The translations under genes were made by a program, and so were the position numbers. A model generated the notes under the pieces. It saw only the letters and a list, made by a program, of their open reading frames with translations. It had not been told where the DNA came from and searched no databases. This document shows, piece after piece, positions 1 through 64,000 of a stretch of 64,000 nt of DNA. Source of the DNA: Massilia rubra (GTDB taxonomy: Bacteria > Pseudomonadota > Gammaproteobacteria > Burkholderiales > Burkholderiaceae_D); contig NZ_VUYU01000006.1 in assembly GCF_011682065.1 (NCBI RefSeq), forward strand, positions 186,001 to 250,000, read 5' to 3'. The stretch's first letter is position 1. Each line of letters begins with the position of its first letter.

Positions 1-1190
1 ATCGGGTCTACGCTGGCGAGCAAGCCCTTGGAATTGAGGTTCTTCAGGTCGTTGAGGGTGAACGGGTTGGTCGCCACGGTGCCGTCGTACAGCAGGGTGG
101 AGGCGCCGAGCGGCGTCAGGCTCACATTGCCCGGCCACTTCACGCCCAGCGATTCGAGGTCGCTGCGCTGCACTTCCAGGATCTCCACTTCCAGCATGAC
201 TTCCGGTTCGGCCACGTCGTGCAGCGCCACCAGCTTGGCCGCCATGAGGATGGTCTCGGGTGTATCGCGCAGCACCAGCATGTTGAGTTTTTCGTCGACG
301 ACGAGGTCGCGCGTCTTGAGCAGGGTGCGCAGGCTGTTGGCCACGGTTTTAGCTTCGGCGTTGGCAATGCGGAAGCTGCGGATCGTCAGCTTCTGGTAGT
401 CGCGCTGCTTGGCCGCGTCGTTCGGGTACAGCAGCACGGTGCGCTCGTCGACGATGCGCTGCTCCATCTGCACGCTCATTAACAGATTGCGCAGCGCCTG
501 TTCGATGGTCGTGTCCTGCAGGTTGAGCGTGACGCGCAGGTCGGCCGGTACGTCTTTATCGAGCGTGAAGCTGATGCCCGAGGTGCGCGACATCGATTCG
601 AGCACCGCGCGCAGCGGCGCGTCCTGGAAGCGCAGGCTCAGTCGCTTCTGGAATGCCTGCCCCAGCGCCGTGCCGCCGGGCGCCACGGCGGCGTGATCCT
701 GCAAGGCTTGCAGCATCTTGGCCGCGCGCGCGTTCTTCGGATAGTTGGCCACCAGCGCGCGCAAGGCGTCGCGTGCCTCCGCGCGCTTGCCGGCGGCGAG
801 CTGCTGCTCGATGCCCGCCAGCGCCAGCGCTTGCGACTGCGCCGCAGCCAGGTTGCGCATGCCGATCATGGCCTGGTCCACGGCCCCCAGCGCGGCGGCG
901 CGCCGATAAGCCTCCTGCGCCGCGCCCCAGGCGCCGCGTGCCACGTCCTGCGCGGCCTGCGCCAGCACCCGGTTGGTCAGCTCGATGCGCGTGTTGGCCA
1001 GCAGGACGCGCGCTTCGATGTGGCCCGGCGTGGCGGCCAGCATGTGCTCGAGGCGCGCCATGCCCTCTTCCAGCTTGCCGGCGTCGAGCAAGGCGCGGAT
1101 GTCGGGCGCGGTAGGCTGCGGTCCGGTCGCGCATGCGGCCAGCATGGCCAGGCTGCATGCCAACGCCAGGTTGCCTGCTATTTTTCTCAT
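1..1190 (-). CDS. Secretin (GspD/MshL-type outer-membrane channel), 3' end missing
   Basis: This gene encodes the N-terminal 396 residues of an outer-membrane secretin, the channel of a type II secretion or type IV pilus-like machine. It starts with a lipoprotein signal whose lipobox reads LAAC followed by an acidic/polar mature end, then a TPR-like helical region (about residues 30-170). A short secretin/TonB (STN) domain follows at about 175-240 and at least one secretin N-domain at about 250-330. The pore-forming C-terminal domain lies beyond the window edge. The start overlaps the stop of the PilP-like gene by 4 bp (ATGA), so it is the last visible gene of the operon. GspD, PilQ and MshL all share this architecture; the lipobox and TPR region fit an MshL-like protein best. 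Confidence 0.85.
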   Translation of the reverse strand, partial: MRKIAGNLALACSLAMLAACATGPQPTAPDIRALLDAGKLEEGMARLEHMLAATPGHIEARVLLANTRIELTNRVLAQAAQDVARGAWGAAQEAYRRAAALGAVDQAMIGMRNLAAAQSQALALAGIEQQLAAGKRAEARDALRALVANYPKNARAAKMLQALQDHAAVAPGGTALGQAFQKRLSLRFQDAPLRAVLESMSRTSGISFTLDKDVPADLRVTLNLQDTTIEQALRNLLMSVQMEQRIVDERTVLLYPNDAAKQRDYQKLTIRSFRIANAEAKTVANSLRTLLKTRDLVVDEKLNMLVLRDTPETILMAAKLVALHDVAEPEVMLEVEILEVQRSDLESLGVKWPGNVSLTPLGASTLLYDGTVATNPFTLNDLKNLNSKGLLASVDP

Positions 1191-1666
1191 TCTTCTGTCC
1201 CGAAACTGATCCGGTGTTGCTTGCCGGTTTGTTGATCCTGAATGTTCACCGATTCCTGGCGCAGGGCCAGCACGCGATAACGCTTTTCGAACACGCTGCC
1301 GGTGCGCGCCAGCAGCACGGCGTCGTTGCGCAGCAAATACGCTTCGCGCACGCCGTCTTCCACCTTGAACCCGAGCAGGACGAACGGCGCTTGCGGCTTG
1401 TCGCTGGCGTCCGGGGCATCCGTTGGCGGCGGCGCGCCCTGCTCCGCCGCCGCCGACGGGCCACCGGCAAACAGGTCGGGCACCGGGCTGGCCGGATCGA
1501 CCGCAGGCGGCGGCGCGCGCAGCGGCGCAGCGGCGACTTGCGTCGATTGCGGCCGGCGCGGGCGTTCGGCCACGCCCACCACCTCCGGTTCGGACGGACT
1601 GTCGAACAGCATGAGCAGGCCGACGCCCAGCATCACCGCCAGCATGATCTTGAGACGGGTCGACAT
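1187..1666 (-). CDS. PilP/GspC-like periplasmic protein
   Basis: A 159-residue bitopic protein. Residues about 5-21 form one membrane segment, followed by a Pro/Ala-rich linker to about residue 90. The C-terminal part resembles the small beta domain (HR domain) of GspC/PilP, with a GFKVEDG start and a YRVLALRQESV strand pair. Proteins of this kind link the inner-membrane platform to the secretin. It sits between the PilO-like gene and the secretin and overlaps both by a few bases, as in pil and msh operons. Assignment rests on size, topology, position and fold pattern rather than on strong sequence identity. Confidence 0.65.
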   Translation of the reverse strand: MSTRLKIMLAVMLGVGLLMLFDSPSEPEVVGVAERPRRPQSTQVAAAPLRAPPPAVDPASPVPDLFAGGPSAAAEQGAPPPTDAPDASDKPQAPFVLLGFKVEDGVREAYLLRNDAVLLARTGSVFEKRYRVLALRQESVNIQDQQTGKQHRISFGTEE

Positions 1667-2190
1667 CAGGGCGCCTTTTCCGCTGGCGAGTCAAGCGTGA
1701 ACCAGACCGAAAACAGCAGCCGCGCTTCGACGCCGGCGCCGACCGGCGCGCGGTGGATGCCAACTTCGTCAAGCGACAGACCGGGAATGGCCTGGGCCGC
1801 GCGCAGGAAGCGGCGCACCTGCGGATAGGTGCCGGTGGCCGGCATCTGCACTTGCCAGCGGCCGACGTGACCCGTTTCCTGGCGCCGGTAATCGGCCTGC
1901 GCGATCGTCAGTCCGTGTTCCGCCGCGAGCGCGAACAGGCGCTGCAGGGCCGCATCGGCGCGCGCCGCCGGCGGCAGAGCGCTGTGCGGCGCGGCGGCCG
2001 GCACGCTGGCGGTTGCCTGTTCGTTCACCCGCATGGCCAGTGTGTCGCGCAAGGCCGCTTCCTGCGATGGCAGCCACCAGAGCCAGGCCAGCAATGCGCA
2101 CAGCAGCAAGGCCGCGCCGGGCAGCATCCACAAACCGTGGCGCACCGCCAGCACCTCAAGGCGCCAGCGCAGCGCGTTCCATTGCATCAT
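1666..2190 (-). CDS. PilO/GspM-like inner-membrane assembly protein
   Basis: A 174-residue protein with a short cytoplasmic N-terminus, one membrane helix at about residues 19-38, and a periplasmic region that begins with a helical stretch and ends in a ferredoxin-like domain (about 95-170). This is the topology of PilO, GspM and MshJ, which form the inner-membrane platform together with a PilN/GspL-like partner. It overlaps the PilN-like gene upstream by 4 bp and the PilP-like gene downstream by 1 bp, consistent with translational coupling. The family is poorly conserved in sequence, so gene order and topology carry much of the call. Confidence 0.65.
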   Translation of the reverse strand: MMQWNALRWRLEVLAVRHGLWMLPGAALLLCALLAWLWWLPSQEAALRDTLAMRVNEQATASVPAAAPHSALPPAARADAALQRLFALAAEHGLTIAQADYRRQETGHVGRWQVQMPATGTYPQVRRFLRAAQAIPGLSLDEVGIHRAPVGAGVEARLLFSVWFTLDSPAEKAP

Positions 2191-2756
2191 GGGGCGCTCC
2201 GGATCAGGGTATCGGGCAGCCGGTACGGGGCCGAGAGCTGCGCTTCGTAATGGAAGTTGATGCCGCCTTCGGCCGCCGCTTCGTGGCGCATCAGGCTCAG
2301 ACGCGCAAAGACCGGGCTGCTTTTCAGGGACCGCAGGTACTCCTGCAATCCCGCCACATCGTCCATGTTGGCCTGGACCTTGACCACGCCGCGCGCCAGA
2401 TCGGGTTCGAACGATTGCAGGCGCGCCTGCGGCACGCGCTCAAACGCGCCGAAGATCTCTTCCCAGGGCTGCGCGCGTTGCAGCATGGCCTGGCGCAGCA
2501 ATTGCGCTTCTTCGGCCAGCGGCTGCGAGCGGCTACGCTCGGCGCGCTCGCGCTGCTCGCCCGCGGCCAGGCGCGCGGCCTGCGCCGCCCTCGCCTCTTG
2601 CAGCTCGTGCTGCACGCGTACGCCGCGTCCGAATGCCAGGCTGCCCAGCACCATGGCGAGCAAGGCGAACGCCACGCCCAGCTGGGTGCCGCGCATGCGC
2701 CAGTCCCAGCGCCACGCGCTGCGCTGGTCGGCGAAGTCGATCATCATCGGCTTCAT
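2187..2756 (-). CDS. PilN/GspL-C-like inner-membrane assembly protein
   Basis: A 189-residue protein with a cytoplasmic N-terminal tail of about 20 residues that begins MKPMMIDF, one membrane helix at about residues 24-45, a charged helical stretch rich in Arg, Glu and Ala (about 50-95), and a C-terminal alpha/beta domain. In PilN the N-terminal tail binds PilM; here the preceding gene is PilM/GspL-like, which fits. It overlaps its upstream and downstream neighbours by 4 bp each. It probably works with the PilO-like protein as the inner-membrane platform. Confidence 0.65.
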   Translation of the reverse strand: MKPMMIDFADQRSAWRWDWRMRGTQLGVAFALLAMVLGSLAFGRGVRVQHELQEARAAQAARLAAGEQRERAERSRSQPLAEEAQLLRQAMLQRAQPWEEIFGAFERVPQARLQSFEPDLARGVVKVQANMDDVAGLQEYLRSLKSSPVFARLSLMRHEAAAEGGINFHYEAQLSAPYRLPDTLIRSAP

Positions 2757-3389
2757 GCGGCTGCCTCCAGATGCGTCCAGCCGGCCGGCGCGGCGGGGCC
2801 GGACCAGAAGCGCGCGGCCGGCAAGGCGACACCAAGACGCGCCATTTCCAGCGCCAGCAAGCCGTCGACGTCGGTACCAGGCTGCTGGCGAACCAGTTGC
2901 AGGCGCGCCTCGTGCCAGACCAGCAGGTTAACCACGCCGTCGGCCGCCGCGCACCAGACGCCGTCAAGCGGCAGCGCCGCGCAGTGGCGGTTCCAATCCT
3001 GCAGCAGAGCCGGCAACAGGCGCGCCAGCGAAAACCCGGCCAGCGCCTGGCGCAGGCTGCGCGGAATCGCACACGCCAGCATCGGCGCGCCGGCCTGCCA
3101 GTCCGCTTGCAGCAGCCAGTCGGCCGGCGCCTGGCCGTACAGGGTTTCGAAGCGGGCGTCGAGCAGCAGGCGGCAGTCGCGCAGGCCGCCAATGCCGGCC
3201 GGCGCTTCGAGCAAGAAGGTGCGGCTCCAGCAATCGGCCACGCGCACCGACAGGCGCGCGCGCGCCGGCAGCAGCTGCGCCAGTTCGACGCCCAGCGCGG
3301 CCCAGTCGCCGCCCGCCGCCTTGAGCGTGGTGCGCTGCGCGCCGCGCCGCAGCGCGATGGTGTGGGCGCCGATATCGACGCCGATGTTT

Positions 3390-3409
<20 letters not shown>
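2753..3409 (-). CDS. PilM/GspL-like cytoplasmic assembly protein
   Basis: A 218-residue protein. I place the start at a GTG (3409), because the codons beginning VSLWQ are preceded at 6 nt by a perfect AGGAGG sequence; the longer upstream reading lies inside gspE and has no such signal. The N-terminal segment NIGVDIGAHTIAL resembles the first phosphate-binding loop of the actin-like fold used by PilM and the GspL cytoplasmic domain. It has no membrane segment. It overlaps the end of gspE by 20 bp. The protein is shorter than PilM (about 350 residues), so MshI- or GspL-like is the closer comparison. Confidence 0.6.
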
Positions 3410-5071
<1,662 letters not shown>

Positions 5072-5075
<4 letters not shown>

Positions 5076-6253
5076 TGCAGGGTCCCGGCAAGGTCGAAGA
5101 TCGGCATGTACAGCAGCACCACGATGGCGCCGATGACGACGCCGATGGCCGCCATCAGCACCGGTTCGAAGGTCTTGCTGAATTTTTCGATCCACAAGGT
5201 CGTTTCGGCATCGTAGAACAGCGCGGCGCGGGTGAGCATCAGCCCCAGTTGGCCGGAGCGCTCGCCCACGCGCAGCATGCGCAGCGCGATCGGCGTGGTC
5301 AATCCGTTCTGTTCGAGCGACTCGGAGAAGCTGCCGCCTTGCGCGATGGCGTGGCGCGCCGCCGCCAATGCGCCGCGCCGCGCCGGCGAGATGGCGCCGC
5401 TGACCATGTCGAGCGCCGACACCACGGCGATGCCGCCTTCGAGCAGCATGCCGAGGGTAAGGTACAAGCGCGCCAGTTCCAGGATGTGCATGCGTTCGCG
5501 CACGCCCGGCAGGCGCGTAAACAGCTGCATCAACTGGCCGGAGCGGTGCATGCGGCGCAGCCAGAAGAACAGCGCCGCGCCGATGCCCGCCATGGCCAGC
5601 AGGATCGCCATGCCATGGCCGGCGACGGCGCCGCCCCATTTGATCAGCCACTGCGACAGCATCGGCAGTTCGCGTCCGCTGCCCTGGTAGACGGCGGAAA
5701 ATTTGGGCACCACGTACCCGAGCAGGAACATGCTGACCGCGCTGCCGACCGTGAGCAGGATGACCGGATAGATCGAGGCGCTGACCAGGCGATTGCGCAC
5801 GCCATCGACGCGCACCTGGTATTCGATGTAGCGCGTGAGCGCCTGCGGCAGGTCGCTGGTGCGCTCGGCCGCCTTGACGATGCCGCCGAACAGGGGCGGG
5901 AACGACTCCGGTTCGGCCGCAATCGCCACCGAAAAGCGCAAGCCGTCGCGCATGCGCGCCAGCAGGCGGGCCAGCAGCGCGCCGGTATCGGTGTGGGATT
6001 CCTTTTCGCTGAGCGCTTCCAGGCTTTCAACCAGGCCGAGGCCCGCTTCGAGCAGGGCAAGCAGCTCCTGGGTGAACAGCACCAGGGAAAAGGTCTTGCC
6101 GCGCCGTTGGGCGCTCACCGCAAGCGGCCGCACGTCGAGCACCGTCAGGCGGCGGTCGACAGCGGCGCGCGATGCGGCGACGGCATCGCTGGCGTCCAGT
6201 TCCAGCATCTGGACCCGGTTGTCGGGTCCCACGGCACGAATCGCGAAGCGCAC
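5072..6253 (-). CDS. gspF: GspF/PilC-type inner-membrane platform protein
   Basis: A 393-residue protein with two GspF domains (about residues 60-180 and 265-385). It has hydrophobic helices near 160-185, 210-235 and 365-385, the normal GspF/PilC/MshG pattern. It is the first gene of the leftward cluster F-E-L(M)-N-O-P(C)-D. Every junction in the set overlaps or abuts, so one transcript is likely. The promoter should lie in the 316-bp gap on its right. No pseudopilin gene is visible, so the substrate system must be encoded outside the window or elsewhere. Confidence 0.9.
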
Positions 6254-6569
6254 GGGCGGATCAGCGCGCGACGCCGGCGACTGGGCCGCGCAACTGCCGG
6301 CGTGGAAATGGATTCATGCTGCCCCTGCTTTCAAAAACATCCTGGTCGAACGCGTTATGGTTTGCCACTAAACAAAGGTGCACGCCCACTTCAACATCAT
6401 CGGTCCGACCACTTAAGTTGCGGCCTGACCAATTCACATTCTACTACTGTTGATGTCATTTGGATATGTGACTTTAAAGACACGGCTTCTGCAATTTTTC
6501 ATTGCAAAAACGTCCATCCTGGTGCCCGCGATGGCGGATAAGCGGGCCTGCGCTGAGTTAAGATGCTTT
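6254..6569. other. Intergenic region between divergent gspF and the CPCC gene
   Basis: This 316-bp stretch separates two divergent genes and must hold both promoters. It is clearly richer in A+T than its surroundings from about 6340 onward. A small inverted repeat (TGCAAT at 6490-6495 and ATTGCA at 6501-6506) lies here. I found no convincing hexamer pair and no gene. Confidence 0.5.
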
Positions 6570-7121
6570 ATGAACAGAGATGCAGCAATCGGCCTGCTGG
6601 CCCGACGTGACCTTACGCGACTTTCGACCGAGCAGCGGGCGAGCCTGTTGCTCGATTGGTGGTTCAGCGATCCCGATGCTCCGGGATACGCCGGGCTGCC
6701 CGATCCGTTGAAGTCGATGCTGGCCCATTCTGTTGAGCCGGACGACCCAACGCGCACGCTGTATGACCCGCTCCTGCAACTTGCGCTTGAATACAACTAC
6801 ATGGGCGTAGTCAACACGTATCTGTCGATGCAGCTCGCCCTGCCTGACCGGGACGTCACGGTCGAGGGCGATGTCGATGAGATGGTGGTATGTCCGTGTT
6901 GCCGCTACCTGAGCTTGCAAACGAGTGCGAATGACGAGATTTGCCGCGTGTGCTTTTGGGAAGATGACGGCACGACAGAGTTAAGCAGCCGCAGCGGGCC
7001 AAATCACCAGACGCTACGTCAGGCGCAAGAGAATTTCCAGCGCATCGGCGCCGTTACCGAGGCGAGCCGGCGATACGTTCTTCCCGACGGTAAACAGCGA
7101 TATGGATTGGCCATCCCATAA
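6570..7121 (+). CDS. CPCC-family cysteine-rich protein
   Basis: A 183-residue cytoplasmic protein. Near residue 108 it has the sequence CPCCRYLSL and about 20 residues later CRVCFWEDDG, the signature of the Cys-rich CPCC domain, a predicted zinc-binding domain often found with immunity or defence genes. The N-terminal 100 residues are helical and unrecognised. I chose the ATG at 6570 (MNRDAAIG) over an in-frame ATG 120 bp upstream, because the upstream part is A+T-rich and reads like non-coding sequence. Its function is unknown. The gene converges on the lipoprotein gene with an 18-bp gap. Confidence 0.7.
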   Translation: MNRDAAIGLLARRDLTRLSTEQRASLLLDWWFSDPDAPGYAGLPDPLKSMLAHSVEPDDPTRTLYDPLLQLALEYNYMGVVNTYLSMQLALPDRDVTVEGDVDEMVVCPCCRYLSLQTSANDEICRVCFWEDDGTTELSSRSGPNHQTLRQAQENFQRIGAVTEASRRYVLPDGKQRYGLAIP

Positions 7122-7139
7122 GCAGGTCGATAGCGCGTT

Positions 7140-8006
7140 TCATGGCGCTTTTACCAGCGCAGACGATCCCAACACCGTGCCGATCAGGGTGATGAACTTG
7201 TTGTACTTGTCGTTCTCCTGCGCAGGCGAGGTGCCCAGGCGGCGCGCGGAAAGGCTCACGAACTCCATCGTCAGCTTGTGGCGTTCGCTTTGCAGTTGTT
7301 TCTGCTCGTCCGGCGTGCCGGCTTGCTGGTAGCGCTGGTACAGCTGGCGCAGTTTGAGCGACGCACTCTGCAGTTGCGGGTCCGCGAAATCGGGCAGCGG
7401 AGCCGGCGCGGCCGGCATGCGCGGTACGGAAACGATGTGCTGGCGATGCTTCTCGAAGAAACCGGCTTGCTCCGATTCGCTCTCGAAGTAACGCACAAAG
7501 TCGGCTGCGGTAAACAGCTTGCTGTAGATGTTGCCACCACCACCCGGGTCATATCCTTGCAGCGAGGTGGGGAAAGGTTCGCGCACACCGAAGCGCCAAT
7601 CGTTCTCGATAAACAATCCGTTCACGAGCTTGAAGGGACCGCTGAAAGGCACGCCATCGAGCTTGAACGGGCCGCCGCCCCCCGGCCTGAAGTTCTTCAG
7701 CTTCTCTTCGCCGGTAACGTAAGCGACGCTGACAATCACGTAGTCGCTCAGCATTGGGTTGATCAGGCCGCCCTTGCGCTCAGCATAGACAATGAACTTG
7801 ATCTTTCCCGCCACTGGCGCGTCCATGCTGTGCTCGCCAGCTTTCAATGTAATCTCCTTCGATTGATTTGCCGGGATTTCATAGTCCGTTTGATCGATCT
7901 GCAGTTTGATTGCCGCATCGGTCGGGTTATCTATCGAGAAATTGACATTGTTGCTGCAACCCGCGAGAAGCAGCAGTGCGGCGATGGAAAACAGCATGTT
8001 ATTCAT
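7140..8006 (-). CDS. Uncharacterised lipoprotein
   Basis: A 288-residue predicted lipoprotein. The signal peptide is MNNMLFSIAALLLLAGC, with the acylated Cys at about residue 17. The ATG at 8006 is chosen because it gives this signal peptide and has AAGGA upstream. The mature protein begins with an Asn-rich beta-like domain (NNVNFSIDNPTD), contains two Gly-runs (GGGG near residues 120 and 160), and ends in a helical Gln/Arg-rich part and a hydrophobic C-terminus. I do not recognise the family. It stands alone between a convergent gene on the left and a divergent gene on the right. Confidence 0.6.
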   Translation of the reverse strand: MNNMLFSIAALLLLAGCSNNVNFSIDNPTDAAIKLQIDQTDYEIPANQSKEITLKAGEHSMDAPVAGKIKFIVYAERKGGLINPMLSDYVIVSVAYVTGEEKLKNFRPGGGGPFKLDGVPFSGPFKLVNGLFIENDWRFGVREPFPTSLQGYDPGGGGNIYSKLFTAADFVRYFESESEQAGFFEKHRQHIVSVPRMPAAPAPLPDFADPQLQSASLKLRQLYQRYQQAGTPDEQKQLQSERHKLTMEFVSLSARRLGTSPAQENDKYNKFITLIGTVLGSSALVKAP

Positions 8007-8231
8007 AAACTTATCCTTGGGGTGCTTCGATCGGACAACAACGGTGGCGTATCTTAAAGTCATTTCATTTTACACAACTCGCCAGGGTGGTTGCGGCAGT
8101 ATCGCGCTTGCCTGCCGTGAAAACCCGCGACGATGTTCGCACGAGGCGGCGACCTTGAATGGCCTGTTTCGTGCCCCACGTACGCCTGAGCCAGCGCAAC
8201 GGGCGGGTACTGTCGCTCGCTACAATGCGCC

Positions 8232-9272
8232 ATGACCGCCCACCACGACCTCGGCTACCGTTCGCTGTTCGCCCACCCGGAACTGGTGCGCGATCTGATC
8301 GCTGACTTTACGCCCTTCAAGCTGTTCGAAAACGTCGCGCTGTCGTCCTTCAAGCGGGTCAATGCTACGTATGTGAGCGAGCAAGCATCGGCGCGCGAGG
8401 GCGACATGGTGTGGCGCGTGCAGGTCGGCGACCATTGCCTGTACGTGTACCTGCTTCTGGAATTCCAGTCCAGCGTTGACCCCTGGATGGCCCTGCGCAT
8501 GCAGACCTATATCGGCTTGCTGCACCAGGACCTGGTCAAGCGCCACGAATTGCAACGCGGGGGCCTGCTACCGCCGGTGTTGCCGCTGGTCTTTTACAAC
8601 GGCAAGCGGCGCTGGAGCGCCAGCATGGAGTTGTCCAAGCTCCTGATGGAAGCGCCTGCCGGACTGGCGCCGTTCCAGCCATCCCAGCGTTACCTGCTGA
8701 TCGACCAGAAGCGCCTGGACCAGGCAGCGCTTAAAGCGAATGCGAATGTGTTGTCACTACTGTTCCTGTTCGAACTTTCCTCGGCTCCCGATGTCTTAAA
8801 AGAGGTAGCGCCAGCGCTGATCACCTGGCTACGCGCAACGCCGCAACTCGCCCTGCGCCGATCGGTCGCAGCATGGGCGAACCGCGTGGCGGAGCGCCGG
8901 TCCGGACGACCGGGGCCGTTTTCATTGGAAAATATGGAGGAGTTTGCTGACATGGGACGCAAATTTGCAACCTGGGCAGAAGAATTCGAGTATATCGGTT
9001 TCAAGAAGGGACGCGCCGAAGGTAAGGCTGAAGGTAAGGCCGAAGGCAAGGCCGAAGGGAAACTTATCGCACTGCGCGCAATGCTGCAAAGCCTGTTACG
9101 CCGCCGCTTCGGCGACCTGCCTGCACCGGCTGTCCAGCGTATCGGCGAGGCCACGCAGCCTGAGCTGGAACAGTGGTTCGAACGCGCCCTCGCCGCGTGG
9201 AGCCTGGAGGGGGTGTTTGGCGATGATGACATGCCCGTGGGGGACATGCCCGGCCGGGACGAGCCAGACTAA
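8232..9272 (+). CDS. Rpn-family recombination-promoting nuclease / PD-(D/E)XK putative transposase
   Basis: A 346-residue protein of the Rpn (Transposase_31, YhgA-like) family: DNA endonucleases with a PD-(D/E)XK fold. The N-terminus has the family opening LGYRSLFAHPELVRDLI. The core acidic residues probably lie in EGDMVWRV and in the strand YVYLLLEFQSS (E and Q, about residues 77-82). A short repeat of AEGK units (residues 262-277) joins the nuclease part to a C-terminal DUF4351-like helical segment (LRRRFGDLPAPAVQRIGEA). Family members in E. coli promote RecA-independent recombination. There are no terminal inverted repeats, so this is a nuclease gene and not an intact insertion sequence. 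Confidence 0.85.
   Translation: MTAHHDLGYRSLFAHPELVRDLIADFTPFKLFENVALSSFKRVNATYVSEQASAREGDMVWRVQVGDHCLYVYLLLEFQSSVDPWMALRMQTYIGLLHQDLVKRHELQRGGLLPPVLPLVFYNGKRRWSASMELSKLLMEAPAGLAPFQPSQRYLLIDQKRLDQAALKANANVLSLLFLFELSSAPDVLKEVAPALITWLRATPQLALRRSVAAWANRVAERRSGRPGPFSLENMEEFADMGRKFATWAEEFEYIGFKKGRAEGKAEGKAEGKAEGKLIALRAMLQSLLRRRFGDLPAPAVQRIGEATQPELEQWFERALAAWSLEGVFGDDDMPVGDMPGRDEPD
9015..9062 (+). repeat. Four 12-bp tandem repeats within the Rpn gene
   Basis: Four consecutive 12-bp units of the form GCCGAAGGTAAG (with third-position changes) encode AEGK four times. The units remain in frame, so copy-number change would lengthen or shorten a charged linker by four residues without breaking the gene. 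This is a typical slippage site. Confidence 0.9.
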
Positions 9273-9345
9273 AGCCGCAGCTGAATCATGTCATGCTCGT
9301 TGCGGCAATCTGGACCGGAAGAAAGTTAAAGGAAACAGTCCTTCC

Positions 9346-10716
9346 CTACACATGCAGTAACAAGTGCTCGCGCTCCCAGGGGCTGATAACGGTCATGAAT
9401 TCCAGGTGTTCCTGGTCCTTGATAGCGGCATACACGTCGACAAACCGCTCGCCCAGCACGTCGCGCAGCTTGTCTTCCGCGCGCAGCAGGTTCAACGCTT
9501 GCGGCAAGCCCTGCGGCAGCTCAAAGTCGAGCGCGTGGGCGCTGCCAACTGTCATCGCGCTCGGCTCGATCTCTTCCGTCATGCCGAGATAGCCGCACGC
9601 CAGCGTGACGGCGAATGCCAGGTAGGGATTGGCGTCGGCCCCAATGACGCGGTTTTCCACCTTGCGCTCCTGCGCTGTCGACTCCGGCACCCGAAAGCCG
9701 ACCGTGCGGTTATCCAGCCCCCACTGCACATTGATGGGCGCGGTGGTGTGGCGCACGATGCGCCGGTACGAATTGACATACGGCGCGGCCAGCGCCATCG
9801 CCGCCGGCATGTAGCGCTGCAAGCCACCGATGTAATGGTAAAACGCGGGCGATGGCGCTCCTTCCGGTGTACTGAACAGGTTCAGGCCGGTGCCGCTGTC
9901 GGTCACGCCCTGGTGCACGTGCATCGCCGAGCCCGGCTCGTTGGCGAGCGGCTTGGCCATGAAGGTGGCGTACATATTGTGCTTGAGCGCCGCTTCACGC
10001 AAGGTGCGCTTGAAGAAGAACACATTGTCGGCCATGGTGAGCGGCTCGCACGAGAGCAGGTCGATGCCGAACTGGCCGGCGCCGATTTCGTGGATCAGGG
10101 TGTCGACGTCGAGCTGCATGAGCTCGCAGAAGTCGTAGATATCCTCGAACAGGGGGTCGAATTCGTTGACAGCGTCGATGCTGTAGATCTGGCGGCTGGT
10201 TTCGGCGCGTCCGCTACGGCCGATGGGCGAGCGCAGCGGCAGGTCGGGGTCGTTGTTGCGCGCGGTCAGGTAAAACTCCAGCTCGGGACCCACGCTCGGT
10301 TCCCAGCCCTTTTCCGCATACAGCTTGAGCACGCGCCGCAGCACGCTGCGCGGGGCGAAATCGACCAGGCTGCCATCGGAAAAATAGCAGTCGTGGATAA
10401 CCTGGGCAGTCGGGTCGAGCGCCCACGGCACCATGGTGATGGTGGACGGGTCGGGCCGCAGCACCATGTCGCGGTCGGTCTCGGAAATGGCGCGGAAGTA
10501 CGCAACGTCGTTAGCCGGATAATTGCCGGTGACGGTCATGCCGAGCACGGCTTCCGGCATGCGCATGCCGCGTTCGTTCGTGAATTTGGTGCGCGGCAGG
10601 ATCTTGCCGCGCGCGACGCCGGTCAGGTCCGGTACCAGGCATTCAATTTCGGTGACCTGGCGCTGGTTGAGCCACAGGTCCATATCGCTGAAAGTAAAGT
10701 TCTTGCGAACCGCCAT
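9346..10716 (-). CDS. puuA: Glutamine-synthetase-family ligase, gamma-glutamylputrescine synthetase-like
   Basis: A 456-residue member of the glutamine synthetase superfamily, closest in length and motifs to PuuA, which couples glutamate to putrescine in polyamine breakdown. Visible motifs include VGPELEFYL (metal-binding Glu), HEIGAGQFGIDL, the HVHQG motif of the active site and NRTVGFRVP. The ATG at 10716 follows GAGGAG at 7 nt. It lies only 11 bp downstream of fliD on the same strand, and the fliD stop lies just before its ribosome binding site. No other puu genes are nearby, so another amine substrate is possible. Confidence 0.75.
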   Translation of the reverse strand: MAVRKNFTFSDMDLWLNQRQVTEIECLVPDLTGVARGKILPRTKFTNERGMRMPEAVLGMTVTGNYPANDVAYFRAISETDRDMVLRPDPSTITMVPWALDPTAQVIHDCYFSDGSLVDFAPRSVLRRVLKLYAEKGWEPSVGPELEFYLTARNNDPDLPLRSPIGRSGRAETSRQIYSIDAVNEFDPLFEDIYDFCELMQLDVDTLIHEIGAGQFGIDLLSCEPLTMADNVFFFKRTLREAALKHNMYATFMAKPLANEPGSAMHVHQGVTDSGTGLNLFSTPEGAPSPAFYHYIGGLQRYMPAAMALAAPYVNSYRRIVRHTTAPINVQWGLDNRTVGFRVPESTAQERKVENRVIGADANPYLAFAVTLACGYLGMTEEIEPSAMTVGSAHALDFELPQGLPQALNLLRAEDKLRDVLGERFVDVYAAIKDQEHLEFMTVISPWEREHLLLHV

Positions 10717-10727
10717 TCCACATCTCC

Positions 10728-12095
10728 TCAAACCATGAAATCAAACAGCGAGCGGGCCCCTCCTCCGGGCAGGCCGGGCAAGGCACTGTTGGCGCCGCCA
10801 CCCTGGCTGATCTCGGTGTAGCGCGCAACCAGGTTGCTCGCCTGGGCATTGAGCGCGCCGGTGAGCGCGGTTTTCTGGCCGGTCAGCGTGCTGACGCTGC
10901 GCTCGGCCGTCAGTTTTTCCTTGCCGATGCTGCTGCCGGCGCCGAGCAACTGGCCCAACTGCGTGTCCAGCTTGTCGGCAATGCCCTTGCCGCCGTCGGT
11001 GAACAATTTGCTGACCGCGTTCGGGTCGGCCTGAACCGCCGAGGCCAAGGCCTTGGCGTCGATCTTGAGCGTGCCATTCTTGTCGAGCGAAACGCCGGCT
11101 TTTTCCAGCGCCTCGCTATTGCTGCGAACCATGTTCGTCAGTTGGTCCTGCGCCTGGCGCAGGGCGGGATCGGATTTCAGGCCGCCCTGCTGCAAGCCTT
11201 GCAAGGTGGACGAGAGCTTGTTGAAGCCATCGACAAAATTGCCGATATTTTTGGCGATCGCGCCGGTTTCCTGCGCGACGACCACTTTGGTAGCGCCCTT
11301 GGCGGTCAGCGCCAGCGCCGTGCCGCCGATCTGGCCGGTAATGACGTTGCCCGAACTGGTGACGCGCTTGCCGTCGATATTAAGTATCGCGTCCTGGGCT
11401 GTGCTGCCAGCCGTCAGGTTCTTGAGGCCGGCCGGATTGTAGGCCAGCAGTTTTTCGACCGCCGCGTCGCCGCCGGCGCTGATGCGCATGCTGCCGGCCG
11501 CGCCTTCCGGCCCCTTCAGTTGCAGCGCGAAGCCGGCGCTGCCCTTGACGATGGTGGCGTCGATGCCGGCCGCCTTGAAGGCGTCCGCCATGCCTTGCAG
11601 GGTATTGTTGCCAATGTCGATGTTGATTGAACGAACGCTGCCGTTTGGCGTGAAGCCGCTGCCCGACTCGGTGCCGAATTCGACCTTGATGGCGCTGGGC
11701 AGGCCGTTGCCGATCGGCGCATCCTTGTCCTTTTGCGGAAGCGTCAGCAGGGTTTGCGACTGCGCAAGTTGCTGCACGTCAATTGCGTAGGTGCCCGACT
11801 TGGCGCCGGTCATGGTCACGGCGGTCAGGACGTTGGGGCTGGACGAGATGGCGCCGGTTTGCAGGCCCGCGCCGGACAGCGACTGGGTCAGCGACTGGAA
11901 ATTGGCCAAGGCGCTTTGCAACTGCCCGAGCCCGGACAGGCGGGTCTGGTCGCGGGTCAGCTGGGCGCTGAGTTTCTGGACGCCGGCGTTTTGCGCAAAC
12001 AAGCTCTTGTTGACCCGGCCGTACATCTCGGCGGAGGCGGCATTGCCCGACTTGAGGCCACCCAGGACACTGTTGGAATTGATCGGCACGGCCAT
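10728..12095 (-). CDS. fliD: Flagellar hook-associated protein 2 (filament cap) FliD
   Basis: A 455-residue FliD homologue, the cap protein under which flagellin subunits are folded. The N-terminal FliD domain includes the hallmark VQQLAQSQTL (about residues 106-115). The C-terminal FliD domain is predicted to be coiled coil and contains LFTDGGKGIADKLDTQL and ends in LFDFMV. The start ATG has AGGTAA 8 nt upstream, and that ribosome binding site lies in an inverted repeat (12102-12133). No other flagellar gene is in the window; fliD normally sits with fliC and fliS, so this may be an isolated extra copy. Confidence 0.85.
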   Translation of the reverse strand: MAVPINSNSVLGGLKSGNAASAEMYGRVNKSLFAQNAGVQKLSAQLTRDQTRLSGLGQLQSALANFQSLTQSLSGAGLQTGAISSSPNVLTAVTMTGAKSGTYAIDVQQLAQSQTLLTLPQKDKDAPIGNGLPSAIKVEFGTESGSGFTPNGSVRSINIDIGNNTLQGMADAFKAAGIDATIVKGSAGFALQLKGPEGAAGSMRISAGGDAAVEKLLAYNPAGLKNLTAGSTAQDAILNIDGKRVTSSGNVITGQIGGTALALTAKGATKVVVAQETGAIAKNIGNFVDGFNKLSSTLQGLQQGGLKSDPALRQAQDQLTNMVRSNSEALEKAGVSLDKNGTLKIDAKALASAVQADPNAVSKLFTDGGKGIADKLDTQLGQLLGAGSSIGKEKLTAERSVSTLTGQKTALTGALNAQASNLVARYTEISQGGGANSALPGLPGGGARSLFDFMV

Positions 12096-12101
12096 GATGT
12101 T

Positions 12102-12133
12102 TTACCTTTGATTCACGTTTAACGTAAAGGTAA
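12102..12133 (-). promoter_or_regulatory. Inverted repeat over the fliD ribosome binding site
   Basis: Read in the fliD direction, TTACCTTT (12133-12126) pairs perfectly with AAAGGTAA (12109-12102), and the loop contains ACGTTAAACGT, itself a palindrome. The right arm carries the AAAGG ribosome binding site of fliD. A folded mRNA would hide the site, as in RNA thermometers or protein-controlled leaders. The stem is A+T-rich and therefore only moderately stable. Confidence 0.5.
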
Positions 12134-12258
12134 CACATTCGCTTGCCGCACTTCGTTCAAATTCCTGATCAAGACCTGAGCCAGATCAACGGTGGCGGGG
12201 GACAAGCTTGCGCCAGTCGCAGGCGAGATGCATCGCCCCGACCCCGCGCCCCTCAGTC

Positions 12259-12579
12259 TTACTTCAGGAACTTGGCCAGTTGCGTCATCCCCGACAAATT
12301 CAGATTGAGGAAGCTGAAGCCGACCTTGAAGTCGCCATGGCTCAAAATGCAGTACGAGGCCTTGCCGCGTACATCAATCGTGGTCATGGCGCCATCGACG
12401 AACAGGTCGAAGCGCAACTGCGCGCTCGCCCCCACCTGGATCGGCTCGGCCGACATGATGCACATCCCGTTCGCACCCACATCCACCGTCTTGACCGCGG
12501 CCGGTGCAGAACCGTCCACCGTCACCACAGCTTTAACTTTTAACAATTTTCGCTGCGCTTGTCTTTGTTCGTTAAACAC
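12259..12579 (-). CDS. PilZ domain protein
   Basis: A 106-residue single-domain PilZ protein, a predicted cyclic-di-GMP receptor. It has an N-terminal RxxxR (RQAQRK) and a second motif at VDVGANGM, which corresponds to (D/N)xSxxG, although Ser is replaced by Ala. The start is a GTG (12579); no better in-frame start is near. The altered second motif may weaken ligand binding. Its neighbour fliD suggests a role in motility, but a gap of more than 160 bp separates them and nothing else ties them together. Confidence 0.8.
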   Translation of the reverse strand: MFNEQRQAQRKLLKVKAVVTVDGSAPAAVKTVDVGANGMCIMSAEPIQVGASAQLRFDLFVDGAMTTIDVRGKASYCILSHGDFKVGFSFLNLNLSGMTQLAKFLK

Positions 12580-12639
12580 GTTTCGCCCGTTGGCATTGCA
12601 GAGTCATACATTATAGTTCTAATTTGCAACATCGGTTGG

Positions 12640-14016
12640 CTAATCCAGTTCGCGCAGTTTGTTAAATGCTTCGTCGATCCGTTCGACCGCCACGATGGTC
12701 ATGCCTTCGATTTTCTGCTTCGGCACGTTGGCCTTGGGAATCATTGCAATTGAAAACCCCAGCTTGGCCGCTTCGCGCAAGCGTTCCTGGCCGCGCGGCG
12801 CCGGCCGGATTTCGCCCGCCAGCCCCACTTCGCCGAACACCACGAGGCCGCGCGGCAGCGGTTTGCTGCGCATCGACGAGTTGATTGCCAGCAGTACCGC
12901 CAGATCGGCCGCCGGTTCGGTGATCTTGACCCCACCCACCGCATTAATGAAGACATCCTGGTCGAACGCGGCAATACCGGCGTGCCGGTGCAGCACCGCC
13001 AGCAGCATCGCCAGCCGGTTCTGCTCCAGCCCTACGGACAGGCGGCGCGCATTGGGCAGGTGGCTGGTATCGACCAGCGCCTGGATTTCGACCAGCAAGG
13101 GCCGCGTACCCTCTTGCGTCACCATCACGCACGAGCCCGGTACCTGATTGTCGTGTTGCGACAGAAACAGCGCCGAAGGGTTGGACACCCCTTTCAAGCC
13201 TTTTTCGGTCATCGCGAACACGCCCAGCTCGTTGACCGCGCCGAAGCGGTTCTTGATCGCCCGCACCAGCCGGAAACTGGACTGGGTATCGCCCTCGAAA
13301 TACAGCACCGTGTCGACAATGTGCTCGAGCACGCGCGGCCCGGCCAGCGCGCCCTCTTTGGTCACGTGGCCGACCAGGATAATGGTCACGCCGGTCTGCT
13401 TGGCCACCCGGGTCAATTGCGCCGCGCACTCGCGCACCTGCGCCACCGAACCGGGCGCCGAGGTCAGCGCGTCGGAATACACGGTCTGGATCGAGTCGAT
13501 CACCGCCACTTCGGGCTTCAGGTCGGCCAGGGTGCCGAGGATCTTCTCAAGTTGGATCTCGGCCTGCAATTTAAGTTCCTTGCCATCGACGCCGAGCCGG
13601 CGCGCACGCAAGGCGATCTGGGCGCCCGATTCCTCGCCGCTCACATATAAGGTACTCTTGATGTGCGAGATATTGGCCAGCGCCTGCAGCAACAGGGTCG
13701 ACTTGCCGATGCCGGGGTCGCCGCCGATCAGCACCACCCCGCCCGAGACCAGCCCGCCGCCCAGCACGCGGTCGAATTCTTCGATACCGGTGCCGAAGCG
13801 CGGCACGTCGACCGCCTCGATGTCGGCCAGCGACAGCACCGGCGCGGTCTGCGCCAGGCTCCTGTGCTGGGTCTGGGACAGGCGGTTCACGCCGGGCGTG
13901 TCGAGCACCGTCTCGACCATCGTGTTCCACTGATGGCAGGCGGCGCACTGCCCGGTCCATTTGTTGCTGATCCCGCCGCAGTCGCTGCAGGTGTATTGCG
14001 TTTTAACTTTAGCCAT
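12640..14016 (-). CDS. radA: DNA repair protein RadA (Sms)
   Basis: A 458-residue RadA, a RecA-like helicase that extends D-loops in recombination. It has the N-terminal zinc finger (C10, C13, C24, C27), Walker A GGDPGIGKST (about residue 96), the RadA-specific motif KNRFGAVNE (about residue 257), and a C-terminal Lon-protease-like domain (IRPAPRGQERLREA). The length is standard. Its start overlaps the 3' end of alr by 8 bp, so radA is probably translated from an alr-radA transcript. Confidence 0.97.
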   Translation of the reverse strand: MAKVKTQYTCSDCGGISNKWTGQCAACHQWNTMVETVLDTPGVNRLSQTQHRSLAQTAPVLSLADIEAVDVPRFGTGIEEFDRVLGGGLVSGGVVLIGGDPGIGKSTLLLQALANISHIKSTLYVSGEESGAQIALRARRLGVDGKELKLQAEIQLEKILGTLADLKPEVAVIDSIQTVYSDALTSAPGSVAQVRECAAQLTRVAKQTGVTIILVGHVTKEGALAGPRVLEHIVDTVLYFEGDTQSSFRLVRAIKNRFGAVNELGVFAMTEKGLKGVSNPSALFLSQHDNQVPGSCVMVTQEGTRPLLVEIQALVDTSHLPNARRLSVGLEQNRLAMLLAVLHRHAGIAAFDQDVFINAVGGVKITEPAADLAVLLAINSSMRSKPLPRGLVVFGEVGLAGEIRPAPRGQERLREAAKLGFSIAMIPKANVPKQKIEGMTIVAVERIDEAFNKLRELD

Positions 14017-15115
14017 TGAGATCCAGATTGCCTTCCACGACGCGCACGCGAGGCGCCAGCGCGCACATTAATTCGTAACCGATGGTGCCGGCGGCGTTGG
14101 CCACGGTGTCGATCGGCAAGCCGGCACCCCACAGGATCACCTTGCTGCCGACCCCGGCGCGCGGCACGTGGGTCAGGTCGACCGCCATCATGTCCATCGA
14201 CACCCGGCCCACCAGCTTGGTGAGGATGCCGTCGACCATCACCGGGGCGCCGTGCGGCGCGTGGCGCGGGTAGCCATCGGCGTAGCCGCATGCAACGATG
14301 CCCACTGTCATCGGCCACTCAGCCTGGAAGCCGCTGCCGTAGCCGACCGAGTCGCCCGCCACCAGGTCTTGCACGCCGATGATTTCGCTGGCCAGGGTCA
14401 TGGTCGGACGCAGGTCGAACGCGGCCGCGCTGCGGCCGCCCGGGGTGCCGCCGTACAGCATGATGCCGGGACGCACCCAGTCGTTCGACAATTCGTCCGA
14501 CAGCGCCCCCTGGTGCAGCACGCCGCCCGAGTTCGACAGGCTGCGCTGGCCGGGCAAGCCGTCCGCACCCAGGCAGAAGCGGCGCACCTGCTCGAGCACG
14601 GTCAGGCGGGGGTGTTCGAGCTCATCGGCGTTGGCGAAGTGGGTCATCAGGGTGATCTCGCGCACCGCGGGGATGGCGCGCAGGCGGGCATACGCGGCGC
14701 CGAAGGCTTCCGGCCGGAAGCCGAGCCGGTTCATGCCGGTATTCATCTTCAGGTGGATGTCGATCGGGCCGGGCAGCGTCGCCTGCTCCAGCAGCACGAT
14801 CTGCTCCACCGTATGTACAGCGCTGTTGAGCTGATGGCGTACCAGCAAGTCGACATCGCCGGCGTCGAAAATCCCTTCCAGCAGCAGGATCGGGCGCGTC
14901 CAGCCCAGTTCGCGCAGGCGCACCGCGTTCTCGGTTTCGATCAGGGCCAGACCGTCGGCGTCGGCAAAGCCGCGCATGCCGCGTTCGAGCCCATGGCCGT
15001 AGGCGTTGGCCTTGACCACCCCCCACACCTTGGCGTGCGGTGCGCAGTCGCGCGCCCGCATCAGGTTATGCTGCATGGAATCTAAGTGAATCGTGGCGAT
15101 GAGCGGGCGCGGCAT
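14009..15115 (-). CDS. alr: Alanine racemase
   Basis: A 368-residue PLP-dependent racemase that converts L- to D-alanine for peptidoglycan. The PLP lysine is in VVKANAYGHG (about residue 35), and the catalytic tyrosine segment VGYGSGF is visible near residue 262. I chose the ATG at 15115 (MPRPLIATIHL) over a TTG 24 bp upstream, which adds residues not typical of the family. It is divergent from lplT across 127 bp and coupled to radA downstream. Confidence 0.95.
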   Translation of the reverse strand: MPRPLIATIHLDSMQHNLMRARDCAPHAKVWGVVKANAYGHGLERGMRGFADADGLALIETENAVRLRELGWTRPILLLEGIFDAGDVDLLVRHQLNSAVHTVEQIVLLEQATLPGPIDIHLKMNTGMNRLGFRPEAFGAAYARLRAIPAVREITLMTHFANADELEHPRLTVLEQVRRFCLGADGLPGQRSLSNSGGVLHQGALSDELSNDWVRPGIMLYGGTPGGRSAAAFDLRPTMTLASEIIGVQDLVAGDSVGYGSGFQAEWPMTVGIVACGYADGYPRHAPHGAPVMVDGILTKLVGRVSMDMMAVDLTHVPRAGVGSKVILWGAGLPIDTVANAAGTIGYELMCALAPRVRVVEGNLDLNG

Positions 15116-15184
15116 AGTGCGGAATGGGGTGATTGGCAAGCCTGTATTTTACCGGACGCAGCCCGTTCCGACGTGCCGATTTCT

Positions 15185-15212
15185 TTGGCTTCCCAGCCAT
15201 TCATGGTATAAA
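15185..15212 (+). promoter_or_regulatory. Candidate sigma-70 promoter of lplT
   Basis: TTGGCT and TATAAA separated by 16 bp, about 30 bp upstream of the lplT ATG. The match is reasonable and the position is right for a short leader. No operator is obvious. Confidence 0.45.
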
Positions 15213-15242
15213 GCAACCCACACTAGCTTTTAGACTTCTCGA

Positions 15243-16505
15243 ATGAATCGTGGTTTTTACACCATCATGGCGGCGCAGTTTTTTTCGTCGCTGGCAGACA
15301 ACGCCTTGCTGTTCGTGGCGATCGATCTGCTGATCTCCATGAATGCGCCGGCTTCGCTGACGCCTTTGCTCAAGCTTTCCTTCGTCCTCTTCTATGTGCT
15401 CCTTGCGCCATTTGTCGGCGCTTTCGCCGATTCCATGCCCAAGGGCAAAGTAATGTTTATCGCCAACCTGGTCAAGGTGGCCGGCTGCGCGCTCATCTTC
15501 TTCCAGGTCCACCCGCTGCTGGCCTATGCGGTGGTCGGCTTCGGCGCGGCGGTATATTCGCCGGCCAAGTACGGCATCCTCACTGAATTGCTGCCACCAG
15601 AGAAACTGGTCGCCGCCAATGGCTGGATCGAAGGCTTGACGGTGATGTCGATCATCCTCGGCACCGTGATGGGCGGCGCGCTGGTCAGCGCCAAGGCCTC
15701 GGCCTTCATGCTCGGCCTGGACGTGCCGTTCATCGAGACCGGCATCAACACCACCACCGAAGCGGCCCTGTGCGTGGTGGTGGCCGTATATATCCTGGCA
15801 ACCCTGTTCAACCTGCGCATTCCCGACACCCTGGCCAAGTATGCCCACCAGGAACGCAACCCGGCCAAGCTGATCGCCGACTTCGCCAATTGCTCTTCAC
15901 TGCTGTGGAAAGACAAGCTCGGCCAGATTTCGCTGGCCGTGACCACCCTGTTCTGGGGCGCCGGCGCGACCTTGCAATTCATCGTGCTCAAGTGGGCCGA
16001 AAAATCGCTGCACATGCCGCTCGACAAAGCCACCACCCTGATCGGCATCGTCGCGCTCGGCGTGGCCGTGGGCGCCGCCAGCTCGGCCAAGATGATTCCG
16101 CTCAAGAAGTCGCTGACCGTGATCCCGCTCGGCATTGCCATGGGCGTGGTCGTGGTCTGCATGACCATGGTTCATTCGGTCCTGATCGCCTATCCGCTGT
16201 TGCTGCTGATCGGCGTGCTGTCGGGCTTCTTCGTGGTGCCGATGAACGCGCTGCTGCAACACCGCGGCCACGTCCTGATGAGCGCCGGCCACTCGATCGC
16301 CGTGCAGAATTTCAATGAAAACCTGTCGATCCTGACCATGCTGGCCATTTACGCCATCCTGATCACCTTGAAAGTGGACTTGAATATCGTGATCGTCGGC
16401 TTCGGCCTGTCGGTGGCGGGCATCATGTTCCTGATCATGCGCAAGCACAAGATGAACCAGGCTGAGCACGATTCGCTCGCCCTGATCGGCGAGCACAAGC
16501 ACTGA
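15243..16505 (+). CDS. lplT: Lysophospholipid transporter LplT
   Basis: A 420-residue major-facilitator-type inner-membrane protein with about 12 hydrophobic segments. It matches LplT, which flips lysophospholipids inward for re-acylation. The opening GFYTIMAAQFFSSLADNALL and the segment YSPAKYGILTELLP are characteristic. In enterobacteria lplT is followed by aas (acyltransferase); here the next gene is an unrelated convergent DUF1853 gene that abuts its stop exactly (16505/16506), so the acyltransferase must be elsewhere. Confidence 0.9.
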   Translation: MNRGFYTIMAAQFFSSLADNALLFVAIDLLISMNAPASLTPLLKLSFVLFYVLLAPFVGAFADSMPKGKVMFIANLVKVAGCALIFFQVHPLLAYAVVGFGAAVYSPAKYGILTELLPPEKLVAANGWIEGLTVMSIILGTVMGGALVSAKASAFMLGLDVPFIETGINTTTEAALCVVVAVYILATLFNLRIPDTLAKYAHQERNPAKLIADFANCSSLLWKDKLGQISLAVTTLFWGAGATLQFIVLKWAEKSLHMPLDKATTLIGIVALGVAVGAASSAKMIPLKKSLTVIPLGIAMGVVVVCMTMVHSVLIAYPLLLLIGVLSGFFVVPMNALLQHRGHVLMSAGHSIAVQNFNENLSILTMLAIYAILITLKVDLNIVIVGFGLSVAGIMFLIMRKHKMNQAEHDSLALIGEHKH

Positions 16506-17465
16506 TCAGGCGCCCTGCCCCACCATTTTCTGGCGGAAGGCGGCGCGCACGCGCCAGTCGTTGGGGACGATGAAACCGCGTTGCGTTTCGATCAGGCAGC
16601 CGTCTTCCACGCGCACGGCGGCCACCAGCAGCGGCATCGGCACGCTGTCGAATTTCTCGGCCAGGGTGGATTGCAACTGTGCCCGGCTCAGCAATCCGGC
16701 CTGGTCCGGCGCGCGGAACGGCGCCAGCCATTGCAAGCGCGGCAAGATCACCCAGGCGTCCGGCGCCAACGCCGCCACCTCGTCGAGCGCGCACCAGAAG
16801 CCGCGGCAATGCCGGCCGGAGATGCCATCCATCGCCTGCCCCGCGCCGCCCGGATAGAACAACCATCCCTTGACCAAGGCCCGCGCCCGCGTGACGGGAC
16901 GCGGCAGCACGGCCTGGGCCGCCGGATGCGCACCGAGCGCCAGCTGCCGGTCGAAAATCTTGCGCATCTTGGCGCCCAGGCTGTCGGCCAGGTTGGGGCC
17001 GACAAAGGTGTCGAAGCGCGATGCCGCCGCCCCTTCCAGCAGATAAAACTTGGTGGCGAACTCGATGTGTTCGAGGCCGCCGTCACCGTGATCGAGCAGG
17101 AAATCGAACTCGCCGACCGTATCGTTGCGGCTGGCGCGCACCTGCAAGCCGTGCGCCACCAACTGGCCGTGCTCGCGGAAATAGAACGCCATCAGCTTTT
17201 CGGCATACAGGCCCAGGCGCGTGTAATTGCGCGTGCCGAGCGCCTCGAGCAGGCGCGCGGGATCGGCATCGAGGCCGAGCAGCCAGTCGTCGACCGCCGC
17301 CGGCAGCACGCCCAGGCTGGCGATACGGCCTTCCCAGTGCGGGTCGTCCGGATCGAGCAGGTCGGGCGCGTGCAGCAGCCAGGCCAGCGCGCGCACGTGC
17401 GGCTGCGTCAGCTGCCCCCAGCGGCGCGCGAAGCCGGCCTGGTAGTTGTCAGGCGCGCCGCTCAT
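16506..17465 (-). CDS. DUF1853 family protein
   Basis: A 319-residue cytoplasmic protein of the DUF1853 family, with the conserved stretches LGLYAEKLMAFYF and NDTVGEFDFLL and a GEFDFL...HIEFATKFYL pattern. The latter (D/E residues in consecutive strands with a Lys) resembles a PD-(D/E)XK nuclease core. Function is unknown. It is the last gene of the tsaB-rimI-UDG-DUF1853 set and overlaps the UDG gene by 17 bp. The nuclease-like pattern next to a uracil-DNA glycosylase homologue hints at DNA repair, but that is inference. Confidence 0.8.
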   Translation of the reverse strand: MSGAPDNYQAGFARRWGQLTQPHVRALAWLLHAPDLLDPDDPHWEGRIASLGVLPAAVDDWLLGLDADPARLLEALGTRNYTRLGLYAEKLMAFYFREHGQLVAHGLQVRASRNDTVGEFDFLLDHGDGGLEHIEFATKFYLLEGAAASRFDTFVGPNLADSLGAKMRKIFDRQLALGAHPAAQAVLPRPVTRARALVKGWLFYPGGAGQAMDGISGRHCRGFWCALDEVAALAPDAWVILPRLQWLAPFRAPDQAGLLSRAQLQSTLAEKFDSVPMPLLVAAVRVEDGCLIETQRGFIVPNDWRVRAAFRQKMVGQGA

Positions 17466-18369
17466 CGTGCTCCCGCGCAAGGCACAAGTCGACCCAGGCC
17501 AGCGCCTTGTCGGCGCCGCGCCGCAGCAGCTCGCCCGGATGCAGGGTGGCCACCAGCTTGACGCCGGCCAGTTCGTGCACCTGGCCGCGCGCGCCGGCCA
17601 GCGCTTCCTGCAAGGGCTTGCCGCGCAGGGCGTTGGCGGCGATCTGGCCGAGCGTGAGCACCATCGATGCACCGGAGAGCGCCAGTTCGCGGTCGAGGTA
17701 GGGACGGCAGGCCAGCGCTTCCTCGGCGCTCGGGGCGCGGTCGCCGCCGTTGGCGCTGGTCGGACGGCATTTGATCAGGTTGGTGACGTATACATTGCTC
17801 TCGCGCGAAAGATCGACCGCGGCCAGCATGTTGGCCAGCAGCTTGCCCGGTTCGCCCGACACCGGCTGGCGCTCCTTTTCGTCGGACGCGGTGGAGGCGC
17901 CGGCGGCCACCAGCCAGTGCGCCTGCTGCGCGCCGTTGCCGTAGACCGGCTTGCGTCCGCCCTTGCACAGGCCGCAGCGGGTGCAGTTGGCGATGGCGTT
18001 CTTGAGCTGGGCCCAGTCCATGGCGGCGATCTCGTCGTCGGTCGGTGGCGGCGCGGGCGGCTCCTCGCCCCAGGCCGAATCGGCGGCCGGGCTGATGGCG
18101 GGACTGACGGCGGGCGGCGCGGCCCTGGCCACCACCGGCGGGGGCGGCATGACGACCGCAGCGACGGTGGGCACGGGCACGGCGGCAGGCTCGGGCACGG
18201 CGGCAGGCTCGGGCGCGGCTTGCTGCGCGGGAGCGGCTTGCTGCGCGGGAGCGGCAAGCTCGTCGGAGTACGCCTCGTCGGCCACGCCGGCGGCGCCATC
18301 GCGCAAGGTCCACAGCGGGCCGATGCCCATCTCCTGCAAAAAGACGCTGTCGCGCGCGCTGGTACTCAT
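17449..18369 (-). CDS. Family 4-type uracil-DNA glycosylase homologue with altered motif A
   Basis: A 306-residue protein of the iron-sulfur UDG family. Residues 1-110 are a poorly conserved tail with a Pro/Ala/Gln-rich repeat (about 40-70); the UDG fold covers 115-300. The 4Fe-4S cysteines are present at C129, C132, C201 and C221, and motif C reads HPGELL (H277). However, motif A, normally GEAPG or GEGPG, reads AGAST (residues 156-160) in an otherwise colinear segment that continues to SGEPGKLL. The catalytic-site Glu and second Gly are therefore lost, so activity on uracil is doubtful. It overlaps rimI by 4 bp. Confidence 0.8.
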   Translation of the reverse strand: MSTSARDSVFLQEMGIGPLWTLRDGAAGVADEAYSDELAAPAQQAAPAQQAAPEPAAVPEPAAVPVPTVAAVVMPPPPVVARAAPPAVSPAISPAADSAWGEEPPAPPPTDDEIAAMDWAQLKNAIANCTRCGLCKGGRKPVYGNGAQQAHWLVAAGASTASDEKERQPVSGEPGKLLANMLAAVDLSRESNVYVTNLIKCRPTSANGGDRAPSAEEALACRPYLDRELALSGASMVLTLGQIAANALRGKPLQEALAGARGQVHELAGVKLVATLHPGELLRRGADKALAWVDLCLAREHDERRA

Positions 18370-18836
18370 AAGACAAACCTCATCACGATGGCATCCTCGC
18401 GCTTGCCGTCATGGGCGGGATAGTAGCCGCGGCGGCGGCCGATTTCAGTGTAGCCATACTGCTGGTAGACGGCCAGCGCACGCACGTTGGACGGGCGCAC
18501 TTCGAGCAGGATCGAGTCCATCGACAGCCCGCGTGCGCAGGCGGCGACCTTGTCGAGCAGGTAGCGGCCCAGGCCTTCGCCCTGGCGCGCGGCGGCCACG
18601 GCCACGTTGAGCAGGTGCGCTTCGTCGACGATCGGCATCAGCAAAAAATAGCCGATCAGCGCCCCGCCGCGCTCGCGCAGCACCCAGGCGTTGTAGCCGC
18701 TGCCGAGCGAATCGCTGAAGTTACCGCGCGTCCAGGGATGCGGGTAGACCTGCTGCTCCAGCGCGAACACGTCGTCGACATCGGCCGCCACCATCGGCGC
18801 ATAGACCAGGTGGTCATCGTCGCGCAGCGCGCTCAT
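18366..18836 (-). CDS. rimI: Ribosomal-protein alanine N-acetyltransferase RimI
   Basis: A 156-residue GNAT acetyltransferase. The acetyl-CoA loop reads RQGEGLGRYLL (about residues 84-94), preceded by the strand HLLNVAV and followed by LEVRPSNVRALAVYQQYGY, the classic RimI segment. RimI acetylates the N-terminal Ala of ribosomal protein S18. The gene lies between tsaB and the UDG gene and overlaps each by 4 bp (ATGA), an order common in proteobacteria. Confidence 0.92.
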   Translation of the reverse strand: MSALRDDDHLVYAPMVAADVDDVFALEQQVYPHPWTRGNFSDSLGSGYNAWVLRERGGALIGYFLLMPIVDEAHLLNVAVAAARQGEGLGRYLLDKVAACARGLSMDSILLEVRPSNVRALAVYQQYGYTEIGRRRGYYPAHDGKREDAIVMRFVL

Positions 18837-19549
18837 GCGGCGGCCTTGGCGGCGTTGATCACGCTGCGTTCCGCGCTGGTGTAGGCGATCTTGTTGCGCA
18901 GGTAGAGTGGCTGGGCGTCCGCCGCGCCGACCGCCTTGCCCGCCGCCAGAGCGGCACGGCCGAGCGGCGCCAGCTGGGCGGCGTGCGGCATGATGTCCGG
19001 ATACATGGCCCCGAAGGCCTCACCGGGAAACGCGTCGGGATAGGCCGCCAGGCCATTGCCGCAGGCGGCCAGCGGGCCGTCCACCGGCAACGGCGCCACG
19101 GCGCCGGGTGCGCACAGCGCCGGCGCGGCCAGTTCGCGCCACAGGCCGGCGCCGTGATCGTAGCGGTACTGGGCCCAGTAGACTTCGCCCATGCGCGCAT
19201 CGAGCACGGCCACCACATCGGTGGCGCCATGCTGCTGGCGGCAGGCCACGGCCATCGCCTCGAGCGTGATCAGGGGCAGCACCGGCAAGCCGGCGCCGTA
19301 GGCCAGGCCCTGGGCGATGCCGCAGGCGGTGCGCACGCCGGTAAACGATCCGGGACCGGCGCCGAAGGCGATGGCGTCGCACTGCTTCAGGGCGATGCCG
19401 GCCTCGGCCAGCAGTTCCTGCACCATCGGCAGGATCGATTGCGAGTGGGTGCGTACGCCGGACGATTCACGGGCGATGACGGTGTCGCCGCGCAGCAAGG
19501 CGCAGGACGCCATCTCGGACGAGGTTTCAATAGCGAGAATAATAGACAT
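18833..19549 (-). CDS. tsaB: tRNA threonylcarbamoyladenosine biosynthesis protein TsaB
   Basis: A 238-residue TsaB, a partner of TsaD in making t6A at position 37 of ANN-decoding tRNAs. It shows the actin-like opening ILAIETSSEMASCALL and the strongly conserved GAGPGSFTGVRTACGIAQGLAYG (about residues 63-85). Length is normal. It is the first gene of a four-gene overlapping set. It is divergent from the thioredoxin-like gene, with 69 bp between starts. Confidence 0.95.
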   Translation of the reverse strand: MSIILAIETSSEMASCALLRGDTVIARESSGVRTHSQSILPMVQELLAEAGIALKQCDAIAFGAGPGSFTGVRTACGIAQGLAYGAGLPVLPLITLEAMAVACRQQHGATDVVAVLDARMGEVYWAQYRYDHGAGLWRELAAPALCAPGAVAPLPVDGPLAACGNGLAAYPDAFPGEAFGAMYPDIMPHAAQLAPLGRAALAAGKAVGAADAQPLYLRNKIAYTSAERSVINAAKAAA

Positions 19550-19618
19550 CCCGTATTTTAACCCGGCCGGGTGCCGCCTTGGCGCTTAAGCAAGCAGGGC
19601 TTCGTCGCCCGATGTAGA

Positions 19619-20050
19619 ATGCCGCTCATGCACAGCCACACACTCGACTCCGACAACCGCGACAGCATTGCGCAAGCGCTGGGCGGCGACCGCTGGATCG
19701 TCGCCTGCCTGTGCGCAGCCTGGTGCGGCACCTGCGCCTCCTACCGCGCCGCCTTCGACGGCCTGGCCGCGCGCCACCCCGACAAGCACTTCATCTGGAT
19801 CGATATCGAAGACCAGGCCGAGGTGGTGGGCGACCTCGATGTCGACAACTTCCCTACCCTGCTGATCCAGCGCCACGACACGGTGGCCTTCTTCGGCACC
19901 ATGCTGCCCGACCCGGCGCTGGCCGAACGGCTGATCCAGGCCCAGGTTGCGCAATCGGAGGAGGAACTGGCGCTCCAGGCGCGCAGCAGCGACGAGCGGC
20001 GCCTGTGGCAGCAGCAATGCAATCTGCGCGCACTGTTGCGGCGCGCCTGA
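19619..20050 (+). CDS. Thioredoxin-fold protein
   Basis: A 143-residue cytoplasmic protein with a thioredoxin fold. The active-site motif WCGTC lies near residue 34, and the cis-Pro segment DVDNFPTLLIQ near residue 78. There is no signal peptide. The C-terminal 40 residues form a charged helix absent from thioredoxin. Two start codons lie 9 bp apart (19619, 19628); neither has a clear ribosome binding site. It probably reduces disulfides, but the partner is unknown. Confidence 0.8.
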   Translation: MPLMHSHTLDSDNRDSIAQALGGDRWIVACLCAAWCGTCASYRAAFDGLAARHPDKHFIWIDIEDQAEVVGDLDVDNFPTLLIQRHDTVAFFGTMLPDPALAERLIQAQVAQSEEELALQARSSDERRLWQQQCNLRALLRRA

Positions 20051-20153
20051 ACCTGGCGCACCATGCGCTCGTTTGAGTCAAGTCAACAGCACCCGAAAAC
20101 GGATCGCCGACGATGGGAGATCGTGGTTGAACGTTTTTTGGGAAGCGCAGATA

Positions 20154-20393
20154 ATGGACATCATGGAAGCCCGTATCGTCAAACTTGAATTGGTGACAGA
20201 AAAGATCCTGGAACGTCTTGCGGCGGTGGAGCGCGACGTTGCGGTGATCCGGTCCAACTACGCCACCAAGGCGGACATAGCGGCGCTGCAAGTTTCGATA
20301 GCGACACTGGAGACGAAAATGCTCAAGTGGTTTGTCGGGACTGCCATCACGCTGGCCGGAGTCGCCTTCGCCGCCGCGAAATGGATCCACTAG
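20154..20393 (+). CDS. Small coiled-coil protein with C-terminal membrane helix (copy 1)
   Basis: A 79-residue protein. Residues 1-50 are a charged helix likely to form a coiled coil, containing VERDVAVIRSNYATKADIAAL; residues about 55-75 are a membrane helix (KWFVGTAITLAGVAFAAAKW). The layout resembles small CCDC90/DUF1640- or XhlA-like proteins. The ATG at 20154 is chosen because the paralogue uses the equivalent codon. Function is unknown. It is the first of two tandem copies. Confidence 0.65.
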   Translation: MDIMEARIVKLELVTEKILERLAAVERDVAVIRSNYATKADIAALQVSIATLETKMLKWFVGTAITLAGVAFAAAKWIH

Positions 20394-20523
20394 CCCAGGC
20401 AGCCGGCGCCATCACTTGCGGCGCTGCGAACCCCGAACACGTTTGAGTCAAGTCAACAGCACCCGAAGCGGGACGACACACCATGGCATGTCCTGGTTGA
20501 TCACTCTTTCGAAAGCGCAGATA

Positions 20524-20802
20524 ATGGACCTCATGGAAGCCCGCATGATCAAACTTGAGTTGGCTGTGGAAAAAATTCTCGAGCGTCTTTTCGCGGTGGA
20601 GCGCGATCTCGCCGTCATCCGTTCCAATTACACGGCCAAGGACGAACTGGCGGAGGTGCAGCGCGATGTCGCCGTCATCCGTTCCAATTACGTCACCAAG
20701 GAAGACCTGGCGGCGCTGGAAGTGCGGCTACTCAAATGGTTTATCGGCACTGCCGTCACCTTGGCCGGCGTCGCCTTCGCCGCCGGCAAATGGATCCACT
20801 AA
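20524..20802 (+). CDS. Small coiled-coil protein with C-terminal membrane helix (copy 2)
   Basis: A 92-residue paralogue of the preceding gene. It has two successive copies of a heptad-like unit of the form ERDLAVIRSNYTAKDEL (about residues 25-55), where copy 1 has one, and the same type of C-terminal membrane helix (KWFIGTAVTLAGVAFAAGKW). The extra unit suggests growth of the coiled coil by internal duplication. The protein is probably anchored by its tail with the coiled coil in the cytoplasm. Function is unknown. Confidence 0.65.
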   Translation: MDLMEARMIKLELAVEKILERLFAVERDLAVIRSNYTAKDELAEVQRDVAVIRSNYVTKEDLAALEVRLLKWFIGTAVTLAGVAFAAGKWIH

Positions 20803-21057
20803 CCGCGCCCTCCCGCACAGTCAGCGCCCTCCCCGCCAGCCGGGGATTTTTTACGCCCGAACGCGCCACAGCCCCCTTCCAGCACTAGCCGCAACCTTGC
20901 ACTTGCACGAAGATTGTCCTTAGAGCACCTTTTACTGGTATTCTGTCGTCCCTCCGTGTAATTATTGAAACTCTTCTAAAACGACATCGGGAGCGACGCC
21001 GGCAACAGCCTGCTGGTGCGCACAACCGCTGCCGGATTGGATCACTTCCGCGCCCGA

Positions 21058-21810
21058 ATGAACGCTAACCGACTCCTCAGCCTGATCCTCACCGTCACCC
21101 TGACCGGCCCCGTGCTGGCCGCAGGCGACGACAAATTCGACGACTATTTCGACACCCAGATGAAGGCGGCCCAGAAGGCCATGAGCGAGAAGCGCTACGC
21201 CAGCGTCAAGGAAAAAGTGCTGGAGCTGGAAAAAGCGCTGACCAAGGTCGACCCGGCCTACGGCGAAAAATCGCAATGGGCCTACGTGCTCGACTTCAAG
21301 CGCTTCTCGCTCTACGAAATGGGCGAGCAGGAAGCGGCCGTCGAGAGCTGCCGCCGCACCGTCAAGGTGCTCGCCTCCAACGACTGGCCTTACCTGGCCG
21401 AGTTCAACGTGGTGCGCGCCGCGCGCCGCGCCTGCCACAACATGCTGGCCTACGAACAGAGCGCGGTCGCCACCACGCTGGCCCAGCATGAAGAAGCCAT
21501 CTCCCAGATCGAGCAATGTTTCGAGACCGTCTCGCCAATCGAAGACGATTCGGTGCTCGACAATTTCTACGAAACGCGCGCCACGGTCTACCTGAAGGCC
21601 AACGCCCTCACCAAAAACAAATACCAGCCGCAATTGTTCGACACCCTGGCCCGCGCCGACCTGCGCAAGCTGGACCTGGACCAAGATCCCGAATTTGCCA
21701 AGATCATGAAAACGCCGGCTTACCTGAGTTTCAGGAAAGACTTCAAGCTTCCCAAGAAAAACACCAGGCCAGGCATCAACCTGTCCTTCAATTCATCCGA
21801 CGCCCGCTGA
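21058..21810 (+). CDS. Secreted helical-repeat protein, unknown function
   Basis: A 250-residue protein with a Sec signal peptide (about 23 residues, ending VLAAGDD). I chose the ATG at 21058, which opens this signal peptide. The mature part is helical and TPR-like, with paired helices around SLYEMGEQEAAVESCRRTV and several Cys residues (C115, C138 and C169 approximately) that could form disulfides in the periplasm. I do not recognise the family. It is the first of six same-strand genes, most of them exported, with only 4 bp before the next gene. Confidence 0.65.
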   Translation: MNANRLLSLILTVTLTGPVLAAGDDKFDDYFDTQMKAAQKAMSEKRYASVKEKVLELEKALTKVDPAYGEKSQWAYVLDFKRFSLYEMGEQEAAVESCRRTVKVLASNDWPYLAEFNVVRAARRACHNMLAYEQSAVATTLAQHEEAISQIEQCFETVSPIEDDSVLDNFYETRATVYLKANALTKNKYQPQLFDTLARADLRKLDLDQDPEFAKIMKTPAYLSFRKDFKLPKKNTRPGINLSFNSSDAR

Positions 21811-21814
21811 CACC

Positions 21815-22879
21815 ATGCTTCTTTCCGCCCGCACTGCCCTGTTGAAAACCTCGATCGCCGCCGCCTGCCTGGCCTTCTCGCTCGGCGCCCACGGCGCAGA
21901 ACCCAAGCCGCCCGCGGACGACACCGTGCGCGCCCAGATCGACAGCCTGGGCGACAGCACCATCGCCGCCCTCGTGCTCGAGCAGCGCTGGACCGACGTG
22001 CTGCCGCTGGCGCGCGCCTGGACCCGCAGCAATCCCGGCTCGGCGCGCGCCTGGTACTACCTCGGCAAGGCCCAGCACCACCTCGACAAGTCGGCCGAGG
22101 CCGAAGTCTCGCTCAAGCGCTCGCTGGCCCTGGCGCCGGACGATGCCCAGACCCTCAACGAACTGGGCATCATCGCCAGCAGCCGCGACAAGCGCGAGGC
22201 CGCCATCGGCTACTACGAGCGCGCCCACAAGTCCGACCCGACCCTGCCGGCCGTGGCCGAAAACCTGGGCGCGGTGCTGGCCGCGTCCGGCAAGTACCAG
22301 CCGGCCCGCAGCGCCCTGCTGAATGCGATCGAACTCGATCCATCGAGCAGCTTCGCCTGGCACACGCTGGGCACGGTGCACGAAAAACTGGGCCAGATGA
22401 GCGAAGCCGAACAAGATTACCGCAAGGCGCTGGAACTGGCCCCGGCCCGTGAAAACACCGCCGTCGCGCTGGCCACCCTGCTGCACGCCCAGGGCAAGTA
22501 CGCCTATGCGCTGCAGGTCTACCGCAACGCCGTGCGGCAGCGCGCCGACGATCCGGCCGTGTGGCACGGCATGAGCAATTCGATGGCCTCGATCGGGCGC
22601 ATCGACGACGCCGTCAACGCCAGCCGGCGCGCGATCCGGCTCGACCCGACCTACGCCGCCGCCTGGCACGGGCTGGGCGTGCGCTACCTGCAAAAGCGCA
22701 ATTTCGGCAAGGCGCTGATCGCCCTGAACAAGGCGGTCGCGCTCGATCCCAAGTCGGCCAACGCCTGGACCAGCCTGGTGGTGCTGCACAGCCTGCGCCA
22801 GGACCAGCCGGCGCGGCGCACCGCTCTGGCCCGCCTGCGCAAGCTCGACCGCGTCGCCGCCGACAGCCTCAGCAAATAA
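21815..22879 (+). CDS. Exported TPR-repeat protein
   Basis: A 354-residue periplasmic protein with a signal peptide (about residues 1-28, cleaved after AHGA). It has at least seven tetratricopeptide repeats; repeats such as ARAWYYLGKAQHHLDKSAEA and AWHGLGVRYLQKRNFGKALI show the W/L/G/Y/A pattern. Proteins of this type hold other envelope proteins together. It begins 4 bp after the preceding gene and is followed 31 bp later by the Sel1 protein, so the three are probably co-transcribed. Confidence 0.8.
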   Translation: MLLSARTALLKTSIAAACLAFSLGAHGAEPKPPADDTVRAQIDSLGDSTIAALVLEQRWTDVLPLARAWTRSNPGSARAWYYLGKAQHHLDKSAEAEVSLKRSLALAPDDAQTLNELGIIASSRDKREAAIGYYERAHKSDPTLPAVAENLGAVLAASGKYQPARSALLNAIELDPSSSFAWHTLGTVHEKLGQMSEAEQDYRKALELAPARENTAVALATLLHAQGKYAYALQVYRNAVRQRADDPAVWHGMSNSMASIGRIDDAVNASRRAIRLDPTYAAAWHGLGVRYLQKRNFGKALIALNKAVALDPKSANAWTSLVVLHSLRQDQPARRTALARLRKLDRVAADSLSK

Positions 22880-22910
22880 TCATTTACCCTTACAGCCAAG
22901 CATCCATCCC

Positions 22911-24068
22911 ATGACCATCGCCCTCCGCCCCCTTTTCGCCAGCGTGGCTGCCGCCCTCATCTTGTCCGGCTGCGGCGCCTTGCCGAGCACGGACCCCGCC
23001 GCCAAGACGTCGGCCCAGTACGGCATCCTGGTATCGAACGGCAAGCTGACCGAAGAAGGCGAACTGCGGCGCGACCTCGGGCTCGAGCATTCGACCGCCA
23101 AGCGGCACGCCGCCGCCTATGCCCAGTGGCTGCCGCTGGCCGAACAAGGCCACGCCGAATCGCAATTTAACATCGGCCTGATGCTGCGCGACGGCCTCGG
23201 CGTGCCGGCCGACAGCGCCCGCTCGCTCGACTGGACGCGCAAGGCGGCCGCCGCCAATTATCCGGACGCGTATCTGGCGCTCGGCGTACGCTACGCCAAC
23301 GGCACCGGCGTCGCCAAGGACCCGCTTGAGGCGCTGCGCCTGTGGCGCCAGGGCGCCGGCCTGGGCGACGCCAACAGCGCCTTCTATGCCGGCCAGGCCC
23401 TGTTCTTCGGGCTGGACGTCCCGCGCGACGGTCCCGGCGGCCTGAAACTGCTGCTCCAGGCGGCCCAGGCCGATACGCCGAGCATACGCGCCCAGTCGAT
23501 TCTCGGCATGATTTACCTGACCGGCGAAGATGGCGTGGCGCGCGACTACGCCAAGGCGCGCCAGTGGCTGACCCTGGCCGCGGCTGGCGAAGACAGCCAG
23601 GCCCAGCACCACTTGGGCGTGATGTACCAATTCGGTCGCGGCGGCCCGGCCGACCTGCGCCGCGCCGTCGCCTGGTACGAACGCGCCGCGCGCCAGGGCA
23701 ATCCGGCCGCGCTCAACAACCTGGCCACCTTCTACAAGAACGGCAAGAACCTGCCGAAGGACGTCAAGAAGGCGCGCGAATATTTCGAGCGCGCCCATGA
23801 AGGCGGCAACTTCGACGCCACCGTGAACCTGGGCGACATGCTGTTCATGACACGCGGCGCCCCGGCCGATCGCGAGAAAGCGGTGGCGCTCTACAAGCAG
23901 GCAGCCGAGGCGGCGCATGCCCCAGGCCAGTGCCGCTACGCCCGCGCCTTGCGCCATGGCGAGGGCGTCGCCGCCAACGCCGACGAATCGGCGGCCTGGC
24001 TGGCCAAGGCCAAGGCGGCCAAGCTCGCTTGCGACACCAAGCTGCCGCTGGCGACCTTCCTGAAGTAA
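22911..24068 (+). CDS. Sel1-repeat lipoprotein
   Basis: A 385-residue predicted lipoprotein with lipobox LSGC (Cys at about residue 21). From residue 60 onward it is made of about eight Sel1-like repeats, each with an AxxxLGxxYxxGxGVxxD pattern, for example YLALGVRYANGTGVAKDPL and HHLGVMYQFGRGGPADL. Sel1 proteins act as envelope scaffolds in bacteria. The context with TPR and DUF2059 proteins suggests an envelope complex, but no substrate is indicated. Confidence 0.85.
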   Translation: MTIALRPLFASVAAALILSGCGALPSTDPAAKTSAQYGILVSNGKLTEEGELRRDLGLEHSTAKRHAAAYAQWLPLAEQGHAESQFNIGLMLRDGLGVPADSARSLDWTRKAAAANYPDAYLALGVRYANGTGVAKDPLEALRLWRQGAGLGDANSAFYAGQALFFGLDVPRDGPGGLKLLLQAAQADTPSIRAQSILGMIYLTGEDGVARDYAKARQWLTLAAAGEDSQAQHHLGVMYQFGRGGPADLRRAVAWYERAARQGNPAALNNLATFYKNGKNLPKDVKKAREYFERAHEGGNFDATVNLGDMLFMTRGAPADREKAVALYKQAAEAAHAPGQCRYARALRHGEGVAANADESAAWLAKAKAAKLACDTKLPLATFLK

Positions 24069-24161
24069 TCGAGGCAAGCACTGACACAAGGCTTTACCCG
24101 ACCCGGCGTGCCGACCACGGATAGCGACGCCGGTCAAACATCCATCCTTGAAAAGAACTCC

Positions 24162-25214
24162 ATGACGCCACAGTCCTCCCCAGACGCCCGCACTTCCGGC
24201 GGCTTCGTCCAGAACGCCGCCGCGTACGGCGTCGCCACGCCGCGCCCGGGCCTGCTGCTGACCTTGCTGCTGCTCATCGCCATCTGCATCGTGGCGCTGA
24301 CCGCGATCGACCTGGCGACCATGTCCGAGCGGATTGCCTCCCTGAGCAGTTCGGCGGAGGCGGGCAAGCTCCCGGTCGATGCCTTGCGCAGCAGCCAACT
24401 CAACAGTTCGCTGTTCATCTCGGCCTTCATGATCGGCGTGCTGGCCCTGATCGCCTTCGGGCACAACTGGGCGCGTTGGGTCTGGCTGATCGTGTGCATG
24501 CTGGTGGGGTTTCTGGTCGCGCTCGGCACGCTCATGCTGATGTTTACCTACTCAATGGATGCGGCGCTGCTCAAATGCGCCGTGTACCTGATCCTGTTCG
24601 TGCTCTCCTGCATGCTGTTTGCGCCATCGTGCAATGCGTGGTTCCGCCGGATCAAGGAAATTCGCAACAATCCGCGCCTCCATCCGGCCTCCGGCGCCGC
24701 CGCAGCAACAGCCGTCCCGGCCGACGGCCAGCCCTACCATCCCTACGCGCCGCCGGGCGGCATGAGCGGCGCACCGGCGGCGCCGGTGGCGATCCCGCCG
24801 CGCCCGCGCACCATCTCGCTGGCCGTTGCGCTGTTCCTGCTCAACGCCGTGCTCGGCATGATCCTGACGGTCATCTACCTGCCCGACATGTTCGCCATGC
24901 AGAACGCCCTGCTGGGCGAGGGGCTGATGAAGAAGCTGGCCTTCGGTGGCCTTGTGTTCGGCATCGTCCTGATGCTGGTCGTACTCTACTTCATCGCGCG
25001 CGGTTCGAATGTGGCGCGCTGGATCTGGACGGCGATCGCCGTGTTCGGCTTTCTCAATGCCTACACCACCCTGAGAATGGCGTTCGCCATCTCGTCGGCG
25101 TACGGCGCGTTGACCACGTTCAGCCAGTTGGTTTCGCTGGCCGGGACCATCCTGCTGTTCCTCCCCGTCTCCAACCAATGGATACGCCAGGTAAGGCTGG
25201 CAAATGGAAGGTAA
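24162..25214 (+). CDS. Multi-pass membrane protein with two related halves
   Basis: A 350-residue inner-membrane protein with about eight helices in two groups of four (residues 28-165 and 220-345), separated by a Pro/Ala/Gly-rich cytoplasmic loop. Both halves contain a similar sequence around the third helix, RWVWLIVCMLVGFL and RWIWTAIAVFGFL, so the protein seems to have arisen by internal duplication. I chose the ATG at 24162 over an upstream in-frame start whose 18 codons look non-coding. The 3' end overlaps the next gene by 11 bp. Function is unknown. Confidence 0.65.
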   Translation: MTPQSSPDARTSGGFVQNAAAYGVATPRPGLLLTLLLLIAICIVALTAIDLATMSERIASLSSSAEAGKLPVDALRSSQLNSSLFISAFMIGVLALIAFGHNWARWVWLIVCMLVGFLVALGTLMLMFTYSMDAALLKCAVYLILFVLSCMLFAPSCNAWFRRIKEIRNNPRLHPASGAAAATAVPADGQPYHPYAPPGGMSGAPAAPVAIPPRPRTISLAVALFLLNAVLGMILTVIYLPDMFAMQNALLGEGLMKKLAFGGLVFGIVLMLVVLYFIARGSNVARWIWTAIAVFGFLNAYTTLRMAFAISSAYGALTTFSQLVSLAGTILLFLPVSNQWIRQVRLANGR

Positions 25215-26103
25215 TCGTTGCCCGAGCGCTAAGCGGAACCAGGCAGTGCACACCCGTGTCGCTGCCATCTGGCGCCTGCTGGCGCAAGCCTGCCTGGCCA
25301 CTGTGATGCTGACCCAGGTCGCGCAGGCGGCCCCGGCCAGCAAGGCTAGCCTGCGCGCCTATTTCGAGGCCGCCGGCATGGCGCACCAGATGAGCACGTC
25401 CATGCAAGCGCTCGCGCAAGCCCAGGAAGACGAATGGCAGGCCGAAAGCGATCCCTTGAGAAAGGCCGCTCAAAAAGGCGTGCTGGACGACTTCAACGCC
25501 CGCATGCGCACGCGCATGGTCTGGAGCAAGGTCGAGCCGCTCGCCATTGCCAGCTACCAGGCGCACCTGAGCGAGGGCGAAGTCAAGGCCTTGATCGCGC
25601 ATGCGCGCACCCCGGCCGGGCAAGTGCGTTACCGCAAACTGAACCCGGCCATGATCAGGCAGTTGCCGGCTGTCCAGAAGTACTTGCTGACCACGTTTGC
25701 CCGCATCGCCGGCAATCCGGCGCCGGCGGCGCCCGCAGCCGCGCTGCCGCCGGCGGCGCCGGAGCAAGCCCTGTTGCTGACCTATCTGCGCGGCGTACCG
25801 GGCGAAAAAGAAGCGTTCGAGGACGACATGGCGGCGCTGGAAGATCTTATGGGCCTGTCGATCGACGCCGGTGACGACGCCGCCGGCGAGGCGCTTCTGG
25901 CGCGCACCCTGGCCGACATGAAAACGCAGCTCTCGTTCGACAACGTCACCCTGCTCAAGGCGCGCCTGCTGGGCGGCGTCTTGACCGCCGATGAAATCGC
26001 CCTGCTGATCGACGACAACCGGCATCCTCAGCGCGGCGAGCAACTGCGCAAGCTGCGCAAAGCCGAGCGGAAATTCCAGCAGCGCCTGATGAACAGCATG
26101 TAA
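25204..26103 (+). CDS. DUF2059-like exported protein (copy 1)
   Basis: A 299-residue protein with a signal peptide ending TQVAQA. The segment IASYQAHLSEGEVKALIAHA, followed by TPAGQ, fits DUF2059, a family of periplasmic proteins of unknown function. A second helical domain follows a Pro/Ala-rich linker near residue 165. The ATG at 25204 overlaps the previous gene; a GTG at 25246 would give a more usual N-terminal region before the signal peptide. It is a paralogue of the following gene. Confidence 0.65.
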   Translation: MEGNRCPSAKRNQAVHTRVAAIWRLLAQACLATVMLTQVAQAAPASKASLRAYFEAAGMAHQMSTSMQALAQAQEDEWQAESDPLRKAAQKGVLDDFNARMRTRMVWSKVEPLAIASYQAHLSEGEVKALIAHARTPAGQVRYRKLNPAMIRQLPAVQKYLLTTFARIAGNPAPAAPAAALPPAAPEQALLLTYLRGVPGEKEAFEDDMAALEDLMGLSIDAGDDAAGEALLARTLADMKTQLSFDNVTLLKARLLGGVLTADEIALLIDDNRHPQRGEQLRKLRKAERKFQQRLMNSM

Positions 26104-26153
26104 GCGCAGCGCCAACCACGCCCCGATTTTTTACCGCCCTATCGAAAGCCACC

Positions 26154-27161
26154 ATGCACGCATCGATCATCAGCGCCGTGCGCTACGCCGCCAGCGCTCT
26201 GGTCTTCACCCTGGCCATGGCGCAAGCGGCGCACGCCGAACCGGCCACCAAAGAGAGCCTGCAACGCTACTTCGCGATTGCCAGGTTCGAACAGAAAAAC
26301 GCGGCGGAAGTCGAGGCGATGCTGGCGCTCGATGCGCGCGAGTGGCAAAACGAGCAGGATGCGGCCTATAAAGCGACACTGAAGGCGCGCTTCGAGCGCA
26401 TGGCCGCCATCACCCGCGAGTATCTCGGCTGGAATGTGATCGAACCGATTACCCTCGGCAGTTACCAAGCGGTCCTGCAAGAATCGGAGGTGCAGGCGCT
26501 GATCGCCGAGGCGCAAAGCCCGCGCGGCCAGGTCTACATCGACAAGGTCGGGCCCGCGCTGCTGAAACAGCCGGCGGCGGTCGCTGCCCACCTGGCCCGG
26601 CGCGTGGAAGAAATCCGCATACGCGTGCTCGACAATCTGCCGCCGGCGCCTGTCACGCCCCCGGCCCCGCCCACCCCGAAAGAAGCGCTGGCGCAAAAAC
26701 TCATGCTGAACTGGCCGGGCGCGCGCGAAGAATTCACCAGCAACATGGCCGGGGTCGAAGCGCGCGCGCACGACCTGTTCTCGACCACGGAAAACAAGGA
26801 CCTGGCCGACATCGCAGTCGAGATACGGCGCTATGCCACGGCGCTGCGCACCGAAATCACATTCGAGGAAGTGAGCGCCATCGAAGCACGCATGATGGCG
26901 GCCGAACTGAGCGAAGCGGACATCGCCGGCCTGATCGAGGACCAGAACGATCCCGTGCGCGCCGCGCAACGGGCCAGGCTTGAACTAGCCGAGGCGCGCC
27001 TTGTGGAGGACATGCTGGTCTCGCCGCAGATCGTGGAAATGAAAAAACGGCTCGAGAAAGCGTACTTCGCCGAGTACGACACGGCGCCCGCGCGCGCCGC
27101 GCCGGCTGGCAAGGCCAGGCCGGCGAAGAAGATCCGTTCGCCGGCGCGCACGGGCCGCTGA
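26154..27161 (+). CDS. DUF2059-like exported protein (copy 2)
   Basis: A 335-residue paralogue of the previous gene, with a signal peptide ending AQAAHA and the same two-domain plan. The DUF2059-like signature reads LGSYQAVLQESEVQALIAEA followed by SPRGQ. A Pro-rich linker lies near residue 165, and the C-terminus is a basic Arg/Lys/Ala/Pro tail of about 30 residues that copy 1 lacks. Local gene duplication is clear from the matching layout. Function is unknown. Confidence 0.65.
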   Translation: MHASIISAVRYAASALVFTLAMAQAAHAEPATKESLQRYFAIARFEQKNAAEVEAMLALDAREWQNEQDAAYKATLKARFERMAAITREYLGWNVIEPITLGSYQAVLQESEVQALIAEAQSPRGQVYIDKVGPALLKQPAAVAAHLARRVEEIRIRVLDNLPPAPVTPPAPPTPKEALAQKLMLNWPGAREEFTSNMAGVEARAHDLFSTTENKDLADIAVEIRRYATALRTEITFEEVSAIEARMMAAELSEADIAGLIEDQNDPVRAAQRARLELAEARLVEDMLVSPQIVEMKKRLEKAYFAEYDTAPARAAPAGKARPAKKIRSPARTGR

Positions 27162-27207
27162 AGCGCCCAAGCCGCGCCATTGTCGGCCGGCGCGCCGGCG
27201 GCCACCC

Positions 27208-29490
27208 TCAGGCCAGGCGCAAGGGCAAGCTGCGCAAGCGCTGCCCGGTCAGTTTGAACAGCGCATTGGCCACGGCCGGTGCGATCGGCGGCGTGCCCGG
27301 CTCCCCGACGCCCTCGGGCGGCTCGGCGCTCTTGATGATCACCGTCTCGACCTCGGGCGCGCTGTCGATCCGCAGCACCGGATAATCGCCAAAATTGCCC
27401 TGCTCGATGCGCCCGTTTTTCAGGGTGATCTCGCCTCCCAGCGCGGCCGACAGGCCGAACACCACCGCCGACTCCATCTGCTGCGCGATGATGTTCGGAT
27501 TGACCGCCAGCCCGCAATCGATGGCGCACACCACGCGGTGCACGCGGATCTGCTTGTCCGTCACCGACACCTCGGCCACCTGCGCCACGATGCTGCCGAA
27601 CGACTGGTGCAGCGCCACGCCGTGCGCGCGACCCGCGGGCGCCACGCCGGCCTTGGCCAGCGCCGCGTCGAGCACCGCCAGGTGACGCGGATGGCGCGCC
27701 AGCAGCGCGCGCCGGAACGGCGCCCCATCCTGCCCGGCCGCATGCGCCAGTTCGTCGATGAAGCTCTCTTTGAAAAAGGCGTTGTGCGAGTGCCCGACCG
27801 AGCGCCAGTACCCGAGCGGCACGGCGCTGTCGACGATCACGTGCACCACGCGCTGGTGCTCGATCTCGTACTGCATGTCGTACTCGCCTTCGGCCGTGGT
27901 CTTGTCCGGACCTACGCCTGGCAGGCCCAGGTTGCGCGGAAAATACTGGTGGCCGATCGAGCCGCTGGCCGACTTGTTGTCGTAGCTGACGATGCGGCCC
28001 TGCGCATCCACGCTGCCGGTAAAGCGCGCCAGCGCGGCCGGACGATAGACATCGTGCGTCATGTCGTCCTCGCGCGACCAGATCAGCTGCACCGGCTTGC
28101 CGCCGGCCGCCATGGCCAGCGCCACCGCCTGCCCCACCATGTCCACTTCCAGCCGGCGCCCGAAGCCGCCGCCCAGCAGCAGCACATCGACCGACACGTC
28201 GGCGCGCTCCACGCCGGCCACCTTGGCCGCCATGTCGACGCACATGCTCGGCACCTGGGTCGAGGCCCACAGCCTGACCTTGCCGCCCGCGACCTGCGCG
28301 GTGCAGTTGATCGGCTCCATGGTCGCATGCGCCAGGAACGGCGCCCGGTACTCGGCGCGGATGGTCTTGACCGCCCCCTTGGCCGCGGCCACGTCGCCAC
28401 TCTCAAAGTAGGTGAAGCCCGACTCGGTATCGAGGGCGCCGGCGAACTGCCTGAAAATATCGGCGCTCGACAGGCTGGCGTTGACGCCCTCGTCCCACTT
28501 GACGGCCAGCGCGCCGAGCGCCTGGCGCGCGCGCCAGTACGAATCGGCGATCACCGCCACGCCGGCGCCGGCGCCGGTCTTGTGGCTGGCCGGAGGCGCC
28601 AGGCCGACCACCGCCACCACGCCCGGCATCGCCTTCGCCGCGGCGGCGTCGAACGAGGCGACCTTGCCGCCGACCACCGGCGACATCGTCAGCGCCGCAT
28701 ACAGCATGCCCGGTGGACGCGCATCGATCCCGAACATGGCGCTGCCATTGACCTTGGCCGGCGAATCGCGGCGCGCCTGCGGAGTGCCGATCAGGGTGAA
28801 TTCGCCCGGCTCCTTGAGGCGCACATCGTCCGCGCCGATCGCCAAGCCCGCCGCCGCCGCTTTGGCGGCCAGGCTGCCGTACGAAGCGCGCTTGCCGCCC
28901 GAATGCACCACGAAACCGGCCGTGCCCTTGCACTGCGCGGCCGGCACGCCCCACTCCTGCGCGGCGGCGGCAATGAGCATGGCGCGCGCCACGGCGCCGG
29001 CTTCGCGCATCGGCAGCCAGGCGTCCTTGATGCTGCTCGATCCGCCCGTCATCATGATGCCCATCTCGCGCGCCACTTTGGCCAGCATCCACTGCGCGCC
29101 TTCCTTGACGCTGCCACGGTCGTCGGGATGGAAAGGCAGCGTCTCGCGCAGCACTTCGAGGTTGCTGAAGATTTTATCGATCGGCGCCTGGGTGATGCGC
29201 ACCTGCGCCAGCGGCACGTCGAGTTCCTCGGCCAGCAGCATCGGCAGCGCGGTGTTGACGCCCTGCCCCATCTCGCAGCGCGGCACCACCACCGAAACAG
29301 TTCCGTCGGGCGCGATCGCCACCCACCCGTTCAGGGCCACGGCGCCGCCGACCAGCGCCAATGGCTGCGCGCCGTGCAGGCGCTGGCGCGGCGGCTGCAC
29401 GCCCCAGCCCACCACCAGCGCGCCGCCGGCGGCCAGGCCGCCCAGCAAAAAACGGCGACGGGTCTTGCTCTTCGGTGTGCTCTGGCTCAT
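27208..29490 (-). CDS. Molybdenum hydroxylase large subunit, isoquinoline 1-oxidoreductase beta-like
   Basis: A 760-residue xanthine-oxidase-family subunit of the IorB type, which carries the molybdopterin-cytosine-dinucleotide cofactor. It opens with a twin-arginine signal (KTRRRFLLGG), so the enzyme is exported folded. Cofactor motifs include CEMGQGVNTALP, LLLGGGFGRRLE and, near the C-terminus, GVGEPGTPPIAP with the catalytic Glu. Such enzymes hydroxylate N-heterocycles or oxidise aldehydes. The usual partner, a small [2Fe-2S] subunit (IorA), is not next to it on either side. The ATG at 29490 is chosen because it gives the Tat signal; the longer reading enters the neighbouring gene. Confidence 0.88.
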   Translation of the reverse strand: MSQSTPKSKTRRRFLLGGLAAGGALVVGWGVQPPRQRLHGAQPLALVGGAVALNGWVAIAPDGTVSVVVPRCEMGQGVNTALPMLLAEELDVPLAQVRITQAPIDKIFSNLEVLRETLPFHPDDRGSVKEGAQWMLAKVAREMGIMMTGGSSSIKDAWLPMREAGAVARAMLIAAAAQEWGVPAAQCKGTAGFVVHSGGKRASYGSLAAKAAAAGLAIGADDVRLKEPGEFTLIGTPQARRDSPAKVNGSAMFGIDARPPGMLYAALTMSPVVGGKVASFDAAAAKAMPGVVAVVGLAPPASHKTGAGAGVAVIADSYWRARQALGALAVKWDEGVNASLSSADIFRQFAGALDTESGFTYFESGDVAAAKGAVKTIRAEYRAPFLAHATMEPINCTAQVAGGKVRLWASTQVPSMCVDMAAKVAGVERADVSVDVLLLGGGFGRRLEVDMVGQAVALAMAAGGKPVQLIWSREDDMTHDVYRPAALARFTGSVDAQGRIVSYDNKSASGSIGHQYFPRNLGLPGVGPDKTTAEGEYDMQYEIEHQRVVHVIVDSAVPLGYWRSVGHSHNAFFKESFIDELAHAAGQDGAPFRRALLARHPRHLAVLDAALAKAGVAPAGRAHGVALHQSFGSIVAQVAEVSVTDKQIRVHRVVCAIDCGLAVNPNIIAQQMESAVVFGLSAALGGEITLKNGRIEQGNFGDYPVLRIDSAPEVETVIIKSAEPPEGVGEPGTPPIAPAVANALFKLTGQRLRSLPLRLA

Positions 29491-29555
29491 TGCATTCTCA
29501 TGGCGTGCGTGGGGAGTCGCACTGTAGCATGCGCGCGGCGCCGCGACGGTGCTGC

Positions 29556-32500
29556 TTACGAAGGCAGGCGCGCGGGCGCGTGCCAGCGCGCCAGGATCGA
29601 CTCGGGCAGTTCCGGGCGGCTGTACAGGTAGCCCTGCGCCTGGTTGCAACCGTGGCGCAGCAAAAACGCGGCCTGCTCCTCGGTCTCGACGCCTTCCGCG
29701 ATGACCGACAAATTCATGCTCTTGCCAAGCTGGATGATGGCGATCGCGATCGCCTCGTCGTTCACATCGGTCGAAATATCCTTGATGAAGCTGCGGTCGA
29801 TTTTCAGGGTCTGCACCGGCAACTGCTTGAGGTAGGCCAGCGACGAGTAACCGGTGCCGAAATCGTCGATCGCCAGGCCCACGCCGATCGAATGCAGGTC
29901 GTTGATGAACACCAGCGCGTCGCCGGTATTCATGATCACCGACTCGGTCACTTCCAGCTGCAGGCGCTGCGGCGCCAGGCCGGTCTCCTGGAGGATGTCG
30001 GCCACCATGTTGACGATGCTGCCGCGCTCGAACTGCTTGACCGACAGGTTGACCGCGATCTTCGCCACGTGCAGGCCGGCGCGTTCCCAACGAATCATCT
30101 GGCGGCAGGCTTCTTCCAGCACCCACTTGCCCAGTTGGTTGATGAAGCCCGTATCCTCGGCCAGCGGGATGAAACGCACCGGCGTCACGTTGCCCAGCTC
30201 CGGATTGTGCCAGCGCACCAGCGCCTCGACCCCGATCAGGCGGCCGCTGTCGATTTCGACCTGCGGCTGGTAGTTCAGGAAGATCTCGTTCTTGTCGATC
30301 GAGCGGCGCAGCATCGCTTCCAGGCGCAAGCGCTCGACCCCTTCGCCGGTCATCGACGGCGCATAGAACTGGTAGCCGTTGCGCCCGCGCGCCTTGGCCT
30401 GGTACATGGCCACGTCGGCATTGCGGATCAACATGGTCAGGTCGGCCGCATCGTCCGGGAACACGCTGATGCCGACGCTGCCGGTGACGAACAACTCGTA
30501 ATCGGAAATGATGAAAGGCTGCTCGAACATGGCCATCAGTTTTTCGGCCACCAGGCCGGCGCCGACCTGGCCGGCCACGTTTTCGAGCAGGACGATGAAT
30601 TCGTCGCCGCCCAGGCGCGCCAGCGTGTCGCCTTCGCGCAGCTTGCCCTGCAGGGCCGCCGCGACCTGCTTGAGCAGCTCGTCGCCGACGTGGTGGCCGA
30701 GCGTGTCGTTGACGTTCTTGAAGCGATCGAGATCGATGAACAGCACCGCCAGTTGCTGGTTGTCGCGCGCGGCGCGCTGCAAGGCATGGTGCAGGCGGTC
30801 GTGGAACAGCAGGCGGTTGGGCAGCGCGGTGAGCGAATCGTGGTGCGCCATGTGATCGAGCTGCTCCTGCGATTCCTTGACCTTGGTGATGTCGCTAAAT
30901 ACCGCCACGTAGTGCGTGGTGACGCCGTGATTGTCGCGCACCGCCGACACGGTGAGCGACTGCAGGTAGGTTTCGCCATGTTTGCGCGTGTCCCAGCGCT
31001 CGCCGCGCCAGAAGCCGTGCTCGCCCAGTTCGGCCCACATCTGCTCGTACACGGCCTGCGCTTCGGTGCCCGAGCGGGTCAGGCGCACGTTCTTGCCCAC
31101 CGCTTCGATGTCGGTGAAGCCCGTGATCTGGGTAAAGGCCGGGTTGACGGCGACGATTTCCAGTTCGACGTCGATCACCATCACGGCATCGGCGATATGT
31201 TCGAGCACGGTGGCCGACAGGCGCAGCATCTCTTCGGCCTCGCGCCGCTCGGTGACGTCGGCATACACCCAGATACTGCCGCCGTTGGGGCGCGCCGGGT
31301 CGAGCGCGCAGCCGCTCACGCGGCACCAGAACACGGTGCCGTCTTCCTTCATGTACTGGCGTTCTTCGTTGTAGTCCTTGCCGTCGGCCAGGGCCGCGTA
31401 CTGGCGTTCGCCCGCGCGCAGGAACTCGTCGTGGCTCGGATACATCATGTCGGCCAGCTTGCCCGTCATCTCGCCGCTGGCGTAGCCGAACAGGTCTTCG
31501 CAGCGCCGGTTGACCGACACGATGCGCCGCTCGCGCACGAACATCACGCCGAACATGACGTTGTCGAGGATCGCGCTTTGCTCGGTCAGCAGCGCCGCGA
31601 TGCGCATCTCGTTGTGTTTGCGTTCGCTGATGTCGGAGATGATCCCATCGACCCACGAATCCTCCATCCTGGCGGCGGCCTGCGGCTGGCCGTTCTCGGA
31701 CACCCAGCGCTCGACGCCGGTCGCATCGATGATGCGGTACTCGATCTGGTACGGGCGGCCGCTGCTCATCGCTTCGCGCACGGTGCGGCCTTGCAGGCGC
31801 CGGTCCTCGGGGCAGATCAGGTCCGACCAGGCGTCGGTGGTGCTGCGCATGAACAGCGCGGCGGCGTAGCCGGAGATGTCTTCGATGGCGTCGCTGACGA
31901 AATCGATGGAGCCGCCCGGACGCACGCGGAACACCGCGCCCGGCACCTGGGTGACGATGGTGCGAAAGCGCTCCTCGCGCCGGCCGATATCTTCGAACAG
32001 ATGCTTGATGGCGACCCGCATCTGCTCCATCTGCTTGGCCAGGCGGCCCAGTTCATCGCTGCCTTCGAGCTCGAGGCGCGTTTCGAAGTCGCCGTGCGAG
32101 AGGCGGTCGGAAAACTTCATCAGCTGGCGCAGCGGCACCAGCAAGCGCTTGTTCAGGAACAGCACGATCAGCACCAGCGAGATGGTCAGCTGGAACGCCA
32201 GCACGAAAGCGTAGTTGGACTGCTTGCCGCGCAATTCCTGCTGGCTGCGGGCGTCGTCCATCTCGACCACGACCACGCCGATGCGCTCGCCGCGCACCAG
32301 GATGTCGCGTTCGGCGCGGTAAATCTGGCCGGCCGGGCGCTGGGCCGAGTGGATGTTGATGAACTGGGCGTCGGCCTGGCCGATCACCTGGATATGCAGC
32401 ACCGACGGATCGCGCATCACCGATTCGACCAGCGACTGGGCCGATTCGGCGTTCATGTTCCAGAGCGACTCCTGCATGCCGAGGGCCAGGATGTCGGCGT

Positions 32501-32690
32501 TGCGGCGCAGCGACTCGTTCAGCACCGCCTTGGCCGCCGCCCGCTCCTGCACGGCGATCAGCACATAGCTGCCGATCATGGCGGGAATGACCAGTCCGCC
32601 GACGACGACCAGCATCAGCGCGCCATAGATCGACAGACCGTACAGCTTGCCCAGCTTGGTACGGAAACGTTGGTAGGCCGTGCTAAGCAT
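29556..32690 (-). CDS. PAS-GGDEF-EAL cyclic-di-GMP signalling protein
   Basis: A 1,044-residue membrane protein. Helices at about 17-46 and 160-179 flank a periplasmic sensor domain; then come HAMP (about 180-235), three PAS/PAC domains (about 240-620), GGDEF and EAL. The GGDEF motif is intact (RLGGDEF), as are the EAL signature (GVEALVRW) and DDFGTGYSSLAYL, so both diguanylate cyclase and phosphodiesterase activity are possible. The start at 32690 gives a short cytoplasmic tail before the first helix; the upstream in-frame codons are A+T-rich and non-coding in character. The gene stands alone, with a 275-bp gap upstream. Confidence 0.93.
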   Translation of the reverse strand: MLSTAYQRFRTKLGKLYGLSIYGALMLVVVGGLVIPAMIGSYVLIAVQERAAAKAVLNESLRRNADILALGMQESLWNMNAESAQSLVESVMRDPSVLHIQVIGQADAQFINIHSAQRPAGQIYRAERDILVRGERIGVVVVEMDDARSQQELRGKQSNYAFVLAFQLTISLVLIVLFLNKRLLVPLRQLMKFSDRLSHGDFETRLELEGSDELGRLAKQMEQMRVAIKHLFEDIGRREERFRTIVTQVPGAVFRVRPGGSIDFVSDAIEDISGYAAALFMRSTTDAWSDLICPEDRRLQGRTVREAMSSGRPYQIEYRIIDATGVERWVSENGQPQAAARMEDSWVDGIISDISERKHNEMRIAALLTEQSAILDNVMFGVMFVRERRIVSVNRRCEDLFGYASGEMTGKLADMMYPSHDEFLRAGERQYAALADGKDYNEERQYMKEDGTVFWCRVSGCALDPARPNGGSIWVYADVTERREAEEMLRLSATVLEHIADAVMVIDVELEIVAVNPAFTQITGFTDIEAVGKNVRLTRSGTEAQAVYEQMWAELGEHGFWRGERWDTRKHGETYLQSLTVSAVRDNHGVTTHYVAVFSDITKVKESQEQLDHMAHHDSLTALPNRLLFHDRLHHALQRAARDNQQLAVLFIDLDRFKNVNDTLGHHVGDELLKQVAAALQGKLREGDTLARLGGDEFIVLLENVAGQVGAGLVAEKLMAMFEQPFIISDYELFVTGSVGISVFPDDAADLTMLIRNADVAMYQAKARGRNGYQFYAPSMTGEGVERLRLEAMLRRSIDKNEIFLNYQPQVEIDSGRLIGVEALVRWHNPELGNVTPVRFIPLAEDTGFINQLGKWVLEEACRQMIRWERAGLHVAKIAVNLSVKQFERGSIVNMVADILQETGLAPQRLQLEVTESVIMNTGDALVFINDLHSIGVGLAIDDFGTGYSSLAYLKQLPVQTLKIDRSFIKDISTDVNDEAIAIAIIQLGKSMNLSVIAEGVETEEQAAFLLRHGCNQAQGYLYSRPELPESILARWHAPARLPS

Positions 32691-32965
32691 GCAGGGAATG
32701 GAATCGCATACGGGGGGATGCCTGAATGATAAGTTAGACAATAAAAGTTTGCTATACGGAATTATGCACGGAAGCACCCGGCAAGTCATCAAAAGTACGG
32801 GGGATGAGGCGTTTTACCGACGCCGCGAAAACCAGTTGACGTTCATGCTTGCGCGAAGGTGCATTCAGCGTCCTGGACGACATGACGCATGGCAAACGGC
32901 AGGCGCTTCAGCGCGAATCGCGCCAACTTGCTATCATCGCAGCACTTTTCTAACAGGGATTCCCC

Positions 32966-33472
32966 ATGACTTTTTCCATGTACGACGCCTCGGTGCCCGT
33001 TTTCAAGCAAATCCTGACCAGCCTGTCGGCCATCATCGACAAGGCCGAAGCCCACGCCACCGAGAAGAAGATCGAGCCGGCGGCCCTGCTGCAGGCGCGC
33101 CTGTATCCGGACATGTTCCCTTTCCTGCGCCAGGTCCAGGTTGCGGCCGACTTCGCCAAGGGCTGCTGCGCCCGCCTGGCCGGGGTGGACGTGCCGCGCT
33201 ATGACGATACCGAGCAGACCTTCGCCGACCTGAAGGACCGCATCGCCAAGACGCTCGCTTTCATCAACGGCTTGCCGCAGGATGGCATCGAAGCGAGCGC
33301 CCAGCGCGACATCAGCACCAGCAGCGGCGCCAACGCCAAGCATTTCAAGGGCCAGGTGTACCTGGCGCATTACGCGCTGCCGCACTTCTATTTCCACGCC
33401 ACGACCGCGTACGCGATCCTGCGCCATAACGGCGTGGAAGTGGGCAAGAAGGATTTTATCGGCGCGTTTTAA
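32966..33472 (+). CDS. DUF1993 family protein
   Basis: A 168-residue cytoplasmic protein of the DUF1993 family (DinB-like four-helix fold). Recognisable parts are MYDASVPVFKQILTSLSAII, LYPDMFPFLRQVQ and the C-terminal HATTAYAILRHNGVEVGKKDF. The length matches the family. Function is unknown; members are often annotated as hypothetical. A strong intrinsic terminator follows 20 bp after the stop, and the 275-bp gap upstream should hold its promoter, so it is a single-gene unit. Confidence 0.88.
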   Translation: MTFSMYDASVPVFKQILTSLSAIIDKAEAHATEKKIEPAALLQARLYPDMFPFLRQVQVAADFAKGCCARLAGVDVPRYDDTEQTFADLKDRIAKTLAFINGLPQDGIEASAQRDISTSSGANAKHFKGQVYLAHYALPHFYFHATTAYAILRHNGVEVGKKDFIGAF

Positions 33473-33493
33473 GCCGCGTACATATATATAGTG

Positions 33494-33519
33494 AGGGGAG
33501 CCGCGCGGCTCCCCTTTTT
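33494..33519 (+). terminator. Intrinsic terminator after the DUF1993 gene
   Basis: AGGGGAGCC and GGCTCCCCT form a perfect 9-bp stem around GCGC, followed by a run of five T. The orientation ends the DUF1993 transcript; its rightward T-run makes it less suited to the convergent DUF1415-DUF1289 unit. Confidence 0.92.
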
Positions 33520-33539
33520 GTTATCCGGCGGCCGCCCGG

Positions 33540-33725
33540 TCAGGTATTGCGGCGCGGGTAACCTTGCGCCAGGATGCGGACCCACACCACTTCCTTTTCG
33601 GCGTCGCTCATCGACACCCAGTGCGCCACTTCCACCACGCTGCGTCCGCAACCGCGGCAGATCTCGTCGAACGTGGTCGAACAGACCGCGACACAGGGCG
33701 TGTCCGGCCGTTCCGGTGGCTTCAT
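33540..33725 (-). CDS. DUF1289 family protein
   Basis: A 61-residue protein with the DUF1289 cysteine pattern: CVAVC near residue 11 and ICRGCGRSVVEVAHW near residue 22, a likely metal-binding motif, followed by the helix SMSDAEKEVVWVRI. It starts at 33725, 7 bp after the stop of the DUF1415 gene, with GAGG placed before the ATG, so the two are an operon. The family is very common in proteobacteria and has no known function. Confidence 0.88.
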   Translation of the reverse strand: MKPPERPDTPCVAVCSTTFDEICRGCGRSVVEVAHWVSMSDAEKEVVWVRILAQGYPRRNT

Positions 33726-33732
33726 GCCACCC

Positions 33733-34302
33733 TCACTTGGCGGGGCCGACATCGAGCGCATCCCAACCGTCATGGCCGAGTTTTTCCATGGTTTCAATAT
33801 TCTTGTCGAAAATCTCGGACGCTTCCGGGAAAGCCTCGACCGCGCGCTCAATACTGTCTTCGCGCAGCAGGTGCAGGATCGGGTACGGGGCGCGGTTGGT
33901 AAAGTTGCTGATATCGTTGATATCGGTGTCCGCGAACTGGTATTGCGGATGGAAGCTGGCCACCTGCAGTTCGCCGTCCAGTTGCATGTCTTCCAGCGCG
34001 GCATCGGCCACATCGAGGAACTCGTTGTAGTCGAGGAAGTCGCCCAGCACGAATGGATGGATCAGCAAGGTGGTGTCGATGGCTTCAGGATCGGTATCGG
34101 ACAGCAATTGCAGCTCATTCATCAAGGTTTCGAGCAAGACTTCCGGCGAGGTAGCGCTCGAGACGACGTAGCGCACCTGCTTTTTCACATGAACGGCCTT
34201 GGCGAACGGACAGAGATTGAGCCCGATGACGGCCTTTTCCAGCCATTGTTGGGTAGCAGCAATGATCTGCTCATCGTCGGCGTTCAGATTGGGGGTGTTC
34301 AT
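33733..34302 (-). CDS. DUF1415 family protein
   Basis: A 189-residue protein of the DUF1415 family. Conserved segments include WLEKAVIGLNLCPFAKAV near the N-terminus, IHPFVLGDFLDYNEFLDVAD in the middle and RAPYPILHLLREDSIERAV. The length is typical. Function is unknown. It is the promoter-proximal gene of a two-gene unit with DUF1289. Confidence 0.9.
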   Translation of the reverse strand: MNTPNLNADDEQIIAATQQWLEKAVIGLNLCPFAKAVHVKKQVRYVVSSATSPEVLLETLMNELQLLSDTDPEAIDTTLLIHPFVLGDFLDYNEFLDVADAALEDMQLDGELQVASFHPQYQFADTDINDISNFTNRAPYPILHLLREDSIERAVEAFPEASEIFDKNIETMEKLGHDGWDALDVGPAK

Positions 34303-34755
34303 GTCATGCTTTCATGGTGCAAAACCCAAATTGTACGCACTCTTTGCGCCACCTCATAGGTGCCAGCGCGTGCGCGAGTAGTTTAGAGCCCGACGACCGA
34401 TCCGCCGCGCACGCCGGCGGCGCCCCGGTTTTGGTATTATCCCCCGGCGTACCGCGCCCTGTCCCGACGACCCCGCGCTGCGCTCTCCGGCGCCGGTCCG
34501 CCATAGGAGAAAATCATGCATACCCCCTGGGAGTATCTGAAGCGATCCCGTCCATACACTGATAGCATCCTGGCATTTTTAAGGCATACTCCCGGCAATT
34601 GGTCTTTTCCTATGCAACAATATTGGTTGGAAGTGTTATCAAAATTTTTGCCCCGCACACAGTTATTTGACTTGACTCAAACAAGAAGTGGTACGTACAC
34701 TCCGACCTTATCTATTCGTCTGTCCAGCAGTTTTCGGACCCAACAATGGAACGCT
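34303..34755 (+). other. Region upstream of mltD with a promoter and an unexplained upstream start
   Basis: This 453-bp stretch separates DUF1415 from mltD. TTGACT (34672-34677) and TACACT (34696-34701), 18 bp apart, form a credible sigma-70 promoter about 55 bp before the mltD ATG. Further upstream, GGAGA sits 5 nt before an ATG at 34516 that is in frame with mltD and open for 80 codons. That 80-residue reading resembles no protein known to me and lies ahead of the promoter, so I treat it as non-coding or as a separate leader. Confidence 0.5.
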
Positions 34756-36123
34756 ATGCAAAAAACGACACGCAGTACCACTTCACTTGCAGTCCTCGTT
34801 CTGATGCTCGCGCCTGCGCTCAGCCACGCGGTCGACACCGTTTCGACCAACGTCGCGCCGCTCGCCCCGACTGCCAAGCCAGCGCCAGCCCCGCTTCAGC
34901 CCTTATCGGCCACCAAGGCCGATGAATACAAGGAAGCCGATGTCTGGGGCCGTATCCGCACCGGTTACGCCATTCCCGATATCGAAAACGAGCTTGTTAC
35001 CAAGCACGTCAAGTGGTACAGCACCCGTCCCGACTATATCGCCCGCACCTCGGCGCGCGCCTCGCGTTACCTGTTCCACGTGGTCCAGGAACTCGAGAAA
35101 CGCAACATGCCGACCGAGCTGGCATTGCTGCCGATTATCGAATCGGCCTTCAATCCGCAAGCCTATTCCAAGGCCAACGCCGCCGGCATGTGGCAGTTCG
35201 TGCCCGGCACCGGCAAGGATTTCAACCTCAAGCAAGACATGTTCAAGGACGAGCGTCGCGGCGTACTGGCCTCGACCGACGCCGCGCTGAGCTACCTGCA
35301 GCGCCTGTACGGCATGTTCGGCGACTGGCCGCTGGCCCTGGCCGCGTATAACTGGGGCGAAGGCAATGTCCAGCGCGCCATCAAGAAAAACCAGGCGCTC
35401 GGCAAGCCGACCGACTACGAAAGCCTGTACGAGCACATGCCGGCCGAAACGCGCGAATACGTGCCGAAGCTGCAGGCGGTCAAGAACATCATCGCCAATC
35501 CGGCCCAGTACCACGTGTCGCTGCCGGTGATCGACAATTCGCCGTATTTCACCGCAGTCGACAAGACCAGCGACATCGACCTGACCATCGCGGCCCAGCT
35601 GGCCGAACTGTCGGTCGAAGAGTTCAAGGCGCTCAATCCACAGTTCAACCGCCCGGTCATCACCGGCGGCGAACAGACCAAGATTTTGCTGCCGCAGCAA
35701 AATGCGGAAAAGTTCCACCTGAACCTGGCGCAATGGGGCCGTTCCCTGTCGACCTGGACCACGCACAAGATTACCGGCGCCAAGGACAGCATCGCTTCGC
35801 TGGCCTCGCGCTTCGGCACCACGCCGGAAGTGATTCGCCAGGCTAACAATATTCCGGCGTCAACCCGCCTGAAGGCCGGCTCCACGATCCTGGTGCCGAA
35901 AATCTCGACCTCGGTGCAGACCGATATCGCCGAGCATGTCGTCGACAACGCGGTGATGGCCTTCGAAGCCGAACGCGCCGGTCGCCGTGGCGGTCGCGCT
36001 GAAAAGCAGACCAATGCGGAACGCATCAAGGGCAAGGTCGCCGCACTGAAAACGCGCGTCTCGGCACGCAACACCAAGTCGGCAAGCAACGAATCCTCGC
36101 GCTACAAGCGGCGCGGCGGCTGA
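34756..36123 (+). CDS. mltD: Membrane-bound lytic murein transglycosylase D
   Basis: A 455-residue exported lytic transglycosylase that cleaves peptidoglycan to 1,6-anhydro-muropeptides. It has a signal peptide of about 25 residues (ending PALSHA), an SLT domain (about 100-240) with the catalytic Glu in LLPIIESAFNP and the motifs AAGMWQFVPGTG and AAYNWGEGNV, then a C-terminal LysM repeat (about 340-390) for glycan binding, and a basic Arg/Lys-rich tail. There is no lipobox, unlike E. coli MltD. The start gives the signal peptide; a longer in-frame start 240 bp upstream is unlikely. Confidence 0.9.
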   Translation: MQKTTRSTTSLAVLVLMLAPALSHAVDTVSTNVAPLAPTAKPAPAPLQPLSATKADEYKEADVWGRIRTGYAIPDIENELVTKHVKWYSTRPDYIARTSARASRYLFHVVQELEKRNMPTELALLPIIESAFNPQAYSKANAAGMWQFVPGTGKDFNLKQDMFKDERRGVLASTDAALSYLQRLYGMFGDWPLALAAYNWGEGNVQRAIKKNQALGKPTDYESLYEHMPAETREYVPKLQAVKNIIANPAQYHVSLPVIDNSPYFTAVDKTSDIDLTIAAQLAELSVEEFKALNPQFNRPVITGGEQTKILLPQQNAEKFHLNLAQWGRSLSTWTTHKITGAKDSIASLASRFGTTPEVIRQANNIPASTRLKAGSTILVPKISTSVQTDIAEHVVDNAVMAFEAERAGRRGGRAEKQTNAERIKGKVAALKTRVSARNTKSASNESSRYKRRGG

Positions 36124-36554
36124 TTTTCGCCGGCGGGTGCGTCCATCGCACCCGCCCCGTCCCGCTTTGCGGGCGACGGTTTATCTACCAAGACTTCTTC
36201 AGTAAATCCAGTTCTTCCATACACACTATTCGGATTTACCTATACAAGTACAGTGAAACTACTGTATAGTGTTGTTTGTGCGCTGCAATACGTTTCTCGC
36301 AATCAGTCTGAAGCGATGGCCCTTAGCAGTAACAAAGAAGTAAAACTAGCAGCTTCGCAAGCCTAGGCGTATCCCACGGATACCCTCAATAAAGCCCTCC
36401 CGCCTTGTGTGTCGCACCTGACACCGTCCCGGCGCAAAGCTTTTGTGCCGAAATTTCTTTCATCCTGAGTCATTTCGTTGTGTTGGTTGGCGTTGCTATT
36501 TTGCGCTCGGAGCATGTGCTCGGGCGCTGATCTATACCGAAAGAAAAAAACATA
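36124..36554 (+). other. Long upstream region of the RhlE-type helicase gene
   Basis: No gene is evident in these 431 bp. At the left end GGCGGGTGCG (36132-36141) and CGCACCCGCC (36147-36156) form a 10-bp hairpin and CCCGC/GCGGG a smaller one; both could end the mltD transcript, though without a T-run. Further right lie an inverted repeat around 36254 and about 280 bp of leader-like sequence ending in a purine-rich stretch before the ATG. Long leaders are typical of cold-shock helicase genes. Confidence 0.5.
36240..36269. promoter_or_regulatory. Nested inverted repeats upstream of the helicase gene
   Basis: CTATACA (36240-36246) and TGTATAG (36263-36269) form the outer arms of a perfect 7-bp repeat; TACAGT (36249-36254) and ACTGTA (36261-36266) form a second, overlapping perfect repeat. 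The right arm is shared, so in RNA the two pairings would exclude each other. As DNA this could be an operator. It lies about 290 bp before the helicase ATG. Confidence 0.4.
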
Positions 36555-37958
36555 ATGAGTTTTGAAGCATTAGGCCTCCACGCGTCTATCGTAAAAGCAG
36601 TAACCGATGCCGGTTACACCGTTCCGACCCCAGTCCAGGAGCAAGCTGTTCCTGCCGCCATCAGCGGCCGCGACCTGCTGGTGTCGTCGCAGACCGGTTC
36701 CGGCAAGACCGCAGCATTCATGCTGCCAGCACTTCACAAATTCGCCGTTGCCGAGCAATCGCAGGCGTCCAAGAATGCAGCCCAGGAAGCGCAAAATGCG
36801 CGTGCCCGCGGCGAGCGTCCACGTTTCAAAGCTGCACAGCCTAAAATGCTGGTGCTGACCCCGACCCGCGAACTGGCCCTGCAAGTGACCAGCGCAACCG
36901 AAAAATACGGCACCCAGATCCGCCGTATCAAGGCGGTATCGATCCTGGGCGGCATGCCTTATCCTAAACAGATGCAACTGCTGGCACGCAACCCGGAAAT
37001 CCTGGTCGCTACCCCTGGCCGTCTGATCGACCACATGGAATCGGGCAAGATCGATTTCTCGGAACTCGAAATCCTGGTGCTGGACGAAGCTGACCGCATG
37101 CTCGACATGGGTTTCATCGACGACATCGAAAAGATCATCGCCGCCACGCCTGCAAACCGCCAGACGATGCTGTTCTCGGCCACGCTCGACGGCATGGTTG
37201 GCAACATGGCACGCCGCATCACGACCGACCCGATGGTCATCCAGATCGCCGGTTCGGCCTCGAAGCACGAAAACATCGTGCAGCGCGTTCACTTCGTCGA
37301 CGACCTGTCGCACAAGAACCGCCTGCTCGACCATCTGCTGCGCGACGAAACGCTGGACCAGGCAGTGGTCTTCACCGCCACCAAGCGTGACGCCGACACC
37401 ATCGCCGACCGCCTGAACATCGCCGGTTTCTCGGCTGCCGCACTGCATGGCGACATGCACCAAGGCGCGCGTAACCGTACCCTCGACGGCCTGCGCCGCG
37501 GCCAGGTTCGCGTGCTGGTGGCGACCGACGTTGCCGCCCGTGGTATCGATGTCCCGAACATCACCCACGTGTTCAACTACGATCTGCCGAAGTTCCCAGA
37601 AGACTATGTGCACCGTATCGGCCGTACCGGCCGTGCCGGCCGCAATGGCCTGGCGATCTCGCTGGTGAACCATGCCGAAGGCATGAACGTCAAGCGTATC
37701 GAGCGCTTCACCAAGCAGCTCATTCCGGTCAACGTGATCGAAGGCTTCGAGCCGAAGAAAACCGCGTCGGCGCCACGTTCGGCTGCCCGTCCAGGCACCT
37801 GGAAACCAGGCGACAACCGCGGCGGCGCCAAGCCAGGCCAGCGTACGTTCAGCAAACCGGGCGCTCCGCGCAAGGAAGGCGCGGCCGGCGGCGGCTACAA
37901 GGGTTCGAACCCGCGTCCGGCCTCCGAGCGCACCCGCAGCTCGTACGGCGACCGTTAA
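36555..37958 (+). CDS. rhlE: DEAD-box RNA helicase, RhlE type
   Basis: A 467-residue ATP-dependent RNA helicase. All core motifs are present: the Q-motif region VPTPVQEQAVP, Walker A SSQTGSGKT, PTRELALQV, the DEAD box (LDEADRMLDMGF), SAT (FSATL) and HRIGRTGRAGR. The C-terminal 80 residues are a basic, Gly/Arg/Pro-rich tail of the kind that binds RNA non-specifically. An insert of about 25 residues rich in Ala, Gln and Arg follows motif I. It is a single-gene unit with a long leader and a clear terminator. Role: RNA remodelling or ribosome assembly, possibly in the cold. Confidence 0.92.
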   Translation: MSFEALGLHASIVKAVTDAGYTVPTPVQEQAVPAAISGRDLLVSSQTGSGKTAAFMLPALHKFAVAEQSQASKNAAQEAQNARARGERPRFKAAQPKMLVLTPTRELALQVTSATEKYGTQIRRIKAVSILGGMPYPKQMQLLARNPEILVATPGRLIDHMESGKIDFSELEILVLDEADRMLDMGFIDDIEKIIAATPANRQTMLFSATLDGMVGNMARRITTDPMVIQIAGSASKHENIVQRVHFVDDLSHKNRLLDHLLRDETLDQAVVFTATKRDADTIADRLNIAGFSAAALHGDMHQGARNRTLDGLRRGQVRVLVATDVAARGIDVPNITHVFNYDLPKFPEDYVHRIGRTGRAGRNGLAISLVNHAEGMNVKRIERFTKQLIPVNVIEGFEPKKTASAPRSAARPGTWKPGDNRGGAKPGQRTFSKPGAPRKEGAAGGGYKGSNPRPASERTRSSYGDR

Positions 37959-37984
37959 TCGTTCGCTGTAACGACTGATTCAAG

Positions 37985-38012
37985 AACGGCTGCTTCGGCA
38001 GCCGTTTTTTTT
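37985..38012 (+). terminator. Intrinsic terminator after rhlE
   Basis: AACGGCTGC and GCAGCCGTT pair over 9 bp around a TTCG tetraloop and are followed by a run of T. This is a textbook Rho-independent terminator. The convergent senA gene ends 27 bp further on and has no comparable signal of its own. Confidence 0.95.
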
Positions 38013-38038
38013 CGTCCGGCAGATGGTCCTGGCAACAC

Positions 38039-39235
38039 CTATAGCGCGCAGGTGCGGAATCCGCAGAATATATCGTCGCGCCCGGGCATGAAAAAATTGC
38101 GGAAGCGCGCCGACGCAAAGCGCGACGGCGTGGCAAACGAAGCCCCGCGCAGCACCTGGTGCGTCATGAACCACGGCGCCGAATACTCGCGGTAGCGGTC
38201 CGCCACAAAACCTGGATACGGCTCGAACGCGCTGCTGGTCCACTCCCACAACTGGCCCCAGCCGAACCCCGCCTGTCCCGACAGCGCCGCGTACTCCCAC
38301 TCCGCTTCGCCCGGCAAACGCCGTCCGGCCCACGCGCAATACGCCTGCGCCTCGAACAGGCACACATGGCGCACCGGCTCGGACGGCGCCAGCGTTGACA
38401 AGCGCCCGAAGCGCATCGTGCGCCACTGGTCGCCGTCGCGTTGCCAGTAGCGCGGCGACGAGCGCTCCTGGCGCATCAGCCACGCACTGCCGGCCGCGCT
38501 CCAGTACTGGCGGTTCTGGTAGCCGCCATCGGCCACGAAGTCGGCAAACTGCGCATTCGTCACCAGGCCCGCATCGATACGAAACGGCGCCACGTACACC
38601 GGGTGCGCCTGGCGCTCGTTGTCGAACACGAAGCCGCCCTCCTGCGCGCTGCCTTGCACCAGCGTGCCACCCGGATAGGCGATCTCGGACGACGGCCCGC
38701 ACAGCAATTGCGCCGGCAGCAGCCGGTCCGCCACCGGCACGCCCAGCGTCTGCAGGGTGTACAGGGACGCTTCGCCGTGCATGTCTTCGTGCGCCAGCGC
38801 CAGCCGGTAAGGATACAATGCCTCGTCGACGCCGGCCTCGCGCGAGAGCTTGTCGAGCGTGCGGTCGAGCACTTCGTGGCAGTAGGTCTTGAGCGCCCCG
38901 GCGCCGGGCAGGTCGAGCGTCCAGCGCGAACGGTGCGGCACGGTGTTCGAATCGAACCAGTCGTCGCCGCGCGTGAGCAGCGAATGGCGGGCGGCGTCGG
39001 CCGGGTGGCTCGAGGTCGCTTCGCGCAGGATGAACCACTCGGCAAACCATGCCGTGTGACCGAGCTCCCACAGCGGCGGATTGATGGTGGCGATGTGCGG
39101 CACGCGCGCCAGGCTGTCGTAACCCATGGCGGCGAAGCAGTCGAACAGGCCAAGGGTATAATTTCGGGCACTCTGGAGCGCCTCGGCCAGCGGCTGCGGC
39201 CTGGCGTGCCGGAACGATGCATTGATTGAGTTCAT
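38039..39235 (-). CDS. senA: Selenoneine synthase SenA (EgtB-like sulfoxide-synthase family)
   Basis: A 398-residue non-haem iron enzyme with a DinB-like N-terminal domain and a C-terminal FGE-sulfatase/C-type-lectin-like domain. The iron ligands are visible: H60 (WELGHTAWF) and the H149-x3-H153-x-E motif (HEDMHGE). In the described pathway SenA uses O2 to join a selenosugar to hercynine. The call rests mainly on context: senB is divergent 38 bp away and selD follows it, the known senABC set. A separate, more standard EgtB is encoded at 51471-52682, so this paralogue is not needed for ergothioneine. A TACAAT sequence only 7 bp before the ATG and no ribosome binding site suggest a leaderless mRNA. 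Confidence 0.88.
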   Translation of the reverse strand: MNSINASFRHARPQPLAEALQSARNYTLGLFDCFAAMGYDSLARVPHIATINPPLWELGHTAWFAEWFILREATSSHPADAARHSLLTRGDDWFDSNTVPHRSRWTLDLPGAGALKTYCHEVLDRTLDKLSREAGVDEALYPYRLALAHEDMHGEASLYTLQTLGVPVADRLLPAQLLCGPSSEIAYPGGTLVQGSAQEGGFVFDNERQAHPVYVAPFRIDAGLVTNAQFADFVADGGYQNRQYWSAAGSAWLMRQERSSPRYWQRDGDQWRTMRFGRLSTLAPSEPVRHVCLFEAQAYCAWAGRRLPGEAEWEYAALSGQAGFGWGQLWEWTSSAFEPYPGFVADRYREYSAPWFMTHQVLRGASFATPSRFASARFRNFFMPGRDDIFCGFRTCAL

Positions 39236-39250
39236 GGCGTCGATTGTAAC
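39222..39250. promoter_or_regulatory. Candidate overlapping divergent promoters of senA and senB
   Basis: On the plus strand TTGATT (39222-39227) and TGTAAC (39245-39250), 17 bp apart, could drive senB. On the minus strand TACAAT (rc of 39243-39248) could be the -10 of senA. The two -10 elements overlap on opposite strands, so polymerases would compete. No clear -35 is seen for senA, which may mean that it needs an activator. Confidence 0.4.
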
Positions 39251-39273
39251 GACTTTTTCAAAGGCGGCGCTGC

Positions 39274-40233
39274 GTGAAGAAACAGCTGTTGATCGTCAGT
39301 CCCGCCTCGGCGAAGGAAAACAACGGCAACTGGCAGACCGCCAGCCGCTGGGCGCACTTCCTGCGCGCGCGCTACCGGGTCGCCATCGCCCCCGGATGGC
39401 AGCCATCCGATTCCACGCCCGACCTGCTCATCGCCCTGCACGCGCGCCGTTCGGCCGGGGCCCTGGCCGCGTTTACCCAAGCCTGCCCGCAGCGGCCCTC
39501 GGTGCTGGTGCTGACCGGGACCGACCTGTATCGCGACATCGCCACCTGCGCCGAGGCCCAGGATTCGCTGCGGCACGCCAGCGCGCTGGTGCTGCTGCAA
39601 AGCGCCGGCCTGGCCCTGCTGCCCCCCGCCCTGCATGCGAAGACGCGCGTGATTTACCAGTCCGCGCCGGCGCTGGCCCCGCACCGCCACGCGCCCGGAC
39701 GGCGCCATGCCGACATCTGCATGATCGGCCACCTGCGCGCTGAAAAAGATCCGCTCACCTTCATGCGCGCCAGCGCCCTGGTCACCAGTCCCACGGCCCG
39801 CCTGCTGCACATCGGCGGGGCGCTCGATGCCGCGCTGGGCGAGGCCGCGCGCGCCACGGCGGCGGCCGACCCGCGCTACCAGTGGCTGGGCAACCTGGCG
39901 CACGGCGCGGCGCGCCAGCGCCTCAAGCGCTGCCACGCGATGGTGATCGCCTCGCGCATGGAGGGCGGCGCCAACGTCATCATCGAAGCCGTCACCAGCG
40001 CGGTGCCGGTGCTGGCCAGCGATATCAGCGGCAACCGGGGCATGCTGGGCGAGGACTATGCGGGCTATTTTGCGCCGGGTGACGCCCCCGCGCTGGCGAG
40101 CCTGATTGACCGCTGCATCGACGACCAAGCCTTCCATGCGCTGCTGCGGCGCCAGTGCGACGCGCGCGCCGCCTTGTTCGCCCCAAGCCATGAGCGCGCC
40201 AGTGTGCTCGACTTGGTGGATAATCTGGTCTGA
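39274..40233 (+). CDS. senB: Selenosugar synthase SenB (glycosyltransferase family 4-like)
   Basis: A 319-residue GT-B-fold glycosyltransferase-like protein. The N-terminal half has KKQLLIVSPASAKENNGNW, the GT4-like opening. The C-terminal half carries MIGHLRAEKDP, HIGGALD, YQWLGNLAHG and the nucleotide-sugar site SRMEGGANVIIEA. In the published pathway SenB makes a selenosugar from selenophosphate and a UDP-sugar, forming a carbon-selenium bond. The start is a GTG with AGGCGG 6 nt upstream. It is followed 29 bp later by selD, which supplies the selenophosphate. The gene order, not only the fold, supports the name. Confidence 0.85.
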   Translation: MKKQLLIVSPASAKENNGNWQTASRWAHFLRARYRVAIAPGWQPSDSTPDLLIALHARRSAGALAAFTQACPQRPSVLVLTGTDLYRDIATCAEAQDSLRHASALVLLQSAGLALLPPALHAKTRVIYQSAPALAPHRHAPGRRHADICMIGHLRAEKDPLTFMRASALVTSPTARLLHIGGALDAALGEAARATAAADPRYQWLGNLAHGAARQRLKRCHAMVIASRMEGGANVIIEAVTSAVPVLASDISGNRGMLGEDYAGYFAPGDAPALASLIDRCIDDQAFHALLRRQCDARAALFAPSHERASVLDLVDNLV

Positions 40234-40262
40234 CCCGCCCTTTACCGAAATGGACACCGATC

Positions 40263-41321
40263 ATGAGCAATGCCCCAGAGACCCCCATCAAACTCACCTC
40301 GTTTTCGCATGGCGGCGGCTGCGGCTGCAAAATCGCGCCGGGCGTGCTGTCCGAGATCCTGAAAAACTCGGGCGGTTTCCCGCTGCCGAAGGAACTGATG
40401 GTCGGGATCGAGACCGCCGACGACGCCGCCGTCTACAAGCTCAATGACGAACAGGCGCTGATCGCCACCACCGACTTCTTCATGCCGATCGTCGACGACC
40501 CGTTCGATTTCGGCCGCATCGCCGCCACCAACGCCATTTCCGACGTGTACGCGATGGGCGGCACGCCGATCATGGCGCTGGCGCTGGTCGGCATGCCGAT
40601 CAATAAACTGCCGATCGAGACCATCGGCGAGATCATTCGCGGCGGCCAGGTCATGTGCGCCGAAGCGGGCATTCCGATCGCCGGCGGCCACACCATCGAT
40701 TCGGTCGAGCCGATCTACGGGCTGGTGGTGCTGGGCCTGGTGCATCCGTCGAAGGTCAAGCGCAACGCCGACGCGCGTGCCGGCGACGTGCTCATTCTCG
40801 GCAAACCGCTGGGTGTGGGCGTGCTCTCGGCGGCGCTCAAGAAAGACGTGCTGGGACCGGAAGGCTATGCCGCCATGATCGCCAATACCACCAAGCTCAA
40901 TAAACCGGGCAAGGCCCTCTCGGAGATGGAAGGCGTGCATGCGCTGACCGACGTCACCGGCTTTGGCCTGTTGGGCCACCTGCTGGAACTGGCGCGCGGC
41001 GCGCAACTGACGGCGCAACTGAGCATGTCGCAGATTCCCCTGCTGCCGGGCGTGGAGCAACTGGCGCACGATGGCTACTTTACCGGCGCCTCGGGGCGCA
41101 ACTGGGATGCCTACGGCAAGGACGTGACGCTCTCGCCGAGCATCAGCGCGGCGCAGCATAACCTGCTGACCGACCCGCAAACCTCGGGCGGACTGCTGGT
41201 GTCGTGCGATCCGGGCAGCGTGGACGAGGTATTGGCGCTGTTCGCGCGCGAAGGCTTCGAGAGCGCCGCCGTAATCGGCGAAATGACGCAGGGCGCGCCA
41301 CGCGTGCAGGTCGCGGCGTAA
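40263..41321 (+). CDS. selD: Selenophosphate synthetase SelD (SenC)
   Basis: A 352-residue SelD, which makes selenophosphate from selenide and ATP. The catalytic Cys/Lys motif is intact as GGGCGCK, with C20 and K23 aligning with C17 and K20 of E. coli. Other marks are ETADDAAVY (ATP-binding Asp), TTDFFMPIVDDPFDFGRIAA, DVTGFGLLGHL and TDPQTSGGLL. Downstream of senB it plays the SenC role. No selA, selB, selC or mnmH (selU) gene is in the window, so whether the cell also makes selenocysteine or selenouridine cannot be judged here. Confidence 0.95.
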   Translation: MSNAPETPIKLTSFSHGGGCGCKIAPGVLSEILKNSGGFPLPKELMVGIETADDAAVYKLNDEQALIATTDFFMPIVDDPFDFGRIAATNAISDVYAMGGTPIMALALVGMPINKLPIETIGEIIRGGQVMCAEAGIPIAGGHTIDSVEPIYGLVVLGLVHPSKVKRNADARAGDVLILGKPLGVGVLSAALKKDVLGPEGYAAMIANTTKLNKPGKALSEMEGVHALTDVTGFGLLGHLLELARGAQLTAQLSMSQIPLLPGVEQLAHDGYFTGASGRNWDAYGKDVTLSPSISAAQHNLLTDPQTSGGLLVSCDPGSVDEVLALFAREGFESAAVIGEMTQGAPRVQVAA

Positions 41322-41348
41322 GGCTGCCCAGGCGCGGCCTGGGCAGCC
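41322..41348. terminator. Perfect hairpin between selD and the convergent PEP-CTERM gene
   Basis: GGCTGCCCAGGC and GCCTGGGCAGCC pair over 12 bp around GCG directly after the selD stop. There is no T-run on either side. It could act as a bidirectional terminator or protect 3' ends; termination efficiency cannot be judged from sequence. Confidence 0.55.
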
Positions 41349-41357
41349 CGGGGCGCG

Positions 41358-42080
41358 TCAGGCGGACTGGCGACGCTTGCGCGCGACAAAGCCCAGCATG
41401 GCCAGGCCGGCGCCGAGCATGGCCCAGCTGCTTGGCTCGGGCACAGCGGCGACCGAGAACGACAGGTTGTCGGCATAGCCATCGTTGTAGCTGCCTTCGA
41501 CCCGCTTCATGTCGAGCACGATGTCGACCAGCGTGCTGCCTACTGGAATGAAGCCATGGCTCTCACGAAATACCAGGCTGCTCAGTCCGCCACGGTCGCT
41601 CACGCTGACCGGCGCCAGGCTCTGGCTGAACAAGGTATTGCCGCTCTTGTCGCGGAACACGGCGGTCAAGGTGGCGTTGTCGCTTTGCGAAGCGTAGCCG
41701 CCCAGCCAGCCGGACAGGTCGAATTGCGACCGTCCGCCGTTGATGGCGTCGCTGTAGCCGCCCAGGTCGATCACCTGGACCGCACGCGATGCCGGCGTAT
41801 TGACGCCGCCAGCAAAAAAGTTCTTGCCGCGGTTTTGCGGACCGGCGTCGGCCGGCCCAGGGAAACCGCCGCTGGCGCCGTACTTGACCGAGGTCAGGCC
41901 ACCACTGACATTCCAGCCCGGCAGCGTGACCGTGCCGCCATCGCTCGAGCCGGCGCCGGCTTCGGCATCGCCGTTGACGATCAGGTTTTGACCGGGCGCG
42001 GCCGGGGCGGCATTCGCCGTTGCGGCGCAAGCGAGCGAACACGCCATCGATAATGCCATTGCTGCAGTTACAAAACGCAT
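41358..42080 (-). CDS. PEP-CTERM sorting-domain exported protein
   Basis: A 240-residue secreted protein with a signal peptide (about 24 residues, ending ATANA) and a C-terminal PEP-CTERM tag: VPEPSSWAMLGAGLAMLGF followed by the basic end ARKRRQSA. The tag is recognised by an exosortase (EpsH/XrtA), which is not in this window. The middle begins NLIVNGDAEAG, common in choice-of-anchor extracellular proteins, and is beta-rich, so a carbohydrate-binding-like fold is possible. The ATG at 42080 has AAGGGA upstream. Confidence 0.9.
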   Translation of the reverse strand: MRFVTAAMALSMACSLACAATANAAPAAPGQNLIVNGDAEAGAGSSDGGTVTLPGWNVSGGLTSVKYGASGGFPGPADAGPQNRGKNFFAGGVNTPASRAVQVIDLGGYSDAINGGRSQFDLSGWLGGYASQSDNATLTAVFRDKSGNTLFSQSLAPVSVSDRGGLSSLVFRESHGFIPVGSTLVDIVLDMKRVEGSYNDGYADNLSFSVAAVPEPSSWAMLGAGLAMLGFVARKRRQSA

Positions 42081-42349
42081 GGATTTCCCTTGAAATTGGT
42101 TAGAAACGGCGCATGTTTCACCGTCTTGAAATGACATGCAATTCTACAATGTTTACGCAATGAATTAGCATAAAGATAAGCCAACAATGGCGTCCTTGTC
42201 GGCAAAACAGCAACACGCATGCCATCGCCCCGCCTGGAAAAGACAAGATGCAAGGCCGATGATTTTTTTGGGGTATGGTGCGGCCCTGCGGCTGCGGGAC
42301 GGGTATGATCGATTGTCGTACCCACCTTGTACAGCTACAGGAGAACATG

Positions 42350-42709
42350 ATGGCTTATGTCGATGGTTTCGTACTTCCCCTCCCCACCAGCAATCTCGAA
42401 AGCTACCGCGCCATGGCGGCGACCTGCGGCGCAATCTGGCGCGAACACGGCGCCCTGCAATACCGCGAATGCATCGCCGATGACGTCAAACCCGGCAAGC
42501 TCACCTCCTTCCCCCAAAGCGTCAATCTGCAACCGGGCGAAACCGTGGTGTTTTCCTGGATCGTGTACGAATCGCGCGCCCATCGCGATGAAGTCAACGA
42601 CAAGGTCATGAAAGACCCGCGCATGGCCGACTTCATGAAGGGCACCGACATGCCCTTCGACGGCAAGCGCATGATTTACGGCGGCTTCGACATGTTTCTC
42701 GATCTTTAG
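42350..42709 (+). CDS. DUF1428 family protein
   Basis: A 119-residue protein of the DUF1428 family (dimeric alpha-beta barrel, ferredoxin-like). It opens MAYVDGFVLPLPTSNLESYR and ends with MPFDGKRMIYGGFDMFLDL, both hallmarks. Two adjacent ATGs exist (42347 and 42350); the second has the better spacing from AGGAG. Function is unknown; related barrels act as monooxygenases or stress proteins. A single-gene unit. Confidence 0.9.
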   Translation: MAYVDGFVLPLPTSNLESYRAMAATCGAIWREHGALQYRECIADDVKPGKLTSFPQSVNLQPGETVVFSWIVYESRAHRDEVNDKVMKDPRMADFMKGTDMPFDGKRMIYGGFDMFLDL

Positions 42710-42761
42710 CGTCGGCGGCCTGGCTGGGCGGCGGCGGTTTGCGGGCGTTGCACATCAGCGC

Positions 42762-42791
42762 TTGACAAGCCGGCGCGGCCTGGCGTACAGT
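42762..42791 (+). promoter_or_regulatory. Candidate sigma-70 promoter of the leuA leader
   Basis: TTGACA (a perfect -35 hexamer) and TACAGT are 18 bp apart. Transcription would be expected to start about 6-8 bp after TACAGT, at or next to the ATG of the first leader ORF (42798). That would make this ORF leaderless. Confidence 0.65.
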
Positions 42792-42797
42792 TGACTC

Positions 42798-42881
42798 ATG
42801 TCTTCCTCCCTGCACCTGTCGTCTTTCCCCCTGCTCGCTGGCGCGCTATCGCTAGCGACGCTACTAGCTGCACGCGCGTAA
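42798..42881 (+). CDS. Leu-rich leader peptide 1 upstream of leuA
   Basis: A 27-codon ORF with 8 Leu codons (positions 5, 7, 12, 13, 17, 19, 22 and 23), four of them CTA, clustered at 17-23. Such runs of control codons are the mark of amino-acid attenuation, known for leu operons. It starts at the predicted transcription start and has no ribosome binding site, so leaderless translation is likely. It ends 67 bp before a second leader ORF of the same kind. Confidence 0.6.
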   Translation: MSSSLHLSSFPLLAGALSLATLLAARA

Positions 42882-42948
42882 TTTACCCGCAGTGCGCCGC
42901 CCGGCTCCCCCGCCGGCGAAGTTGTAAAACCCCAGGAAAGCACGACCC

Positions 42949-43014
42949 ATGTTCGCATCCGTCTCCCTCATTCAGTTTCTACTGCTAAAGCTACCGATCG
43001 GTTGCCTGGCCTAG
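42949..43014 (+). CDS. Leu-rich leader peptide 2 upstream of leuA
   Basis: A 21-codon ORF with 6 Leu codons; codons 11-13 and 15 read CTA, CTG, CTA, then CTA after one Lys. An AGGAAAG sequence lies 8 nt before the ATG. The stop (TAG) is 80 bp before the leuA ATG. It probably acts with, or instead of, leader 1 to sense charged tRNA-Leu. I could not identify a convincing terminator/antiterminator pair by eye; the intervening sequence is C-rich with several possible stems. Confidence 0.6.
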
Positions 43015-43094
43015 CGTATATCCGTGGCCGCCCGGCAGCCTGTCGCCACACCGCCGCCCGGCCCTTATCCGCTTTCGCCAAACAGGAGTACCCC

Positions 43095-44780
43095 ATGATG
43101 TTGCAGAATCCGTCGTCGAAATACCGCGCCTTCCCTCCAGTCAATTTGTCCGCCCGCCAGTGGCCGGATAACGCCATCACCCGTCCGCCGATCTGGATGA
43201 GCACCGACCTGCGCGACGGTAACCAGGCCCTGATCGAGCCGATGAGCCCGGAGAAAAAGCTGCGTTTCTTCGAGATGCTGGTCAAGATTGGCCTCAAGGA
43301 AATCGAAGTCGGTTTTCCATCGGCTTCCCAGACCGACTTCGATTTCGTGCGCAAGCTGATCGATGAAGACCGTATTCCCGAGGACGTGACCATCATCGTG
43401 CTGACCCAGTCGCGCGACGAACTGATCCGCCGTACCGTCGATTCCGCCGTCGGCGCGCGCCGTGCCATCGTGCACTTGTATAACTCGGTGGCGCCGGTGT
43501 TCCGCAAGGTGGTGTTTGGCATGACGCGCGAGCAGATTACCGAGATCGCCGTCAGCGGCACCAAGCTGGTCAAGGAACTGGTCAAGCAGCATCCGCAGAC
43601 GGACTGGGGTTTCGAATACACGCCGGAATCGTTTTCGACCACGGAACTGGATTTCTCCAAGCACATCTGCGACGCGGTCAGCGATATCTGGCAGCCGACG
43701 CCGCATAACAAGATGATCGTCAACCTGCCCTCCACCGTGGAATGCAGCACGCCGAACGTGTACGCGGACCAGATCGAATGGATGTCGCGCAAGCTGGCGC
43801 GGCGCGATTCGCTGATCATCAGCGTCCATCCGCACAACGACCGGGGGACGGCGGTGGCATCGGCCGAGCTGGCCATCATGGCGGGCGCCGACCGGGTCGA
43901 AGGCTGCCTGTTCGGCAACGGCGAGCGCACCGGCAATGTCGACCTCGTCACTTTGGCGATGAATCTGTACACCCAGGGCGTGCATCCGGGGCTCGATTTC
44001 TCCGATATCGATGCCGTGCGCCAGGTGGTGGAAGAATGCAACCAACTGCCCGTGCATCCGCGCCATCCGTATGCGGGCGACCTGGTGTTTACGGCGTTCT
44101 CCGGTTCGCACCAGGATGCGATCAAAAAAGGCTTTGCCCAGCAGAAGCCAAATACCTTGTGGGAAGTGCCGTATTTGCCGATCGACCCGGCCGACCTGGG
44201 ACGCAGCTACGATGCGGTGATTCGTGTCAACAGCCAGTCCGGCAAGGGCGGAATGGCGTATCTGCTGGAACAGGAATTCGGCTTGAGCTTGCCGCGCCGC
44301 TTGCAGATCGAGTTCAGCCGGGCGGTACAGGCGGTGGCCGACGCTAGCGGCCGCGAGATTGCGGCCAAGGAAATTCATGCGATCTTTTGCAGCGAGTATT
44401 TTGACCAGGCCAGCCCGTACGCGTACAGCGCCCACAAGATGGTGGAAGACAGCAGCAACGACGAGCCGGTGCAGATCGATATCACCCTGGCGCACCGCCA
44501 GGCCAGCCTGAGTTTGCAGGGTGGCGGCAACGGGCCGATCGATGCGTTCGTCAATGCGCTGGGACTCGATATCAAGCTGATGGATTACCACGAGCATGCA
44601 ATCGGCTCGGGCGCGAATGCCAAGGCCGCGTGTTATGTGGAATTGCGCCTGGAGAATGGTCCGACCATGTTCGGCGCGGGGATCGACAGCAATATTGTGA
44701 CGGCCTCGTTCAAGGCGGTGCTCAGTGCGGTGAACCGGCAGTTGGTGCGGGCCGAAAAAGAGCTGGCGGTAGCGCAGTAA
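43095..44780 (+). CDS. leuA: 2-Isopropylmalate synthase (long form)
   Basis: A 561-residue LeuA that condenses acetyl-CoA with 2-oxoisovalerate, the first committed step of leucine synthesis. It belongs to the type seen in actinobacteria and some proteobacteria, opening [19 protein letters not shown]. The catalytic barrel has [11 protein letters not shown] and the metal motif HPHNDRG. The C-terminal LeuA allosteric domain (about 430-555) binds leucine for feedback control. The ATG at 43095 has AGGAG 6 nt upstream. It stands alone without leuBCD and is preceded by two Leu-rich leader ORFs. Confidence 0.95.
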
Positions 44781-44787
44781 TGCAGTT

Positions 44788-44817
44788 GCCGTCCCCGCCC
44801 GGCGGCGCGGGGACGGC
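44788..44817. terminator. Hairpin between leuA and the convergent AAA+ gene
   Basis: GCCGTCCCCGC and GCGGGGACGGC pair over 11 bp with an 8-nt loop, 7 bp after the leuA stop and 7 bp before the end of the opposite gene. No T-run follows on either strand. The position suggests a bidirectional terminator. Confidence 0.5.
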
Positions 44818-44823
44818 GCAAGA

Positions 44824-46056
44824 TCAAATGAACTTGGTCTTCTTCAGATACTTTTCCACGTCGCGATAACTGTCGTCGCTGCCCGCGTAGCGCACCAGAT
44901 TGCGCGCCGTTTTCAGCCACTCCACCGTCGATGGCTGCATCGCATCCAAGGCATACGCAATATCTGCCGGCCCGATCGGCCGTTCCGGATTTCCCGACAA
45001 AATATCGTGAATCGCGCTTTCCTTGGCCAGGTCGATTACGCCATCGATATCGGCGCCCGAAAAATGCGGGGTCGCCGCCACCAGCGCATCGATATCCACG
45101 CCTTCCACCGGCACCTCGCGCAGCTTGATGTTGATGATGTGCTTGCGCGCTTCGGCATCCGGCGGTGGCACGAACAGCTGGCGCGCAAAGCGCCCGGTGC
45201 GCTTCATCGCCTGGTCCACATCCCACGGCATATTGGTCGCAGCCAGGAACAGCACGTCGCGGTTGTCGCGCTCGAAACCGTCGAGCTGCGACAAGAATTC
45301 ATTCACGATCGTGCGGCTGTGCTCGCTCTGAGCCTTGGAACGCGAAAATGCCAGCGCATCGAGTTCGTCGAAAAACAGCACGCACGGTTTTTGCGCACGC
45401 GCCTTTTCGAACAGTTGCGCCAGGTTGCGCTCGCTCTCGCCCATCCACATGTTCAACACTTCGCTGATGCCGACCGACACGAACGAGGCATTGCACTCGT
45501 TGGCAATCGCGCGCGCGATCATGGTCTTGCCGCAGCCGGGCGGGCCGTACAGCAAGATCCCGCCGCCGCCCTGCTTCTTGAACTTGGCAAACAGCGACGG
45601 CCGCAAAAACGGCTCGATGATGTGCAGGCGCAACATCTTCTTCAAGTCTTCCATCCCGCCCACGTCGGCAAAGCGCACCTGGTCCGGCGCTTGCGGCTTG
45701 AGCGGCACCACGTTGGCGCCCTGCCCCACCAGCGACAGCGCCGGCCCGGAAGCCGGACGCGCACTCTGCTGCAACTGTTCCAGCGCCGGCACCGGCACGA
45801 AGCCATCCTGCTGGCGTGCGCGGCCGTAGGCGGCCAGCGCATCGCTGTTGCGCTCCAGCGCCAGCAAGGCCTGCGCCTTGCCGCTCGAGGCGGCCGCACC
45901 GGGCGACTGCCGTTCGGCCAGCTCGAACTGCACCAGCGCGGCGGCGGCATCGTTTTCGTCGAGCAAGAGGCGGGCATAGCCGAGCCGGTTGGCAGTGTTA
46001 AACGGATCGCTTACCAGCGACGCTTCGTATTGTTCACGCGACATAGTCATGGTCAT
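44824..46056 (-). CDS. AAA+ ATPase with N-terminal TPR region
   Basis: A 410-residue protein. The N-terminal 110 residues are TPR-like (NRLGYARLLLDENDAAAALV). The rest is a classical AAA module close to the FtsH/katanin/Vps4 group: Walker A GPPGCGKTM, pore-loop region VSVGISEVLNMWMGESERN, Walker B VLFFDELDAL, sensor 1 FLAATNMPWDVD and an arginine-finger segment MKRTGRFARQLFV. No protease or other effector domain is fused. It is the last of three overlapping genes, after a TPR membrane protein and a small membrane protein. Substrate is unknown. Confidence 0.85.
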   Translation of the reverse strand: MTMTMSREQYEASLVSDPFNTANRLGYARLLLDENDAAAALVQFELAERQSPGAAASSGKAQALLALERNSDALAAYGRARQQDGFVPVPALEQLQQSARPASGPALSLVGQGANVVPLKPQAPDQVRFADVGGMEDLKKMLRLHIIEPFLRPSLFAKFKKQGGGGILLYGPPGCGKTMIARAIANECNASFVSVGISEVLNMWMGESERNLAQLFEKARAQKPCVLFFDELDALAFSRSKAQSEHSRTIVNEFLSQLDGFERDNRDVLFLAATNMPWDVDQAMKRTGRFARQLFVPPPDAEARKHIINIKLREVPVEGVDIDALVAATPHFSGADIDGVIDLAKESAIHDILSGNPERPIGPADIAYALDAMQPSTVEWLKTARNLVRYAGSDDSYRDVEKYLKKTKFI

Positions 46057-46949
46057 CAAATTCCTGCGCGGCGTTTCAGCCAGCGCTTGAGCAAAGAGGG
46101 GAAAATCCAGGAGTACGCACAATAACCGAGAAGGAAGATATTGAGCGGACCGAGGATATGCGGGGCAATCTTGCCGGCGCCACTGAACACGGCCACCGTC
46201 ACCACCCACAAGACGACCGATGCCGCCCAGCCCCAGCGATTGAACGGCCACAGCGGCAACATGCTCCAGTGGCTCAGGGCGTCGAGTTCGACCACCAACT
46301 CGAGGATCTCGCGCGAGCCTGGATTGAGTTTCAATAGTTCGATGGCAATCCGCTTGGCGGCCCGGTATTTGCCGCGACGCACCAGGTGGGTGATCAGCAT
46401 GTGGGCCGTGCCCGCGCTTTCGGGATGGCGGCCCATCAAGGCGGCCAGGCGCTCCTGCTCGGCGCCTTTGCGGCCATCGATCAGGTCGCCCATCATGCAG
46501 GCGATCAGGGCCAGTTCATCGTCCGGATCGAGGCGCAGCGCTTCGTGCGCCAGCGCCTTGGCCTTGTCGATGTGCATGGTGCGGTACATCAGCATGGCGT
46601 AGCGCGCGTAATGATGGCCGGACTCCGGGTAATCCCTGAGCAGCTCGATCAGCACCAATTCGGCCGCAGGCAGTTCGCCGCTGTCCTGGTACACGGTGGC
46701 GAGCAGGGAGCGGGCCGCGAAATGGCCGGGCTCGCGGCTGAGCACGCGCAGCAAGGCTTCGCGAGCGTCCTCCGGTTTGCCGGTCAGGTAATCGACCAGC
46801 GCCGCGCCATACAGCAAGTCGCTGTCGTCGGGATACTGGGCCAGCGCCTCGCCCAGCTCATCGCGGGCTTGCGCATAGCGGTTGCGCTCGATCAAGCCCT
46901 GCACGCGCCGGCTGTAATCGCGCACCGATAACACAAGGTGGTCGTTCAT
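46056..46949 (-). CDS. TPR protein with C-terminal membrane segments
   Basis: A 297-residue protein. Residues about 5-215 hold around five TPR-like repeats (for example RDELGEALAQYPDDSDLLYGAALVDY spread over two helices), and the C-terminal 75 residues contain two membrane helices (about 235-255 and 262-282) and a basic end. The TPR region is therefore probably cytoplasmic and tethered to the membrane. Stop and start overlap with the AAA+ gene at one base and with the upstream gene by 4 bp. It may recruit the AAA+ protein to the membrane. Confidence 0.7.
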   Translation of the reverse strand: MNDHLVLSVRDYSRRVQGLIERNRYAQARDELGEALAQYPDDSDLLYGAALVDYLTGKPEDAREALLRVLSREPGHFAARSLLATVYQDSGELPAAELVLIELLRDYPESGHHYARYAMLMYRTMHIDKAKALAHEALRLDPDDELALIACMMGDLIDGRKGAEQERLAALMGRHPESAGTAHMLITHLVRRGKYRAAKRIAIELLKLNPGSREILELVVELDALSHWSMLPLWPFNRWGWAASVVLWVVTVAVFSGAGKIAPHILGPLNIFLLGYCAYSWIFPSLLKRWLKRRAGI

Positions 46950-47410
46950 GCGAGGCCAGCCACAACGTAGAACTGCACCGCTTTCTTCATGCCGTACGCC
47001 AGGACGGCGCAGGCAATCGCCGGAATCCATGGCGACGGCGCCGTGGCGCCGAACAAGGCGGCGGAACGGTGTTGCTTGCGGTGCAGGAGATACACAATGC
47101 CAGTCAACGCCAGCGCCAGCGCGCGCCACAAGGCCTCGCCCGCGCTGTTGCCGATGACATCGATCAGGCTCACGAGCGGCGCATACCGGGTCAGCATGGC
47201 GACGAGATAAGTTACACCCAGCGCCAGGCCGGCCAGGTAGACCAGTGCGTCGAGCGGCCGCCTGAGCTTCCAGGAATTGAGCGCCGAATACAGGATGATC
47301 GCAAACGGCCCGCCGAAAAACGCCAGCACAAAGGACGATTGCAGCGAGTACAGCTTGGCAGCTGGCGCTGCGGAGAGCGAGAGCGACGGAGTGAGCAGGC
47401 TTTCGCGCAT
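46946..47410 (-). CDS. Small four-helix membrane protein
   Basis: A 154-residue inner-membrane protein with about four hydrophobic segments (about residues 22-42, 50-72, 85-107 and 122-142). I do not recognise the family. I chose the ATG at 47410 (MRESLLTPSLSL) over a codon 27 bp upstream. It is the first gene of the trio with the TPR membrane protein and the AAA+ ATPase, to which it is coupled by an ATGA overlap, so the three probably form one complex. Confidence 0.65.
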   Translation of the reverse strand: MRESLLTPSLSLSAAPAAKLYSLQSSFVLAFFGGPFAIILYSALNSWKLRRPLDALVYLAGLALGVTYLVAMLTRYAPLVSLIDVIGNSAGEALWRALALALTGIVYLLHRKQHRSAALFGATAPSPWIPAIACAVLAYGMKKAVQFYVVAGLA

Positions 47411-47510
47411 GGGGTGTTGTCTGGAGTAAGTGATCAATGGGGGCGTGAAACAGAATCCGCATCATACGCAAGTTTCGCGCCGCCTTCCAGTGATCTGCTC
47501 GATGCGGGCG

Positions 47511-48191
47511 TCAGCGCAGATCGAGCAACCAGTCGGCCATCGCGGCCAGGTCGGGCACGATGACGGCGGGCGTGGCGCCGAGCTCTTCGAGCGGGCCGCC
47601 ATCGCGATTGACCCAGCATACCGGAAAGCCGAACAAACTGGCCGCACTCGCGTCCCAGCCGTTGGCGGACACATAAAGGATGTTCTCGCGCGGATAGCCG
47701 GCGCGCTGCTCGGCCAGCAGGTAAATCTTGCGGTGCGGCTTGAACACCTCGACCTCGTCGACGCTGACGAACTGGTCGAAGGCCCATTTCAGGCCCGAGT
47801 TCGCCACCACCTGGTTGATGGTGTGGCGCGAGCCGTTCGAGGCGATCAGCATCGGCACGCCGGCGTCGCGCAGGCGGCGCAGGGTGGCCGGCGTTTCGGG
47901 ATGGGGATCGAGCCGCAGGTACTGGTCGCTGAGCTGGCGCACGGTGCCGGCCAGCAGCGGCAGGCCCAGTTTGGCGCAGGTAAAGCGCAGGGCGTCTTCG
48001 GTGACGGCGTCGAAATCGGCGTAGCGCTCCATCAGGCTGCGCAGCCAGGTGTAGTCCATCTGGGTCTGGCGCCACAGGCGGGCGATGGCCTCGCCATGGC
48101 CGGGGTAGGCTTGCTCGCAGGCTTGGGACACCGAGTGCACATCGTACAAGGTGCCGTACAGGTCGAAGATAATCGCGTGGATCTTTGGCAT
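47511..48191 (-). CDS. Haloacid dehalogenase type II (HAD superfamily)
   Basis: A 226-residue HAD hydrolase of the L-2-haloacid dehalogenase type. Motif I is IIFDLYGTLYDV (nucleophilic Asp near residue 9), motif II is LIASNGS, the catalytic Lys is in EVFKPHRKIY, and the motif III region is VSANGWDASAASLFGFPVCWVNR. The last segment is characteristic of true dehalogenases. The start at 48191 follows GAGAGG. It is a single gene. Activity on chlorinated or fluorinated acids is plausible, but other phosphatase roles exist in this family. Confidence 0.87.
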   Translation of the reverse strand: MPKIHAIIFDLYGTLYDVHSVSQACEQAYPGHGEAIARLWRQTQMDYTWLRSLMERYADFDAVTEDALRFTCAKLGLPLLAGTVRQLSDQYLRLDPHPETPATLRRLRDAGVPMLIASNGSRHTINQVVANSGLKWAFDQFVSVDEVEVFKPHRKIYLLAEQRAGYPRENILYVSANGWDASAASLFGFPVCWVNRDGGPLEELGATPAVIVPDLAAMADWLLDLR

Positions 48192-48279
48192 GGGCCTCTC
48201 CTCTGTCTTTAAAAGCACTGTACCATTTTCGAGGAGAACGCCATGGGTGCGGGCGCGCGCTGTTGTATTGCGTAAGGTT

Positions 48280-48741
48280 CTAAGGCACTTCCACCATCTG
48301 GCGCCGGTCGAACAGGTTGTTCATGGCGTCCTCCACGTCGGTACCGATCAGGCTGAGGTGATCGTCGTATCCGCCATACACGCGGCCCGATTCGGATAAC
48401 AGCAACACCATGTGCCCGTTGTACGCCATACCGATGACGACCAGTTGTTCCTGCACGCGCGCTTCGTACTCGCGCACCGTCTCGCGGCAGGTACAGGCGA
48501 TGGCACGCGCCGGATCGAAATCGATACGATCGAGCGCCCCCTCAACCCGGTACGCGGGCATGTCGCCCCCCAGTCCGCCAAAGCGCTGAAAGAACTGTTT
48601 TGCCTTAGGGAATACCGTATAGCCGTCGGCGACCAGGCAGGTGAGAAATGGTGCGGGAAGAACCTCGCGATGCGGGGTCCATTGCATTTTTCTCAGATAC
48701 TCGTACGTCGTCGCGTCAAATATCAACGGCATATTACCCAT
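48280..48741 (-). CDS. SUKH-3-like immunity protein
   Basis: A 153-residue protein with features of the SUKH-3 group of toxin-immunity proteins: a central FFQRFGGLGGDMP segment, the DFDPARA region, and near the C-terminus RVYGGYDDHLSLIGTDVEDA, which matches the family pattern VYGG-DD-L-L-G. SUKH proteins usually neutralise nuclease or deaminase toxins of rival cells. No toxin gene is nearby, which is normal for orphan immunity genes. It overlaps the upstream zinc-ribbon gene by 8 bp, so the two are co-translated. Confidence 0.7.
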   Translation of the reverse strand: MGNMPLIFDATTYEYLRKMQWTPHREVLPAPFLTCLVADGYTVFPKAKQFFQRFGGLGGDMPAYRVEGALDRIDFDPARAIACTCRETVREYEARVQEQLVVIGMAYNGHMVLLLSESGRVYGGYDDHLSLIGTDVEDAMNNLFDRRQMVEVP

Positions 48742-49207
48742 TGCGGCAGCTCTCCGACATCGGCGTCAGCGCGTTCATCGTCGGGCTTTCCCCGGCCTTT
48801 TCCAGCAATCGCGTCAGCCACTCGCACTCCTGCACCGTCCCGGCGAACACGATCCCCGATTCATGCTTGAGCAAGGCATATGCGGCGACCAGTTCGAGGC
48901 CGAGGGCGGCGCGCAGCACCTTGACGGTGTCGAATGTCGACCTCGCCCGCCCCATCGAGACCGTCCACTCGCCGAATGCCTCGAGCATGCGCGCGCGTGG
49001 CTCCGGCTGCAGGAATCCCGTGTCGTCCCCATGCCACCTCTGCCCGCAGTGAACGCAATGGAATTCCTCGTAAATGCGCAGGGTGCCGGCGTGGTCGCCA
49101 TAGCCAACCGAGACCGAGGCTTCCTGTGAACAATGTGAACAGGTGACGGCGAGAATCAATTCGGGCCTGGGGTAGGTTCTTGCAATCATGAGGTTTGGCT
49201 TACGCAT
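48734..49207 (-). CDS. Zinc-ribbon protein with L7/L12-like C-terminal segment
   Basis: A 157-residue cytoplasmic protein. Two CxxC pairs (CSHC near residue 23 and CVHC near 51) form a probable zinc ribbon. The segment from about residue 92, VKVLRAALGLELVAAYALLKH, followed by an LLEKAG turn, has the spacing of the ribosomal L7/L12 C-terminal domain; this likeness is my own reading. The start may be the ATG at 49207 or one 18 bp downstream. It is paired with the SUKH-3-like gene, so a role in immunity or regulation is possible. Confidence 0.6.
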   Translation of the reverse strand: MRKPNLMIARTYPRPELILAVTCSHCSQEASVSVGYGDHAGTLRIYEEFHCVHCGQRWHGDDTGFLQPEPRARMLEAFGEWTVSMGRARSTFDTVKVLRAALGLELVAAYALLKHESGIVFAGTVQECEWLTRLLEKAGESPTMNALTPMSESCRNG

Positions 49208-49566
49208 TCGTCACAGTGCTTCAGGGGCCTGAAGCTGGTTAATGGAAATGGGCTGCTGGCAGCCAGCGCCAGCATGTAAAGCCACACGCCAGGCGGGATC
49301 GTCTTTACAAGCAGGTGTAATCGCTTGCATGTAAAAAGACCGATATTGACACGCTCGCGCAGCGGCATTTTGCCACGCCGCCGGGCAGGGAGCGAAAATC
49401 CAGCCCGGTCCGTCGCTGGCACGGAACTTGATATAGATCATATTACAAGCATGCGCTTCCAGGCGAGCCACAGTCCGGCATCGCCCTCACCGGAGCAAGC
49501 CCGGGAAGAATCCGAGTAAGCGTTGCATGTTGACCCCATACGAATGACGTCGAAACGGAGAACCCC
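49208..49566. other. Divergent intergenic region with repeats
   Basis: This 359-bp region lies between divergent genes and has no convincing ORF. It contains an imperfect inverted repeat (TTTACAAGCA and TTGCATGTAAA, within about 49312-49336) and an Anr/FNR-like site at 49428-49441. Confidence 0.5.
49428..49441. promoter_or_regulatory. Anr/FNR-like box
   Basis: TTGATATAGATCAT fits the consensus TTGAT-N4-ATCAA at nine of ten positions. It lies 126 bp before the ATG at 49567. A class II promoter would place a -10 near 49465, where the sequence is G+C-rich, so function is uncertain. Confidence 0.35.
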
Positions 49567-50094
49567 ATGCCAGATTATTCCAACAAATCCGAGCTGCAAG
49601 CTGCAGTCACCCGCGCCCTGGGCGCGCGCAGCGGTAGCGCAACCCTCAAGGCGGTCGCCTACTGGCAAGAAACCGGCACATTCTGGGCACTCAAGCAAGA
49701 TGGTTTTCTAAGCGAGCACGAAATGGCCTGCCTGCGCAAGGAACTGGGAACCACCCAGATCTATCATGCATGGCTCAACACCTGCGACATCGACTGGACC
49801 GCCAGCACCGGCCTGCGCGCCAGGATGGTCGGCGTATCGGCGCATATGAACAAGATGACGCCGCCGCCCGACTGGCGTGGCCTGACGGCCGCCGCCAACT
49901 GCGATTGCAGCATCGACTGCGCATTCGACATCGAACGCGTGCCGGCGGACGACCCGGTCAGCGATGCCCGCACCGTGCATTCGGCCTGGTGGACCTTCAT
50001 GAGCGACATTCCGTTCGAGCAGTTCGGCCTGCCGCTGCAGACCCCCGGATTGCCGGCCGGCGCGGCGCCGGGACGGGCGACGTTTTCCGCCTGA
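49567..50094 (+). CDS. Hypothetical protein
   Basis: A 175-residue cytoplasmic protein with a good ribosome binding site (GGAGA, 5 nt before the ATG). The N-terminal 60 residues are helical (ELQAAVTRALGARSGSATLK), and the middle has a Cys-rich segment (NCDCSIDC near residue 116) that could bind metal. The C-terminus is Pro/Gly/Ala-rich and probably disordered. I recognise no family. Codon use looks like the neighbours, so it is probably real. An Anr/FNR-like site upstream may control it. Confidence 0.6.
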   Translation: MPDYSNKSELQAAVTRALGARSGSATLKAVAYWQETGTFWALKQDGFLSEHEMACLRKELGTTQIYHAWLNTCDIDWTASTGLRARMVGVSAHMNKMTPPPDWRGLTAAANCDCSIDCAFDIERVPADDPVSDARTVHSAWWTFMSDIPFEQFGLPLQTPGLPAGAAPGRATFSA

Positions 50095-50232
50095 GTTCGT
50101 GAACGATGGCCGCGCCGCCTGGCCGGGGCGCGTCCTGGCGGCGCGTCCCTGACAGCCCCATCGACAGCGCTCTGCCGGCGCCGGCGCATCGCCCTGCTCA
50201 CCATGCGCGCATCCTGACGTCAAAAACGGACG

Positions 50233-50257
50233 AAAAAAAAGCCCGCCGAAGCGAGCT
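50233..50257 (-). terminator. Intrinsic terminator (minus strand)
   Basis: Read leftward, AGCTCGC and GCGGGCT pair over 7 bp (one G-U) around a TTCG tetraloop and are followed by eight T. It would end the egtD-egtB-yihY transcript, or a shorter RNA that starts downstream of yihY. Confidence 0.85.
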
Positions 50258-50455
50258 CTAATCCAATGTATTACCAATGCTTTAATCGTGTCCCAGGCGC
50301 CCATGCTATCTGCGTGGTGCCCTGACGTGTAAATCGACTACCGTATTCGGAATTACAAATCCAGGCGGTTGCGACCATCTACCTTGCGACATTACACATA
50401 TTGCGCGGCGGTGCAGGCTCCGGATAGGGTTTCGGTTCGTTTGAACCTCACCACT
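50233..50455 (-). ncRNA. Candidate small RNA
   Basis: On the minus strand TTGCTG (rc of 50486-50491) and TACACT (rc of 50462-50467), 18 bp apart, form a sigma-70-like promoter, and an intrinsic terminator ends about 223 nt later. Only a short, unconvincing ORF lies near the 3' end (ATG at about 50304). The stretch could be an sRNA or simply the 3' end of the yihY transcript. I recognise no known RNA family. Confidence 0.35.
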
Positions 50456-50538
50456 GAACGTAGTGTAGCACACGTTTGTGCGATGCAGCAAACTTTATCG
50501 CCATATTCTCGCTATCTTGTTGTCGCTGTCTTGCGCAA

Positions 50539-51474
50539 TCACGCCGCCGGCCGCGTCGTCATCGGTATCGGCTCCTTGTTCTGCTCATTGCGCCCGGCCC
50601 GCTCGTATTCCGAAATCACCTGCGCGCCGAACAGCAGCAAGGTCGCCCCGATCTCCAGGCTGAACATGACCACGATGGCGGTCGTCATCGACCCGTACAC
50701 CATATTCACCTGCGACAAGGTCGAAAAGTACCAGACCAGCACATGGCGCGCGATTTCCCACAGCAGCGCCGCCGTCACGCCGCCAATGAGCGCGTGCGAC
50801 AGCGACAGCCGCCCCACCGGCATCACCAGGTAGATGGAACTGAGCACCAGGATTTCCCCGCTCAGTCCCAGGCAGTACAGCAGCACGCCCGAGACCCCGC
50901 CGAGCGACCATTCGTAGCCGAGGAAGTGCACGCTCTCCTCGCCCATCACCTGCAAGGTGCCCGCCACCAGCGTGACGATCATGATGCCCGCGCCGAGCGC
51001 CAGGATATAACAGTAAGGCAGGATCGCCGATATCAAAAAGCGCCGCCGCCGGATCGCCACGCGGTGATGGAAGATCACGCTCATCGCGTTTTCCAGCGCG
51101 GTGAAGGCGAGCGAACTAAAAAACAGCATGCTGGCGAACAGCACCCAGGTCACCAGGTCGCGATCGTCCATGAAGTGCGCCAGTTCGCCCACGATGGCTT
51201 TCGACTGCCCCGGCACCAGCCACTCCAGGTAGCGCCCCAGGGTCGAGAGCAACTCGGCCTGGTCGATGAAGTGCGACAGCGCCACCACCACCAGCATCAG
51301 GAACGGCACGATCGACAGCAGCGCGTAATAGGCCACCGCGCCGGCCAGCAGCAAGCCCTGGTTGGCCTTGAAGCCCTTGAGCGTGCGCCACGCGAATTCG
51401 AGCGGATGGCCGAGCACATACGCGTTGGCCCGGCGGTTCAATATGCGCAAGCGCAAACCTCTGGTGCCCTTCAT
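50539..51474 (-). CDS. yihY: YihY/UPF0761 family membrane protein
   Basis: A 311-residue inner-membrane protein with about six helices, of the YihY (once called RNase BN) family. Typical parts are FKANQGLLLAGAVAYYALLS and the VPFLMLVVVAL helix, then ALLWEIARHVLVWYFSTLS and YGSMTTAIVVMFSLEIGATL. Function is unknown; tRNA processing is no longer attributed to this family. The start overlaps the egtB stop (ATGA), so it is the last gene of egtD-egtB-yihY. Whether it serves export or retention of ergothioneine or selenoneine is an open idea only. Confidence 0.9.
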   Translation of the reverse strand: MKGTRGLRLRILNRRANAYVLGHPLEFAWRTLKGFKANQGLLLAGAVAYYALLSIVPFLMLVVVALSHFIDQAELLSTLGRYLEWLVPGQSKAIVGELAHFMDDRDLVTWVLFASMLFFSSLAFTALENAMSVIFHHRVAIRRRRFLISAILPYCYILALGAGIMIVTLVAGTLQVMGEESVHFLGYEWSLGGVSGVLLYCLGLSGEILVLSSIYLVMPVGRLSLSHALIGGVTAALLWEIARHVLVWYFSTLSQVNMVYGSMTTAIVVMFSLEIGATLLLFGAQVISEYERAGRNEQNKEPIPMTTRPAA

Positions 51475-52682
51475 CGCGCGAGCCTGATGCCGGTAAACTG
51501 CCAGCGTGCGCCGGCCGGGAAGAAGTTGCGGTAGCTGGCGCGCGCATGCCCCGGCGGCGTGGCGCACGAGGAGCCGCGCAGCACGTACTGGTTGAGCATG
51601 AATTTGCCATTGTATTCGCCCAGCGCGCCGGGCGCGCAGGCGTAGCCCGGATACGGCGCGTAACTGCTGCTGGTCCACTGCCAGCACTCGCCGAACATCT
51701 GCAGCAAGCCCTCGCCCTGCGGCGCGCAAGCCGGATGCAAGCCACCCGTGAGCGTGCCGATGCCGGCGCAGGCGACTTCCCATTCGGCCTCGGTCGGCAG
51801 GCGCGCGTCCATCCAGTGCGCGAAGGCGTCGGCCTCATACAGCGACAGATGCGTGGCCGGCCGCGCAGGGTCGAGCGGCAGCAAGCCGTGCAGGGTGAAT
51901 TCGTGCCACTGCCCGTGCGCGTCGCGCTGCCAGTACAGCGGGTGCGCCAGTGTCAGCTCGCACACGCGGTCCCAGCCCTCGGACAACCACAGCGCCGGCT
52001 CGCGGTAGCCGCCGGCCTCGATGAAGGCCAGGTACTCGCCATTGGTGACCAGGCGCGAGGCCAGCGTAAACGGCGCCACATACTGGCGGTGGCGCGGCAG
52101 TTCGTTATCGAAGCAAAAGCCGGCGTCGGCGTGGCCGATGTCGGCCACGCCGCCATCGAAACCGATCCACGCCAGCGGCGCGGCCGACGGCGAGCGTGGC
52201 AGCGCGCTATCCATATACGCGGGCCACATGGCGTTCTGCGCCAGCATGTGCTTCACATCGGTGAGAATGAGTTCCTGGTGCTGCTGCTCGTGCTGCAAAC
52301 CGAGTTCCAGCAGGCGCAGCAGCTCGTCGCCCGGCTGCGCCGCCAGCAAGCGCGCCACGCGCGCATCCACATCGGCGCGGTAAGCGCGCACCTCGCGCAC
52401 GGCGGGACGGGTCAGCAAGGAGCGCTGGGCGCGCGGATGGCGCTCGCCGATACCGTTGTAATAGGAGTTGAACAGGACCCGGAAGGCCGGATGAAACGGC
52501 GCGAAGCCTTCTTCGAAGCGCTCTAATATGAACGTCTCGAAAAACCAGGTGGTATGCGCCAGGTGCCATTTGACCGGACTGGCGTCTGGCATCGACTGGG
52601 CGCCGCAGTCTTCGTCCGAGAGCGGCTCGGCCAGCATCAGCGAGCGTTTGCGCACGCCGTCGTAGAGATCGCGCATGCTCAT
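51471..52682 (-). CDS. egtB: Ergothioneine sulfoxide synthase EgtB
   Basis: A 403-residue non-haem iron enzyme that joins gamma-glutamylcysteine or cysteine to hercynine with O2. The DinB-like domain carries the iron ligands H43 (LAHTTWFFE), H131 and H135 in HEQQHQE; the FGE-sulfatase domain follows (for example LPTEAEWEVACAG, GECWQWTSSSY and RGSSCATPPGHAR). The start at 52682 overlaps the egtD stop by 4 bp. It is a paralogue of SenA but more standard, including the SYYNGIGERHPR segment that SenA lacks. Confidence 0.92.
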   Translation of the reverse strand: MSMRDLYDGVRKRSLMLAEPLSDEDCGAQSMPDASPVKWHLAHTTWFFETFILERFEEGFAPFHPAFRVLFNSYYNGIGERHPRAQRSLLTRPAVREVRAYRADVDARVARLLAAQPGDELLRLLELGLQHEQQHQELILTDVKHMLAQNAMWPAYMDSALPRSPSAAPLAWIGFDGGVADIGHADAGFCFDNELPRHRQYVAPFTLASRLVTNGEYLAFIEAGGYREPALWLSEGWDRVCELTLAHPLYWQRDAHGQWHEFTLHGLLPLDPARPATHLSLYEADAFAHWMDARLPTEAEWEVACAGIGTLTGGLHPACAPQGEGLLQMFGECWQWTSSSYAPYPGYACAPGALGEYNGKFMLNQYVLRGSSCATPPGHARASYRNFFPAGARWQFTGIRLAR

Positions 52683-53644
52683 CGCGGTATGGCACGCGCG
52701 TAGACGACCGCGAACCACTGATCGGGATCGGTCCACACATGCACGCTGCGAAATCCGCCCTGCTCTAACAGGCCGACCGCCGCGCTCTGGCGGTACTTGT
52801 AACTGTTCTCGGTATGAATACGCTCGCCCGCCGCAAAAAATCGTTCGCCGCCCGGCCAGCGCACGCTCACAGCTTCGCGCGCTTCGAGGTGCATCTCGAC
52901 CCGGCTCTCGATGGGATTGAAAAAGCCGCGGTGACGCCACTGCGCCACGTTGAAATCTGCGCCGATGAGCTGGTTCACGTGGCGCAGGATGTTCAGGTTA
53001 AAGGCCGCCGTGACGCCGATGGCGTCGTCGTAGGCCGCGTCGAGGGTGGCGGCGTCCTTGACCAGGTCGATCCCGATCAGCAGCGCGCCATCGTCATCGC
53101 AGCTGTCGCGCAAGCGGCGCAGGAAAGAACGCGCCTGCTCGGGCGTGTAGTTGCCGATCGACGAGCCGGGATAGAAAAACAGCCGCTTTTCCGCGCGCAC
53201 CACGCCCGGCAAGGCAAGCCCCTCCGAAAAATCGAGCCCCAGCCCGGTCATCTCGATATGCGGAAAGCGCTGTTGCAACCGCTCGATCGACTCGCGCAGG
53301 AAATCGTACGAGATATCGATGGCCACATACTGGGCCGGATGGAGCAGCGGGAACAGGCGCGCCGCCTTGGCGCAGTTGCCCGCGCCCAGGTCGATCATGG
53401 TGGCGCCGGGACCGACCGCGCGCGCGATCTCGGCCCCGTGGCGCACCGCGATGGACGCCTCGGTGCGGGTCGGATAATACTCGGGCAGTTCGCAAATGGC
53501 CTCGAACAGGCGCGAACCGAGCGCGTCGTAGAGAAATTTAGGCGAAATCGCCGCCTCCCTGCCGAGCAGGCCGGCACGCAGTTCGGAGGCAATGGCGTCG
53601 CCCGAGCGCGCGTCGCGCGCATCGGCCAGGCTGGAGGTCGGCAT
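52679..53644 (-). CDS. egtD: L-histidine N-alpha-methyltransferase EgtD
   Basis: A 321-residue SAM-dependent enzyme that trimethylates histidine to hercynine, the shared precursor of ergothioneine and selenoneine. Motifs: KFLYDALGSRLFEAICELPEYYPTRTE, of which residues 36-61 form the histidine site; the SAM loop MIDLGAGNCAKAARL; and FFYPGSSIGNY. Length matches characterised EgtD. The ATG at 53644 is chosen over a codon 48 bp upstream. It is the first gene of egtD-egtB-yihY and is divergent from the PhnD-type transporter, with 137 bp between starts. Confidence 0.94.
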   Translation of the reverse strand: MPTSSLADARDARSGDAIASELRAGLLGREAAISPKFLYDALGSRLFEAICELPEYYPTRTEASIAVRHGAEIARAVGPGATMIDLGAGNCAKAARLFPLLHPAQYVAIDISYDFLRESIERLQQRFPHIEMTGLGLDFSEGLALPGVVRAEKRLFFYPGSSIGNYTPEQARSFLRRLRDSCDDDGALLIGIDLVKDAATLDAAYDDAIGVTAAFNLNILRHVNQLIGADFNVAQWRHRGFFNPIESRVEMHLEAREAVSVRWPGGERFFAAGERIHTENSYKYRQSAAVGLLEQGGFRSVHVWTDPDQWFAVVYARAIPR

Positions 53645-53781
53645 AGTTTTATTGGTCAATCGAAATCGCTGCGTGGGTGTTTTTGTTATCATAGCTGAAT
53701 ATCCCGTATTTCACGGTCCACCCGGCGTTCAAGCGTGCTCGCTGGCCGGCTCCCCCATCGACCTTCCCAGGACAGGCTACC

Positions 53782-54669
53782 ATGACCAATTTCTCCACCC
53801 GGCGCACCCTTAAAACCATGCTGGCTGCATCAATCGGCGCCACCTTGCTGCTGGCCGGCGCCAGCGCCCTCGCCCAGGTTACTCCGGGCGTGCTGCGCGT
53901 GTCGGCCATTCCCGACGAAGCGCCGACCGAATTGCAGCGCAAGTTCAAGCCGCTGGGCGACTACCTGGCCAAGGCCACCGGCCTGAAAGTCGAATTCACC
54001 CCGGTCACCGATTATCCGGCCGCCGTCGAAGGCCTGGTCAACAAGCGCCTCGACCTGGTCTGGTTCGGCGGCTTCACCTTCGTGCAGGCCAATGTGCGCA
54101 GCAAGGGCCAGGTCACGCCGCTGGTGCAGCGCCAGGAAGATACCGCCTTCCGCTCGGTGTTCGTCACCACCAAGGCCGACATCAACAAGCTCGATGACCT
54201 CAAGGGCAAGACCCTGAGCTTCGGTTCCGAATCGTCGACCTCGGGCCACCTGATGCCGCGCTCGTACCTGCTGGCCGCCAAGATCGATCCGGACGCCGAC
54301 CTCAAACGCGTGGCCTACTCGGGCGCGCACGACGCCACCGTGGCCGCTGTCGCCGGCGGCAAGGTCGACGCGGGCGCGCTCAATATCTCGGTCTGGGAAA
54401 AACTGGTCGCCGAGAAGAAGGTCGATCCGGCCGCCGTGCGCGTGTTCTACACCACCCCCGGCTACTTCGACTACAACTGGAGCGTGCGCTCCGACATGCC
54501 GGCCGCGATGAAAAAGAAGCTGACCGACGCCTTCCTCGCCCTCGACAAGTCCACGCCTGAAGGCAAGGAAATCCTGGAGCTGCAAAAAGCGAGCAAGTTC
54601 GTGCCGACCACGCCCGACAATTACAAGTCCATCGAAGCGGCCGCGCGCAGCGCCAAGCTGCTCAAGTAA
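53782..54669 (+). CDS. PhnD-family substrate-binding protein, putative selenium-oxyanion importer
   Basis: A 295-residue periplasmic binding protein with a signal peptide of about 31 residues (ending ASALAQ). It has the PhnD fold: RVSAIPDEAPTELQRKFKPL, VTDYPAAVEGLVNKRLDLVWFGG and FGSESSTSGHLMP. PhnD proteins bind phosphonate or phosphite, but one clade has been named putative selenate-binding because its genes occur with selD. The location beside egtD and near senA-senB-selD favours that reading. No phosphonate-degrading genes are present. It is the first gene of a transporter operon with its own ATPase and two permeases. Confidence 0.78.
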   Translation: MTNFSTRRTLKTMLAASIGATLLLAGASALAQVTPGVLRVSAIPDEAPTELQRKFKPLGDYLAKATGLKVEFTPVTDYPAAVEGLVNKRLDLVWFGGFTFVQANVRSKGQVTPLVQRQEDTAFRSVFVTTKADINKLDDLKGKTLSFGSESSTSGHLMPRSYLLAAKIDPDADLKRVAYSGAHDATVAAVAGGKVDAGALNISVWEKLVAEKKVDPAAVRVFYTTPGYFDYNWSVRSDMPAAMKKKLTDAFLALDKSTPEGKEILELQKASKFVPTTPDNYKSIEAAARSAKLLK

Positions 54670-54686
54670 GCAAGCGACGCTCGCGC

Positions 54687-55502
54687 ATGACCACCTACCG
54701 GCTCGAAAAACTCACCGTGCGGCACCAGGCCGGCACGCGTGCGCCGGCCTTGCACGCGATCGACCTGGTGGTGGAACAAGGCGAGCAACTGGCCGTGATC
54801 GGCCCTTCCGGCGCCGGCAAGACCACCTTGCTGCACACCCTGGCGTGCGCCCACGCGCCGGCCGACGGCGTGTTCCAGGCCTTCGGCCGGCAACCGTGGG
54901 CCTTGAGCGGCAAGGCGCGCCACCAGTTGCGCGCCAACCTGTTCCTGGCGCCGCAAACGCCGCCCCTGCCGCCGCGCCAGCGCGTGGTCAGCGCGGTGCT
55001 GGCGGCGCGCCTGCCGCACTGGAGCCTGTTCCAGGCGCTGTCCTCTTTATTCAAGCCAGTCGACCCGGATGCCGCCTACGATGCGCTGGCACGCTTCGGC
55101 CTTGGCGACAAACTGTATGCGCGGGTCGACCGCCTGTCGGGCGGGGAGCGCCAGCGCTGCGGCCTGGCGCGCCTGCTGCTCTCGTCGGCCAAGGTGTTCC
55201 TGGTCGACGAGCCGCTCTCCGCGCTCGACCCGGCGCTGTCGCAACTGACCCTCTCGGCCCTGCAGCAAGAGGCCGCAAGGCGCAACGCCACCCTGATCTG
55301 CAGCCTGCACCAGGTGGAGATGGCGCGCGCCAATTTTGCCCGCATCGTCGGGCTGCGCGACGGCCGTATCGTGTTCGATTGCGCGCGCGACGACGTCAGC
55401 GACGCCATGATCGCCGCCCTGTACCAGAACGAATCGGTCGCGCCGCATCCGCACGAAACGCACGCGACACCCGATCGCCTGGCCATCGGCGCCTGCTTTT
55501 AG
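54687..55502 (+). CDS. ABC transporter ATP-binding protein (PhnC-like)
   Basis: A 271-residue ATPase of the import class. Walker A is GPSGAGKTT, the signature is LSGGERQRCGLARLL, and Walker B is VFLVDEPLSALD. It lies 17 bp after the binding-protein gene and 14 bp before the first permease. The C-terminal 25 residues are a His-containing extension (HPHETHATPD) not needed for ATPase function. It energises the two adjacent permeases. Confidence 0.85.
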   Translation: MTTYRLEKLTVRHQAGTRAPALHAIDLVVEQGEQLAVIGPSGAGKTTLLHTLACAHAPADGVFQAFGRQPWALSGKARHQLRANLFLAPQTPPLPPRQRVVSAVLAARLPHWSLFQALSSLFKPVDPDAAYDALARFGLGDKLYARVDRLSGGERQRCGLARLLLSSAKVFLVDEPLSALDPALSQLTLSALQQEAARRNATLICSLHQVEMARANFARIVGLRDGRIVFDCARDDVSDAMIAALYQNESVAPHPHETHATPDRLAIGACF

Positions 55503-55516
55503 CCTGCCCGCAGCGC

Positions 55517-56347
55517 ATGCCCCCTTCCCTCCAACAACATCCGGACCCGGCATGGCGCGCGCGCGTGGCCATGGTCGTCATTGGCGCGGCGCTGCTATGG
55601 CCCGCCATGGTGTTGAGCGAATTCAAACCGTGGATCCTGTTCGACCTGCAAAGCCTGAAGGCCGCCGGCGGTTTTCTGGTCGGCTTCCTGACGCCGGCCC
55701 ATTCGCCCGAGTTCTTGTCGATGGTGCTGCGCGAAACCTGGCAAACGGTGGCCATCGCCACCGCCGGCCTGGCGCTGGCGCTGCTCGGCGCCATTCCCGC
55801 CACCCTGATCGTCACCGAGCGCCTGTCGGTCTCGCGCCTGGGCACGGGGCGCATGCACTGGGCCGCCAGCGCGCTGCGCCAGGTCGTGCGCTGGGTGCTG
55901 GTGCTGCTGCGCAGCGTGCCCGAACTGGTATGGGCGATCCTGTTCGTGCGCGTGGTGGGCCTTGGCCCGACCGCCGGCGTGCTGGCCATTGCGCTCACTT
56001 ACTGCGGCATGCTGGGCAAGGTGTACGCCGAAATCCTCGAATCGTCCGACGCCCACGCCACCGAAACGCTGCTGGCCAACGGCACCTCGCGCCTTGCCGC
56101 CCTGCTGTACGGCGCCTTGCCCGAATCGGGCTCCGAACTGGTGTCGTACACCGTCTACCGCTGGGAGTGCGCCATCCGCGGCTCGGCGGTGATCGGTTTC
56201 GTGGGCGCCGGCGGACTCGGTCAGCGCATGGATGAATCGACCCGCATGATGGCCGGCGGCGAAGTGTGCACCATGCTGATCATGTTCGTGCTGCTGGTCG
56301 CGCTGGCCGACTGGGTATCCAAACTGCTGCGCCGGAGGCTCGGATGA
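55517..56347 (+). CDS. ABC transporter permease 1 (PhnE-like)
   Basis: A 276-residue inner-membrane permease with about six helices. The EAA loop that contacts the ATPase is around ETLLANGTSRLAALLYGALPES. It shares LRSVPELVWAILFVRVVGLGP with permease 2, so the two arose by duplication and probably form a heterodimer. The ATG at 55517 is 14 bp after the ATPase gene; the longer in-frame reading runs through that gene and is rejected. Its stop overlaps permease 2 (ATGA). Confidence 0.85.
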   Translation: MPPSLQQHPDPAWRARVAMVVIGAALLWPAMVLSEFKPWILFDLQSLKAAGGFLVGFLTPAHSPEFLSMVLRETWQTVAIATAGLALALLGAIPATLIVTERLSVSRLGTGRMHWAASALRQVVRWVLVLLRSVPELVWAILFVRVVGLGPTAGVLAIALTYCGMLGKVYAEILESSDAHATETLLANGTSRLAALLYGALPESGSELVSYTVYRWECAIRGSAVIGFVGAGGLGQRMDESTRMMAGGEVCTMLIMFVLLVALADWVSKLLRRRLG

Positions 56348-57135
56348 CGCGCCGCCTGCCTGTGGCGCCGCCGCGCCAGTATTCGACCTGGCTGCTCGGC
56401 GCGGCCCTGCTGGCGCTGGTGGTGGCCAGCTTCGCCTCGCTGCCGCTGCAATGGTCGGCTTTTCTCTCGCCCGACGCGGCCACGGTAACGATGGAATTTT
56501 TGGCCGGCTTCGCCCCGCCCGAGACCGCGCCGGCGTTCTTGCGCAAGACCGCGCTGGCCGCCCTGGAAACGCTGTCGATGTCGGCCATCGGCACCCTGCT
56601 GGCGGTGGGAGGCGGCCTGGCGCTGTCGATGTCGGCCGCGGGGCGCTTCGGCCGCATCCAGCGCGCCGTCGCGCGCGCCCTGCTCAACGTGCTGCGCTCG
56701 ATTCCGGAACTGGTATGGGCCTCGCTGCTGCTGGTGGCCGCCGGTCTGGGGCCGTTCGCCGGCACCCTGGCGCTGGCGGCGCACACCAGCGGCGTGCTCG
56801 GACGCCTGTTCGCCGACGCGCTGGAAAACACCGACCCGCACCCGGAACGCTCGCTGCTTGCCAACGGCGCCTCGCCCGGCGCCGCGTTCTGCTACGCCAC
56901 CCTGCCGCAAACGCTGCCCCAGATGCTCTCGTACACCCTGTACCGCTGGGAGAACAATATCCGCGCCGCCGCCGTGCTGGGCGTGGTCGGCGCCGGCGGC
57001 CTTGGCCAGATGCTCAAATTTCACCTGTCGCTGTTCCAGATGCAAAGCGCGGCCACCGTCATCATCGCCATGCTGCTGCTGGTGGCGCTGGTCGACGCGG
57101 CCAGCTTTGCGCTGCGCCGCGCCCTGACCCGTTAA
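56344..57135 (+). CDS. ABC transporter permease 2 (PhnE-like)
   Basis: A 263-residue permease with about six helices and the same LRSIPELVWASLLLVAAGLGP segment as permease 1, plus the EAA loop SLLANGASPGAAFCYATLPQ. It overlaps permease 1 by 4 bp. With the binding protein and ATPase it completes a standard importer. The following ATPase gene starts 27 bp later. Confidence 0.85.
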   Translation: MTRRLPVAPPRQYSTWLLGAALLALVVASFASLPLQWSAFLSPDAATVTMEFLAGFAPPETAPAFLRKTALAALETLSMSAIGTLLAVGGGLALSMSAAGRFGRIQRAVARALLNVLRSIPELVWASLLLVAAGLGPFAGTLALAAHTSGVLGRLFADALENTDPHPERSLLANGASPGAAFCYATLPQTLPQMLSYTLYRWENNIRAAAVLGVVGAGGLGQMLKFHLSLFQMQSAATVIIAMLLLVALVDAASFALRRALTR

Positions 57136-57161
57136 TCGTATTCACAGGACTGACCACACCC

Positions 57162-57818
57162 ATGCTCGAACTGCGCGATCTCGCCAAAAACTACAACGGC
57201 CGCCCTGTCCTGAACCGCCTGTCGCACCAATTCGAGGCTGGTCAGTTCGTCGCCATCATGGGCGAATCCGGGGTCGGCAAGTCGACCCTGCTGAACCTCA
57301 TCGCCGGCCTCGACGCGCCCGACAGCGGCGAAATCCTGATCGACGGCCAGAGCATGTCGGCGCTCGACGACAATGCCGCCACCAGCTTGCGCCGCACGCG
57401 CATGGGTTTCATCTTCCAGGCATTCCACGTACTGCCGCACCTGACCCTGGAACAGAATGTGGCCCTGCCGCTGCTGCTCAACGGCCAAAGCCAGGAACGC
57501 GCCGGCGCCATGCTGGCCGCGGTCGGGTTGAAAGGACGTGGCGGCGATTTCCCGCGCCAGCTCTCCGGCGGCGAAATGCAGCGCGTGGCGATCGCGCGCG
57601 CGCTGGTGCACCGCCCGGCACTGGTGCTGGCCGACGAACCGACCGGAAACCTCGATCCCGAGACCGCCGACAGCATTTTGGCCTTGCTGCGCAACGAGGT
57701 AAAAGCCAGCGGCGCGACCGCCATCATGGTCACACATTCTCACGCCGCGGCCGCTCAAGCCGACAAAACCCTCATTTTGACCCGCTCAGGATTGCAAATT
57801 GTGCAAGATGTGCGTTAA
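57162..57818 (+). CDS. LolD/MacB-type ABC ATPase without a permease
   Basis: A 218-residue ATPase with Walker A GESGVGKST, signature LSGGEMQRVAIARAL and Walker B LVLADEPTGNLDPETA. The short length and the GNLDPETAD segment are typical of the LolD/MacB/FtsE class, which works with FtsX-type permeases. No such permease follows; the next gene is a small regulator 175 bp away. It is probably co-transcribed with the transporter genes. It may serve an unlinked permease. Confidence 0.8.
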   Translation: MLELRDLAKNYNGRPVLNRLSHQFEAGQFVAIMGESGVGKSTLLNLIAGLDAPDSGEILIDGQSMSALDDNAATSLRRTRMGFIFQAFHVLPHLTLEQNVALPLLLNGQSQERAGAMLAAVGLKGRGGDFPRQLSGGEMQRVAIARALVHRPALVLADEPTGNLDPETADSILALLRNEVKASGATAIMVTHSHAAAAQADKTLILTRSGLQIVQDVR

Positions 57819-57993
57819 AAGCCGCATTTCCGTCGTTTAATTTATCAACTTTGCTGCGAGTATATTCTTTCGGTAGTATCATCGAACCAAACCCGCGATG
57901 CATGAAATATATCAGAATGTAACAAACGGGTTGAAGTTGACCAACAGTCGATCAGTCCCCCATCAATGAAAAAATAATCTTTGGAGGAGTACG

Positions 57994-58281
57994 ATGAACG
58001 TACGGCAAAAGAAACTGGAAATGATCGAGGCGATGAACCGCGCTCGAGCGCTCGAACCATCGAGCTTTGTGCCGAACAAGCTGCTCGACACCTTGATCGA
58101 AAAGATGAACCTCAAGAACGATGCGGAGTTGTGCCGCGTGCTGGAAGTGCAGCCGCCAATCATCAGCAAGATCCGTCATCGGAAACTGGCCGTGGGTGCG
58201 ACGATTTTGCTGCGCATGCACGAAAAGTCGGATATGAGCATCCGCGACTTGAAGGACTTGTCCAACGCGTCAATGCACTAG
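57994..58281 (+). CDS. Small helix-turn-helix protein
   Basis: A 95-residue protein with a strong ribosome binding site (GGAGGA, 5 nt before the ATG). Residues about 28-75 look like a Cro/CI-type fold: LLDTLIEKMNLKNDAELCRV, then LEVQPPIISKIRHRKLAVG as the recognition-helix region. It is probably a DNA-binding regulator. The 175-bp A+T-rich region upstream should hold its own promoter. An 8-bp hairpin (GGCGCCGG, 58301-58308; CCGGCGCC, 58320-58327) follows its stop. Targets are unknown. Confidence 0.7.
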   Translation: MNVRQKKLEMIEAMNRARALEPSSFVPNKLLDTLIEKMNLKNDAELCRVLEVQPPIISKIRHRKLAVGATILLRMHEKSDMSIRDLKDLSNASMH

Positions 58282-58405
58282 GCAGTCAAGCATGCTGCCT
58301 GGCGCCGGCAGCACATTGTCCGGCGCCCGTTGTAGCGGCACATGGTAACGCTGTATCTCTTCGCAGTCCCGCTGCATCCACACCGAGCCCCCGTGCGGAC
58401 GCCAG

Positions 58406-59161
58406 CTACTCCACCCCGTAATGCCGCGCATAGCGGCTGTCCAGGTTCGCCAGCGGCAGCAGCAAGAACAAATCCGCACTCTCGAAATCAGGATCCCAGG
58501 CCGGCTCGCCGCACAGCCAGGCGCCCGATCGCACATAGCCCTTGACCAGCGCCGGCACCTGCGCCCTGGCCGCGGCTTCCAAAGCGCGGATCGGGAACGG
58601 CAAATGCGGGGTGACCCGGTATTCGGCCGGCGCGGCGTGCTTGTAGATCAGCGACTGGTACACCGCCACCGCATTGTGGCCACCGTCGGCCACGCTCATG
58701 CTGGCGCAACCGGCCAGGAAATCGCAGCGCTCGCGCCGCATGTAGTCGGCCAGCCCGGCCCACAGCAGCATGATCACGCTGCCGCCCCGGTATTTGGGAT
58801 GGATGCAGGCGCGTCCCGCTTCGATGATGCGGTTGCGCAGATGGTTCAGGCGACCGAGGTCGAATTCGTTTTCGGCGTACAGGCGGCCGACCAGGCGCGC
58901 CTTGGCGGGACTGAGCACGCGGTAGGTGCCCACCACTTTCAGGGTGGAGGCGTCGCGCACGATCAGATGGTCGCAATGCTCGTCGAATTCGTCGCGGTCG
59001 AGCCGCTCGGGGTTGACCAGCGCGGCCAAGCCCATCGTCTCGATGAAGACCTTGTAGCGCAGGCGCTGCACTTCGCGCACTTCGGCCGGCGTCGATGCCA
59101 GGCTCAGGATCAGCCGCGGGGCGACTGACTTTGTCTCTGGAGAGGAGTGGAGGTTGTGCAT
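58406..59161 (-). CDS. OlsB-like N-acyltransferase (hemolysin/autoinducer-synthase-related fold)
   Basis: A 251-residue GNAT-like protein of the Acetyltransf_5 group. Characteristic parts are VQRLRYKVFIETMG, FDEHCDHLIVRD, RVLSPAKARLVGRLYAENEFDL and RIIEAGRACIHPKYRGGSVIMLLW. OlsB transfers a 3-hydroxyacyl chain from ACP to ornithine, giving lyso-ornithine lipid. The partner acyltransferase OlsA is absent here, so another amine acceptor is possible. The ATG at 59161 follows a short purine stretch. It is divergent from nothing and stands as a single gene. Confidence 0.7.
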   Translation of the reverse strand: MHNLHSSPETKSVAPRLILSLASTPAEVREVQRLRYKVFIETMGLAALVNPERLDRDEFDEHCDHLIVRDASTLKVVGTYRVLSPAKARLVGRLYAENEFDLGRLNHLRNRIIEAGRACIHPKYRGGSVIMLLWAGLADYMRRERCDFLAGCASMSVADGGHNAVAVYQSLIYKHAAPAEYRVTPHLPFPIRALEAAARAQVPALVKGYVRSGAWLCGEPAWDPDFESADLFLLLPLANLDSRYARHYGVE

Positions 59162-59260
59162 GCTTCGTCCTTTTGAGTAGCAACGAAGCACAGACTAACT
59201 GCGCAATTTGTCATGCCAGTGACAAGCGCGTGTCACCTTGATGACACGCGCGCCGCCGGC

Positions 59261-60001
59261 TTATTCGCTTTTCGGGCGGCCGGTCTTGAGCTGCGGAAGG
59301 CTCGACAGCACTTTTTGCAAGGTCGCGATATCGAGGTCGCTGATCAGGGCCACGCCGATGCGCAGCAGCTCGCTCTTCTTGATCTCGAAGCCGGCTTTCA
59401 GGCAGGCTTTCTTGACCTGGCCGAGCACCGCGTACTCTTGCTCCGGCATGGTGAAGCTGTCGCGCACCAGCTTGGGCTTGCGCGCCTTCTCGCGCGCGCC
59501 GGCGTCGACCTCGGCCGCTGGCGTGGCCTGCTTGGGCGCCGCCTTCGCCGGCGTGGCCGCGCTGCGTTTCGGGGCCGCCTTGGCGCTTGCCGGCTTGGCT
59601 GCAATCGTCTTCGCTGCCGCAGGCTTGGCTGCCGCAGGCTTCACCGCTGCCGGTTTGGCCGCTATCGCCTTGGCTGCAATCGGCTTGGCCGCCGCCGGCT
59701 TGACTGGCGCCGCTTTAACGGCGCCCTTGCCCGGCGCCGCCGGGGTCTTTACAGTCGCTTTGAGCGGCACCCGGGCGCTGGCCTTGGCCGGCACTTTGGC
59801 CGCCGCCTTGGCGCGTGGCGCATCAGGCGTCGTCGCAGCCGGCTTGGCCGGCGCCGCTTTCGTCGCGCCGGTTTTCTTTGTCGCCGCCGTCGTTGCGCCG
59901 GCTTTCTTCGGCGCCGTCCTGGTGGCGCGTGCGGCCGGGGCCACCTCTTTCAGGTCGGGAATGGCGTGTCCGTTGGTTTTTGCGCTTGCTGTCTTGGTCA
60001 T
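59261..60001 (-). CDS. Ala/Lys/Pro-rich histone-H1-like protein with a conserved C-terminal domain
   Basis: A 246-residue protein. Residues about 20-165 are low-complexity, with many KPAAAK-type units, as in bacterial histone-H1-like DNA-binding proteins. Residues about 170-246 form a folded-looking domain (SFTMPEQEYAVLGQVKKACLKAG, of which the first part is a beta-strand and the rest a helix; then SELLRIGVALISDL). The Lys-rich part probably binds DNA or RNA. The repeats are imperfect at DNA level, a site of possible length variation. The C-terminal domain recurs in betaproteobacteria as I recall, without known function. Confidence 0.7.
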   Translation of the reverse strand: MTKTASAKTNGHAIPDLKEVAPAARATRTAPKKAGATTAATKKTGATKAAPAKPAATTPDAPRAKAAAKVPAKASARVPLKATVKTPAAPGKGAVKAAPVKPAAAKPIAAKAIAAKPAAVKPAAAKPAAAKTIAAKPASAKAAPKRSAATPAKAAPKQATPAAEVDAGAREKARKPKLVRDSFTMPEQEYAVLGQVKKACLKAGFEIKKSELLRIGVALISDLDIATLQKVLSSLPQLKTGRPKSE

Positions 60002-60187
60002 TGAGTGACTCCGTTCAATATCGATTTAAACAGTATATACGATTTACTCAATTGCCGACGCGCAGCACTTTTTTTGAGTTAATGCAACATTACGGCAACT
60101 CGGCGCAGAATGCCGCCCAGCGCGCCCCGCCCTGCCCCGAATATTGACGTGGATCACATTCCACAAAGAAATATTTGCAGGATTGCG

Positions 60188-63100
60188 TCACTCTGTATGT
60201 GATTTCGCCAACTCCGGATAGCGGCGCAGCAAGTCGCGCACCTTGGCCAGCGCACCCCAGTCGCCCCAGGCCTGCAATGCGCGCCGCCCGTACGCGACGG
60301 CCCCGGCGAGCTCGCCGCGTTCGCGGCAGCAGGCCGCCGCCAGTTCGCAAGCCAGCGCCGCGTTCTGCACGAAACCGCCCGCCGTGGCCGACGCGATCGC
60401 CGCCTCGTAGCCATCCATCGCGGCGGCCGGATTGCCGTCGATGCGCGCCAGTTCGGCGCCCACCAGCAAATAGCGGTTGGCGAAATTGACGGGGCACGAC
60501 GCCGCCCACCCGGCCAGCAGCGCGTACTTGTCGCACACCGCTTCGAGCAGGCGGCGCCGGCGCGCCGGCGGGGCCGCGCGGTACAACGCCGTCATCGCCA
60601 GCGCGTGATAAAAGTGATGGGTGGTTTCGTTGAACGAGGCGAGGAAGAAATGCAGGTTGGCCGCCGCCGCTTCGGCCGCCTCCAGCGCTTCGTCGTAGCG
60701 GCCGAAAGTAAAAGCGGCCACCTGCCGCATCAGCAGGTAACGCGCGCGCTCCGCGCCGAAACTGCCCTGGCCGAAGTCGGCGATCGCGCCACCGGCATCG
60801 TCGCCGCCATCCTCGCCGATCAAGGTCACGGCCAGTTGTTCGTAGCCGCGCAACAGGCGCAGCAACGCCTGATTGCCATGGCGCCGCGCGAAGCCCTGGT
60901 AATGCGCCGCCATCTGGCGCACGGTGGCCAGCGGCAGGCCGGCCTCGAACGCATTCCAGGTCGCGACATGGGCCGCGTAGCCGGCGTGCGGCAGGTCGCC
61001 GGCGCGTTCGCAGTTGGCAAACGCATCGCGCAGCGGCTCGACGCTGGTGGCGATCGGATCGCGCCACGAGTGGATATAGGCCGCATGCACGAAGCGCAGG
61101 CGCCCGCTGCGCTTGGACGGCGGCGCGTTGAACTGCACCTGCTCGATGGCCAGCGCCGAAAACGCAAAGGCATCGTCGATCGCACCCAGCGACACCAGCA
61201 GGATCGCGTAACGCGAATAGGTCATGCAGGACGATTCGGTGCGCCCGTGCGTGAGCGTGTGGTTGAGCGCCTTGGCCGCCAGCAGGAAGTACAGCTCCGG
61301 GCGCGACGAAAACACCGCCGAGCCGACGTCGGACAGCAGTTCCGACACGATCGCCACTTCCGGATCGGTGCTCGCCGGCAGCGCGCCCAGGCTGGCGATG
61401 TCGCGCCCGGCCATCCGCTGCGCAATCGCGGCGCGTTCTTCTCCCAGGGCCCAGTCGATTTCGGCGCGCACCGACGGGAAGCTCACGCCGAACAGGGCCA
61501 GCGCCTCGAGCGCCACCGATACCGCCTGGTCGAAGCGCCCGCGCAGCTGGTACACGGCCAGGCGCAGCAAGGCCACCCGGGCCAGGTCGATGCGCGAGCG
61601 CGCCTGCTCCACCAGCAGCTCGAACAGGCGCCCGGCGCGCTCCAGGCGGCCGCACAGGTATTCGCATTCGGCCAGCGCGGCGTACATGGCGTAGGTGGCG
61701 TCCAGGTCGTCTTTCCATGCGCGCGCGGGAGTCAGGCCGGCCGCCAGGCTGAAATAATTGCGCGCCGAATCATAGGCGATGGCGTTGCGCGCCTTGGCCC
61801 CGGCCAGCGCGTTCAGGTGCGCCAGGTCGCGCAGCTCTCGCGGCGCGGTGATCGCCGCGCGCGCCCGGTTCAAGTGATGCACGATGTCGAACACGTGCTG
61901 GTCGAGCGCCTCCGGCGCCACGCTCTGGAGCAGCAGGCGCCCGATGTGCAGGTGCCGTTCGGGCAGCGACGACGGCGCGATCATCGAGTACGCGCCTTCC
62001 TGCACGCGGTCGTGGGCGAAGCGGTAGGTGCCCGGCTCGCGCACGATCAGTCCGAGGCGCGCGGCCGGCCACAGGGTTTCGTCGGTCTCGAGCAGCGACA
62101 TGCCCGACACCAGCGCGATGGTGTCCAGTCCCGCGTCGGGGCCGAGGCAAGCGAGCAGCTTGACCAGGTCCAGGGTGCAGCCGGGCAGCTGGCCCAGGCG
62201 CGCCACCATCAGGTCGATCACGTTGTCGGAAAACGCGCGCGCGGCAATCGCCTGCGCATCCCACTCCCAGCGCGCGCCATCGTCGTTAAAACGCAGCAGG
62301 CGGTTTTCGCCGAGGCGGGTCAGGAACTGCAAGGTGAAGAAGGGATTGCCGGCCGTCTTGGGGAACACCAGCGCCGCCAGCGGGGCCGCCTCGGCGCTGG
62401 CGCAATCGAGCGCCGCGGCCACCAGTTCGCAGGCTTGCGTACGGTCCAGCGCATCGAGCACGATTTCGTTGACGTCGGCACGCACCCCTGCGCCGGCGGC
62501 CAGCATGGCGTCGTGCGCCAGCGCCATCGGGTGCCCGCCGCCCTCCGCGCGCGTGCGCCACGCGCAGATCGCCAGCACGTGGTCCATGCCGGGATGGGTG
62601 AGCAGGTGCGAGAGCAGCTTCAGGCTGGCCGGGTCGATCCACTGCACGTCGTCGAGGCACAGCAGCAGCGCCGTGCCGGGGCGCCGGCAGGCTTGCAGGA
62701 AGCGCCGGAACACACTGTCGAAACGGCTCTGCGCTTCCGGCGGCGCCAGCGGCGGCGGAGTCGGATGGGCGCCGATCACCAGCGCCAGCTCGGGAATCAG
62801 GTCGAGCATCAGGCGCGCGTCCGCCCCCAGGGCTCCTGTCAGCGCGCTGCGCCACGGCGCCAGCGCGGCCTCGCCCTCGCGCAGGCGCTCGCGCACCAGC
62901 GACTGGAAGGCCTGGGCCAGGGAGGCGTACGGGATGTCGCGCTGGCGCTGGTCGAATTTGCCGGCGATGACGGTGGCCCCGGCCGCCACCTCGGAGTGGC
63001 GCAGCGCCGTCACCAGCGCCGACTTGCCGGTGCCGGCGCGGCCCGACACCAGCACCAGTTGCGGCGCCGCGCCGGCCGCCGCGCGCCGGTGCGCCTCGCT

Positions 63101-63928
63101 CAGCAGCGCCAGTTGCGGCGCGCGCCCGACCAGCTGCGCCGGAATGCGCACGCGCAGCGCGCCGTCGTGGCAACCGAGCACGAACGGTTCGACCCGGCCC
63201 TGCGCTTCGAGCATCGAGCGGCAGTGCTGCAGGTCGGCGTACAGCCCGGCCGCGCTCTGGTAACGCTGCGCCGGGTCGGGCGCGAGCAGGCGCGCCACGA
63301 TCGAGGAACAGATGCGGTCCACCCCCGGACGGCGCCGGGGCTGCTCCTGCGCCCCGGCGTCGCCCGTGGCCGCGGCCGGCGCGCTCTCGCCGCTGAGCAG
63401 GTGATACAGCACCTGGCCGAGCCGCACCAGGTCCGCCTGCGGGTCGCCCGGCCCGTCGAGCGGGGTGGCGCGGCCAAAGCCGGTCAGGCGCACGCCGGCG
63501 GTGGCCGGGTCGAACAGGATGTGGGATGCGGCCAGGTCGCGGTGCACCAGGCGACTGTGGTGCGCATGCGACACCGCCAGCGTGATGGCGGCCGCCAGCG
63601 TCAGGAAATCGGGCAGGTCGAGCGGGCTTGCGGGCAGCTCGAGCGGCGCGCCGCCGCTGTCGGCCAGCACCAGGGTGACGCTGGCGCCATCGGCGTGAAC
63701 GGGGTTGTGGAACAGCGCCAGCGGCGTTGCGGCCCAGGCGCTGTCGAGCAAGTCGCGCAGGGCGAATTCGTGCTCCATGCAGGGTGCATCAGGGTGCGCT
63801 GCGGCGCGCACCACCAGCAGCACTGGCAGGCGGTCGGCGTCGCGCACCGCGCGCAGCAGGACCGACTGCTGGTCCGCGCGCAAGGTGTCGATCACGGTAT
63901 ATCCGTCGGGGGCCTGGGTCAAGGTCAC
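60188..63928 (-). CDS. Pseudokinase-STAND ATPase regulator (PknK/trifunctional-kinase-like)
   Basis: A 1,246-codon ORF. Residues 1-240 resemble a Ser/Thr kinase domain, but key residues are changed: HRD is kept (129-131), the catalytic-loop Asn is H136, DFG reads GFG (150-152), and the beta-3 Lys position appears to be R41. An AAA/STAND ATPase module follows (Walker A GRAGTGKS, 296-303; LLCLDDVQWID), then about 600 residues of TPR-like helices. The GAF and histidine-kinase parts of the usual trifunctional proteins are missing. The start is a GTG at 63928 with no clear ribosome binding site; the next Met is near residue 51. Confidence 0.8.
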   Translation of the reverse strand: MTLTQAPDGYTVIDTLRADQQSVLLRAVRDADRLPVLLVVRAAAHPDAPCMEHEFALRDLLDSAWAATPLALFHNPVHADGASVTLVLADSGGAPLELPASPLDLPDFLTLAAAITLAVSHAHHSRLVHRDLAASHILFDPATAGVRLTGFGRATPLDGPGDPQADLVRLGQVLYHLLSGESAPAAATGDAGAQEQPRRRPGVDRICSSIVARLLAPDPAQRYQSAAGLYADLQHCRSMLEAQGRVEPFVLGCHDGALRVRIPAQLVGRAPQLALLSEAHRRAAAGAAPQLVLVSGRAGTGKSALVTALRHSEVAAGATVIAGKFDQRQRDIPYASLAQAFQSLVRERLREGEAALAPWRSALTGALGADARLMLDLIPELALVIGAHPTPPPLAPPEAQSRFDSVFRRFLQACRRPGTALLLCLDDVQWIDPASLKLLSHLLTHPGMDHVLAICAWRTRAEGGGHPMALAHDAMLAAGAGVRADVNEIVLDALDRTQACELVAAALDCASAEAAPLAALVFPKTAGNPFFTLQFLTRLGENRLLRFNDDGARWEWDAQAIAARAFSDNVIDLMVARLGQLPGCTLDLVKLLACLGPDAGLDTIALVSGMSLLETDETLWPAARLGLIVREPGTYRFAHDRVQEGAYSMIAPSSLPERHLHIGRLLLQSVAPEALDQHVFDIVHHLNRARAAITAPRELRDLAHLNALAGAKARNAIAYDSARNYFSLAAGLTPARAWKDDLDATYAMYAALAECEYLCGRLERAGRLFELLVEQARSRIDLARVALLRLAVYQLRGRFDQAVSVALEALALFGVSFPSVRAEIDWALGEERAAIAQRMAGRDIASLGALPASTDPEVAIVSELLSDVGSAVFSSRPELYFLLAAKALNHTLTHGRTESSCMTYSRYAILLVSLGAIDDAFAFSALAIEQVQFNAPPSKRSGRLRFVHAAYIHSWRDPIATSVEPLRDAFANCERAGDLPHAGYAAHVATWNAFEAGLPLATVRQMAAHYQGFARRHGNQALLRLLRGYEQLAVTLIGEDGGDDAGGAIADFGQGSFGAERARYLLMRQVAAFTFGRYDEALEAAEAAAANLHFFLASFNETTHHFYHALAMTALYRAAPPARRRRLLEAVCDKYALLAGWAASCPVNFANRYLLVGAELARIDGNPAAAMDGYEAAIASATAGGFVQNAALACELAAACCRERGELAGAVAYGRRALQAWGDWGALAKVRDLLRRYPELAKSHTE

Positions 63929-64000
63929 CTCTTATTTTTGTCGTACAAACGCCGTTCTCCGATCAGGCGTTGGCAATTATGCCACCACCGATAGGCGTTT

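Follow-up and report, generated by a model that had tools for sequence, protein, structure and literature searches.

The 64,000-nucleotide stretch of Massilia rubra DNA analysed here, referred to as the window, carries at positions 38039–41321 a senA–senB–selD gene set that represents, with an estimated probability of about 0.92, a working selenoneine biosynthesis locus. Judged from its genes and their products, the locus is a complete and ordinary copy of the known pathway; what is new lies outside the window, namely the loss of the putative iron site in SenA homologues that lack a SenB of their own, with retention of the protein itself. All open reading frames of the set are intact, and the model scores of SenA, SenB, and SelD are far above chance level. 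Of the original prediction of a complete senA–senB–selD locus, the three reading frames and their exact coordinates stand, but the layout suggested by its title needs correcting: the genes do not form a single co-directional run, since senA (38039..39235, minus strand, 398 aa, ATG start) is transcribed away from the pair formed by senB (39274..40233, plus strand, 319 aa, GTG start) and selD (equivalent to senC; 40263..41321, plus strand, 352 aa, ATG start). The start codons of senA and senB are separated by only 38 bp (39236..39273), so divergent promoters must extend into the genes; a promoter scan detected nothing in this gap and a single weak match inside senA. A terminator scan returned 4 terminator-like sites on the minus strand versus 2.6 in shuffled sequences, and no tRNA was found by a tRNA scan of the DNA studied. 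The proposed match to the senABC set was borne out by the curated models, which all three proteins pass, and by the trees of SenA and SenB.

The senA product is a putative selenoneine synthase, a nonheme iron enzyme of the EgtB superfamily, as indicated by its score of 529.3 bits against the SenA model NF041186 (cut-off 420) and by its best PDB matches, 8ryz and 8k5i (E about 1e-97). Its HEDMHGE motif begins at residue 149 and the additional histidine is residue 60, in agreement with the EgtB-like enzyme initially described, and the three-histidine site H60/H149/H153, by homology a putative iron triad, is complete. The dN/dS of SenA relative to Massilia atriviolacea, the nearest named relative, is 0.10 (Nei–Gojobori). 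That this protein might be an ordinary EgtB that chances to sit near selD draws on the common superfamily, on an identity of about 33–37% to the EgtB of the window, and on a score of 288 bits with the EgtB model TIGR03440. However, this score falls below the EgtB cut-off of 360 whereas the SenA model is passed, and in a quick tree of 130 rows SenA clusters with the crystallised SenA 8ryz while the window EgtB joins the EgtB of PDB 6o6l, each side with an SH-aLRT support of 100. A full EgtB, adjoining EgtD, is moreover already present in the window. Model scores, tree placement, and this separate enzyme led to rejection of the EgtB assignment, which retains hardly any credibility, and the earlier view that SenA is not simply the ergothioneine enzyme was upheld, including in the phylogenetic comparison suggested with it.

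For SenB, a putative selenosugar synthase (a GT-B, GT4-like Se-glycosyltransferase), a similar picture was obtained. It reaches 410.7 bits against TIGR04348 (cut-off 300), and its closest structures are 8k5u (1.5e-78), the enzyme RsSenB from Ramlibacter sp., and the Variovorax SenB 8jjn (3.7e-75). A role as a polysaccharide or capsule GT4 enzyme could be read from Pfam, which yields nothing beyond general GT1/GT4 domains, but is contradicted by the TIGR04348 score, the next models being NF038229 at 111 bits (cut-off 400) and others at 39 or less. It is also contradicted by the tree, in which all 36 SenB rows, those from the PDB included, form a single group (support 100/99) apart from 17 other GT4 enzymes, many of them on long branches, and by the adjacency of senB and selD in 72 of 80 named loci (the best 80 of at least 576). 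This role was rejected on these three grounds as highly improbable, and the small GT4-like glycosyltransferase of the original prediction accordingly keeps its proposed function on both the model and the phylogenetic evidence. Of the three outcomes that would have refuted the original prediction, the two concerning the grouping of SenA and SenB were examined, and neither occurred.

The residues tested in Variovorax SenB (PMC10891094) correspond in the window protein to N19, T22, H56, R59, T81, T83, D84, R155, K158, E230, and E238, as established by alignment with the numbering mapped by hand. The catalytic lysine (K158) and the donor and acceptor residues N19, T22, E230, H56, R59, T81, T83, and R155 are thus all present. 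Across the window protein and 83 relatives, N19, H56, T81, T83, D84, R155, K158, E230, and E238 are found in 84 of 84 sequences, R59 in 83, and T22 in 73, with serine in the remaining 11. The EGGAHV motif printed for Variovorax-like SenB is absent from the window enzyme, which carries EGGANV instead; as the variable position is N in 63, H in 13, and Q in 8 of the 84 rows, the histidine is not defining for the wider SenB family. Two donor-contact sites differ from the assayed Variovorax enzyme (E157 versus V157 and N234 versus H235), and 8k5u bears EGGAHV and V157. The E157 and N234 variants are commoner among the relatives examined than the assayed ones. RsSenB and CbSenB are assayed Se-glycosyltransferases encoded in sen clusters (PMC10891094).

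The third protein was assigned as selenophosphate synthase from its 548 bits against PRK00943 (cut-off 299) and its match to PDB 3u0o (7e-100). Its HGGGCGCK motif retains Cys20 and Lys23, which we take to be the catalytic residues and whose conservation had been anticipated. No second SelD was detected in the genome, which also encodes one MnmH. A SelA model, for which the E. coli control scored over the cut-off, found no match in the genome, and on this SelA search a function of selD in selenocysteine synthesis was rejected. The single SelD probably serves both selenoneine formation and tRNA selenation. A dedicated SenC would be marked by a second SelD or by the lack of any other selenium user; here one SelD coexists with MnmH, so that the locus does not prove dedicated flux.

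At 10–14 kb from selD, the window encodes further proteins of relevance. The distinct EgtB on which the original prediction had relied is found at 51471..52682 on the minus strand, an ergothioneine synthase of the Cabther type, scoring 548 bits against TIGR03440 (cut-off 360) and 1.6e-129 with PDB 6o6l, but only 382 bits with the SenA model, under its cut-off of 420. Its start overlaps by 4 bp the stop of egtD (52679..53692, minus strand), encoding the histidine N-alpha-methyltransferase (TIGR03438, 372 bits, cut-off 290.9; PF10017 domain). These are followed by a putative selenate ABC transporter substrate-binding protein (53782..54669, plus strand), which obtains 396.5 bits against TIGR04553 (cut-off 250), a model of the hypothetical equivalog type, and whose gene occurs in 24 of 80 sen loci (the best 80 of at least 576). 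An adjoining ABC transporter ATPase (54687..55502, plus strand; PF00005) is PhnC-like, with 182 bits, under the PhnC cut-off of 266.

The chemistry expected for these proteins is taken from published work on the Variovorax enzymes (PMC10702425, PMC10891094, PMC9814287). Briefly, selenium may enter through the neighbouring putative transporter, and SelD would convert selenide and ATP into selenophosphate, a product presumably shared with MnmH for tRNA 2-selenouridine. SenB would then combine selenophosphate with a UDP-sugar, with cleavage of the Se–P bond, to give a 1-seleno-sugar, which SenA, using O2 and an iron centre bound at H60/H149/H153, would couple to C2 of the hercynine imidazole; elimination of the sugar from the selenoxide and reduction would yield selenoneine. 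Hercynine would be supplied by EgtD, encoded 12 kb away, as the acceptor for both SenA and EgtB, the latter leading to ergothioneine, so the bacterium probably makes both compounds. The genes, their families, descent, conserved residues, and order, the single SelD, and the lack of a SelA match were computed here, and it is from these that we infer selenoneine synthesis in the M. rubra strain.

The same three protein families make up the sen cluster of Variovorax paradoxus DSM 30034, and SenA and SenB of the window align to the crystallised enzymes over nearly their full length. The M. atriviolacea locus (L058, on a contig shared with G111) has the same layout and identities of 94% for SenA, 89% for SenB, and 96% for SelD, while egtD–egtB and the binding-protein gene of that species are located on a separate contig (L174). 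The Chloracidobacterium-type EgtB (6o6l) shares its superfamily and three-histidine site with SenA, but the member of this type in the window is EgtB, not SenA. The window contributes a clear Massilia-type case in which the genes for hercynine supply, for an enzyme of ergothioneine synthesis, and for a possible selenium transporter are close at hand.

Within its family the locus is frequent rather than rare: SenB exceeded the cut-off in 61 of 145 sampled family genomes, 58 of which also list SenA over its cut-off. Inspection of the loci showed that two of the other three do encode a triad-bearing SenA (L162, L164), the protein of G094 having an insertion and that of G004 being divergent, which leaves G098 without one. 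The earlier remark that few organisms have been studied therefore holds for bench work but not as a statement of rarity. SenB enzymes from more than one strain have been assayed (PMC10891094), and a search of open-licence PMC, a weak negative, found no paper pairing selenoneine with Oxalobacteraceae, Massilia, or pseudoenzyme. Among the 80 named loci, the best 80 of at least 576, which lean to Oxalobacteraceae and close kin, senA is divergent and within 300 bp of senB in 68, with gaps of 21–154 bp measured from aligned ends.

An alternative reading holds that the sen set makes a selenosugar with further uses, SelD–SenB being the core, SenA an optional user, and selenoneine one product. It is prompted by six genomes (five Massilia, including Massilia alkalitolerans and Massilia sp. 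MS-15, and G362) that keep SenB–SelD but in which SenA was not found, and by the unlinked position of senA in nine additional genomes encoding both SenA and SenB. SenB active-site residues are intact in the five Massilia. In G362, a single contig rated 100% complete in which SenB–SelD neighbours lnt, purH, nadD, and proA, the SenA search was empty, although the same query matches in G000. A Rhodoferax MAG (L135, G549) was left out of this count because a C-terminal fragment resembling SenA is present where one of its contigs ends. However, the five Massilia are draft assemblies with completeness known for one (MS-15, G098), only one SenB genome without SenA occurs among the 145 family genomes, and the window has every component in one place, with the SenA triad kept. 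The alternative is accordingly considered unlikely, and a selenoneine locus remains the preferred assignment.

The iron-site loss emerged from 19 SenA homologues that have no SenB partner: 14 come from genomes in which a SenB was not detected, and 5 are second copies. His153 is lost in all 19 while the reading frames are still open, whereas every one of the 94 distinct SenA encoded next to a SenB has the HHH triad, a count that left out the L110 and L118 pieces of 250 aa or less, where senA lies in two frames. In 13 of the 19, dN/dS resembles that of working SenA, as estimated by a simple Nei–Gojobori count in which group II, with dS values of 0.9 or higher and 14 of 15 pairs usable, comes close to saturation. 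NF041186 is also passed by ligand-less homologues and by OvsA-looking proteins (L183–L185), so the model name alone is no proof of function; in the window the triad is intact. In the family sample 71 genomes exceed the SenA cut-off, and 12 of the 70 that were itemised would be spurious producers by NF041186 alone. Counts of selenoneine producers based on this model would thus be too high, and requiring SenB and the triad is the remedy. The chances seem evenly balanced that the sen locus has been the source of a new protein family, in which a SenA without SenB, or a second copy, drops His153 (often H60 or H149 too), loses EgtB-style iron binding, and is retained under selection in a non-enzymatic or altered role, for which the binding of hercynine, ergothioneine, or selenoneine is a possibility. 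The window would then represent the ancestral working state, and the survival of SenB–SelD beyond SenA in six genomes would mean that selenosugars are themselves products of the pathway. The reason for keeping a dead SenA is open to direct testing. The ligand-less copy of G128 (L153) is bordered by rhlE and a leuA gene, which also flank the sen locus of the window.

Judged from its sequence, the sen locus of Massilia rubra is a complete and ordinary example of the known route to selenoneine, and is well supported as such. The original prediction of a complete senA-senB-selD set at 38039-41321 was matched exactly by three reading frames: senA (selenoneine synthase; 38039-39235, reverse strand), scoring 529 bits with NF041186 (cut-off 420), senB (selenosugar synthase; 39274-40233, forward strand, GTG start), scoring 411 bits with TIGR04348 (cut-off 300), and selD (selenophosphate synthase; 40263-41321, forward strand), scoring 548 bits with PRK00943 (cut-off 299). 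The EgtB model TIGR03440 reached 288 bits on SenA, below its cut-off of 360. The solved structures closest to SenA are 8ryz and 8k5i, both named selenoneine synthase (E about 1e-97), while SenB matched 8k5u (1.5e-78) and Variovorax SenB chains (about 4e-75), and SelD matched 3u0o (7e-100). The putative iron triad of SenA (H60, H149 and H153) is entire, and SelD retains, as had been claimed, Cys20 and Lys23, which we take to be catalytic. A PEP-CTERM sorting-motif protein (41358-42137, reverse strand) lies directly beyond selD. Between the convergent rhlE and senA, a GC-rich hairpin with A and T runs at its sides (37979-38012) was noticed by eye, is absent from the terminator scan list, and is perhaps a two-way terminator.

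The descent of both biosynthetic enzymes agrees with this assignment. A tree of 130 rows, built by a quick method and rooted at the midpoint, divided the homologues of SenA and EgtB into two sides with SH-aLRT of 100 each; the SenA of the window joined 8ryz, its nearest relative being that of Massilia atriviolacea (94% identical). The separate EgtB noted elsewhere in the window (51471-52682, reverse strand) grouped with 6o6l EgtB. A second tree, of 53 rows, united the 36 SenB sequences, including two from the PDB, with support of 100/99 and kept them separate from the 17 other GT4 enzymes, whose branches are long and whose own order is unsure. These placements therefore yielded neither sequence-based outcome named as telling against the original prediction, namely SenA among ordinary EgtB or SenB among glycosyltransferases of polysaccharide synthesis.

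According to a study of Variovorax SenB (PMC10891094), N20, T23, E231 and K158 matter, as do N20, H58, R61, T83, T85 and R155 of the selenophosphate pocket, and V157 contacts the donor N-acetyl group. By alignment, N19, T22, E230, K158, H56, R59, T81, T83 and R155 of the window SenB are identical to their Variovorax counterparts, and K158, N19, E230, H56, T81, T83 and R155 occur in 84/84 SenB (the window and 83 relatives). Two donor-contact sites differ: V157 of Variovorax is E157 in all 84 rows, and H235 corresponds to N234 (N in 63 rows, H in 13, Q in 8), so that the assayed SenB carry minority states within this relative-biased set. The SenB of L036, outside the set, has V at position 157.

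In the genome (7.57 Mb, 118 contigs, rated 100% complete), SelD was found at one place only, the SelA model had no match (E. coli matched as control), and MnmH, with a rhodanese-type CWRGG motif, was found on a different contig. The most likely reading is therefore that this one SelD supplies selenoneine synthesis as well as tRNA 2-selenouridine. The egtB gene overlaps egtD (52679-53692, reverse strand) by four bases, and divergent from the pair lie genes for a putative selenate-binding protein and an ATPase (53782-55502, forward strand), the former scoring 396.5 bits with TIGR04553 (cut-off 250), a hypothetical equivalog model, with a permease-domain frame of unsure assignment downstream (56266-57135). 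Among the best 80 of 576 sen loci, with flanks of at most 8 kb and often shorter, homologues of the binding protein, EgtD and EgtB occurred in 24, 30 and 22, and any of the three in 39, as raw counts.

SenB exceeded its cut-off in 61 of 145 family genomes, including 8/8 of the window's genus, and in 13 of 398 genomes sampled across the phylum, where SenA did so in 11. SenA passed in 58 of the 61, within 5 kb of SenB in 55; of the other three, two proved to have SenA once the locus was read and Massilia sp. MS-15 was without it. Among the same best 80 of 576 loci, senA is divergent from an adjoining senB in 68, and selD adjoins senB in 72. In L110 and L118 senA is split over two frames, selD of L110 also being short, and these loci appear to be decaying or mis-sequenced. 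The SenA model seems to take in OvsA-looking proteins as well: three matches (L183-L185, from G214, G282 and G317; 435-441 bits) carry an HQ(N/H)MHIES motif, resemble the ovoselenol enzyme OvsA (compare 8ux5) and may fall outside SenA in the strict sense.

Two parts deserve specialist attention: SenA homologues that have lost an iron ligand, and genomes with SenB only. SenB over cut-off was absent from 12 of the 70 family genomes listed with SenA over cut-off, and in all 12 SenA His153 is replaced by Cys, Arg or Gln, H60 or H149 being gone as well in several. With two genomes whose SenA homologues fall below cut-off (G001 and G398), 14 lack SenB; the window SenB as query gave only partial matches there, of at most 50 bits (271 bits in G362 by the same search). 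Five further ligand-less proteins are second copies alongside working SenA (G128, G058, G115, G389 and G479), so that His153 is lost, to Cys, Arg or Gln, in 19/19 (L150-L153, L155-L161, L167, L170-L173, L192, L195, L196), with reading frames open. All three histidines are kept in 94/94 distinct SenA (99% clusters) sharing a locus with SenB, and in 13/13 distant from SenB, each from a genome with SenB elsewhere.

The family ligand-less copies included in the 130-row tree (12 rows) nest within its SenA side. Median dN/dS over 13 copies (all except L157, L160, L167, L192, L195 and L196) was 0.12 for seven sequences and 0.18 for six whose dS is close to saturation, which resembles working SenA, for which three groups gave 0.15-0.20. 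A pseudoenzyme reading is tempered by the fact that loss of an EgtB-type ligand does not prove loss of the metal or of all activity, and by the non-independence of the 14 genomes, seven being of one genus (g6). The L153 copy (G128) lies between rhlE and leuA, which also flank the window locus (36555-37958 and 43002-44780), and this shared setting suggests decay in place.

SenB-SelD without a detected SenA was recorded at L059, L067, L069, L070, L073 and L198. Massilia alkalitolerans, Massilia sp. Leaf139, M. brevitalea, Massilia sp. IC2-278 and Massilia sp. MS-15 have SelD and SenB with intact residues; nothing in these five exceeded the SenA cut-off, and the window SenA as query retrieved only EgtB-like matches, 36-39% identical. 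In G362, a single contig rated 100% complete and with no SenA match, SenB-SelD sits amid housekeeping genes. Nine other genomes (G540, G541, G545, G547, G548, G550, G056, G079 and G128) have a SenA unlinked to SenB.
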